Shown here: in pieces, positions 1 to 38,770 of the stretch | How the letters are laid out: every line of letters starts with the position of its first letter | Numbering within the stretch: the first letter of the stretch is position 1 | Origin: a virus | Length of the DNA: 38,770 bases | Reading direction: 5' to 3' (one strand) | IMG/VR virus record: IMGVR_UViG_3300010155_000022 | Span: 1-38,770 of that record | Position numbers and translations under genes: made by a program | The notes under the pieces: model-generated | What the model was told of the DNA's origin: nothing | Database searches by the model: none | What the model saw: the letters and a program-made list of their open reading frames with translations, nothing else

Positions 1-3000
1 AACTTGTATCTCCTAATATTTCCAAGTCATCTTTCATTACTTCTAAACCTGGATATTTAGAATATGCATCATCAAGTAAATAATTATAATTTCTAGGACC
101 TGAATAATTAATTATACCATTTTCAGCTTTAGGAAGTTCATCTCCATCATGCATTTCTTCTAGTATATATCCTCCTCTTTTATACTGTTCTACTTGTTTA
201 GGAGATAAGTCTAAAACAAATCCACCATCTTTTTTATTATCAAGCATGCTAGTTGCTACAACAGGTGCTGCTACAACAGGTGCAACTTTATTTAATGCTT
301 TAGCTAACTGTTTATATCTTGAAGGATCTGTAAAATCTAAAATTCTACTTGTTGATTGAACATTTCCAAACTCATCTAATTCACTACTGTACGCTGATTT
401 TTGAAAATAACCTTTTGGATTTTGTTGATTTATTTTTTGAGATTGTATTAATATATCTTCAGTAATTGGATCAAACCAATCTTTTATTAAACCTTGATCT
501 AATAAAGTTTGCTTAAATTCTTGAGCATATGATACAGGTTCTCCACTTGTTAGAGTATTTGATTTAATATCATTTGCCAGATAAGGAAAGTTTACATCCT
601 TAGTATTTTTATATTTATCAAAAAGCTGACCCTTTGTAAGACTTTGATTTCTTACAGGATCTAGTTTGCGAAGTTTTTCTACTAGTTTTTCACCTGTTTT
701 TTGTTTTTTTACAAAATAATTATAAGCACGAACTGTTTCATAATCCATTTCATTTCCTGCTATAAGATTTTTTGTAAAAGTAGGTGTTCCAACAGCTTCT
801 ATTAATTCTTTTTCTATAGGCATATCTCTACCTGCAGTACCTATATGCCCTGCTTCATGATGTATTACAGCAGGATTTTTTTTAGTTACATAATTAGGAT
901 TAAAACCTATAGTTGCATCTTTATTTTTAGGACCCAATGTTTTATTTATCTTATCCATATAGTAGTCACTCTCATGATATAAATCGTTAAATTCAGGAGA
1001 TTTCCTATGCCAAGCTGTTACTTCTTCAGTTGCTGCATAGTTTTTATTTTTAAATAAATTTTCAACTTCATCAATTCTAGCCTGAGCAGCAGCCTCAGAC
1101 ATTTCATCTATTTCTTTTACAGTTAGCTTGCCATCTTCATTAAGGGTTTTATTTATATAGGCTTTTTGTTCTTCTTTTAAAAGTTTACGACCTTTCTCAC
1201 TCTTCATTCTATCCAACTTAATTTTTATTTGCTCATCTACAATTTTAAACTTCTCTGGAGGTAATGCTAAATCTGTTTCTTGATTCATTATTCTACCATC
1301 AGCATCCATTTTAGATTTAGCTGGCTTTCTTTGCAATACTTGTATTTCTCCTGACTCAACTTGTTGTACTAATTTACTATTTGGATTATTTTTTAATCTT
1401 GCATTATAAACTTCAGGTGTTATATATTTTTGACCTTGTAAGTCAACCATATTACTCTTCATATTTTTATAATGTTGAACCTTCTTAAAATCTTTAACCA
1501 ATCCCAGATCCTCAGTAGTTTTAACTAAAGCTTTATTAATGTCAGCAATTGGATTAAATTTATCTACAGAAGCTACTTTTAGTTTTCTAGGAATCTTCTT
1601 AAGCTTTCCTGCAGCACCTATTATATCTTTAGCATATTTACTTCCAGTTTTTAGACCTTTTATTCCTCCTCCAATCCAAGGTAATGATCCAACTACATCA
1701 CCTGTTACTCCTAAACTATGTAGATCTACAAGATTTTCTCCTTCAAATTTACCATCACCTAACTTATAATCATAGGTTTCTTTAGCTAAGTTAAATGGTA
1801 AAGTCTGAATATCTTTAATTGTAGTACCTACATCTTTTGCTAATTGTAAAGGATCATCTTTTAGTCTATCATAAGTTCTACTTATACTTGGAATACCTGT
1901 AAGTTCATTAGCTATATTAGCATATTCACCTAAATAATTATAACCAGGATCATGTACATCTTTATAATATTCATCAGGACTACTAGCTCCAGCTAGTTTC
2001 CATTGAGGAATTGGATTGCCTTGTATATCTTGTCCACTTTCCATTTCCAATTGCTCTTGTTCCTTTCTATACTGAGTATCTTCAATAGCTTTTTCTTTTA
2101 TCTTTTTATTTTCATACTCTTCATCCTCTTTCTCTGTTCTACCAACATTAGCAAGATAGGTTTCTCTAACTCTTTTTTCAGCTTTTTTTCTTTCTTCTGG
2201 ATTTCCTCTTTCTGCCACATATTTATCATACTGATCTCCAGAAGGATCAAAGAAATAGTCAGCAATTTCTGGAATTTTTCTCATACCTGAAAGAGTACCC
2301 ATTTTAGGTATACCTAATTTCTTATTACCATATACTAAATCAAGAGGCATAGCTCCTTCTATATCTAAATAGTCATCAACCCTTTTTATATATTTAGTTC
2401 TATCTTTATGAGGATGCTTATGAGGTTCCCCACCTTCATGCATTTCTTCTAAAATATAACCACCTCTTACATATTCATCAACTTGAGTTTGATTTAAATC
2501 CATTTCAATTGATCCACCATTTTCTTTTAAACTTGATATAATCTTTTGAGTTGTTTCTATAGGATGAACCATAGCATTCCCCGCTGAAAAAGCACCCTCT
2601 ACCATGTCATCCCAAAAAGGAGCAACTGCTAAATCAGTAGCTGCAGTAATTCCAAGACCTGGTAGGGTACCCGGAGAAAACATTAAACCTTGCCAAAACC
2701 AATCTGCATTACCAGCACTTTGTGGTCCATATCTCTCATGCTGAGATATAAATTGAGGAAATCTTTGTCTTTGTTCTTTTTTCCATTGCTCTAAAGAGAC
2801 ACATTTTTGTTGTGTCTCACTCCAATTTAATCCTTTTTCTTTACATGCATTATAATTTCTACTTTGTACTTTTCCTGCATTATATTGATAACCCCCTCTA
2901 CCTTCATTTGCAGTAACATCAAAATATGTATCACTTATATCTTCATTCCAAGCTATTCTATCTATACTATTACCCATTGATTTACCATCTAATAAAATAT

Positions 3001-4600
3001 TAGAATCCTCATCAAATTCATAACCGGCCTCTCCAAAACTCTTTTTTAATTCATCTTTTCTTTTAGTAGTAGGATTAGCCTTATTCCAATTTAAAAATCT
3101 AAGTTCAGATTCAAGCTCTTCTTTTTTCTTTTTATAATCAGCATTAATATCTTCAATTTCTTTAGCATTATCTCCTATTGTAGTATTACCTGTCATACTT
3201 AACATTGATAGATATTTCTTTTTTGCTGCTTCTTTTTTTTCTTCTTTAGTATTACCCTTAGATATTTCAGTTATAGATAAAGTATTAATTTTTTTTAAGT
3301 GTGTATTACGTAAATTAATTAATTCTTGTTCTATTGTAGCTATCTTAGAATTTATTCCTAAAATGTTAGATTCTTCATTATTTATAACATTAACATTATC
3401 ATTAACACTAACATTATTTAGAGGTTCTGTATCTAATTGTTTATTTGATTCTTTTAATTTATCTTTTATTTCATCCTTAGAAACACCTTCTGCTTTTATC
3501 CAATTTTCAGTTCCCTTTTTTCTAGTAAAATAATCATCATCCTCTTTTAAATATTCCCAAGAATCACCATAAGGACTTACTATATTACCTTTAGGATATA
3601 GAATCTCACCAAATAATGCCATTTGTCCTTCATCAGAAAGTCTAAAATTATCATTAGAACTTCTATATACTGAATTTTGTGTTTCTTCTAGATCATCTTC
3701 TAAAGTATCTTCATCAATTTCAACTAATTCTTCAGTAGTTTCTTCTATATCTTCTTCACCATCTTCAGTATTTTCTTCTATATCTTCTGTTTCTATAAAC
3801 TTTTCAGCTACGATTGGGTTTTTATCAAGAGGTGTACCTGTCTTTCCTTTAACAGATTCACGTCCTAAAAGTTTATCTTTTGATTTTCCTTCTCCCGGAT
3901 CAGTTAAATTATAATTTTTTAAATAAGGTTGTGCTTTTCTTAACCTTTTAGCAAATTTTTCTTTAGAAGGATAATTACCAAATCCTGCATTAGCACTTGT
4001 TAATAAGAAACTTGCATCTTCTAGATTATCTATATTATTATAATCTAAGTAATCTTCAAATCTTTTTTTGTAACTAGAATTATTTTTTACAAGTCTAGGT
4101 AAGGTTTTATTTATTCTATTATAAATAAATAAAACTGCAGCATGAGCTTGTAACTCAGGATCTTCATCTAATAGTTCAGGATTATTTATTAAATCTACAC
4201 CTAGTTGTTTACCTAATTTTTTATAAGAACCTTTTCCTGTTAACTGATTTAAACCTCTTCCTCTATATGTCCATCCATCATTTGTATTCTTACCTCCATT
4301 ACCTAATCTATCTCCATAAATAAAATTAGCTAAGTCTTCTGGTTTATGTTCTAAGTTTGTAGCTAGTTCATTATAATTATATTTTCCTTGACCTTTTTTA
4401 ACAACCTTTCCTGTTTTTGAAAATTTACCCCATACTTCAGGTAACCTTTCTTTACTATAATTCATATTTTCAGGATGTCCATCAAACCCTCCTTCTGATA
4501 GTATTATACCTAATATAGCAGTTTTCATATAAGGATTTGTAATCCCATATTTATCCATATAAGTATCAAGTAGGCTCATTGCTTTTTTTTCAGTGATCAT
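1..4600 (-). CDS. Giant virion cargo/ejection protein with GH19 lysozyme domain and HEAGH motif (partial)
   Basis: The frame is open from the ATG at 4600 to the left edge, at least 1533 codons, with the stop outside the window. Residues about 20-250 look like a GH19 chitinase/lysozyme domain: LSEGGF then PENMNYS (candidate catalytic E36 and E44), YGDRLGNGG, and YRGRGLNQLTG at 112-122, as in phage GH19 endolysins. Residues about 260-300 are very acidic. Hydrophobic Gly-rich stretches occur near residue 650 and near residue 980. HEAGH at residues 1248-1252 (bases 845-859) fits the HExxH zinc metallopeptidase motif. A module of about 30 residues ending GGYILEEMH occurs twice (bases 2424-2519 and 143-232). 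The ATG overlaps the stop of the muzzle gene (ATGA). Known: crAss-like phages place giant internal cargo proteins here. Inferred: it is packaged in the virion and degrades peptidoglycan during entry. Protease activity is unproven. Confidence 0.85.
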   Translation of the reverse strand, partial: MITEKKAMSLLDTYMDKYGITNPYMKTAILGIILSEGGFDGHPENMNYSKERLPEVWGKFSKTGKVVKKGQGKYNYNELATNLEHKPEDLANFIYGDRLGNGGKNTNDGWTYRGRGLNQLTGKGSYKKLGKQLGVDLINNPELLDEDPELQAHAAVLFIYNRINKTLPRLVKNNSSYKKRFEDYLDYNNIDNLEDASFLLTSANAGFGNYPSKEKFAKRLRKAQPYLKNYNLTDPGEGKSKDKLLGRESVKGKTGTPLDKNPIVAEKFIETEDIEENTEDGEEDIEETTEELVEIDEDTLEDDLEETQNSVYRSSNDNFRLSDEGQMALFGEILYPKGNIVSPYGDSWEYLKEDDDYFTRKKGTENWIKAEGVSKDEIKDKLKESNKQLDTEPLNNVSVNDNVNVINNEESNILGINSKIATIEQELINLRNTHLKKINTLSITEISKGNTKEEKKEAAKKKYLSMLSMTGNTTIGDNAKEIEDINADYKKKKEELESELRFLNWNKANPTTKRKDELKKSFGEAGYEFDEDSNILLDGKSMGNSIDRIAWNEDISDTYFDVTANEGRGGYQYNAGKVQSRNYNACKEKGLNWSETQQKCVSLEQWKKEQRQRFPQFISQHERYGPQSAGNADWFWQGLMFSPGTLPGLGITAATDLAVAPFWDDMVEGAFSAGNAMVHPIETTQKIISSLKENGGSIEMDLNQTQVDEYVRGGYILEEMHEGGEPHKHPHKDRTKYIKRVDDYLDIEGAMPLDLVYGNKKLGIPKMGTLSGMRKIPEIADYFFDPSGDQYDKYVAERGNPEERKKAEKRVRETYLANVGRTEKEDEEYENKKIKEKAIEDTQYRKEQEQLEMESGQDIQGNPIPQWKLAGASSPDEYYKDVHDPGYNYLGEYANIANELTGIPSISRTYDRLKDDPLQLAKDVGTTIKDIQTLPFNLAKETYDYKLGDGKFEGENLVDLHSLGVTGDVVGSLPWIGGGIKGLKTGSKYAKDIIGAAGKLKKIPRKLKVASVDKFNPIADINKALVKTTEDLGLVKDFKKVQHYKNMKSNMVDLQGQKYITPEVYNARLKNNPNSKLVQQVESGEIQVLQRKPAKSKMDADGRIMNQETDLALPPEKFKIVDEQIKIKLDRMKSEKGRKLLKEEQKAYINKTLNEDGKLTVKEIDEMSEAAAQARIDEVENLFKNKNYAATEEVTAWHRKSPEFNDLYHESDYYMDKINKTLGPKNKDATIGFNPNYVTKKNPAVIHHEAGHIGTAGRDMPIEKELIEAVGTPTFTKNLIAGNEMDYETVRAYNYFVKKQKTGEKLVEKLRKLDPVRNQSLTKGQLFDKYKNTKDVNFPYLANDIKSNTLTSGEPVSYAQEFKQTLLDQGLIKDWFDPITEDILIQSQKINQQNPKGYFQKSAYSSELDEFGNVQSTSRILDFTDPSRYKQLAKALNKVAPVVAAPVVATSMLDNKKDGGFVLDLSPKQVEQYKRGGYILEEMHDGDELPKAENGIINYSGPRNYNYLLDDAYSKYPGLEVMKDDLEILGDTS

Positions 4601-7600
4601 CTTTGAGAAAATTGATTTTTAGTATTAAGTATTTTAAATACCATATTAGTATTTTGAGAATTCTTCTTAATTAATTTTACAAAATTAGTATAGTGTCTGA
4701 ATTTTTTTCTTTGTAATTCTGGTTTATTATAATCTAAACTAGACTGATTTAAATCTTGCACATATCCATTAGCTTTTGTACTCCAAATTTGATTTTCAGG
4801 ATAATTACCAAGTAATCTAGTTGTATTTGGAATAAGTTGTCCATTTGGAGGATAACCTGCTCCATCAGGAAATTCTCCTCTATCTTTAGTTATATCCCAA
4901 AATTGATTAAATCTATATTTATGTTCTACTTTAGATACTAAAATATCTATAGAATTTGTATTTATTTTAGGATATTCTTGAGCTAATACAACATTATTTT
5001 TTGGAAAAATATTTAAATTTAAATACCCTGAAATTTGCCCAGAATTATAAATTATAGCTTGATCAAAATTATAATCTAAAACATGAAATTGATCTACACA
5101 AAAAATAGTATCTCTTCTATAGCACTCTAAAAAATATTCTATACTTCTAACTGTTGTTACAGTTTGACCAGTTGGAAAAGGAACACCTATTTCAAAAGGA
5201 TATTGAGCATTGTAAAAATTACAATAATTATTACATCCAGCATTATGTTTCCATATACCACCTAATTTAGTAGTATAATGTTTATTTCTACCAGATAAAT
5301 ATAAATTAGGATGCCAGTCATGAAATGATACCCATTGCTTTGTTTTAGGATCAAAACTAACAGTCCATGAAGCATCTTCAAAAATTCTATCATCTCCAAG
5401 TTTTACAGTAATTTTATTTCTACCAGTTGGATCACTATCCAATACTACTGAAAAATTATCCTCTTCTAAATATGTAACTTTATCTTTAAATTCTGGTTTT
5501 AGCATATAATCTTTTTTAGAAAAATATATAATACTATTACCATTATCATAACCTGCTGAACATCCTATACCTGCAACAGGATTATCTATATAAGTAAAGT
5601 TAGGAAAATCTTCTATAAGTTTATATGGTAAAAATTCTTCAAACCACCATTTCATATTAATAGAAGAAAGTTCTTGAAGTGAGTCTCCAAAACTAAATAT
5701 CTTACCTTGTTGTTGACTAATGAAATATAATCCTGCGGGTGATGAAACTACTCCTAACCTATCTTGTGAAGACCCATATTCATATTTAGCATCAGCAGCT
5801 GTTACATTTCTAGGAGTAGCTGAAAATAATAAACCATCTCCTATTGTTGCAGCTACACCTAAATAATCTTCTCTTTGATCTACACCAGCATACATTAAAG
5901 GACTTGCATTTTCAAAGGTTATAAACATTCCTGTTTTTCCATAGCTTTTTATAGAATTTACATTATTTTTAAATACAACTTTATTTAATGGTAAAAATGT
6001 TCTCCAAGATTCAACAATACTTTCTTGAGTTTCAGGTAATGAATAATTAATTACATTAGGAGATGATGTATAACATAATCGTGCTACAGTTGGATCATAA
6101 TCTCTAGACTGTAAAGCTCCAAAATTATAAAGTTGATTTATAAAAAATTGAGAAATACTTAAAGAATAATCATAATTATAATAATTACCTGCTTTAAGTA
6201 TTTCAGGATTAGTACTAAATAATGATGGAAGATCTGTATATCTAAACTTATCATAATGATATTGTCTTTCAAAATCACCCCTTACTCTAAAATCTACTAT
6301 AACATCACTTTCTACAAAGAAATCTCTAATACCACATGCAGCTAAATAAAAATAAGAATTTTTAGGAGTTATTACTCCTGGATAATCTGTAGTATTATTA
6401 ATAGACCTATCATAATTCTTATTATCTAAACTATAATAAGCACTTGGTAATAAACCAGTTCCTTGATTAAGTCCTACAAGTGAAGTAATTAAATTGTTAA
6501 TGTTAATTTCACTTATATCCCAAGGTTCACTATTCGCCCAAAATTTTGGAAATGGTACTGAAGGATATAAAAAATAGTTCCACTGTTCACCTCTAGGTTC
6601 TTTATATAACCAATGTGTAAAGAAAGGCATTATATTCTTTTCTGTAAATCTATTTATATAAGTATCTCCTCCAAAAAATACAGAAGTTTCTTGAATTTTC
6701 TTTTGAGTTACAATAGGACAACCTAGAGAATTACCAGTACTTTGTCCTAATGTAGCTAAGTCAATTTTTTGTTCACAGGGACTAGCAACAATTTGTGCTA
6801 CAGTATTTAACTGACCATATTGATTTCTTATACTAAATTTTAAACCACCATAATGACTAGCTATAGGATTAGTAAAAGGTTTTTTTTTGCCTTCAGGTGT
6901 ATGATCCACATCAAAAGTTGATATAGTTGATGCTGTATCTAAAGTCATTAAAGATTGATCATAAGTATCTCCAATTGCATTAGTAATAAAATCAGGTCCT
7001 GTTTGTATACCATTAGGAGTCTCAACTCTTATAACAGCTTTGTGAGGTCTATTAAGATTATTTATTCTATAACTTACCGGAGTTCCTAAAGTATTCTGAT
7101 ACTCAGGAAAATCTTGAATATCACTAAACATATAAATACCATCCTCAATTGAAAATCTATTTATAGGTACAGAAGATGGTTTAAAATTTGTATATTCACC
7201 ATAACCTATTAACTCTAATGCATATTGTCTAAATGATGCTATTGATTTTAATAAATCTACAGTAATATCAACACCTTCTAAAAAATTAAATAATATTTCA
7301 CCAAAACTGGTACTAAGTCCTTGTATTAATTGAGGAAGTACATCTTTACTTGTATAGTTTCTGCTTAAAGTAGGAAGAGTTAAATAGTGACCTTTATCAT
7401 AAACTTTTTTATTTATTTCACTCATATTTTCATCAAAAGATGGCCCACTTAAACCAGGAAGTATACCAGAAAGTATATTTTGAAAAGCCTTCCAGTCTTT
7501 TATATCATCATCTACAGTATTTGGATCTATATTAGCATTATCTAAATCAGTTTTATCATCTTCATTACCTAATAAATTAGAATCTGTTTCTATACTTGTA

Positions 7601-10029
7601 TCTATATTAGCAGCTGGAACATTGTTTAGTGTTGTACCTCCTACACCAACACCACCTACATCAGCAATTTCCCATTGATAAGCAGGTTTGTTATTCTTAT
7701 CTCCACCTGTTATATCTGGAATATATTGCGGTTCCCATTTACCTGCAGGATAATTAACTTTTATATCTCCTGCCTGTTTAAATATTGTATGTACAATACC
7801 TCCAATAGCTCCAACTAATACTATCATATCTGAAAGTAATTGAAATTCTGGATGATTAGGTGCTTCTATAAACTGTTGTTTTGCATTTCCTTCTAAATGA
7901 CCATATACTTTTAATTCAGACATTTGTAAATAAGGTGTTCTAAATGAAGTATCAGGAGAATGAAAGCTTAACATACTTCTAGGAATATCCTGATTTTGAA
8001 ATGGAGGTATAGGATCATTTTCAAAAACAGGTTGTATACCAGCTCTACTTAATATATAAGGATCATTAAAATCATTATTATAATCTCCAGCACCAGAAGT
8101 ATTTTGATTTGGTCTAATTGTATTAAATGGATAGTTTCCATAAAGCCCCACTTTAGTACTATTTGAAGGTTCACCTTGTAATGTATAGTCTCTAAAATTA
8201 TTTAACATACCTTTAGCTACTATAGATTTATTACCAGCTCTAGAACCTCTAAGAATTTCATAACCTACAATTCCTTCTATATCATTTCCATCATTATCTT
8301 TTGGTAAAACAATATCTTTAAATCTTACACCCATTAATCTTATATGAAAACTACCATTGGAATGTTTATCAAAATGATAAACACTGGGATGTAATCCATT
8401 TTCAGGAAATCTATGATGTCTTATATTTTTACCACATAAATCATTTGTAAGATCAGTTCCTACTCTAGTCCAACAATGCTCACTTGAATTCCAAATATTA
8501 GGTCTATCTGATGGATATTTTTCTGTAGATTGCCAATAACCCATATCACCATAAGCAATTATTTTACCACCATCACCATTATCTAATGCAGGAGATTGAG
8601 GAATTACGGTTGCAGTATTTATTGTTTCAAAAAGTTGATTTTCTCCAGGAAAAGAATTTGAATTATTAAAAGTTTGTCCAGCTTCTAATATCCCATTATA
8701 TGCAATAGGTGGTCTTCCTGGAATATGATATGATGCTGATTTATCTCCAGTATCATAAACCCATCTTATAAAAAAGGCATAAACCTCATCTCTAAGATAT
8801 CCTGCATTCTTACCTCCATTTACATAATATCTTTCTGAATATTCTATAGATACCCATTCAGATCTAATTAAATTTGCTAAAGGTTGATAATTAAAATCAA
8901 ATCTACTTTTAGGTCCAACTTTAAGTAAATACCTATTAGCCTCTACTAATTGTTCTGATGTTTCTATTGCTGGATTAGATTTAAAAATAGTAGTAGGACT
9001 TGTATTTTCTAAAGTATCTGGTATTTGATCTATAATTATTTTTTTAGTATCTATACTATAGTATCCTAAAACTTTATAATTAGCAACGCTTTTATTTATA
9101 TAAACAATGCATAATTGATACTGATCAAAATGATCTGAATCTAAATCTTTTATAGTAATTTCTAATGATCCTTTACCATCTACTTCATTAAATACAGGTT
9201 GTATGTAAGATAAAGAAAAATAATTAGTTACACTTTGATTATTAATTGTATAAGTTAATCCTACAGTATAGGATCCATTTAATATCAAACCTTGTTGAGG
9301 TCCAATATTTATATCAATACAAGGTGTCTTAACTAAACTAGCCAATCTAGTTTCTTCACAGTCTAAAGAGTTTAGATTAGTGCATATAATACAATCATTA
9401 ACTGTATCACATTCTTCATTCCATTTTACACCAGGCCAAAGAAAATCAATAGTTGTATTATTAGAATAATAATTAATTGTTGAAGTTCCATCTAAACCAC
9501 CTAACCAAGAATAATCTTCTGTAGGCCATAATTTAGGATCTCCTATATTAAGATATCTATCTGGATTAATTCCATCTGCCCAATATATTTGCCAAGAACA
9601 ATCCCCCTTTTCTCTAGAGGCTCCACTAATTAAATGAAATTTACTAAACTTTAAACATTTATCTCTTACTATAGGTCTGTATCTACAAAAATCTTCTTCA
9701 AATAATCCTATTTCAGATGTAAGAACAGTATTAGTATTAGAGGCATCATATATAACTGAAAATACTACCCACTTACTTTCAAATAATGGAACAGCTCCTA
9801 CTATAACAATTTTATGCTTTACTATAAGATCTGCACCAATTTTACCACATAATCTATTAGATTCTTCATTTGATAAAGTTCCTATCTCACCTTCTCTAGT
9901 ATTATTTACAGCATTTCTAGCATAATTCCACATCCCATCTTGGATAAAAGAAGGATCCATATCACGACTTAAGCCTTTAACAAAAGTTCTTGATTGATTT
10001 AAATTACTATTGGATTGTTGTTTTGCCAT
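4597..10029 (-). CDS. Muzzle / tail stabilisation protein, crAss-like
   Basis: 1810 residues. The N-terminus (about 15-65: FVKGLSRDMDPSFIQDGMW, then NAVNNTREGEIGTLSNE) is the signature I associate with the crAss-like stabilisation protein, shown in the phiCrAss001 virion to form the muzzle at the tail end (recalled as gp44). The rest is rich in Asn, Tyr and Gly and looks beta-rich, with no membrane segment or enzyme motif seen. Position agrees: it follows two ring-type proteins and precedes the giant cargo gene by an ATGA overlap, the order recalled for phiCrAss001 gp43-gp44-gp45. The start lies 2 bases after the previous stop, so translation is probably coupled. It is long, and the C-terminal half could hold receptor- or fibre-contacting domains that I cannot name. 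Confidence 0.8.
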   Translation of the reverse strand: MAKQQSNSNLNQSRTFVKGLSRDMDPSFIQDGMWNYARNAVNNTREGEIGTLSNEESNRLCGKIGADLIVKHKIVIVGAVPLFESKWVVFSVIYDASNTNTVLTSEIGLFEEDFCRYRPIVRDKCLKFSKFHLISGASREKGDCSWQIYWADGINPDRYLNIGDPKLWPTEDYSWLGGLDGTSTINYYSNNTTIDFLWPGVKWNEECDTVNDCIICTNLNSLDCEETRLASLVKTPCIDINIGPQQGLILNGSYTVGLTYTINNQSVTNYFSLSYIQPVFNEVDGKGSLEITIKDLDSDHFDQYQLCIVYINKSVANYKVLGYYSIDTKKIIIDQIPDTLENTSPTTIFKSNPAIETSEQLVEANRYLLKVGPKSRFDFNYQPLANLIRSEWVSIEYSERYYVNGGKNAGYLRDEVYAFFIRWVYDTGDKSASYHIPGRPPIAYNGILEAGQTFNNSNSFPGENQLFETINTATVIPQSPALDNGDGGKIIAYGDMGYWQSTEKYPSDRPNIWNSSEHCWTRVGTDLTNDLCGKNIRHHRFPENGLHPSVYHFDKHSNGSFHIRLMGVRFKDIVLPKDNDGNDIEGIVGYEILRGSRAGNKSIVAKGMLNNFRDYTLQGEPSNSTKVGLYGNYPFNTIRPNQNTSGAGDYNNDFNDPYILSRAGIQPVFENDPIPPFQNQDIPRSMLSFHSPDTSFRTPYLQMSELKVYGHLEGNAKQQFIEAPNHPEFQLLSDMIVLVGAIGGIVHTIFKQAGDIKVNYPAGKWEPQYIPDITGGDKNNKPAYQWEIADVGGVGVGGTTLNNVPAANIDTSIETDSNLLGNEDDKTDLDNANIDPNTVDDDIKDWKAFQNILSGILPGLSGPSFDENMSEINKKVYDKGHYLTLPTLSRNYTSKDVLPQLIQGLSTSFGEILFNFLEGVDITVDLLKSIASFRQYALELIGYGEYTNFKPSSVPINRFSIEDGIYMFSDIQDFPEYQNTLGTPVSYRINNLNRPHKAVIRVETPNGIQTGPDFITNAIGDTYDQSLMTLDTASTISTFDVDHTPEGKKKPFTNPIASHYGGLKFSIRNQYGQLNTVAQIVASPCEQKIDLATLGQSTGNSLGCPIVTQKKIQETSVFFGGDTYINRFTEKNIMPFFTHWLYKEPRGEQWNYFLYPSVPFPKFWANSEPWDISEININNLITSLVGLNQGTGLLPSAYYSLDNKNYDRSINNTTDYPGVITPKNSYFYLAACGIRDFFVESDVIVDFRVRGDFERQYHYDKFRYTDLPSLFSTNPEILKAGNYYNYDYSLSISQFFINQLYNFGALQSRDYDPTVARLCYTSSPNVINYSLPETQESIVESWRTFLPLNKVVFKNNVNSIKSYGKTGMFITFENASPLMYAGVDQREDYLGVAATIGDGLLFSATPRNVTAADAKYEYGSSQDRLGVVSSPAGLYFISQQQGKIFSFGDSLQELSSINMKWWFEEFLPYKLIEDFPNFTYIDNPVAGIGCSAGYDNGNSIIYFSKKDYMLKPEFKDKVTYLEEDNFSVVLDSDPTGRNKITVKLGDDRIFEDASWTVSFDPKTKQWVSFHDWHPNLYLSGRNKHYTTKLGGIWKHNAGCNNYCNFYNAQYPFEIGVPFPTGQTVTTVRSIEYFLECYRRDTIFCVDQFHVLDYNFDQAIIYNSGQISGYLNLNIFPKNNVVLAQEYPKINTNSIDILVSKVEHKYRFNQFWDITKDRGEFPDGAGYPPNGQLIPNTTRLLGNYPENQIWSTKANGYVQDLNQSSLDYNKPELQRKKFRHYTNFVKLIKKNSQNTNMVFKILNTKNQFSQR

Positions 10030-10031
10030 AA

Positions 10032-11108
10032 TTAAACTACTCTAATCTTATTTTGAGCTGCAAAAAAACTATTGTTTGGAGAATGTGACATGAACATATC
10101 ATAATATTTACCATACATTGCTTTTCTATTAGCTATCCAAATTTGTTTTAGTTCAGCAAAGTTTGGTGTATTAACTACACTTAATGCATTATTTCTTGCT
10201 CCTCTTAATCTTTGTTCTACAAGTTGCATTCTCTGAGCAACATCTTCACCATTAATATATAAATTTTCAAGAATTCTAGATTTAAATGCATATTCATAAT
10301 ATTCATTAAGTAAATCATGATCAGGAACTAAAAGATTTCCATCATCATCTTCCATTTGACCTTGATAATTTAAATATACTTTACCTGTTTGAAAAGATGT
10401 ATATAAAAATCCATATTTTATCCAACCCTCATTTATAGTATTATAATAAAGATTTGGACAATCACAATCAATAGATTGACTAGATCTCATTTTTAATGGT
10501 AAAAGTTCATTAAAAACTCTAGTTTCTGAAGAATTGATTATTTGTATTAATTCATATGCTTCTCCTTTACAGTTAAGAAATACTCTTGGTTTAACACAAG
10601 TATCTCCAAAAGGTTGTTGAGGATTATGAACTAAACATGTACCTTGATTACCTTCACTATCACAACAACATGTTGGTTCAGGAGTAGTAACACAAGAAGT
10701 ACATGCTGCAGTTTGATTACAAGGATTTGCATTACATACACTACAGTTTACAGTAGCTGGTGCACATTGATCTACATTTCCTGGTACTTCATGATATGGA
10801 ACTTCTTGAATATTAGTGCCACTTGCATATCCATCATATCCTACATTTCTTTTATATTCTCCACAGATATATGCAAAATTAAATGTATAAAAATCATCAG
10901 GAAGTTTTATTTTACCATGTGTTACATCTAAAATAACTTCTTTTTGTTGATTAATTCTAAGACCTAAATCATAATTTATTTTTTTAGCCAGTTTAATTAA
11001 TTGTTGAGGCTCTATCATATTTTCAAGAGCAAATGTATTAAGGTCTATGGATACATCTTCTAAAAGTTGATCAAAGGTTCTATATTTAAGTGTATAATTA
11101 TAATCCAT
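10032..11108 (-). CDS. Tail ring / tube protein with Cys-rich insert
   Basis: 358 residues. The N-terminal region (about 10-80: FDQLLEDVSIDL, LIKLAKKINYDLGLRI, KIKLPDDFYTF) resembles the ring or 'tail tubular' proteins of crAss-like phages, which stack under the portal. The C-terminal part (about 225-350) is also ring-like, with a helical end. Between them, residues 115-180 form an insert with 12 cysteines, including a CCC run at 147-149, that could bind metal or form disulfides. The start shares one base with the previous stop (TAATG) and the muzzle gene follows after 2 bases, so the three tail genes form one translational unit. The family call rests on position and sequence feel; which ring it forms cannot be told from sequence. 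Confidence 0.6.
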   Translation of the reverse strand: MDYNYTLKYRTFDQLLEDVSIDLNTFALENMIEPQQLIKLAKKINYDLGLRINQQKEVILDVTHGKIKLPDDFYTFNFAYICGEYKRNVGYDGYASGTNIQEVPYHEVPGNVDQCAPATVNCSVCNANPCNQTAACTSCVTTPEPTCCCDSEGNQGTCLVHNPQQPFGDTCVKPRVFLNCKGEAYELIQIINSSETRVFNELLPLKMRSSQSIDCDCPNLYYNTINEGWIKYGFLYTSFQTGKVYLNYQGQMEDDDGNLLVPDHDLLNEYYEYAFKSRILENLYINGEDVAQRMQLVEQRLRGARNNALSVVNTPNFAELKQIWIANRKAMYGKYYDMFMSHSPNNSFFAAQNKIRVV

Positions 11109-11773
11109 TATCTAAGTGTATTTTGACCATCATCAGGTCCATCAGGAGGAACTTGCATAGTCATGGTTAATTCTTTTACTACATATTGTTCTATTTCAGA
11201 AAATAGATAATCTGGAATATTTAATGATTGATCTTGTCTAATCATACATTTATCTGAATCACATGTTTCTACATCATTTTCAAATATTGCTTCAATTTTT
11301 ACAGCATCCCATATTAAATTAGGAAAGTATAAATGGCCATCTGAATACCAGAAGTATTGTCTTTTATTATATTTAAAAGTTGTAGTTCTAGTCATAGAAA
11401 CAAAAGTTCCTGGATCAGTTCTAAATAATTCTATACTACCATCAACAGATGAAACTGTTCTAAATATAGGACCTTGTATCCCTGTAAGAAGAGATGGTAA
11501 TTTTTCTTTAGTTCTTTTAAAGAAGCAATCTGAATATACTCCATAACATGCTGCATCTACTTTATCTACTTCTATTAACTCTACATAAGGTATTGCTTTA
11601 AAGAGATTACTTATCTTCATTAATCTTAACTGATCATCTTCTCTTTTCATAAGTGATTGACCATACTTAATAATAGAATAATAAATAGTTCTGTCTGTTA
11701 AAAACGGATCTTCTTTAACAGCTTTAAGTGTATTTCTTACTCTTGATATTGCTTCTCCAACAGTTGTGCTCAT
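11108..11773 (-). CDS. Tail ring / tubular protein, crAss-like
   Basis: 221 residues. The N-terminus (about 5-50: AISRVRNTLKAVKEDPFLTDRTIY, then LMKRE) and a beta-rich middle ending in a helical C-terminus (about 185-210: IPDYLFSEIEQYVVKELTM) fit the compact tail-tube/ring proteins of crAss-like podoviruses, comparable in role to P22 gp4 or T7 gp11. Two cysteines flank a turn near residues 170-177 (CDSDKC). It overlaps the upstream IHF-like gene by 4 bases (ATGA) and ends in a TAATG shared with the downstream ring gene, the tight linkage expected for proteins assembled into one complex. No enzyme motif is seen. Confidence 0.6.
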   Translation of the reverse strand: MSTTVGEAISRVRNTLKAVKEDPFLTDRTIYYSIIKYGQSLMKREDDQLRLMKISNLFKAIPYVELIEVDKVDAACYGVYSDCFFKRTKEKLPSLLTGIQGPIFRTVSSVDGSIELFRTDPGTFVSMTRTTTFKYNKRQYFWYSDGHLYFPNLIWDAVKIEAIFENDVETCDSDKCMIRQDQSLNIPDYLFSEIEQYVVKELTMTMQVPPDGPDDGQNTLR

Positions 11774-12354
11774 AGGTCAAATTCATTATAGTCTTTTAAA
11801 GCATACTCTTGCTTTTTAAGTCTTATTTCATTAGCTACTTTTTTAGAGTATGCTAATTTTAATTTTTCTTGTGGGTCCACTACTATATACATATTCCAAT
11901 TTTCAGGATAAGTTTTAGCAACTGCTCTTTTAAAATCTCTACATGCAGTAAACCCCCAAAACTCTCTATTTTTAAATTTATGTTTTAAAGCACTACTTGT
12001 ACAAAATATTTTAGCAAGTTTGCCATCACTGCCCCAATTTTTATTGGAAACTTTTACACCATATTTTCTAGATTTAGCAAAGTCAATATTTTTCTTTTTT
12101 TTACTAGCTTGACATGTTCCTATAAATAGCCAACCTAATGATTCTGGTAATTCTACACCATTTCTGGTATCAATTACAGTTTCATAAACCAATTTATTAA
12201 AGGACTTAATAATTGATCTTAGTTCTTTATCCTTCAATTTTTTATACTTTGGATACTTTTTTCTAAATCTGTCAAAGAACTCTTTGTTTAGAACTTGATA
12301 AGTTTCTGATCTAAACCGTGGAGCTTGTAAGTTTGGTGTTTTAAATGGTTCCAT
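11770..12354 (-). CDS. IHF/HU-like protein of the crAss-like tail module
   Basis: 194 residues, strongly basic. Residues about 20-80 follow an IHF/HU-like plan: helices (FFDRFRKKYPKYKKL, ELRSIIKSFNKLVYETV) followed by RNGVELPESLGWLFIGTC, matching the turn and strand seen in divergent 'IHF subunit' proteins annotated in crAss-like phages. The C-terminal half adds a Trp- and Lys-rich segment (NREFWGFTACRDFKRAV). Known: genes of this kind sit at the head of the tail ring/muzzle cluster, and the fold may serve a structural rather than DNA-binding role there. It is the first gene after a strong terminator, with a promoter-like octamer upstream, so it may head its own transcript. DNA binding remains inference. 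Confidence 0.6.
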   Translation of the reverse strand: MEPFKTPNLQAPRFRSETYQVLNKEFFDRFRKKYPKYKKLKDKELRSIIKSFNKLVYETVIDTRNGVELPESLGWLFIGTCQASKKKKNIDFAKSRKYGVKVSNKNWGSDGKLAKIFCTSSALKHKFKNREFWGFTACRDFKRAVAKTYPENWNMYIVVDPQEKLKLAYSKKVANEIRLKKQEYALKDYNEFDL

Positions 12355-12400
12355 ACTATATAAATAATATACTAAAAATTAATGAGATTAACAAGTATAA

Positions 12401-12408
12401 CAAATATA
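12401..12408 (-). promoter_or_regulatory. Possible Bacteroidota-type -7 element
   Basis: The minus strand reads TATATTTG, an exact match to the Bacteroidota -7 consensus TAnnTTTG. It lies 46 bases before the IHF-like start and just past the T tract of a terminator. No matching TTTG -33 element is seen at the expected spacing. The same octamer follows the other terminator that leaves room for a promoter (34406-34413). In such AT-rich DNA, chance occurrence is possible. Confidence 0.3.
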
Positions 12409-12410
12409 GT

Positions 12411-12446
12411 AAAAAAAGAAAAAAGCCCCACTTGTGTAGGGCTTTT
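12411..12446 (-). terminator. Rho-independent terminator after fibre gene
   Basis: On the minus strand an 8-bp stem (AAAAGCCC pairing with GGGCTTTT; arms at 12439-12446 and 12421-12428) with a 10-base loop is followed by a T-rich tract (12411-12420). It lies about 40 bases past the stop of the 593-residue fibre-like gene. It ends the Cys-rich/fibre transcript and separates it from the IHF-like/ring/muzzle genes. Confidence 0.85.
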
Positions 12447-12487
12447 CCATTGTTAGTCACAGAAACCAACAAATCTGCAACAATGTG

Positions 12488-14269
12488 TTATGCCAAGTTA
12501 CCTGTAATAACTAATGTATAATTAGCATTTGCTAAAGTAGCATTAGTAAGTGTAAACTGACCTGCTGCTACACCCATACCTGTAATAGTATGTGTCACAC
12601 CATCAAATGGTAATAAAGCTCCTGCAGCATTATATAACTGAACATTCATAAATGTACTAAGGATTCCAGCTGGTCCAACATTAACAGCACCTGCAGCAGG
12701 AACTGTTACAGCACCACCAGCAATTGTTACTGCAACTGTGGTCTGTAATGCACCAAGATTATTAATAGATAGAACATCTCCAGCAATTGCTGTACTAATT
12801 CCATGACTACCATTAAAATCAAAAGTATCAGTAGTACTAGAAGCTACAGCTGGTCCTCCACTATCTGCAGTAAATGTTTCCCATAAGTTTTGATCAACAT
12901 TAGGAGAATCATTAGTAATTGTAATAGAATTAGTAGGTCCTGCTACACCAGCAGTACTAATACCTGTTCCACCTAAGATTTCTAAAGTAGCTGTAGTTGT
13001 AGCTGCTTGAAGTGAACCACCTACATCACCAATTACATCAGAGTAAACATGATCAATTTCATTTACAATAGTAACTGATTGAGCAACAGCATCAGTTGTA
13101 ATACCAATATTTGCACCTTCTACAAGAGTTAGTGTATCAGTATTTGTTGCTGCTACTACATTTGGTTGACCTGAGACTGCTACAGTTCCAAAAATTAATT
13201 GATCAGAACCTTTATCTGTATTTACTAATGTGAATACTGCAGCACTTGGTATACCACCAAGAACAGCACTTATACCATCAGTAACAGAATCTGCTGAAAT
13301 AGTAAGAGTAGATGTTGGTAAGCTAGGGAAAATATTATTACCTGCAAAATCAATTAATTCATCCCATCTATCAGGATCAGTAAAAGTACTAGTAATTTCT
13401 ATTTGATGTAATACAGGATCAAAACTAAGTACAATTCCTGCACCAGCAATAAGACCTGGAGCTGTTAATGGATTTGTATTATTTACAACACTATCCATAA
13501 TCCATGCACCCATAACAGTATCATCTACTGCTACATCAAATGTTCTTAACCAAGGAGCTATACCACCTGCAGCTGTTAAAGTTGAAGTAAGTCTAGTATC
13601 AGTTGCTACAACACTTACTTGATCAACTTCAAGTGTATATGTCATATCATTAGCAAGTGGTACATTTGGTTGTGGATTTATATTAATATATCCAAATGAT
13701 GTATTTAAAACAGTATCTGGTAAAGCAGTAGTATCTACTCCAATAGTATATGTATTTTCCCAAGGTCCTGGAGATCCTGGATTAAATAATAATGTAAGAA
13801 TACTACTACTAGTTGCTAGAATAGTTCCTTCTGCATTTACTACATAAGGATCAAGTACTGCACCAGTTCCTGTTACACCAACATTTACTCCTGCTGTAAC
13901 AATTGAAGCTGAAGGTAAAGTTGCTGGATCTAATGTTACAGTATATGTAGTAACATATCCTACAGTAGCAGAAGTTACAACAATATAAGCATCTCCAGAA
14001 TCTACTACTGTTGAAGGTAAGTAGTCTGGATTAAGTCTGTTACAGAAGAAACTTACAAGATTAGTTATAATAGTATCTAAATAATCATTTCTAGAAACTA
14101 CGGTACTGACTAAACCAGAGGTTACATCAGTACAAGTTATGTCTACACCCGTGTAGACAATACATGCTGCATTAAATACTTCTGAGCATGCAGGGGGACA
14201 TGTTTGTGATACTACATAAGTACCACTAGCACATCCACAAGTTTGGGTATTACAATTTGAACAAGCCAT
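12488..14269 (-). CDS. Repetitive tail-fibre-like virion protein
   Basis: 593 residues, rich in Thr, Ser, Val, Ala and Gly and poor in Lys, typical of beta-structured phage fibres. The first 45 residues hold nine cysteines, then CIVYTGVDITC, an N-terminal element shared with the upstream fibre gene and probably the virion anchor. The body contains diverged repeats of about 60-70 residues with the pattern W/Y...G...A..TTxTLxIxGGxGIST (clearest at about 405-500). The C-terminus is another beta-rich domain of about 80 residues. It is the last gene before a strong terminator. Receptor binding is inferred from composition and repeats; no catalytic or lectin motif was recognised. Confidence 0.6.
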   Translation of the reverse strand: MACSNCNTQTCGCASGTYVVSQTCPPACSEVFNAACIVYTGVDITCTDVTSGLVSTVVSRNDYLDTIITNLVSFFCNRLNPDYLPSTVVDSGDAYIVVTSATVGYVTTYTVTLDPATLPSASIVTAGVNVGVTGTGAVLDPYVVNAEGTILATSSSILTLLFNPGSPGPWENTYTIGVDTTALPDTVLNTSFGYININPQPNVPLANDMTYTLEVDQVSVVATDTRLTSTLTAAGGIAPWLRTFDVAVDDTVMGAWIMDSVVNNTNPLTAPGLIAGAGIVLSFDPVLHQIEITSTFTDPDRWDELIDFAGNNIFPSLPTSTLTISADSVTDGISAVLGGIPSAAVFTLVNTDKGSDQLIFGTVAVSGQPNVVAATNTDTLTLVEGANIGITTDAVAQSVTIVNEIDHVYSDVIGDVGGSLQAATTTATLEILGGTGISTAGVAGPTNSITITNDSPNVDQNLWETFTADSGGPAVASSTTDTFDFNGSHGISTAIAGDVLSINNLGALQTTVAVTIAGGAVTVPAAGAVNVGPAGILSTFMNVQLYNAAGALLPFDGVTHTITGMGVAAGQFTLTNATLANANYTLVITGNLA

Positions 14270-14319
14270 TTTTTTTTATTTTTTTAATTTATATATACAA
14301 GTTTTTCAATTTCTTTTTT

Positions 14320-15948
14320 TTAATAACAAGTGGTTTCAACAATATCTGCATCACAATCTAGAAATGCAGTTAATCCTTCTATAGTAGCAAAAAATCCTCC
14401 TAAATCACTAGAATCTCCTGCATCACAATCAAAAGGCCATGTGTAATCAGCACCAGAAAAATCAGTTTCTGCTACTAGAGCATTAACTCCTGCAGCTGGA
14501 AAATTATGGATATATGAAGCTGTGTTAATATAGTTAGGTATACTCTCTCCTGATCTTACATTACTAGTAATGAATCTAAGATGAGAACCTCCAACAAATC
14601 CTGGAGCACCTGAAATTTCTTCTTGATCTCTTAAAGCTCCAATAAATAGAACTCCTGCACTTGTTATACCAATTCTACATGCAGCATTTAAAACAGTTCC
14701 ATAAGCTCCTGTAACTATTATAGGTCTAGATAAAACTCCTGGATAAGGCATTCTATAATCTCCATCAAAAGTATCAGTAGTAACTGAAGTAGGGATAACA
14801 CTTAAACCACCATTAAATGATATTACTCCTCCTACACTTATTGTCACTCCACCAGCTCCTGTTGCAGGGTTGCAACGAGGAATACTATTATAATCAGAAA
14901 AACTGCCTAAAGCTTGAATTCCTCCACCACCATCACTAAGTGGTACAAAAATATATCCTCTAAAGTGAAGTACATTTCCTATTCTTCTTACTTGAGGTTT
15001 AATAGCTGATCCTGAATAAAAATCAAAACCTTCTAAATCAACCCAACCAGTATCTTTAACTTTTGCTGAAAGTAAATTACCAACAGTTATGTTTAAATCA
15101 ACAGTATTCGTATCTAATACAGTTACTCCAACTGATGAAGTAGTATAATTATATACATCACAAAGAGCAATCCATAAATTATTAATTGCATCTGCTACTG
15201 TAGCATATGATGCATCTTGAATCCATAAAGGATTTGCACTAAATGGTGTTCCCGTATTTAATTGGGTATCACCATCTATAATACATTTTTGACCCACTGC
15301 TGTAGTAAGTTCTAATCCACTACCTGTAGCTGTAACATATCCACACCAAACATTATTTATAAATTCTTCTAAAAGAATATCAATTTGTTGAGTACTTCCA
15401 CTTAATAAACTTCCTATTTGACAACTTAATGTAAAAGAAGGTAAAGTTAAAGTTGGTTCAGGAGTTGCTTCTAAATTTGTTATTCTAACTAAAATATCAG
15501 CAATTTGAGTATTTATTAAACTAATATCTGTAATAATACTACAAATTCTTTCTCCTATTAAATTTACATAATCTACTAATTGCATAGTAGTTTGTGTTCC
15601 TGTAATAAAACATTCTGCTACACTTACTACACAATCTGGACAAGTATCTGTTGATTTTACTTGTTCAGGAGTTACACCTTCTAATGTGCAAATTTTATCA
15701 ATTAATAATTGAATCAATGCTTGAAAATCTGCAGGTCCACATGCTGTTAAATCAAAACAACTAAGATCATAATTTGTGATCTTAAGAGTTTCCATTATTG
15801 TACATAGTTCTGTTGCTAATTTTGAAACAACATCAGAAACATTATCACCTGTACACAAATTGATACAAGTAATGTCTGGTCCTTGCCACACTATGCAATT
15901 AGAGGATATTGGATTACAAGGGCTATTATCTAAATTTAAAGGTTTCAT
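14320..15948 (-). CDS. Tail fibre/spike-like virion protein
   Basis: 542 residues starting at MKPLNLDN. A start 75 bases upstream (16023) is open but would add 25 hydrophobic residues encoded largely inside the previous gene's end, so I reject it. Residues about 18-60 (CIVWQGPDITC, then DVVSKLATELCTIM) match the N-terminus of the neighbouring 593-residue protein and resemble the anchor of Bacteroidota-phage fibres. Several Cys and helical segments follow (60-150). A beta-rich distal part (about 295-520) contains DTGWVDLEGFDFY and RRIGNVLHFRGYIFVPL, a pattern typical of fibre or spike shafts. It sits 25 bases after the Cys-rich protein and 50 bases before the second fibre gene. Role in host attachment is inferred. 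Confidence 0.6.
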   Translation of the reverse strand: MKPLNLDNSPCNPISSNCIVWQGPDITCINLCTGDNVSDVVSKLATELCTIMETLKITNYDLSCFDLTACGPADFQALIQLLIDKICTLEGVTPEQVKSTDTCPDCVVSVAECFITGTQTTMQLVDYVNLIGERICSIITDISLINTQIADILVRITNLEATPEPTLTLPSFTLSCQIGSLLSGSTQQIDILLEEFINNVWCGYVTATGSGLELTTAVGQKCIIDGDTQLNTGTPFSANPLWIQDASYATVADAINNLWIALCDVYNYTTSSVGVTVLDTNTVDLNITVGNLLSAKVKDTGWVDLEGFDFYSGSAIKPQVRRIGNVLHFRGYIFVPLSDGGGGIQALGSFSDYNSIPRCNPATGAGGVTISVGGVISFNGGLSVIPTSVTTDTFDGDYRMPYPGVLSRPIIVTGAYGTVLNAACRIGITSAGVLFIGALRDQEEISGAPGFVGGSHLRFITSNVRSGESIPNYINTASYIHNFPAAGVNALVAETDFSGADYTWPFDCDAGDSSDLGGFFATIEGLTAFLDCDADIVETTCY

Positions 15949-15973
15949 ACTTATTATAATATACAAATTATTA

Positions 15974-18172
15974 TTAACAATTGCAAGAACAGTTATTAAG
16001 TGGTTGATTACAACATGACGCAATTTCTTGACATGTATAATTTGGATCTGTTAATGCTTGCAATTCTATTAATTCTTTTTTAACTATCCATTTTTCATCT
16101 TCTTCAGGACAACAATTAGATATACCATATCTTAATTCAAGTACTTTTTTATACATTCTTTCTGCAGCATTACATGTTATTTTATCATATTTATCTGAAG
16201 TACATATTGGTGTATTGTATCCTGGTTTTACTGTTCTATCATTAGGAAATACTTCTATACAAAAGCCTTCTGTACAAAATCCAAAGTATTCAAAAATATA
16301 TGGAAAAGTATCTTCTGGAAGAACAGTCCATTCTTTTATGCAAATTCTTGGTGAAAATTCTCCACATGCAACAGATACTGATTGAGGATTGCCATCAAAA
16401 TCAATATAAGGAAATGATTTAGGATCTTCCATAGTATTATTATATACTCTAGAGCATCTTGGAACAGGATCTAAACATGTTACACAATCTGCATAATCTG
16501 TTTCTATATATATAATTTCTATATGAGGAATTCCTGTTTCTAATGTAGGTTCAAACTTTGCTACAATAAAACATAAATCACAATCTACAAGTTTAACTAC
16601 TCTACCTACATATACTGATAAATCTTCAGTAGAATAAATAATATTTTCAGGATCTCTACAATCTGTTAAAGAATAATATGTAGATAAACAAGCTGTACAT
16701 TCTTCATATGCTGCATCTATAGTTATTGTATTAATACTTGGTGGTTGATATTTTATTTCTTCAACTGTCCAACAACCACAGTCATCTTTAATTACTTGTC
16801 CTACATATGCTGATAAATCTTGCATAGTATACAAGACTTCATAAATTTTTTCACAATTTTGTAATTTGTAAGCAGTAACTCCTGTACAAGTTTCACAATC
16901 TTCAAAAGATGTTGTAATTATAACATCTAATACACAATCATCACATTCAGATAATTCTTCTGCAATTGAAACTATCCAACATCCTGAGAATCCTTCTATA
17001 GTTACAACTTCATTTGAAACTGCATATTGATATAGATTTTGTAAACTAGAATATAAAATAGCATCCTGAAATGGAAAAAGTTCTGGTGTACAATTAGTTA
17101 ATACAAAACATAATTCAGGACATTCCTCATCTATACATAATCCTCTATCACTTAGAATATAATCAACTCCTTCTACACCATGTAATTGAGGCCTTGCTCT
17201 TGCACAGAATTTTGCTGGTGCATAAGCTACTTGTGTATTACCATCACAATCAATATAGTTTATTGCTCCTGCATAATTAGTTACTTCATAACAATCACAT
17301 GGACAAGGGTCAGGACTAACTCCTACATCTATTACTATAGAAGAACTAGCATTATCACATGGTCCTTCAACTATTTCTTGTACAAACCAGACTTGCCCTG
17401 GATAACCTACTAAAGCAACATATGTATTATTATATATTGCATAATCTCCTGTAATAAGTAGTTCAATACCTGAACATTCTGTAAGAAGATAACATGGATA
17501 TTTTGAACAAGATGGACATATAGGATTTCCATCTGCATCTTCTTTTTCACAATCATCTCCATCTACAAATGAAAAATCTGTAAGATAAGGTGGATAAGGT
17601 AAACTATTATATGTTGCTAGATCTACTTCAGAAGCTGGATCAATTACACTACCTAAAGTGGCTGTATAACAATTTCCACTTGATAAACCATTAATACTAT
17701 TACCATTAAATAATTGTACTCCTAAATATTGATTTATATTAAATTGAGTAACTCCTGTTAATCCTCCCGCACCTGTATTTCCTGGTACACTAATTATACC
17801 ATTTAATCCTACACCTTTAAAATAAATAATATCAGTTGCATCACAACAGTTTACAAATTTTAAATAATAATCTCCTGGAAGTACTCCACAATCTTTACAT
17901 GGTGTTCCTAACGGATCTGTACAATTTTCTTTTGCTACAAAGTCACCTTCATTTGCACCATCATAAGCATTGAAAACATTACCTTGAAAAATTACAGTGT
18001 AACATTTATCTTCCTCTAATAAAAATCCTGAAACAGGTAAAGTTACATCAGCTAATGTCCATTGATATACTCCATCACCTACCCATACTCCTGACCCATC
18101 ATCAATAAGATTAATAAAAGTAAATCTACTATTATCACAACAATCTATTATTTTATAATATGGAGTTCCCAT
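15974..18172 (-). CDS. Cysteine-rich modular virion protein, crAss-like
   Basis: 732 residues with about 54 cysteines (7%). It is built of diverged repeats: an aromatic/Leu strand with NC or DC (YYSLTDC, YKLQNC), an I-Y-S/T-x-x-DLSxYVGxVVK element, then a CxxCW/F strand and a closing CxxC. The clearest pair spans residues about 430-580. The C-terminal region (about 650-725) differs: ITCNAAERMYKKVLELRYGISNCC, followed by a helical tail and a final Cys cluster, a signature I associate with a conserved crAss-like/marine Bacteroidota-phage family. It lies between a tiny zinc-ribbon gene and two fibre genes. Likely a tail-associated or adhesin-carrying protein stabilised by metal or disulfides; no enzymatic motif is visible. 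Confidence 0.55.
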   Translation of the reverse strand: MGTPYYKIIDCCDNSRFTFINLIDDGSGVWVGDGVYQWTLADVTLPVSGFLLEEDKCYTVIFQGNVFNAYDGANEGDFVAKENCTDPLGTPCKDCGVLPGDYYLKFVNCCDATDIIYFKGVGLNGIISVPGNTGAGGLTGVTQFNINQYLGVQLFNGNSINGLSSGNCYTATLGSVIDPASEVDLATYNSLPYPPYLTDFSFVDGDDCEKEDADGNPICPSCSKYPCYLLTECSGIELLITGDYAIYNNTYVALVGYPGQVWFVQEIVEGPCDNASSSIVIDVGVSPDPCPCDCYEVTNYAGAINYIDCDGNTQVAYAPAKFCARARPQLHGVEGVDYILSDRGLCIDEECPELCFVLTNCTPELFPFQDAILYSSLQNLYQYAVSNEVVTIEGFSGCWIVSIAEELSECDDCVLDVIITTSFEDCETCTGVTAYKLQNCEKIYEVLYTMQDLSAYVGQVIKDDCGCWTVEEIKYQPPSINTITIDAAYEECTACLSTYYSLTDCRDPENIIYSTEDLSVYVGRVVKLVDCDLCFIVAKFEPTLETGIPHIEIIYIETDYADCVTCLDPVPRCSRVYNNTMEDPKSFPYIDFDGNPQSVSVACGEFSPRICIKEWTVLPEDTFPYIFEYFGFCTEGFCIEVFPNDRTVKPGYNTPICTSDKYDKITCNAAERMYKKVLELRYGISNCCPEEDEKWIVKKELIELQALTDPNYTCQEIASCCNQPLNNCSCNC

Positions 18173-18175
18173 TTT

Positions 18176-18325
18176 TTATTTAATGAATTTATTTAAATTT
18201 TGTTGTTTTAATTTTGCATTATATTGTTTTATACAACTTGCACATGCTTGGGTTCCATCTGTTGCTTTCCTTGCTTGACATCCACATGAGTAAGTCCTTT
18301 TGCAATTTGGACATTTACTTGCCAT
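18176..18325 (-). CDS. Tiny zinc-ribbon-like protein (49 aa)
   Basis: A 49-codon ORF below usual length cut-offs. Cysteines are at 5, 8, 14, 16, 28 and 31: CPNC, then YSCGC, then GTQACASC, and a Lys/Gln/Asn-rich tail. Two CxxC pairs separated by about 20 residues fit a zinc ribbon, with CGC giving extra ligands. It ends 3 bases before the ATG of the 732-residue Cys-rich protein and begins 21 bases after the previous stop, filling the gap. An AACCAACAAAAA leader precedes the ATG, as for two other genes here. The conserved Cys spacing and the tight fit make it very probably real. Function unknown; it might assist folding or metal loading of the Cys-rich virion proteins. Confidence 0.75.
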   Translation of the reverse strand: MASKCPNCKRTYSCGCQARKATDGTQACASCIKQYNAKLKQQNLNKFIK

Positions 18326-18340
18326 TTTTTTGTTGGTTTT
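18326..18340 (-). promoter_or_regulatory. AACCAACAAAAA translation leader
   Basis: Directly upstream of the zinc-ribbon ATG the minus strand reads AAAACCAACAAAAAA. The same AACCAACAAAAA core precedes the genes starting at 23396 and 26400. None of the three has a Shine-Dalgarno sequence, so this A-rich leader is a candidate initiation enhancer. Confidence 0.4.
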
Positions 18341-18346
18341 AAAAAA

Positions 18347-18889
18347 TTAACAATTTCTACAATCCAGTTTATTTAAAAGTTTTAAAGCATAATTATAAAG
18401 AGTCATTCCTTCTTGTGACTCATGACATGTTTCTACTTTTGCTTTTGCATTCTCTAGATACATTTTAATAAGTCTAAGATCTTCAAGCTTATCTTTGATC
18501 TTAGCTGAGGGTTCACAGTCTGCTACATCTATATCACATAAGATTTTCTGATATAGGTTCAAGGCTTGAGTTGTTCTCAAATGATTATATTCTACATAGA
18601 CCACATGATTGGGATCTACTATATATTTAATAACATATATTCCATCTGGTAAATTTACATATGAAGTACCACAATTTAATGTTTGTGTACCTAAATCACA
18701 TCCAGTTAATGTTGGTGATGATTGAGGAACAAAAGAAACTTCAACAGCATTTGTATAACCAGGAACAGTTATATATAACTTTGGTTGAAACACTGCTACT
18801 TGAGGAGAATAAACACTTGTATCAAATATTTTTAAAACACAAGGATTTCCTACTGTAGGTATTTCTAAACTTAATACATGATTTGCCAT
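18347..18889 (-). CDS. Conserved virion protein of unknown function (180 aa)
   Basis: 180 residues. The N-terminal half (about 5-100) is beta-rich with two cysteines near 63 and 72 and a PDGIYVIKY strand, like a small Ig- or jelly-roll-type domain. The C-terminal half is helical (KIKDKLEDLRLIKMYLENAKAKVETC, abbreviated at 130-155) and ends LDCRNC. This two-part plan, with helices about AKA and a closing CxxC, is one I associate with a conserved family next to the Cys-rich protein in crAss-like and marine Bacteroidota phages. It starts 15 bases after a hairpin terminator, so it must depend on read-through or a cryptic promoter. No enzyme motif is seen; it is probably an accessory tail or head-tail protein. 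Confidence 0.5.
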   Translation of the reverse strand: MANHVLSLEIPTVGNPCVLKIFDTSVYSPQVAVFQPKLYITVPGYTNAVEVSFVPQSSPTLTGCDLGTQTLNCGTSYVNLPDGIYVIKYIVDPNHVVYVEYNHLRTTQALNLYQKILCDIDVADCEPSAKIKDKLEDLRLIKMYLENAKAKVETCHESQEGMTLYNYALKLLNKLDCRNC

Positions 18890-18897
18890 AATTTAAA

Positions 18898-18942
18898 AAT
18901 AAAAAAAGGGAGAGGAGAAACTTAGGTCTCACTCTCCCTTTT
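18898..18942 (-). terminator. Rho-independent terminator after 469-aa gene
   Basis: On the minus strand AAAAGGGAGAG (18942-18932) pairs with CTCTCCCTTTT (18914-18904), 11 bp, and the stem can extend inward by GAGA/TCTC; a long T-rich tract follows. It begins about 20 bases past the stop of the 469-residue gene. Only 15 bases separate it from the next ATG, so the next genes probably rely on read-through. Confidence 0.85.
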
Positions 18943-18963
18943 ATAAGTTATTATATTCTAATA

Positions 18964-20373
18964 CTAAGGTATTGCTGGTGGTACTACCACTATAATAGAT
19001 GGGTCATGACAAGGGCTATTATTTTCAGTTGGTTGTTCGTAACATGGATTACCACATGCATCCAAAATAGTACGAATATCAGTAGTAAATAAAAGTTGTT
19101 CAGCTTGACCAGCTGGTGTTGATAAAGAAACAACATCAATTATATATTGATCATTATCAAATGTTCCTGATGGATTATTAAATCTTGGAACACTGTGTAA
19201 AAGATAAGTATGATCATAAAGAGCTGTTCTATCAACTTGACCAGGTCCTGTACCTAACATGTCATTACCTTGAGTAATTTCACGGATTCTTAAATCAGTT
19301 GCTAAGAAGTTTTGTCTGTAAGATTCTGACATAATAAAATCTCTTGCAACAGATTCTCCTAATCCTTGAGCTTGATAACCTGGACATTCAGTTGCAATAC
19401 AAATTCCAGTAAATAAACATGGATCACCATTTAAGTCTACTTCAGAAGCATATAATCTTAAAGGTTCTACATTATAGAAATCTGAAGGTTGGAAAGTACA
19501 ATCTCCAAATGTTGTTTCTACATAAGCACCTATTAAAGTTAAACCAGCACACTCATCAGTGTAAGCAACAGGAGTATAAAGATCAGCAGTAGTTACAGTA
19601 ACACCAGGTCCAACTAAAGCTAAATACGTATCAGTAGCAGCTTTAGCAGCTACTAAAACAGCAGCATCAGTTCCAGTAGGATAAATTAGTGTTGAACCAT
19701 CAGTAACAACACCAGCATCACCTGCTTCAGTTACAGTTACTACAGGAATAACAAATGGTCCTTGAGCACCAGTTGGAGTTTCTTGATTATTCAAGCCTCC
19801 CATAAGGATAGGACTATCTAAAATTCCAGCTTGCCATTCTAGCATCACAATTGCTGGGTTAACAGCAACAGGAGCTACAGTAGCATCAGCACAACATCCT
19901 GTATATGCCGTAATTTCAGCATATGCTTGATGATTCAATGCTCTTAATGCAGGAGAACCTTTAATATCAATTCTTAAGTGATAATTTTCACCACAAAGAA
20001 ACTCTGGACAGCAATCTTCTATTAGATTAGCTTCTGTATATGGAGTTTTACCAATGTTTAAAATTGCATTTTGAGCAGCATGTCCATTAGAAGTCCACAT
20101 TTTAGTTACATACTTTGGATTAACACCTTTAGATTTAAGACTTGCTTGGTAACCTCCATGATGAGATCCAACTTTGTCTTGTTGATAAGGTGCACCAGAT
20201 GCAATAATAAATTGACAACACTCAGGTGTTTCTACATCTGTAGCGAACCATGTTTGAGCATTGAATAAAGACATTTGTCCTGAAGTAAGTCCAAGTGTTG
20301 TTGGTCCAGCTGCAGGGTCAATATATTCGCTTAATACAAAGGTCTTTTTAAAAGCGTGATTAAAATAAGCCAT
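18964..20373 (-). CDS. Conserved crAss-like virion protein (469 aa), possibly auxiliary capsid or tail
   Basis: 469 residues beginning MAYFNHAFKKTF, a start I associate with a conserved abundant structural protein of crAss-like and marine Bacteroidota phages. Other family-like stretches: DKVGSHHGGYQASLKSKGVNPKYV (abbreviated, about 66-90), the Cys pairs CC at 52-53 and about 129-130, SVARDFIMSESYRQN, LRIREITQG and SVPRFNNPSGTFDNDQY near 400. The middle (about 180-280) is Ala/Thr/Val-rich. It has the only canonical AGGAGG site in the window and its own strong terminator, both suggesting high expression. Auxiliary capsid protein or tail component are both possible; position between ring-type and Cys-rich genes does not decide. 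No enzyme motif. Confidence 0.5.
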   Translation of the reverse strand: MAYFNHAFKKTFVLSEYIDPAAGPTTLGLTSGQMSLFNAQTWFATDVETPECCQFIIASGAPYQQDKVGSHHGGYQASLKSKGVNPKYVTKMWTSNGHAAQNAILNIGKTPYTEANLIEDCCPEFLCGENYHLRIDIKGSPALRALNHQAYAEITAYTGCCADATVAPVAVNPAIVMLEWQAGILDSPILMGGLNNQETPTGAQGPFVIPVVTVTEAGDAGVVTDGSTLIYPTGTDAAVLVAAKAATDTYLALVGPGVTVTTADLYTPVAYTDECAGLTLIGAYVETTFGDCTFQPSDFYNVEPLRLYASEVDLNGDPCLFTGICIATECPGYQAQGLGESVARDFIMSESYRQNFLATDLRIREITQGNDMLGTGPGQVDRTALYDHTYLLHSVPRFNNPSGTFDNDQYIIDVVSLSTPAGQAEQLLFTTDIRTILDACGNPCYEQPTENNSPCHDPSIIVVVPPAIP

Positions 20374-20384
20374 TTTTTTAATTG

Positions 20385-20390
20385 CCTCCT
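20385..20390 (-). promoter_or_regulatory. Canonical AGGAGG ribosome-binding site
   Basis: The minus strand reads AGGAGG with 11 bases to the ATG at 20373. Nearly all other starts here show only A-rich leaders or stop/start overlaps, so this site is exceptional and supports both the chosen start and strong translation of the 469-residue protein. Confidence 0.6.
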
Positions 20391-20474
20391 ATTTTTGATT
20401 CAGAGGACTTTTTTTAATTAATAAATAAATATACTATAATATAATAAAAGTTTTTTAAATAATCAAGTTATAGA

Positions 20475-21173
20475 TTAATTATTTCTTTCTGCTGTTTGAC
20501 TACCTCTTGGATATTGTATTGGTGATTCAATATCTCCTGCTAATACACTTACAGCTTCGTCAATTATTAATTCAATTATATCATCTTTAAATTCTGATTC
20601 AATACTTATTAAGGTTTCTGTATTAGTATAAGGATCTGTACATCCTTGAATCTGAATTCTTCTTGGTTGTCTATAATAAACTAAATCAGCTTTAGAAATA
20701 TCAAAAGTATCATTAGTATAAATATGAATTTGATTACTAGTTAATGTTGCAAAAGTTTCTGCCCATTCAAAACTAGGTTCTTTTGCTTTATCTCTCATTA
20801 ATTGATTTAAGTTTCCTTCTTCTGCTAAATAAACTGTCATTCTTCTATCTTCACAACAATCTTTACATGCATAGACATCTACTCTTTTCCATTGAAGATA
20901 ATTTTGAGGAATAACACCAAAAAAATAATCTTTTTTATCTACCATAGTTAAAGTATCTTGAGATAATAAAACTTGAAGATCATCTTTTCTTCTAGTAGAC
21001 TGTTCATCACCTTCTTTAACAATATTAAGTCCATGTAATTGTCTTCTAGTCCATTCTACCTGAGCTTTATTAAAAGCTTCAACAGCTTCCCAACATTCTA
21101 TATTATCATAGTCTTGGCTATCAAGCTTGTTGATCCTTTGTTTTAGTTTTATAACTATTGCACTATTTAACAT
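20475..21173 (-). CDS. Head-tail ring/adaptor protein, crAss-like
   Basis: 232 residues. I recognise the pattern of a well-conserved crAss-like structural protein: PQNYLQWKRVDVYACKDCC at about 109-127, then MRDKAKEPSFEWAETFATL, IHIYTNDTFDISKADLVYYRQPR and a C-terminal ELIIDEAVSVLAGDIESPIQ helix (motifs abbreviated). This is probably one of the rings under the portal. The N-terminal 60 residues are helical (INKLDSQDYDNIECWEAVEAF). It follows the basic-protein cluster by 10 bases and is separated from the 469-residue gene by about 100 bases carrying the AGGAGG site. The structural role is known for the family as I recall it; the exact ring number is not inferable. Confidence 0.65.
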   Translation of the reverse strand: MLNSAIVIKLKQRINKLDSQDYDNIECWEAVEAFNKAQVEWTRRQLHGLNIVKEGDEQSTRRKDDLQVLLSQDTLTMVDKKDYFFGVIPQNYLQWKRVDVYACKDCCEDRRMTVYLAEEGNLNQLMRDKAKEPSFEWAETFATLTSNQIHIYTNDTFDISKADLVYYRQPRRIQIQGCTDPYTNTETLISIESEFKDDIIELIIDEAVSVLAGDIESPIQYPRGSQTAERNN

Positions 21174-21183
21174 TAATTATTTT

Positions 21184-21417
21184 TTAGTTTTTATCTCTAC
21201 GCCTAACAGGAGCTTCATGTTGTTTTCTTAAAAACCTACGATGCTCTCTTCTAGCTTTTCTTTTTTCCCTTCTCGCTTGTCTCTTTTTATCATCATCATC
21301 ATATACAATACTACCACCTTCAAGTTGTGAACCTACAGCCATACCCATCTTAGCTCTTTGCATTTTACCAAGAGCTTCTGCAGGATTCATTTTTTTACTT
21401 TTTTTACTTTTTTTCAT
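21184..21417 (-). CDS. Small very basic protein (77 aa)
   Basis: 77 residues, with a Lys-rich N-terminus (KKSKKSKK), a short hydrophobic middle (MGMAVGSQLEGGSIVYDDDD) and an Arg/Lys-rich end (RREKRKARREHRRFLRK). The EGGSIV element echoes GGS/GGF motifs in neighbouring small proteins and in the giant cargo protein. It overlaps the previous gene by 4 bases (ATGA). The charge pattern suits binding DNA inside the capsid, but this is inference. Located between capsid and ring genes with four other tiny proteins. Confidence 0.7.
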   Translation of the reverse strand: MKKSKKSKKMNPAEALGKMQRAKMGMAVGSQLEGGSIVYDDDDKKRQARREKRKARREHRRFLRKQHEAPVRRRDKN

Positions 21418-21593
21418 TTCTTTTTCTTTTTCTTTCTTTTAGCAGCAATTTTCTTAAAAGTTTTAGCTAATGCTTTAGCTTTACCTGTGCAACCTTTTTT
21501 AGTTATGGGTGTACATTTACCTTTAGTACCTCTTTTTTTAATAGAAGCACTAACTTTTTGCATCCACTTTTTATCTTTCTTTTTAGTTGCCAT
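21414..21593 (-). CDS. Small Lys-rich protein (59 aa)
   Basis: 59 residues from MATKKKDKKWMQKV. I choose the second ATG (21593) rather than the one at 21602, because it overlaps the stop of a tiny upstream ORF as TAATG. Features are KKWMQKVSASIKKRGTKG, a KGKCTPITKKGCTGKAKALAKTFKK core with two cysteines, and a poly-Lys end. The KGTKGxC...GCTGKAKALAKTF type is one I associate with a small conserved protein of tailed phages from many hosts. Function unknown; the charge suggests nucleic acid binding or an internal virion protein. Confidence 0.7.
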   Translation of the reverse strand: MATKKKDKKWMQKVSASIKKRGTKGKCTPITKKGCTGKAKALAKTFKKIAAKRKKKKKK

Positions 21594-21658
21594 TATTGCC
21601 AATAAATGTAAATTAAATCATCATCTGATTTAATTTCTGTTTCAGGATCATGATTCAT
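21593..21658 (-). CDS. Tiny acidic ORF (21 aa), translationally coupled
   Basis: Codes for a 21-residue acidic peptide (MNHDPETEI, SDDDLIYIYWQ). It starts 3 bases after the previous stop and ends TAATG, sharing its stop with the start of the Lys-rich gene. This exact fit into a packed operon suggests it is translated, either as a leader that couples translation or as a micro-protein. The acidic sequence between basic neighbours is notable. Too short for homology judgement. Confidence 0.45.
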   Translation of the reverse strand: MNHDPETEIKSDDDLIYIYWQ

Positions 21659-21661
21659 AAA

Positions 21662-21886
21662 CTATTTTCTCTTAAGAGTTTTCTTTTTTGGTCTGGATAA
21701 TGTTTTCTTAGGTGCAATACTTCCAGTAAGAGATTGTAATTTTTTTACTTCAGCATCAGCAGCTTTTTTAACATCACTCATTAATTTTGAATTCTTCTTA
21801 ATTTCTTCAGCTTTTTGTAAAGTGCAAAGAGCAGATTCAACTTCCCATTTTCTCATTTCAGATTTTGTCATTTTAGTAATTTTCAT
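21662..21886 (-). CDS. Small basic helical protein (74 aa)
   Basis: 74 residues. An N-terminal helical region (about 5-55: MTKSEMRKWEVESALCTLQKAEEIKKN, abbreviated, then DVKKAADAEVKKLQSL) is followed by a Lys/Arg-rich tail (PKKTLSRPKKKTLKRK). The helix pattern (SEMRKWEVESAL..L..AEEI) resembles small phage proteins found near capsid genes in Bacteroidota phages. The 6-base gap to the upstream gene supports the operon. Function unknown. Confidence 0.7.
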   Translation of the reverse strand: MKITKMTKSEMRKWEVESALCTLQKAEEIKKNSKLMSDVKKAADAEVKKLQSLTGSIAPKKTLSRPKKKTLKRK

Positions 21887-21892
21887 AAGTTA

Positions 21893-22087
21893 TTATCTAG
21901 ATTTCTTGACACATCCACCTTTTTTTAATTTTTGTCCTTGCCAAGCTCTTGGATCATTAGTATATTTAGGCATTCCTACTATTCCTGTCATTACAGCATC
22001 TGGACCATAAAGATCATCATTTGCTCTTTTAGCAGCTTTAATTCCTTCTTCTGTATAAGGGTATTTTTTTCCATTTACTACTGGCAT
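21893..22087 (-). CDS. Small protein with KKGG-type C-terminus (64 aa)
   Basis: 64 residues: VNGKKYPYTEEGIKAAKRANDD near the start, a Gly/Pro-rich middle, and the C-terminal LKKGGCVKKSR. The start pattern (KxYPYTxxGxxxAK) recurs in small proteins of tailed phages as I recall. The KKGGCV end parallels KMGGSV in the next upstream gene. Between genes of 83 and 74 codons in the basic cluster. Function unknown, possibly a packaged internal protein. Confidence 0.7.
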   Translation of the reverse strand: MPVVNGKKYPYTEEGIKAAKRANDDLYGPDAVMTGIVGMPKYTNDPRAWQGQKLKKGGCVKKSR

Positions 22088-22105
22088 AATTTTTATTTTT
22101 AAGTT

Positions 22106-22357
22106 TTACAAAGTTCTTCTACTACCTTTTGGATTTCTTGACCATTTAGTCACAGATCCTCCCATTTTCTTTTCATCAATTGTATACTCTCCAGTATCAT
22201 AATTAACATTTACACCAGAGCCAATACTTTTATTTTGTCTATTAACAAGCTTATCATATAATCTTCCAGCTTTTTTAGCATTTCCAGATTTTCGTGCCTG
22301 TGTATATTTATCATAAGTTTTTAACTCTCTTTTAGCTAATCTATCTTCTCTTGGCAT
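22106..22357 (-). CDS. Small basic protein (83 aa)
   Basis: 83 residues. The N-terminal helix is Arg/Lys-rich (DRLAKRELKTYDKYTQAR), followed by NAKKAGRLYDKLVNR, a GVNVNYDTGEYTI beta-like stretch and the C-terminal KKMGGSVTKWSRNPKGSRR. First of the tiny-gene run after the 339-residue protein, 19 bases downstream of it. The GGSV motif links it to the neighbouring small proteins. Function unknown. Confidence 0.7.
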   Translation of the reverse strand: MPREDRLAKRELKTYDKYTQARKSGNAKKAGRLYDKLVNRQNKSIGSGVNVNYDTGEYTIDEKKMGGSVTKWSRNPKGSRRTL

Positions 22358-22376
22358 AATTTCTAATTTTTAAAGT

Positions 22377-23396
22377 TTAACTTTTCCAATACTTCTCACA
22401 ATTTTTAGATAAATCATCTAAGATATCTTCATTAAGAGGATTTTTTAAGAACTCTAGTACATCAGAAACATTTCTTCCTAATACAGCATTCTTCTTAGCA
22501 TGATATATATGACCATCACTCTTAGTTACAATGTACTTAAAAAATACAGAATCTTTAACAATTGACTTAATTTTTAAAGTTTCCATATCTAAAGCAACTG
22601 TATCTAAAAATGTTTTTACAGCTCTTTCTAAATTGCTTTCCATACCATCTCCATTAATATGATTATCCATATTCTCATAGATAACATCTAAAGGAGTAGA
22701 TTTTTTATATTGTGGACTATTTACATCTACAACTTTTGCAACATAGAATAATTTAGTACTATTTTTATCAAATAATTTTTGTAATTCAGAAAGTGCTTTA
22801 TTTCGCATTTTCTTATACTCAGTTCTTACAGAAACTGTTTGTTCTTCTTTATCTAAATAAAATTTAGGAGGAGTTGGTCTTGATCTTGCATCTTCATAAC
22901 TTTTTGCTACAAGTGAAAACCCTCCAGCTTCTATTGCAAATAATTTTATTCTATCATAAGGATTTTGACTATTTAAAAATATAGGTTCATTACCTACTGT
23001 TAATTCAATTTTATTCCAAAAATCTGAATTATCAGGTTTAAGTAATGTTACTTTATTCCAAAAGTCTTTATCTTCAGGATCAATTACATTAGCAGCTAAT
23101 TCTTTTTCTAAATCTGAAATTGCTATTCTAATATTTTTTATTCTAGCATCCTTAAGTTCAGCAGGAAGAGTTTTTAATTCAGGAGCAAATTCATTAAGAC
23201 CTGTTACATATCTAACAATTCCATTAATTTCTAAACAGGCAAGTTGTTCTTGATGAGTAACTCCATCAAATAAACTTAAACCATAATTCTCTAATCCCAT
23301 ATTTTCAACTCTTTTATCAAAATACGGTTTAATAGATACTTTGGAACTTTTGTTAATCGTTGGTGTTTCCACCATTGTAAAATGTTTACTTTTCAT
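22377..23396 (-). CDS. Conserved capsid-proximal protein (339 aa)
   Basis: 339 residues, directly downstream of the capsid gene, where crAss-like phages carry a conserved structural protein of similar size. Notable segments: a LSLFDGVTHQEQLACLEINGIVRYVTG stretch (abbreviated, about 40-68), a small internal duplication (DPEDKDFWNKV and PDNSDFWNKI, 107-131), IKLFAIEAGGFSLVAKSYEDA, and a C-terminal helical region with YIVTKSDGHIYHAKK. No catalytic motif, signal peptide or membrane span was seen. The start has an AACCAACAAAAA leader. The gene begins about 30 bases after the capsid terminator, so its expression probably comes from read-through and would be lower than that of the capsid protein. 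Confidence 0.55.
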   Translation of the reverse strand: MKSKHFTMVETPTINKSSKVSIKPYFDKRVENMGLENYGLSLFDGVTHQEQLACLEINGIVRYVTGLNEFAPELKTLPAELKDARIKNIRIAISDLEKELAANVIDPEDKDFWNKVTLLKPDNSDFWNKIELTVGNEPIFLNSQNPYDRIKLFAIEAGGFSLVAKSYEDARSRPTPPKFYLDKEEQTVSVRTEYKKMRNKALSELQKLFDKNSTKLFYVAKVVDVNSPQYKKSTPLDVIYENMDNHINGDGMESNLERAVKTFLDTVALDMETLKIKSIVKDSVFFKYIVTKSDGHIYHAKKNAVLGRNVSDVLEFLKNPLNEDILDDLSKNCEKYWKS

Positions 23397-23419
23397 TTTG
23401 TTGATTTTTGTTGGTTTTT
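23397..23419 (-). promoter_or_regulatory. AACCAACAAAAA translation leader
   Basis: Upstream of the ATG at 23396 the minus strand carries AAAAACCAACAAAAATC, then AACAAA, with no Shine-Dalgarno sequence. The core matches leaders at 18326-18340 and 26401-26419. Confidence 0.4.
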
Positions 23420-23450
23420 AAAAAGTAAGGGGAAAGTTTCCTCTCCCCTT
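23416..23450 (-). terminator. Terminator after major capsid gene
   Basis: On the minus strand AAGGGGA (23450-23444) pairs with TCCCCTT (23433-23427), leaving a 10-base loop, followed by ACTTTTTAAAAA. It starts 18 bases past the capsid stop. The T tract is shorter than in the other terminators, consistent with partial read-through into the next gene about 30 bases away. Confidence 0.7.
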
Positions 23451-23467
23451 TAAATTATTAACTATTA

Positions 23468-25081
23468 TTAGAATGATCCTCCCGTAATTGGGTTTCTCAT
23501 AACTATTTTTAGAACTTTAGTTGGGTCTTTTACCCAAATAGCTGGCATTGTTTGAGACATCATGACTCTATAACCATTGAATTGTCCAGAAGACTGGAAT
23601 CCTTGGCTACGTCCCATGTAGTCCATTGTACCATTTTGATACCACCATTTAAGTTGATTATCCCAAGATAACTTCAATAAGAAGATATTATCATTAGTAT
23701 TATCAGTGATATCAAAGATAATGAATGAATAAGAAGATAATGGGAAACCATCAATGATTGGGTTTTCAATATCATTAGTATTTACATTATCAAATGCTGG
23801 ATTAAGTACAAACTTAACATTAGCTAAGAAAGGAATCACATAAGAAGTGTAAGCAAAACCGAAGTTAAGATCCATTCCTTGACCAGTGATTGCACCTATA
23901 TCAGCAGCTTGAATTACAAGTCCTGATGCTACAGCTTCACGTTTGATAGCTTCATTAACCATTCTCATTCCACCCATTCCAGTTTGAACAATAAGTTGTC
24001 TTTTTGGATCTGGACCTTGAAAATCAACTTTTCCATTAAAGAAATTATAAATTTCAGATCTGAATAAGTCAAGGTTGAAGTTATTCTTGTTGTATACTCT
24101 TTTAAAAGAGTTGTCAAGCTGTGCCCAAAGACCTACAGAAAGTCTCAAATCATCTGGACCATCTTGTCTAACTCTACCACCTTGTCCCCACATAAGGTAA
24201 GACTCAATGTCATTAGCTACTTTAGTTAAGTGAGCTGCTTCCATATTAGTAAGGAAAGATCTAGATAAGTCACCATTATCAAATGCTTTTTTAACTTTAT
24301 CTTTACCCATTACTTTAACCATATCTTCTAATGAAGCTACAGAAGGATTTTTAGCGTCACCACTAGTTTTCCAAATCTCAGTTACAGGAACTGTCCCATC
24401 TGCATTCATTCCTCCTTTGATCATAAGATCTGCTCTAGAAGAAACAGAATAATGAACATGAGCTTCAGCTCCTCCTACATAATTGTAGAATTCACGGAAA
24501 CCTGTTGAAGTTTGAATATCAGAGAATCTTTCACCATACTCACCTCTTGCAGAACCTTTTCTAAAGTACTTAGTACCATTAGCTAAGTATGCAGTATCTA
24601 ATGTAGCTGAAGTGTTGTTATTAACAAGTTGTACAGTATAAATATACCCATCACCAACTGGAAGAATATCTTCATCAGTAATATAAAGTTCAGCACCATT
24701 GTATTTGTCATAAGTGATAATATCACCATGTCCAAATTCTCTAGAACTTATTTTAATGCGAAAAGTATTACCATCTGCACCAAGATATGAAGCTTCTTCA
24801 ATGTTTTCAATAATGTATGGTAAATCAGAGGAAACAGGAGTTTGCCATTTGTACTCACCACGAGCATTATCAACTTGAATTACATTTTTACCACCAAAGC
24901 TAGACATTTGGTAAAGAGGCATTTCTACTTTCTGAGCCATAGCCCATAAATCCACTGGACCTAAATCCATTGGTTCTGCATCCTTCAACATGTTTACCAA
25001 GTGATAGGAGTCTACGTGTGAACTTGCCTCATAGGCTGTATCCCGTAGAAAGATACCATTATTTAAAACTGGAGTTGCCAT
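23468..25081 (-). CDS. Major capsid protein (HK97 fold, crAss-like)
   Basis: 537 residues. Recognised as the crAss-like major capsid protein by overall pattern and place: MEMPLYQMSSFGGKNVIQV-type region (about 50-70; actual VEMPLYQMSSFGGK), GEYKWQTP at 75-82, SARGEYGERFSDIQTSTGFREFYNY (abbreviated, about 180-205), and MVKVMGKDKVKKAFDNGDL. HK97-fold shells are expected for this lineage. No N-terminal delta domain long enough to act as a built-in scaffold is evident, which agrees with a separate scaffold candidate upstream. It lies 29 bases after the scaffold candidate, has an A-rich leader, and is followed by its own terminator. Packages the genome in an icosahedral head. Confidence 0.85.
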   Translation of the reverse strand: MATPVLNNGIFLRDTAYEASSHVDSYHLVNMLKDAEPMDLGPVDLWAMAQKVEMPLYQMSSFGGKNVIQVDNARGEYKWQTPVSSDLPYIIENIEEASYLGADGNTFRIKISSREFGHGDIITYDKYNGAELYITDEDILPVGDGYIYTVQLVNNNTSATLDTAYLANGTKYFRKGSARGEYGERFSDIQTSTGFREFYNYVGGAEAHVHYSVSSRADLMIKGGMNADGTVPVTEIWKTSGDAKNPSVASLEDMVKVMGKDKVKKAFDNGDLSRSFLTNMEAAHLTKVANDIESYLMWGQGGRVRQDGPDDLRLSVGLWAQLDNSFKRVYNKNNFNLDLFRSEIYNFFNGKVDFQGPDPKRQLIVQTGMGGMRMVNEAIKREAVASGLVIQAADIGAITGQGMDLNFGFAYTSYVIPFLANVKFVLNPAFDNVNTNDIENPIIDGFPLSSYSFIIFDITDNTNDNIFLLKLSWDNQLKWWYQNGTMDYMGRSQGFQSSGQFNGYRVMMSQTMPAIWVKDPTKVLKIVMRNPITGGSF

Positions 25082-25110
25082 TTTTTATATTTGTTTTATT
25101 TGTTACTAAT

Positions 25111-26400
25111 TTAAAATCTTTTGAACATATTATTATTTCTTTGTACTGTTGTTCTTTTTGTTGGTTTTCTTCTACTATTTGTATTAGCTTCAGGAGTTAC
25201 ACCAGAAGATGATATTTTTTTAGACTGAGCAGTTTTTAATTGTCTTACTGTTTTCTGAACTGCTTCTTGAGAACCTTGAGTTTTAATTTTACTTTTATAT
25301 CCATCTGGATCTGAAAGTAACCATAATGCTTCTGCAATAAGGTCATGTCTTGGTTCTACAAACTGATACTTTTCAAGCAAATGTCCTAATAAATTTGTAG
25401 GCTTACCTGAAATAGAAGGATAATTTGGTTGAACTAATCCAGCATATAAATGATTCTGAACTTTTTTATCTAGTTTCAACTCTCCTAATTTACCAGGAGC
25501 AAGAGTGTTATATACATTATCCATATAATTTCTAGCTTGCTCTTCCTGTTGTTCCTTCTTATACTCTTGTTCTGCTAATTTTTGTTGAACAATTTTTTCT
25601 TGCATAGCATCCAATTTTGGTTTAAATTGTCTAGCCTTTTTATCAAGTTTTTCAATATCATGCCAAGTTTCAACTTCTTCTTCAATTTCTTCTGGAGTTC
25701 CAAAATTTGTTGCTGTTAAGTATTGTCTGGCAATTTCAGCTTGATGTTGTTCATTTTCTGGATCTAAATCCATTACTTCTTCTACATGAGCAAGAGTTCT
25801 AAACAATCCTTTTAAATCTTGTCCTCCATCAGCTACATATTTAGCAGCAACTTGAAGTTCTTGAGGAAGTGAGTTAAAAAACTCTTTTGGAGTATCTCTT
25901 CTAATTTTAGCTTCTTTTTCTTCAAAATTTGCTTCAAATAAATCTCTAAAATCTTTTGTAGTATATTCTTCTAGTTCTTTATCATCATCAAAGCCAAAAA
26001 GAGTACCTTCTTCAATCATTTTAGATGCTAACTCAGTAAGGCCACTTTTATCAGTTTTTCGTCTTCCTGGTTTAGATTCAGTTGTTTCCACATCTGTAAT
26101 CATCTCATCTAACTCAGATAGAGCTTCATCTACTAAAGCTTTATCCTTTTCAGGATCAGCAGTTTCAGATTTTTCACTTTCTTTAGTTACAGTTTCAGTC
26201 TTTTCAATGAACGTAGGATCAAAATCTTCTTGTGGTTTAGAAAAAAGATTTGATTTTTTTTCTACTTCTGGCTTTTCTTCTGCTGGTAACATTACACTTT
26301 CAGCTCCGGGTTGACCAAAAATTTCTTCAATATTTACATCTAATTCTTCTACCGTTGTAGAATCTTGTACTTGAGTTTCCTCATTTAATTCTTCTGCCAT
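25111..26400 (-). CDS. Candidate scaffolding protein
   Basis: 429 residues between portal and capsid genes, the usual scaffold position. The N-terminal 140 residues are Glu/Asp/Ser/Thr-rich and probably disordered. The middle (about 150-300) is helical with a heptad-like, Gln/Lys/Glu-rich coiled coil (KLDAMQEKIVQQKLAEQEYKK). The C-terminus is Lys/Arg/Ser/Thr-rich (SRRKPTKRTTVQRNNNMFKRF, abbreviated in use), like the basic capsid-binding end of P22-type scaffolds. No enzymatic motif and no protease triad seen. Known: such acidic-coiled-basic proteins chaperone capsid assembly. A conserved structural protein that stays in the virion is the main alternative. Confidence 0.6.
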   Translation of the reverse strand: MAEELNEETQVQDSTTVEELDVNIEEIFGQPGAESVMLPAEEKPEVEKKSNLFSKPQEDFDPTFIEKTETVTKESEKSETADPEKDKALVDEALSELDEMITDVETTESKPGRRKTDKSGLTELASKMIEEGTLFGFDDDKELEEYTTKDFRDLFEANFEEKEAKIRRDTPKEFFNSLPQELQVAAKYVADGGQDLKGLFRTLAHVEEVMDLDPENEQHQAEIARQYLTATNFGTPEEIEEEVETWHDIEKLDKKARQFKPKLDAMQEKIVQQKLAEQEYKKEQQEEQARNYMDNVYNTLAPGKLGELKLDKKVQNHLYAGLVQPNYPSISGKPTNLLGHLLEKYQFVEPRHDLIAEALWLLSDPDGYKSKIKTQGSQEAVQKTVRQLKTAQSKKISSSGVTPEANTNSRRKPTKRTTVQRNNNMFKRF

Positions 26401-26419
26401 TTTTATTTTTTTGTTGGTT
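26401..26419 (-). promoter_or_regulatory. AACCAACAAAAA translation leader
   Basis: Before the ATG at 26400 the minus strand reads AACCAACAAAAAAATAAAA, with no Shine-Dalgarno sequence. The rest of the 96-base gap (26420-26496) is almost pure A/T with no ORF; a phage promoter there cannot be excluded. Confidence 0.4.
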
Positions 26420-26496
26420 ATACTTTAATATACTAAATAAATTTTAAAAATTTAAAATAATTAAAAAATAATTAATTAAAAATTTGCATTATATAG

Positions 26497-26769
26497 CTAT
26501 TTTATTTTTTTATACAATTTTTCAAGTTCTTTTATATAAAATTTTCTCTCTTCGGACCTTACTAAGGAAATCTCTTTTATAAAGTTTTCTCTCTCCTGAT
26601 GACACTGATTTATAAATTGCTCTCTTTCTTCTCTCCACTTATCTCTCTCTATACTAGATCTATTACTAATCTTTTCTATTTTTCTTAATAACCATCTCTC
26701 TCTAGTAATAGCATAGAGTACCCATATACCCAGTACCCCATATTGTGTTAAGATTTCAAATGTTTCCAT
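26497..26769 (-). CDS. Single-span membrane/coiled-coil protein, BhlA/UviB holin-like
   Basis: 90 residues: a short N-terminal hydrophobic segment (about 8-23: TQYGVLGIWVLYAITR) followed by a highly charged helix rich in RE and ER pairs (REEREQFINQCHQERENF). This plan, one membrane span then a charged coiled coil, is that of BhlA/UviB-type holins. It lies 5 bases after the portal gene, far from the lysis cassette. It could be a second holin or a membrane-anchored assembly factor. The hydrophobic segment is short, so topology is uncertain. Confidence 0.5.
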   Translation of the reverse strand: METFEILTQYGVLGIWVLYAITRERWLLRKIEKISNRSSIERDKWREEREQFINQCHQERENFIKEISLVRSEERKFYIKELEKLYKKIK

Positions 26770-26774
26770 ATTAG

Positions 26775-29537
26775 TTATTTCTTTTTCTTTGTTTCTTTTG
26801 ATGATTTAGTATCATACTTATTCTTATTTTCTCTAGCAATTTCTAATTGTTTATTAGCTACATCTCTTTGAACTTGTATTTTTTGTTCTTCTATACTTAT
26901 TTTTTGATTGTGCTTTAACATATCATTACTTTGCTTTTCTCTTTGTAATTGTGTTTGTTGTTGATATTGTTCTGTTTTTCTAATATTATCCATAGCATCC
27001 TTATAATCAGATTGTTGATTTTGATCAATATCAACCATTGAACCATATCCAGCAGCTTTAATCTCTGCAATTAAAATATCTTTTTGTCTATCTTTTTCTT
27101 TTTCCATTGCTTCAGTATCAAATTTTAATTGTTCTTGTTGCTGTTGAGCTTGAATTTGTTGCTGTTGCATTTGTTCTTCTTGTTGCATTTGTTGCTGTTG
27201 CTGTTGTTTTTGTTTTTGTTCAGAATCCTTCATAGCAGCATTTAATTCAGCAATAGAATCTGATTGAATAATTTTACCAAGATCATATATAGAAGCTCCT
27301 GTAGTATTATTCTGCACAGCCATTTGTTTGAGTTGTTCAAGAATAGCTCTATGATTTGCTGTAGTTGAAGTAAAAATATTAAGATCTCTCATCAATAAAT
27401 CTGTACCATTAATTTCAAAATTAACTTTTTCATCTGCTGCAGTAATATATGTTAATCTAGTAGAGGGATTAGTTGAATTATAAAATTGAGCTAAATCTGT
27501 TCTCATCTGATGTACTCTAGGCATTAAATAATCACAATGTTGAATAAAATAAATTTCTGTTTGTGCATATGATGCATTTACAGCTTGTTCAACACCTGTA
27601 GCTGTTTGTGAAGATATTTGTTGCCCCATTCTTTGAGGATTTACACCTATTACTTCATAAGCTTGTTGTTTAAAATAATTAGATAATTGTATTCTAGACA
27701 TAAGTCTATTAGTTTGATCTAAATCAAGTTTCTGAAAATGTTGAAAATTTAATGCATTTTCTGTATTTGTAATAGATGTATCTAATGGTAACATCTGAAA
27801 ATCCTTCATTGCTACATAAGCTTTAGCTAAATTTCCTTTACCCCAATCTTCACCTAACGAATGTTTAGGTAAAGTATTTTGATCTAACATAATAATTGTA
27901 CCTAATTCATCTACAAGAATATCTGCTATTTGATTATTTACTATATTATATCCTATTTGAAAAGGTTTCATTAAATCTACTAATGAAGTTGATTTAGTAT
28001 TTCTATCTGAAAATACAGAACCTTCAACTGGAAGTTTACATCCATATAATGAGTTCTCTCCTTTAAACTGAAATTTAAGTGGTCCTGGTTTTTTTCTATC
28101 TATACCAATATACATAGGACTCATACCTGAAGGATTATCCATACCCCAATAACTTGGAACATTTGGTCCTATTTTAATACCACCCCAAACTTCATTAATC
28201 CAAATCCATTCTATATGTTCACCAAAAATTAAATTATCTTTATTTTTATTTTTAAACAATCTATTATCATATAAAGGTTTATCAGTTACCTTATAATCTT
28301 CTGTAACAATTTCAACTAGTACTTCTCCATCATCTGTAACTTTTGTTAAGTGTCCTAATTTTCTTTGAGATTTCCAATAACATGTTGTAACTCTTACTAA
28401 ATATGCAGTTCCTTCATCTCTATAATCTTCACTTTGTGATAGAATTTGTTGAATTGTATCATTTCCTTTTACTACAGTACCTGACATTGCACTCGTATAT
28501 TGTCTCATTCCTAAAGATGGCATATGAGTATTCCATTCATAAGATCTAGTGGGATCATAAAAACTACCATCATTTTGTTGACCTGTTATTGTATAACCAG
28601 CAGCTCTAACAGGATATATAGCCTCTAAAGCCTCTAATTGATCATCTGTCATTAAATAACCATACTTATCAATAGCATCTGATACAGTTACCATATCTGT
28701 ATTACCTACCCAATTAGAATCAGATATATATCTAGAATCTGGAGATTTATGATAAAAAGTAAGAAGTGGATTCCATAATTCAACATCATAATCATCTTCC
28801 ATCATTCGCATATGCCAAAATTCTCTATCAGTAATTAACATATCTCTAAAAGCTCTTTCTTCAAGTTCATCTATATGAAATTTTTGAACATCTACTTTAT
28901 GTTGATGAGTTGCCCACTCTTCAATCATAGATCTATAACTTTTCTTAAAAAAGCCTTCTATTTCAGGAAGTGTTTTTAAATTTTCTGGATTTAATTGTTG
29001 TTGTGCTTCTTCTGAAGCAGGATCTAAACCTTGTTCTAACATTGCTGCTAAAATTTTAGTTTCAGCTTGAGTCATTAAAGTTTGTTCAACCATTGTTCTT
29101 TTCTGCTCCAACATTTCATTATATGAAAATTCATCAACAGCACGGTAAGTAAGTTTAGTAGATCTTTTAGCAAATTCTGCTACCAAGACATTTATAACAT
29201 TAGGAATAATTGGATAAAACTTTAATTCTAATGCTGAACCTGAATCTGAATCTTCAGTTAAATTATCAATGATACTTCTTGTTTCAAGATCTTCTTCAAC
29301 TATATAATCATTCCTATCAATATGACCTTTAGCTAATTTATAATTTTTAGAAAGTCTTCTTGAATTTACTTGTAATTGTCTTAAACCATTCCATTCTAAC
29401 CAATCTAAATTCCAAGCAGCCCATTCATCATTCTTTTTTTTCTGTAATAAAAATTGTAAAGGTTGTATTACAGAACCCATTCTATTTTGTTCAACTTTAG
29501 CTCCTTTTTTTAATTGAAGTGCATTATATACCTGCAT
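26775..29537 (-). CDS. Portal protein
   Basis: 920 residues immediately after TerL and before the scaffold and capsid genes, the canonical portal position, and long as in crAss-like portals. The core contains RAFRDMLITDREFWHMRMMEDD-type (abbreviated, about 228-250), a WNPLLTFYHKSPDSRYISD wing segment, and ANEW/IEWIWINEVWGG-like segments in the middle. The C-terminal 200 residues are helical and extremely Gln-rich (KQKQQQQQQMQQEEQMQQQQ near 775-795), then Lys/Glu/Gln coiled coil to a Lys-rich end; this probably forms the portal barrel inside the head. Forms the dodecameric vertex for DNA entry and exit. Family call is by position and pattern. Confidence 0.85.
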   Translation of the reverse strand: MQVYNALQLKKGAKVEQNRMGSVIQPLQFLLQKKKNDEWAAWNLDWLEWNGLRQLQVNSRRLSKNYKLAKGHIDRNDYIVEEDLETRSIIDNLTEDSDSGSALELKFYPIIPNVINVLVAEFAKRSTKLTYRAVDEFSYNEMLEQKRTMVEQTLMTQAETKILAAMLEQGLDPASEEAQQQLNPENLKTLPEIEGFFKKSYRSMIEEWATHQHKVDVQKFHIDELEERAFRDMLITDREFWHMRMMEDDYDVELWNPLLTFYHKSPDSRYISDSNWVGNTDMVTVSDAIDKYGYLMTDDQLEALEAIYPVRAAGYTITGQQNDGSFYDPTRSYEWNTHMPSLGMRQYTSAMSGTVVKGNDTIQQILSQSEDYRDEGTAYLVRVTTCYWKSQRKLGHLTKVTDDGEVLVEIVTEDYKVTDKPLYDNRLFKNKNKDNLIFGEHIEWIWINEVWGGIKIGPNVPSYWGMDNPSGMSPMYIGIDRKKPGPLKFQFKGENSLYGCKLPVEGSVFSDRNTKSTSLVDLMKPFQIGYNIVNNQIADILVDELGTIIMLDQNTLPKHSLGEDWGKGNLAKAYVAMKDFQMLPLDTSITNTENALNFQHFQKLDLDQTNRLMSRIQLSNYFKQQAYEVIGVNPQRMGQQISSQTATGVEQAVNASYAQTEIYFIQHCDYLMPRVHQMRTDLAQFYNSTNPSTRLTYITAADEKVNFEINGTDLLMRDLNIFTSTTANHRAILEQLKQMAVQNNTTGASIYDLGKIIQSDSIAELNAAMKDSEQKQKQQQQQQMQQEEQMQQQQIQAQQQQEQLKFDTEAMEKEKDRQKDILIAEIKAAGYGSMVDIDQNQQSDYKDAMDNIRKTEQYQQQTQLQREKQSNDMLKHNQKISIEEQKIQVQRDVANKQLEIARENKNKYDTKSSKETKKKK

Positions 29538-29542
29538 AGTTT

Positions 29543-31759
29543 TTATTTAATATTTTTAAAAGCTGATCTTTTAAAAGATCTACTATTTCTCTTATTATTT
29601 TTTTTGCCTAGATGCCTAAACGGACTACTATTTAATTTAAACAAATTTTCTGACTTTTGCAAGTTTCTAGCTGCGTCATCTCTTATAACTTGCTTTGCAT
29701 ATCCTCTATTAGATTCTTGAATTCTCATAAAAGAAACAAGTGCAACAAAAGATACTAATCTATCTACATTAACTCCAACTGCATATTCTTGCATTTCTTT
29801 AATTAACATAGGATCTGGAATTCTTTCTATACCATATGTAGTTTTAACTACCGTACCATCTTCTTTAGTTACTTGATCAAGTTCTTCTCTCACATACTCT
29901 ATTCCATAACTTAATAAATGAGATTTAAATAAAGTTCCTGTATTTTTCCAACCATATTCTTGGAATACATTTCTATTTGCACCTAAGTCTTTTAAAAACA
30001 TAATCTGATTTTTGGGTACTAAATATCTTTGTTTTTTTCTATGAATCATATAATTTATAAAAAGAGATATATTATTCTCAATAACTGTCCAGGCATTATA
30101 CCATTCTATTATAAGTTCAAGTCTTTGATGAGTTTTCTTTATATCATCAAATCTTCCACACCAAGTTGCAACTATTTTACTTTGTTCAATATAAGTTTCT
30201 GTTTCTTCTCCTGTTATTTTAGTTACTTCTACAGAATTTTTCATTACATAAATAGAACATAAAGAATCTGATGTAGTAGTCTTACCTTCTGCAACAGGGT
30301 CAATAGAAGCATAATAACTTCCAAAATCTGGTTTTTCTTTATTAGGTCTTTCCCATACAACTAAACATCCAGTTTTATCTTCTGTTTTTTTCTTTATAGG
30401 AAAATCTTTAATAGGTTGTTTATTACTTTTTTGGACAATTGGTTTTCCTTCTGTATCAGTAGATATATCAAGAAATTCATAACCATATTCTTTTTCTTCT
30501 ATTCTTCTAGCCTGTGCAGCAAGTAGATGTGTAGGAAATATAGATACAGATCTATTATCAAATGCTTCTTTAATATTTCGGGGATGTTGAGATATTCTCA
30601 ATTGATAGTCTTCTGGAACTAAATCTTTTTTCCATGTATCAAATTGATCTTGTAAAGCTATAGTAGCTTCTTCTACAAGTGAATTACCATAATCATCTAT
30701 ATATGGAGGCATAGACCATTGTTCAGGAATAAATAAACCTGATAAACCTATAGTACCTTTATGATCAATAAGATTTGTTTCTACAGCATAAATATCTTTT
30801 GATGTAGGATTTAATATCATATCCTTTAAAGGATCGCATTGTGATAGATCTCCTACTGATCCGGCTGCTATAAATAAACCAGTAGTAACAAGTCCCGATT
30901 GCATTGCAGGTCTCATGTATTCAAATGTCTTATCCATCTTAGGTGCAATTCCAGCTTCCTCATGAAAAAAGTATTTTACTGGACCACCTACTCCATTTGT
31001 TGGATCTTTTTCAAATGACATACCTTGAATAGTTCCTTTTAATCCTACTTCAGCTTTTCTATTTCCTTTTCTAACTTCAATCTTTTGTTGCCACATTAGA
31101 ACTTTACTAGGATTCATAGGTCTATACCAAGCTGTATGTTCATTTAAAAATGCAGCATATTCATCTAAAAACTTCCAAGAACCTTTTTCATTTATATAAT
31201 CTTTAAGACTTGCTCCTATTTTTAAAGTTACACCTGGCTCAAACCATTGTTGATTAACAAGTTTTGCCATATGATAATAAGAAGAAGCTATCTGACGTTT
31301 CTTTAAAATAGCTACATGTTTAAAATTTAATTCTGCAAGCATTTCATATAATGCCATATGATATTGAGCATCTCTAATATCAGCAAATCCAAATTTTTGT
31401 ATTTCTTTATTAAATATTGGTAAGAAATTTAACCACATATAATAATCTCGTGCTATATACCAGACCTTATCTTTAGATTTAAATATTACACCTTTTCTGC
31501 ATTTCTTCTTTTCTCCATCCCAATAATTTATAAAATCTCTTGATTTAAATGGAGCATTGCAATAAAAACCTTGTTTATTAAATATAGTAGCTTGTAAATT
31601 AAATGCAGAACTATTTTCATCAAACTCATATTTACCAGGTTCTTTGAAAAGATTTCTTATATAACTAGCAAATTCTTCTCTAGATTCAAAATCTGTAGTT
31701 TCCCAAGTTCCATTATTCCACGTTGGTATATCTTGATATATTTCTGCATCATTGGTCAT
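29543..31759 (-). CDS. Terminase large subunit (TerL)
   Basis: 738 residues. ATPase domain: an atypical Walker A candidate (KKRQIASS at 153-160), Walker B VKYFFHEEAG at 261-270 with E267/E268 as catalytic candidates, and a TTGLFIAAGSVGD motif near 292-304 resembling the coupling motif. Nuclease domain: YYASIDPVAEG with D487 and IENNISLF with E561 as probable metal ligands of the RNase H-like fold. The C-terminus is basic (about 715-738). It follows the 171-residue gene with an 11-base overlap, and the portal begins 5 bases after its stop. Cuts and pumps genomic DNA into the head. The Walker A lacks the usual GKS/T, which is also true of many TerLs. Confidence 0.9.
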   Translation of the reverse strand: MTNDAEIYQDIPTWNNGTWETTDFESREEFASYIRNLFKEPGKYEFDENSSAFNLQATIFNKQGFYCNAPFKSRDFINYWDGEKKKCRKGVIFKSKDKVWYIARDYYMWLNFLPIFNKEIQKFGFADIRDAQYHMALYEMLAELNFKHVAILKKRQIASSYYHMAKLVNQQWFEPGVTLKIGASLKDYINEKGSWKFLDEYAAFLNEHTAWYRPMNPSKVLMWQQKIEVRKGNRKAEVGLKGTIQGMSFEKDPTNGVGGPVKYFFHEEAGIAPKMDKTFEYMRPAMQSGLVTTGLFIAAGSVGDLSQCDPLKDMILNPTSKDIYAVETNLIDHKGTIGLSGLFIPEQWSMPPYIDDYGNSLVEEATIALQDQFDTWKKDLVPEDYQLRISQHPRNIKEAFDNRSVSIFPTHLLAAQARRIEEKEYGYEFLDISTDTEGKPIVQKSNKQPIKDFPIKKKTEDKTGCLVVWERPNKEKPDFGSYYASIDPVAEGKTTTSDSLCSIYVMKNSVEVTKITGEETETYIEQSKIVATWCGRFDDIKKTHQRLELIIEWYNAWTVIENNISLFINYMIHRKKQRYLVPKNQIMFLKDLGANRNVFQEYGWKNTGTLFKSHLLSYGIEYVREELDQVTKEDGTVVKTTYGIERIPDPMLIKEMQEYAVGVNVDRLVSFVALVSFMRIQESNRGYAKQVIRDDAARNLQKSENLFKLNSSPFRHLGKKNNKRNSRSFKRSAFKNIK

Positions 31760-32264
31760 ATCCTAATCCTATTCCACCTCTTACATTACTTTGTTGCTCT
31801 TCTTGAAGATCTTTATAAGCTCCTTTAAATGACTCTCTAATCTGTTGATATTTAGCTGCAGCATTTACTAAAGAATTAATATTTCCATCTCTACCGTGTT
31901 CAATTGGTGTAGTTTCCATATATCTACCTAATCTATCTAACATAGCTGCAATTCCTTTATAAGCTCTAGATGTAGGTGTTGTATACATCTTTTGACAAAA
32001 TTGAAGAGCATTATAGATATCATCATCTTCTGTGGAAAATTCTGCTTCTACTTCTTTTAATATTACTTCTTCTTTTTCGTTTTCTGGTGTATGAAAGAAG
32101 GGATTCATATCTGGATTAGGACATGTCATATAAAATAAATATTGATATATTTTTAAATATTCTTCTGGATAATTATCCATTATATCTTTTAAAGACTTTA
32201 ATGTATAGCAATGTTCTGTTGGTACAGCTTTACCATTTTGTATATCAAATAATTTTACAATCAC
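31749..32264 (-). CDS. Conserved protein before TerL, candidate small terminase
   Basis: 171 residues, overlapping TerL by 11 bases. N-terminal segment TLKSLKDIMDNYPEEYLKIYQYLFYMTCPNPDMNPF (abbreviated, 22-57) and a helical C-terminal half (GIAAMLDRLGRYMETTP, then LVNAAAKYQQIRESFKGAYKDLQEEQ). This family is found beside TerL in crAss-like and marine Bacteroidota phages as I recall. Size, helical content and the translational overlap suggest a small terminase or TerL partner, but no helix-turn-helix is evident, so the function is inferred only from place. Confidence 0.5.
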   Translation of the reverse strand: MIVKLFDIQNGKAVPTEHCYTLKSLKDIMDNYPEEYLKIYQYLFYMTCPNPDMNPFFHTPENEKEEVILKEVEAEFSTEDDDIYNALQFCQKMYTTPTSRAYKGIAAMLDRLGRYMETTPIEHGRDGNINSLVNAAAKYQQIRESFKGAYKDLQEEQQSNVRGGIGLGYDQ

Positions 32265-33094
32265 TTCTTTATTATTTTATGTTTATTATCTTTTAAATAA
32301 TGTATTAATGAAATTACTTCATCCTTTAAATAAGGGACAGGAATTTGAATTATATCTTTTATAACAGGATCACCTTCTAATGTATAACTAGTTATGGGAT
32401 AACCATGTTCATTTTTACCATCTTCTTCAAATTGAACATGATGTATAAACATATTTCCAGGTCTTAACTTAGAATTATGCTTTAATATAATATACATATA
32501 AATACTGAGTTGTAATGCATAATGATTAAAATTACAATCATCTAAATGAGATAAAGGAAATTTCATTTTTTGTGAAATCCCTTCCCAATCTTTCCAAGAT
32601 TGCATTTTAATTTCTTTATTAGTCTTATAATCTATTATTGTTACTTTACCATTAACTACTTCAACTAAATCTGATTGGCCACATATTCCTGCAGATTTTA
32701 AATATACCATATGTTCAGGATAAACTCCTGGATCTAATTTTTGTTTTGGTGAATATTTTACACCATCTTCTTTAACTATTGGAGAGAATACTGGTATAGT
32801 AACTCCCTGTCTTTTCATAGATGCAAAATTGCATATATCAAATTCTCTTTGATTATGATAAAATGTTCCTAAATTCATTGCCCTTTCAGATTCTTCTTTC
32901 CAAGCTTCCTCTATAGCTTTAGGTTTCATCCCAAACCATTTTGAATTTTTTCTTTTAGATACTTTCTTAGCTATTTTTTTTGCATTAAAGAGTTCTTTAA
33001 AATATGAAGTTAGTGTAGTTACACTGATCCATTCTATATTATCATTATTAGAACTTGAATAACTATGATTTACTTCTTTAAATATTAAACTCAT
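32261..33094 (-). CDS. PD-(D/E)XK superfamily nuclease
   Basis: 277 residues. RecB/Cas4-like nuclease motifs in order: GTFYH with H80, GICGQSDLVEV with D142, IIDYKT with D155 and K157, and YALQLSIYMY giving the Q195-x3-Y199 (QxxxY) motif. The N-terminal VTTLTSYFKELF fits the usual first helix. Such PDDEXK nucleases are conserved near the packaging genes of crAss-like phages. Possible jobs are DNA end processing in recombination or packaging, or host DNA breakdown. No iron-sulfur Cys cluster is visible (only C88, C138 and C187). ATGA-type overlaps with both neighbours place it in the packaging operon. Confidence 0.8.
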   Translation of the reverse strand: MSLIFKEVNHSYSSSNNDNIEWISVTTLTSYFKELFNAKKIAKKVSKRKNSKWFGMKPKAIEEAWKEESERAMNLGTFYHNQREFDICNFASMKRQGVTIPVFSPIVKEDGVKYSPKQKLDPGVYPEHMVYLKSAGICGQSDLVEVVNGKVTIIDYKTNKEIKMQSWKDWEGISQKMKFPLSHLDDCNFNHYALQLSIYMYIILKHNSKLRPGNMFIHHVQFEEDGKNEHGYPITSYTLEGDPVIKDIIQIPVPYLKDEVISLIHYLKDNKHKIIKK

Positions 33095-33390
33095 AATTCA
33101 CCTAATTTATCTTCTTGTTCTTCTGTTAATACTGCATGCCATTCTCCAATAGGACATTCTGAAGATAAAGCTCGTGTTTTAAAAGCTAAAGAACAACCAC
33201 AATTACTACAACAAGGTTGACTACCTGGAATTTCACATTTAGTTCCTTTTAAATCTAATTCTGGACATTCCTTACATAAATTCATTCTTTGTATTGAAAC
33301 TTCTTCTACAAATTTATCTCGCATTGTTGAATTCTTGATGCCTTCATAAATTTGTTTTCTATTCTTCCATATCTTTTTTAAACTTAACAT
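33091..33390 (-). CDS. Small Cys-rich zinc-ribbon-like protein (99 aa)
   Basis: 99 residues. A basic helical N-terminus (KKIWKNRKQIYEGIKNS) is followed by eight cysteines in CKEC, KCEIPG, PCCSNCGC and SECP (about 39-80), then WHAVL. The order C-x2-C...C...CCxxCGCSLAFKTRALSSECP is one I associate with a conserved family in tailed phages of marine and gut Bacteroidota. Probably binds zinc. It overlaps the IHF-like gene by 32 bases and the nuclease gene by 4. Function unknown; a DNA-contacting accessory of the nuclease or terminase is possible. Confidence 0.65.
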   Translation of the reverse strand: MLSLKKIWKNRKQIYEGIKNSTMRDKFVEEVSIQRMNLCKECPELDLKGTKCEIPGSQPCCSNCGCSLAFKTRALSSECPIGEWHAVLTEEQEDKLGEL

Positions 33391-33748
33391 TTTTTTTATT
33401 ATTTATAAACTTTTCTTTTCTTTTTTTTTCAATTTCAATTTGTTCTTTAATAGAATATAAAAATTTTATTTTTTCTTCTAACATTTTTTTATTATAATAT
33501 GCAGGATAAGTTGATGTATCATGATTTTCTAAATACTTCTCAAGTTTAGGTATAGTTTTTTTAATAGATCTTTCATTAGGCATAAATAAACCTAAACCTG
33601 TTATATTTATTCTTGGATGATATAACTCACTTAATAATGTTCTAACATTTCTATAATAAAAATCTAATAAATCTTCTACTAAACTTTTTGATATATCTTT
33701 TTGTTCAGCTATTTCTTGATATAATAATCTAGATTTTTTAGGATTCAT
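33359..33748 (-). CDS. HU/IHF-like DNA-binding protein
   Basis: 129 residues. Residues about 8-55 match the HU/IHF start: LYQEIAEQKDISKSLVEDLLDFYYRNVRTLL (abbreviated), then ITGLGLFMPNE, the conserved turn and strand before the DNA-binding arm. The arm is reduced; the C-terminal 70 residues are instead helical and Lys-rich (EKIKFLYSIKEQIEIEKKRKEKF). Members of this family bend DNA, so a role in packaging-site architecture near TerL is plausible. It overlaps the upstream gene by 4 bases. A second, longer IHF-like gene lies at 11770-12354. Confidence 0.7.
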   Translation of the reverse strand: MNPKKSRLLYQEIAEQKDISKSLVEDLLDFYYRNVRTLLSELYHPRINITGLGLFMPNERSIKKTIPKLEKYLENHDTSTYPAYYNKKMLEEKIKFLYSIKEQIEIEKKRKEKFINNKKNVKFKKDMEE

Positions 33749-34104
33749 TTGCCAAGAAATTTATAATCTAGAAATATTGTACCATTTGTTTCTACTTTAA
33801 TAGTTTTATTAATTGAAATAATTTTTTTATTTTTAAAATCCTTTTTTATAAGATTGTTCTTAATACACTTATTAATACAATTTCTTACTGTTTGTTGAGA
33901 TTTAAAAATTTTATGTTCTTCTGCTGCATCATAACAAAAATGTGTAAGTTCTATTGGACCAACACTACTAAGTAATGTTAAACATTCTAGATCAGAATTA
34001 CTCACTGCTATATCTTTAATATAACAATGAGTTAATAACTGAAATTTGATAATACCTTTTTTAGACATTATCACTTTTTTTTGAACCTGTTTAACAATAG
34101 CCAT
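33745..34104 (-). CDS. Winged-helix-like conserved phage protein (119 aa)
   Basis: 119 residues. Residues about 37-95 (SDLECLTLLSSVGPIELTHF, then IFKSQQTVRNCINKCIKNNLIKK) fit a winged helix: a helix, a short turn, a recognition helix SQQTVRNCINKC and a basic wing. The family occurs next to the IHF-like gene in crAss-like and marine Bacteroidota phages as I recall. Possibly a regulator or DNA-structuring protein of the packaging operon. Starts in TAATG with the upstream gene and overlaps the next by 4 bases. Confidence 0.55.
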   Translation of the reverse strand: MAIVKQVQKKVIMSKKGIIKFQLLTHCYIKDIAVSNSDLECLTLLSSVGPIELTHFCYDAAEEHKIFKSQQTVRNCINKCIKNNLIKKDFKNKKIISINKTIKVETNGTIFLDYKFLGK

Positions 34105-34382
34105 TATACTTTTGCTTTTTTCAAAGTTCTTTTCTTAGCAACTTTTGGCTGTAGCTGCGATTCAGGAGTTTCTTGCATTTCACCTTCATCAGGGGGAGCC
34201 ATCATCATAGCATACTGCATTTGAATCTGAGTTCTTTTGAATCTCATTTCATCAATTGCCGAAAGCAACTTTTCATATTCCAATTGTGCCTCTAGATAAG
34301 GCATTGATTCTTGATAGAACTTAAGCATTTCTTCTTTTTTTTCTGCAAGTTCTTCTGGAGATAAATTCTCTGGATTTTCCAT
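34104..34382 (-). CDS. Small coiled-coil protein (92 aa)
   Basis: 92 residues. The N-terminal 65 residues are helical and charged (EELAEKKEEMLKFYQESMPYLEAQLEYEKLLSAIDEMRFKR, in parts), then a Met/Pro-rich linker and a Lys-rich end (KVAKKRTLKKAKV). The MPYLEAQLEYEKLLSxIDExRF pattern is common in small proteins at the head of packaging operons in Bacteroidota phages as I recall. It is the first gene after a terminator, with a promoter-like octamer 24 bases upstream. Function unknown; a terminase or assembly accessory is possible. Confidence 0.65.
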   Translation of the reverse strand: MENPENLSPEELAEKKEEMLKFYQESMPYLEAQLEYEKLLSAIDEMRFKRTQIQMQYAMMMAPPDEGEMQETPESQLQPKVAKKRTLKKAKV

Positions 34383-34405
34383 TGGTTTAAATTTTTATAT
34401 TTAAA

Positions 34406-34413
34406 CAAATATA
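34406..34413 (-). promoter_or_regulatory. Possible Bacteroidota-type -7 element
   Basis: The minus strand reads TATATTTG, matching TAnnTTTG, 23 bases before the ATG at 34382 and downstream of the lysis terminator. No clear -33 TTTG at normal spacing. Identical to the octamer at 12401-12408, which also follows a terminator. Confidence 0.3.
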
Positions 34414-34439
34414 CAAATAAAGTTTAAACTATTAATATT

Positions 34440-34477
34440 TAAACTAAAAAAAGTCTAAGTGATTAAACTTAGACTTT
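34440..34477 (-). terminator. Terminator of the lysis transcript
   Basis: On the minus strand AAAGTCTAAGT (34477-34467) pairs with ACTTAGACTTT (34460-34450), an 11-bp stem with a 6-base loop, followed by TTTTTAGTTT. T-rich DNA flanks both sides, but all nearby genes run on the minus strand. It closes the adhesin/lysis operon just after the 52-residue ORF. Nothing else is evident between it and 34382 except the promoter-like octamer. Confidence 0.85.
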
Positions 34478-34496
34478 CTTTTTTACTATGAGAATA

Positions 34497-34655
34497 CTAC
34501 CTGTTTTTGATAGTGTAATTAAGTATTGTAAATAAATAAAATTTTCTTGATATATCTACTTCAATACAAAGAATATCTAAAAATGATATTCTGAATCTTA
34601 TCATTATTTTATCCCATTGCTTATTGGGAGCCTTCCAACCATTTCTAAACTTCAT
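34497..34655 (-). CDS. Small ORF after endolysin (52 aa)
   Basis: 52 codons from the ATG at 34655, overlapping the endolysin end by 11 bases. Sequence features: KFRNGWKAPNKQWDKI, then a hydrophobic region FRISFLDILCIEVDISRK and FYLFTILNYT. The overlap, the fit up to the terminator and the alternation of charged and hydrophobic residues favour a real gene, possibly membrane-associated. Without it the 140 bases before the terminator would be empty. No known motif. Confidence 0.55.
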   Translation of the reverse strand: MKFRNGWKAPNKQWDKIMIRFRISFLDILCIEVDISRKFYLFTILNYTIKNR

Positions 34656-35340
34656 TTTCTTCTTCTATTTCTTGAATCATTTGAAAATGGATCTTAGCTA
34701 TTCTATTCCTACCTTCTTCTGATAAATGATACTTATGACAGTTATCATAGTTAGTCATAAAGAAGTTCTCTGATAATATAGCTGGCATAGATGTATGTTT
34801 TATTACATAAAAATTAGCTTCTTTATCAGGATCTCCATCTCTTGTATCTCTTCTCATCTTTTCTCCTTTAAACTCTGCTGCTGCTTTTTCATATAATACT
34901 GTAGCAATCTTATCTGATTTAGTTACACCTGGAGTAGTATATACAGACCATCCATTAGCAGATTCTTTATTAAAGCCGTTAGCATGTATACTAATGTATA
35001 TACACTTCTTATCTGAGGCTTTAGCTATTTTATTTGCTGATCTTACTCTAGATCCAAGACTTACATCTTCCTGTGTATCAACTATATTTACACATTCTAT
35101 TCCATTATCATTACATAGTTTAACTAATCTTTTTACTATAGCTCTATTAAACTCTCCTTCAAATAGTTGCTTTCCATCATTCCATTTAGGAGATCTTTTA
35201 CCTGATGTTTGATATACACCATTTATTATACCTCCATGACCATTGTCAAATAACCATATATAATTAGATTCTTTTTTATTTTCTTGGGGATTTGGATCAA
35301 AACTAGTATTACAATTTGGACATGTTACACTTTTACTCAT
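34645..35340 (-). CDS. Endolysin: N-acetylmuramoyl-L-alanine amidase (Amidase_3)
   Basis: 231 residues. The zinc amidase motifs are clear: FDNGHGG with H35, EGEFNRAI with E63, YISIHANG with H119, and ILSENFF with catalytic E191. These match the LytC/AmiC type that cuts the bond between muramic acid and the stem peptide. A short N-terminal tag has one CPNC pair (C7, C10), half of a zinc ribbon; it may pair in a dimer. No signal peptide is visible, so export would need the neighbouring holin. It overlaps the holin candidate by 4 bases and is followed by a 52-residue ORF and a terminator. Confidence 0.9.
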   Translation of the reverse strand: MSKSVTCPNCNTSFDPNPQENKKESNYIWLFDNGHGGIINGVYQTSGKRSPKWNDGKQLFEGEFNRAIVKRLVKLCNDNGIECVNIVDTQEDVSLGSRVRSANKIAKASDKKCIYISIHANGFNKESANGWSVYTTPGVTKSDKIATVLYEKAAAEFKGEKMRRDTRDGDPDKEANFYVIKHTSMPAILSENFFMTNYDNCHKYHLSEEGRNRIAKIHFQMIQEIEEENEV

Positions 35341-35570
35341 GATTCTTTTTTAGTTTTACTATACTTATCCATTGATGTTAACCCTAAACATCCAAAGGCT
35401 AATAAAGCTACAGCATCTACAAGATACTCAGCTGGTCTAATTTCAGGAGAAGTGAATGTATTAGCTATTAGACAAGCTAATAATGTAAATACAGCTAATA
35501 ATCCTGATAATCTTTTAGATGAATAGTTTCCTGATTCATCACTTAATAATTGTTTAAAAAATATTTTCAT
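35337..35570 (-). CDS. Holin candidate, two membrane spans (77 aa)
   Basis: 77 residues with two hydrophobic segments, about 21-40 (LSGLLAVFTLLACLIAN) and 47-65 (YLVDAVALLAFGCLGLTSM), joined by a short loop, and a Lys-rich tail (DKYSKTKKES). The DESGNYSSKRL N-terminus is typical of small membrane proteins in Bacteroidota phages. It sits between spanin and endolysin with 4-base overlaps on both sides, the classical lysis arrangement. By size and topology it suits a class II holin. Call rests on topology and context. Confidence 0.7.
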   Translation of the reverse strand: MKIFFKQLLSDESGNYSSKRLSGLLAVFTLLACLIANTFTSPEIRPAEYLVDAVALLAFGCLGLTSMDKYSKTKKES

Positions 35571-36022
35571 AATATTCTAGATTTTAAAAATTTATATACT
35601 CTATATAGCCCATATAGAATAATTAGTATTAAAGCAAAATACATAGCTTTGTTTAATAAGAATCTCCATTTAGGAGTTTTCTCATAGTATTTTACTGGGA
35701 TCTTTCTTTCTATAATCTTTTCTACTGTAATGGTATCACATATACCTCTAACATAAACTGAATCATGAATAGTATCATGGTAGATCTCTATAGTAAGTCT
35801 ATCTTTTTGAATTACTAATGTATCTTTTCTAATCTCTGTAAAAAAATGATTAGTGAACACGGTATCATGTTCTACTTTAGGAACTGTAATTCTAACAGTA
35901 TCAATAACTTCTACACTATCCATAGTGAGTAACTCTGGATGTTTCTCAATCAATCTAGTGAATCTAGTTTTTGGGCTACAAGCAAATAATAGTAATAATG
36001 CTAATAAAGATATAAACTTCAT
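35567..36022 (-). CDS. u-spanin-like lipoprotein with C-terminal membrane anchor
   Basis: 151 residues. The N-terminal signal ends in a lipobox-like LLFAC with C15, predicting an outer-membrane lipoprotein. The middle (about 35-110) is rich in short beta strands with Thr, Asp and His (DTVRITVPKVEHDTVF, TIEIYHDTIHDSVYV). The C-terminus has a hydrophobic span at about 121-142 and a basic end. A lipid anchor on one end and an inner-membrane span on the other is the unimolecular spanin (T1 gp11) plan, used to fuse inner and outer membranes. Next to holin and endolysin, this is the most likely role. The lipobox has Phe at -2, unusual in the strict consensus. Confidence 0.75.
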   Translation of the reverse strand: MKFISLLALLLLFACSPKTRFTRLIEKHPELLTMDSVEVIDTVRITVPKVEHDTVFTNHFFTEIRKDTLVIQKDRLTIEIYHDTIHDSVYVRGICDTITVEKIIERKIPVKYYEKTPKWRFLLNKAMYFALILIILYGLYRVYKFLKSRIL

Positions 36023-36026
36023 TTGT

Positions 36027-36350
36027 TTATTTTTTTATGTCATGAATGGCTTGAATAATTCTCAACTCCATATCTTTCATTTCAGTTTTAATATCAGACA
36101 ATGATTCATTACTTTTTTCTCTATTCAATTCTACTTGTCCTTTTAAAACATCTATCCTTTTATGCATTGTAGCCTGTCCTTCTTTTCTATTTGTTTTAAT
36201 CTCTTCCATATCAACAGTAAGATTTCTTAAAATCACTTGCTGAATTTCCACCTTATTCTTTAAGCTAAACCAAACTGTTAGTGCTCCTACAACTGCAGAT
36301 AATAAAGAAACTAAGGCTCCAAAGCCTATCTGCATTCCCGAAAGTTCCAT
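36027..36350 (-). CDS. Single-span membrane/coiled-coil protein (107 aa)
   Basis: 107 residues: a hydrophobic segment at about 7-29 (QIGFGALVSLLSAVVGALTVWF), then a long charged helix with heptad-like spacing (about 33-105: VEIQQVILRNLTVDMEEI, VELNREKSNESLSDI). It resembles XhlA-type hemolysin/holin helpers in plan. It starts the run of lysis genes 4 bases before the spanin gene. Likely a lysis accessory or membrane-anchored regulator of the holin; unproven. Confidence 0.55.
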   Translation of the reverse strand: MELSGMQIGFGALVSLLSAVVGALTVWFSLKNKVEIQQVILRNLTVDMEEIKTNRKEGQATMHKRIDVLKGQVELNREKSNESLSDIKTEMKDMELRIIQAIHDIKK

Positions 36351-36415
36351 TCTACTAAGTAATTTATAAATAAATATATACTTATAATATACAAAAAATA
36401 TTTAAACTATGAAAA

Positions 36416-36670
36416 CTAGGGTCTGTTACGTTTTTTATTTTCATACTTAGACATAGCTTCCTCTATCTCTTCTACCTCATCTTTTATATGTTCTATATCA
36501 GTTTCCAAAACCTTTAGGTCTGTGTTGTGAAGCTCTCTTTCTAATCTCTCTACTTTATCTTCTAATAAATCTACCTGGTGTTGATTAGAATACCACATAC
36601 CTGAAAGTGTGACTACAAATATTACAAGTTTAATTACCTGTCCAATACTTATTTGTTTATTCATCACCAT
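36416..36670 (-). CDS. Small single-span membrane/coiled-coil protein (84 aa)
   Basis: 84 residues. Hydrophobic segment at about 11-28 (VIKLVIFVVTLSGMWYSN), then a coiled coil (VDLLEDKVERLERELHN, IEHIKDEVEEIEEAM) and a basic Lys/Arg end. Start could be MVMNK or MNK (two codons later). It lies between the LamG gene (11 bases) and the 107-residue membrane protein (65 bases). The plan is close to that of its neighbour, suggesting related lysis-accessory roles. Function unknown. Confidence 0.55.
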   Translation of the reverse strand: MVMNKQISIGQVIKLVIFVVTLSGMWYSNQHQVDLLEDKVERLERELHNTDLKVLETDIEHIKDEVEEIEEAMSKYENKKRNRP

Positions 36671-36681
36671 TTCGTTGTCTA

Positions 36682-37386
36682 TTAAGGTACATCTGTTGAA
36701 TATGTAGTACCATTTACTAAAGTTCCATCATTTCCACCACTTCCACTATCTATTGCAGTTGTTCCACTTCCTTCTTCAAATCGCCAATATCCAACAGGAT
36801 TATATGAATCAAGACTTTGAGGATTACCTCCATTATAAATTGCAGTAACATCAGAGGTTTTGTCAGATGTCCATACTGCAAATTCATCAATGGTTGCTGC
36901 AATATATCCATATTGTCCTCTACCAAGCAGTGATGGGCTTGCATATGCTGGACTACTTCCTGGCACTGTAGAACCCGTACCTATTTCACTTCCATCAACA
37001 AATATCCTAGAAGAAGCAATATCACTATTTCCAGCACCCGCTATAAACATTAACCAATGATGCCAATTCCCATCAAATTTTGCTGCTTGGTCATCAAAAT
37101 ATCTATAATTCCACGGTGATAATAATATTAAGGGTGTAGTTCCAACAATGTTTAATCTACCAAGCCCGTTACCTGTTACAGATTTATTGCCAACTGTGTC
37201 TGTTGATTTCATCCACCACGATATTGTCATTATACCTAAAGGTATAGATGTCCCTAAATCCACATAATCATCTACTCCGTCATAAGAAGTACTATAAATA
37301 TTTGTAAAAGCAGAAGTTTGAGGAGCTATAATTTTAGATCCTGCACTAACTCCTAGAGTCTTATTGGTATTTATAGATACTCCCAT
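36682..37386 (-). CDS. LamG/concanavalin-like adhesin (234 aa)
   Basis: 234 residues. Typical LamG-like (concanavalin A-like) jelly-roll pattern: YDGVDDYVDLG at 34-44, TISWWMKSTD, a DGNWHHWLMFI stretch, SRIFVDGSEIGTG, LGRGQYGYIAATIDEFAVW, and GYWRFEEGSGTTAIDSGSGGNDGTL near the C-terminus. Such domains bind glycans or proteins on cell surfaces. It follows two small genes that begin with the BspA-like protein and overlaps the 87-residue gene (TAATG). Probably part of receptor binding or a virion surface decoration; the N-terminal 20 residues may be the attachment tag. Confidence 0.75.
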   Translation of the reverse strand: MGVSINTNKTLGVSAGSKIIAPQTSAFTNIYSTSYDGVDDYVDLGTSIPLGIMTISWWMKSTDTVGNKSVTGNGLGRLNIVGTTPLILLSPWNYRYFDDQAAKFDGNWHHWLMFIAGAGNSDIASSRIFVDGSEIGTGSTVPGSSPAYASPSLLGRGQYGYIAATIDEFAVWTSDKTSDVTAIYNGGNPQSLDSYNPVGYWRFEEGSGTTAIDSGSGGNDGTLVNGTTYSTDVP

Positions 37387-37649
37387 TAGACCTCTTCTTC
37401 ATTTGACCATGTACTTGTAGCCATTAGTTCTAAACATTGTTCATGAGTATATATACCAATAGGGACAACTGTACCATCTGTAATAAAGGTAGGTTCAGTA
37501 TCCCACTTAATAATAAACTGTGTTGGTGGATCTAATAAATTTTTTCTTATTGTATCCTCTGATGTTTCTCCTATCTGTAAGAAATCAATCTTTGATAAGT
37601 CATTTAAACTTATTGTTGCGTAGGTTTCAAATATCCCTTTTACTTCCAT
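37386..37649 (-). CDS. Small protein of unknown function (87 aa)
   Basis: 87 residues, mildly acidic: MEVKGIFETYATISLNDL, a PPTQFIIKWDTEPTFI beta stretch and a helical, acidic end (HEQCLELMATSTWSNEEE). No membrane span or motif. It shares bases with the LamG start (TAATG) and follows the 110-residue gene by 6 bases, so it belongs to the adhesin operon. May be a fibre chaperone or tail-fibre-assembly-like protein. Confidence 0.55.
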   Translation of the reverse strand: MEVKGIFETYATISLNDLSKIDFLQIGETSEDTIRKNLLDPPTQFIIKWDTEPTFITDGTVVPIGIYTHEQCLELMATSTWSNEEEV

Positions 37650-37655
37650 TGTATA

Positions 37656-37988
37656 TTATAATAGTTCCTCACCATCATCTGGTGGATTTGGTAATGGTTC
37701 AGGAATAATGGGCTCATATTTTTGAGAAGGTGCTTGAAACTTAGAACTATTTCCTTCAACAGCATCTTTATAATAATCTGTTATTCCTGTATCTTGATTA
37801 ATAAAAGTCTCTAATTCATCTTCAGTTAAAAAAGCACTAATAGTTGGTTGACCTGTTATAACTTCAGTTACTCCTTGATCACCAGCATAGCCAAATACAA
37901 CAAGATCTGCTTCTCCCTCACCATTCATTACATAAAACCATCTATTAGGATTATCTTTAGTTATCTCATTTATATTAAATTGTGCCAT
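37656..37988 (-). CDS. Small acidic protein of unknown function (110 aa)
   Basis: 110 residues with aromatic and acidic residues: NRWFYVMNGEGEADLVVFGY, TISAFLTEDELETFINQDTG, and a Pro-rich acidic end (PIIPEPLPNPPDDGEELL). No membrane span or known motif. It starts 10 bases after the BspA-like gene. It resembles small helper or linker proteins of the adhesin operon; a fibre-assembly chaperone is one possibility. Not recognised. Confidence 0.5.
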   Translation of the reverse strand: MAQFNINEITKDNPNRWFYVMNGEGEADLVVFGYAGDQGVTEVITGQPTISAFLTEDELETFINQDTGITDYYKDAVEGNSSKFQAPSQKYEPIIPEPLPNPPDDGEELL

Positions 37989-37998
37989 ATCTTATATT

Positions 37999-38770
37999 TT
38001 ATACGCAACCTGCATCAGTTATTGTCCATCCTAAAGTAATTAATGCTGCATGTGCAGTAGCTCCTGCTGATACAGCACAAGTATATTCACAATTTGTTAA
38101 TGTCATAGTTAAACCTAGTGTAGTATTTGTTGCTGCTAATCTTACTAAAAAATTATCATATTGTGTTATAGTCATTCTTCCAGCACTATTACAAATATTT
38201 ACTAGATCTGTAACTGCTCCAAAGTCAGCACTAGAATCAATTATAAAATCTGTAAGACTAGTTGTAGTTCTTATTAAACTGTTTACAGTAGTCACTCCTG
38301 AAAAATCCCAATTAGCTCCAAATGTTATAGAAGAAAAATCACTATTATAAAATGTTCCTAACATACTTGTAAGAGTATTAGATGTAGTACATCCTGTTAA
38401 ATCTATTATGTCAAGTCCATCACTAAGATAAAACATATACTGCATACTAGTAACTGAAACCATAGCCCAATTCAATGTTACAACTTGACCAGTTGCATAT
38501 TTTGCATCTCTAAACATGTCAACCATACTAGATACATTTGCCATATTCCAATTTGTAACATTAGGAAATATTCCTTTTACACTAGCACTATATCCATTTC
38601 TATAGAACATTTGATAAAAACTAGCACCTGCCATATTCCAGGTAGATCCAAAGTTTGCACCAAAGTTATGATTATCAAAAATTAATCTTCTAGTATTTTT
38701 AAAAGCATCTGATGCAGATGTAACACTTGATGTGTTTAAACCTGACAATCCGATAATGTCTGTTAAATAT
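37999..38770 (-). CDS. BspA-like repeat surface/adhesin protein (5' end outside window)
   Basis: At least 257 codons; the frame is open through the right edge and the nominal TTG start at 38748 is not the real start. The visible part has BspA-like (DUF285-type) repeats with pattern W-(N/A)-M-x-x-V-(S/T)-S-M-x-x-M-F: NWNMANVSSMVDMF, NWAMVSVTSMQYMF and WDFSGVTTVNSL. The C-terminus (about 185-249) is a separate domain with two cysteines (CEYTC), ending ITDAGCV. Known: BspA-like repeats occur in bacterial surface proteins and phage adhesins. Upstream neighbour of two small genes and a LamG protein, in the adhesin block. Confidence 0.7.
   Translation of the reverse strand, partial: YLTDIIGLSGLNTSSVTSASDAFKNTRRLIFDNHNFGANFGSTWNMAGASFYQMFYRNGYSASVKGIFPNVTNWNMANVSSMVDMFRDAKYATGQVVTLNWAMVSVTSMQYMFYLSDGLDIIDLTGCTTSNTLTSMLGTFYNSDFSSITFGANWDFSGVTTVNSLIRTTTSLTDFIIDSSADFGAVTDLVNICNSAGRMTITQYDNFLVRLAATNTTLGLTMTLTNCEYTCAVSAGATAHAALITLGWTITDAGCV

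Follow-up and report, generated by a model that had tools for sequence, protein, structure and literature searches.

Genomic context of the post-muzzle gene

The sequence analysed is a 38,770-base virus record (hereafter the window), in which Pfam models identified crassvirus major capsid and muzzle proteins; all features given here by window coordinates lie on the complementary strand. Directly after the muzzle gene (4597-10029; PF25731 crAss_MUZ, 3.2e-27), and starting inside its stop codon through a 4-nt stop/start overlap, a frame reads from 4600 down to 2 and encodes the post-muzzle cargo/ejection protein examined here, P0001. It comprises at least 1533 codons and has no stop codon because the 38,770-base record ends there, leaving the 3' end missing. 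Its length, its position right after the muzzle gene and its motifs are as given in the initial annotation. P0001 occupies the slot of the crassvirus cargo protein C1 and is not filed as C1 itself: crAss_CARG1 was not found in its at least 1533 codons or in its close clade, an absence that is not final for P0001 because of the missing 3' end.

Two domains were found in the chain, a GH19 domain and a metallopeptidase-like domain. The most hydrophobic stretch (residues 1435-1453; 242-298) has a Kyte-Doolittle mean of 1.44 and is a possible membrane segment. No relative of residues 200-1533 was detected in viral contigs. Weak Pfam matches to Tox-REase-3 and Tox-HNH-HHH fell below cut-off and were dropped.

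The N-terminal GH19 domain

The extreme N-terminus of P0001 carries a GH19 (lysozyme/chitinase-like) domain (residues 10-226; 3923-4573), matched by PF00182 (30.2 bits; cut-off 25.5), by PHROG 181 endolysin over residues 11-166 (2.2e-30) and by GH19 enzymes in the PDB (4e-23 for 8p8e, to 1e-17). In an alignment with the relatives L015 and L016, the catalytic glutamate E36 (4493-4495) shares a column with the Glu of the canonical KESGF of L016, and the second, E44 (4469-4471), is invariant; next to E36, P0001 and L015 are one residue shorter, reading SEGG for ESGG. The GH19 signature is intact in sequence, with both catalytic glutamates present as originally proposed, and the domain would be expected to cleave peptidoglycan.

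A divergent metallopeptidase-like domain

A metallopeptidase-like domain of ~210 residues was delimited by family alignment and scores at residues 1187-1400 (401-1042). It contains the HEAGH motif noted initially (residues 1248-1252; 845-859), which is invariant in 10 aligned sequences, with H1248 and H1252 as candidate zinc ligands and E1249 as candidate general base. The third ligand is likely to be E1354 of SGEPVSY (539-541), a candidate whose column matches in at least 9 of 10 sequences and is invariant (9/9) in another alignment. Conservation among the highly divergent copies, including that of P0001, is strongest at the two histidines, the glutamate between them and the downstream Glu; the P0001 domain is 12-19% identical to its relatives.

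Against a family model built without P0001, its domain scores 22 bits, a value reached by none of 1000 shuffles that preserved HEAGH. Only domain-level scores were used for P0001 membership, because six extra N-terminal residues push the chain score below 0 through a 50-bit bias term; an early model built on a poor alignment had given 1.9 bits, and the better alignment gave 22. Further downstream, at the expected place, the segment SGEPVSYAQEF...LDQGLIKDWFDPIT matches a motif of the relatives L006 and L013 (hhalign E 1e-3). No alignment was obtained when P0001 was compared by hhalign as a single sequence with the metagenomic HExxH family (A7). The assignment of P0001 to the HExxH family, which we regard as a sequence-level prediction, draws on the domain-level HMM score and the matching motif order.

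The metzincin pattern HExxHxxGxxH is absent from P0001, which reads HEAGHIGTAGR, and searches of Pfam and NCBIfam gave no peptidase family match. AlphaFold placed HExxH on a helix in a low-confidence model from a 10-row alignment (pLDDT 45.5); from a 5-row alignment (the L010 model, pLDDT 58.3) the motif was not on a helix, and confidence around it was low. Foldseek searches with the HExxH models found nothing in the PDB and gave weak matches among viral models to structural proteins of phi14:2 and phi4:1. For the P0001 domain we infer zinc binding, proteolysis and the substrate proposed below.

Distribution of the HExxH domain among relatives

Among 37 post-muzzle gene-1 products, HExxH was observed 12 times against 0.24 expected from shuffles, compared with 1 against 1.5 in upstream structural genes; the set includes close relatives (L055/L056, L001/L010), so that these 12 represent about 8 independent cases. 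The occurrence of HExxH in the post-muzzle slot is no accident, and the domain is common to post-muzzle proteins of several crass-like lineages. Copies share a motif order (SP.Y...S, HExxH, a downstream [PSG]xE and a GI/NI..IT segment), often with a GG module junction right after, the domain stopping just before it (MAKNGG).

Profile comparison shows the tandem HExxH domains of Cellulophaga phage proteins (A8) to be homologous to the metagenomic family A7 (hhalign 98.1%, E 1.1e-13). A remote similarity also links A7 to the metallopeptidase region of the N4 virion RNA polymerase (E 8.4e-5, reached in 0/200 shuffles), and a control region of N4 gp50 gave nothing against A7. The only match to a curated peptidase family was that of PHROG 87 'metallo-protease' to the L006 copy (1.6e-5), and Pfam MPTase-PolyVal (PF18818) stayed below cut-off in nine related records. 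The initial reading of HEAGH as part of a zinc protease is supported at the level of the family, through the conserved HExxH, the downstream Glu and the remote N4 similarity, and finds no curated peptidase match in P0001 itself. The relative L009 carries a degenerate HELTN copy in place of HExxH, so not every copy of the domain is necessarily catalytic.

Seven HExxH domains, once aligned, proved too divergent for use in scanning. Single-domain queries added few loci, and none came from genome contigs; a tblastn search of phage records with the P0001 and L010 domains returned nothing. Separately, HExxH motifs were observed in giant RNA-polymerase-associated or neighbouring proteins (L022:16120-23142, crAss001 gp47; L019:29470-42672; L021:36813-44558), which read HEAFH, HEVIH and HELAH/HEFMH and have no Pfam peptidase above cut-off. 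L021 is the Leptolyngbya phage Lbo-JY46, recorded on a cyanobacterium, and its muzzle-like protein is 25% identical to the muzzle of the window over 84% of the latter.

Wall-related domains, possible effectors and annotated virion detection in the post-muzzle slot

A variety of wall-related domains is found in the post-muzzle proteins of relatives: DUF2272 with Phage_lysozyme (L001, L010), LysM with DUF2272 (L002), Phage_lysozyme2 (L005, phi17:2, csAssE-Sib), Phage_lysozyme (L007), PG_binding_1 (L011), GH19 (L015) and Glucosaminidase (L028). DUF2272 is weak evidence for wall activity because it is uncharacterised in Pfam, and many relatives have no wall-active domain in this protein. The wall enzyme is N-terminal in L015, L028 and phi17:2, as in P0001, and not N-terminal in L005, L007 and csAssE-Sib. 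In L015, GH19 and crAss_CARG1 share a single post-muzzle frame, which ties GH19 to ejected cargo.

In Cellulophaga phage phi14:2, classified in Crassvirales, gp081 lies right after the muzzle and combines CARG1 with two tandem HExxH domains; phi17:2 gp42 combines Phage_lysozyme2 with two such domains and is 98.6% identical to phi4:1 gp041. The GenBank records of phi4:1 and phi14:2 label gp041 and gp081, respectively, each encoded next after the muzzle, as 'structural protein, experimental MS/MS'. The sequence of P0001 and these relatives from its slot, with their MS/MS annotation, give good support to the virion-carried, wall-opening role first suggested for it.

Other modules occur in the slot as well. 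One post-muzzle protein (L036:12377-15928) has an ADP-ribosyltransferase exoenzyme domain (28 bits; cut-off 23.4) and may be an injected effector. SET-domain matches lie above cut-off in L009:15382-20931 and just below it in L003:15303-18041. In the post-muzzle genes of L055, L058 and L064, close relatives have the same modules arranged differently, among them a transglycosylase-like 'QESGLGKTDANLGH' segment without a Pfam match.

Proposed function and alternative explanations

Few viruses of the human gut are more abundant than crassviruses, yet, to our knowledge, there is little information on how they get through the cell wall or on the function of the proteins they eject. We consider it probable that this crass-like phage encodes, in the C1 slot, a multi-enzyme ('polyvalent') virion cargo or ejection protein, P0001, which leaves N-terminus first, cuts peptidoglycan through GH19 and deploys its metallopeptidase-like domain after ejection. 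The chain would be packed in the capsid or portal and in the tail, and would exit through the tail with the GH19 domain ahead, an order suggested by the published model of phi-crAss001 C1 (gp45), which is held partly in the tail and partly at the portal and for which N-terminus-first exit has been proposed (PMC10172136). GH19 would then cut peptidoglycan as the envelope is breached. With its HExxH and downstream Glu, the metallopeptidase-like domain would subsequently cut the long chain between modules, most likely, or alternatively a host protein; processing of itself or of a host target, as initially suggested, is a putative role. Injection of P0001 is suggested by its gene slot and its relatives, and storage and GH19-first wall opening appear better supported than the metallopeptidase cleavage step.

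That GH19 is instead the lysis endolysin, acting in release from within and merely fused to a structural protein, is suggested by the endolysin annotation of the closest PHROG and of many phage matches. We judge this unlikely, because the domain is fused to a chain of >1500 aa in the cargo slot, where comparable fusions are annotated as virion-detected, and because the window contains a separate Amidase_3 gene (34645-35340; PF01520, 7.4e-23) that adjoins small membrane and spanin-like frames and is more likely to provide the lysis enzyme of this phage. Equally improbable is a chance HEAGH unrelated to the HExxH domain of the relatives: the failed single-sequence alignment with A7 and the 12-19% identity would fit it, yet the shuffles do not reach the real score and the L006/L013-like segment lies correctly downstream.

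Somewhat less doubtful, though still not favoured, is a structural or packaging module in which catalysis was lost or never present and zinc-like residues are kept for folding. The HELTN copy of L009 and the low-confidence models around HExxH are consistent with such a module, as is the report that the N4 metallopeptidase region is needed for encapsidation and that the protein is packaged unprocessed (PMC5512222); the conservation of the H, E, H and downstream Glu across very divergent copies argues against it. The alternative to which we give most room is an injected effector protease whose targets are host proteins and not the chain itself. Possible effectors do seem to travel in the slot, to judge from the ADP-ribosyltransferase of L036, but no substrate is known, and the frequent GG junction at the end of the domain is as compatible with self-processing as with a hinge. 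Self-processing after ejection remains our preferred role for the domain.

Relation to known systems

Iyer et al. (2017) have already put forward the idea of injected multi-enzyme phage proteins that combine wall hydrolases with metallopeptidases, proposed that such domains act in self-processing of polyvalent proteins, and assigned the N4 virion RNA polymerase region to zincin-like metallopeptidases (PMC5512222). Like those proteins, P0001 would be a long single injected chain with a peptidoglycan-attacking domain and a putative zincin-like metallopeptidase, and some of them also carry ADP-ribosyltransferase domains, as the L036 protein does. Unlike them, P0001 takes the cargo position that follows the muzzle in crassviruses, and its wall enzyme is GH19; 'crAss' has 0 occurrences in PMC5512222. 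P0001 shares its position after the muzzle with C1 (phi-crAss001 gp45, crAss_CARG1), whose CARG1 occurs with GH19 in L015 and with HExxH domains in phi14:2 gp081. It differs from C1 in having no detectable CARG1 in a chain with its 3' end missing, and from gp45 in that the latter has neither a wall-enzyme match nor HExxH.

The Cellulophaga proteins (phi4:1 gp041, phi17:2 gp042, phi14:2 gp081) resemble P0001 in their post-muzzle position and HExxH domains, phi17:2 also having an N-terminal wall lysozyme, but are shorter (593-739 aa), with two tandem HExxH domains and another N-terminal module. N4 gp50 is likewise a giant protein with an HExxH domain, ejected and of remote profile similarity, but comes from a different phage group (Schitoviridae), and P0001 gave no match to an RNA polymerase part. 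A term search of a few openly available crassvirus papers found no wall-enzyme or peptidase domains described in cargo proteins. What appears to be new is the occurrence of a polyvalent-type protein at the C1 position of crassviruses, where the wall hydrolases are swapped and the domain family is an unlisted one. If this reading holds, the wall enzyme injected by a crass-like phage could be read from a single gene slot, and the cultured Cellulophaga phages would make the metallopeptidase hypothesis directly testable.

Aromatic-x-x-Gly-Gly motifs and repeats

P0001 contains two copies of a repeat, the first reading GGxIxxDLxxxQVxxYxRGGYILEE (residues 693-730; 2411-2524) and the second GG...YKRGGYILEE (residues 1457-1488; 137-232). 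Motifs of the form aromatic-x-x-Gly-Gly, such as MYANGG, SFADGG, KYPAGG and YKRGGYILEE, recur in post-muzzle genes (L001-L064 and P0001). In the 37 post-muzzle products 163 of them were counted where shuffles predict 25; the corresponding observed and expected figures are 117 and 25 for later genes and 53 and 64 for upstream genes. They tend to fall outside the mapped domains, 101 doing so compared with 10 that lie within one. One speculative scheme, which we think rather improbable, is that crassvirus post-muzzle genes encode modular ejection polyproteins with swappable wall hydrolases and effectors, in which these motifs would lie between the modules as sites of docking or cleavage, and a metallopeptidase within the chain would divide it into its parts during infection. 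Similar motifs are present in phi-crAss001 gp45.
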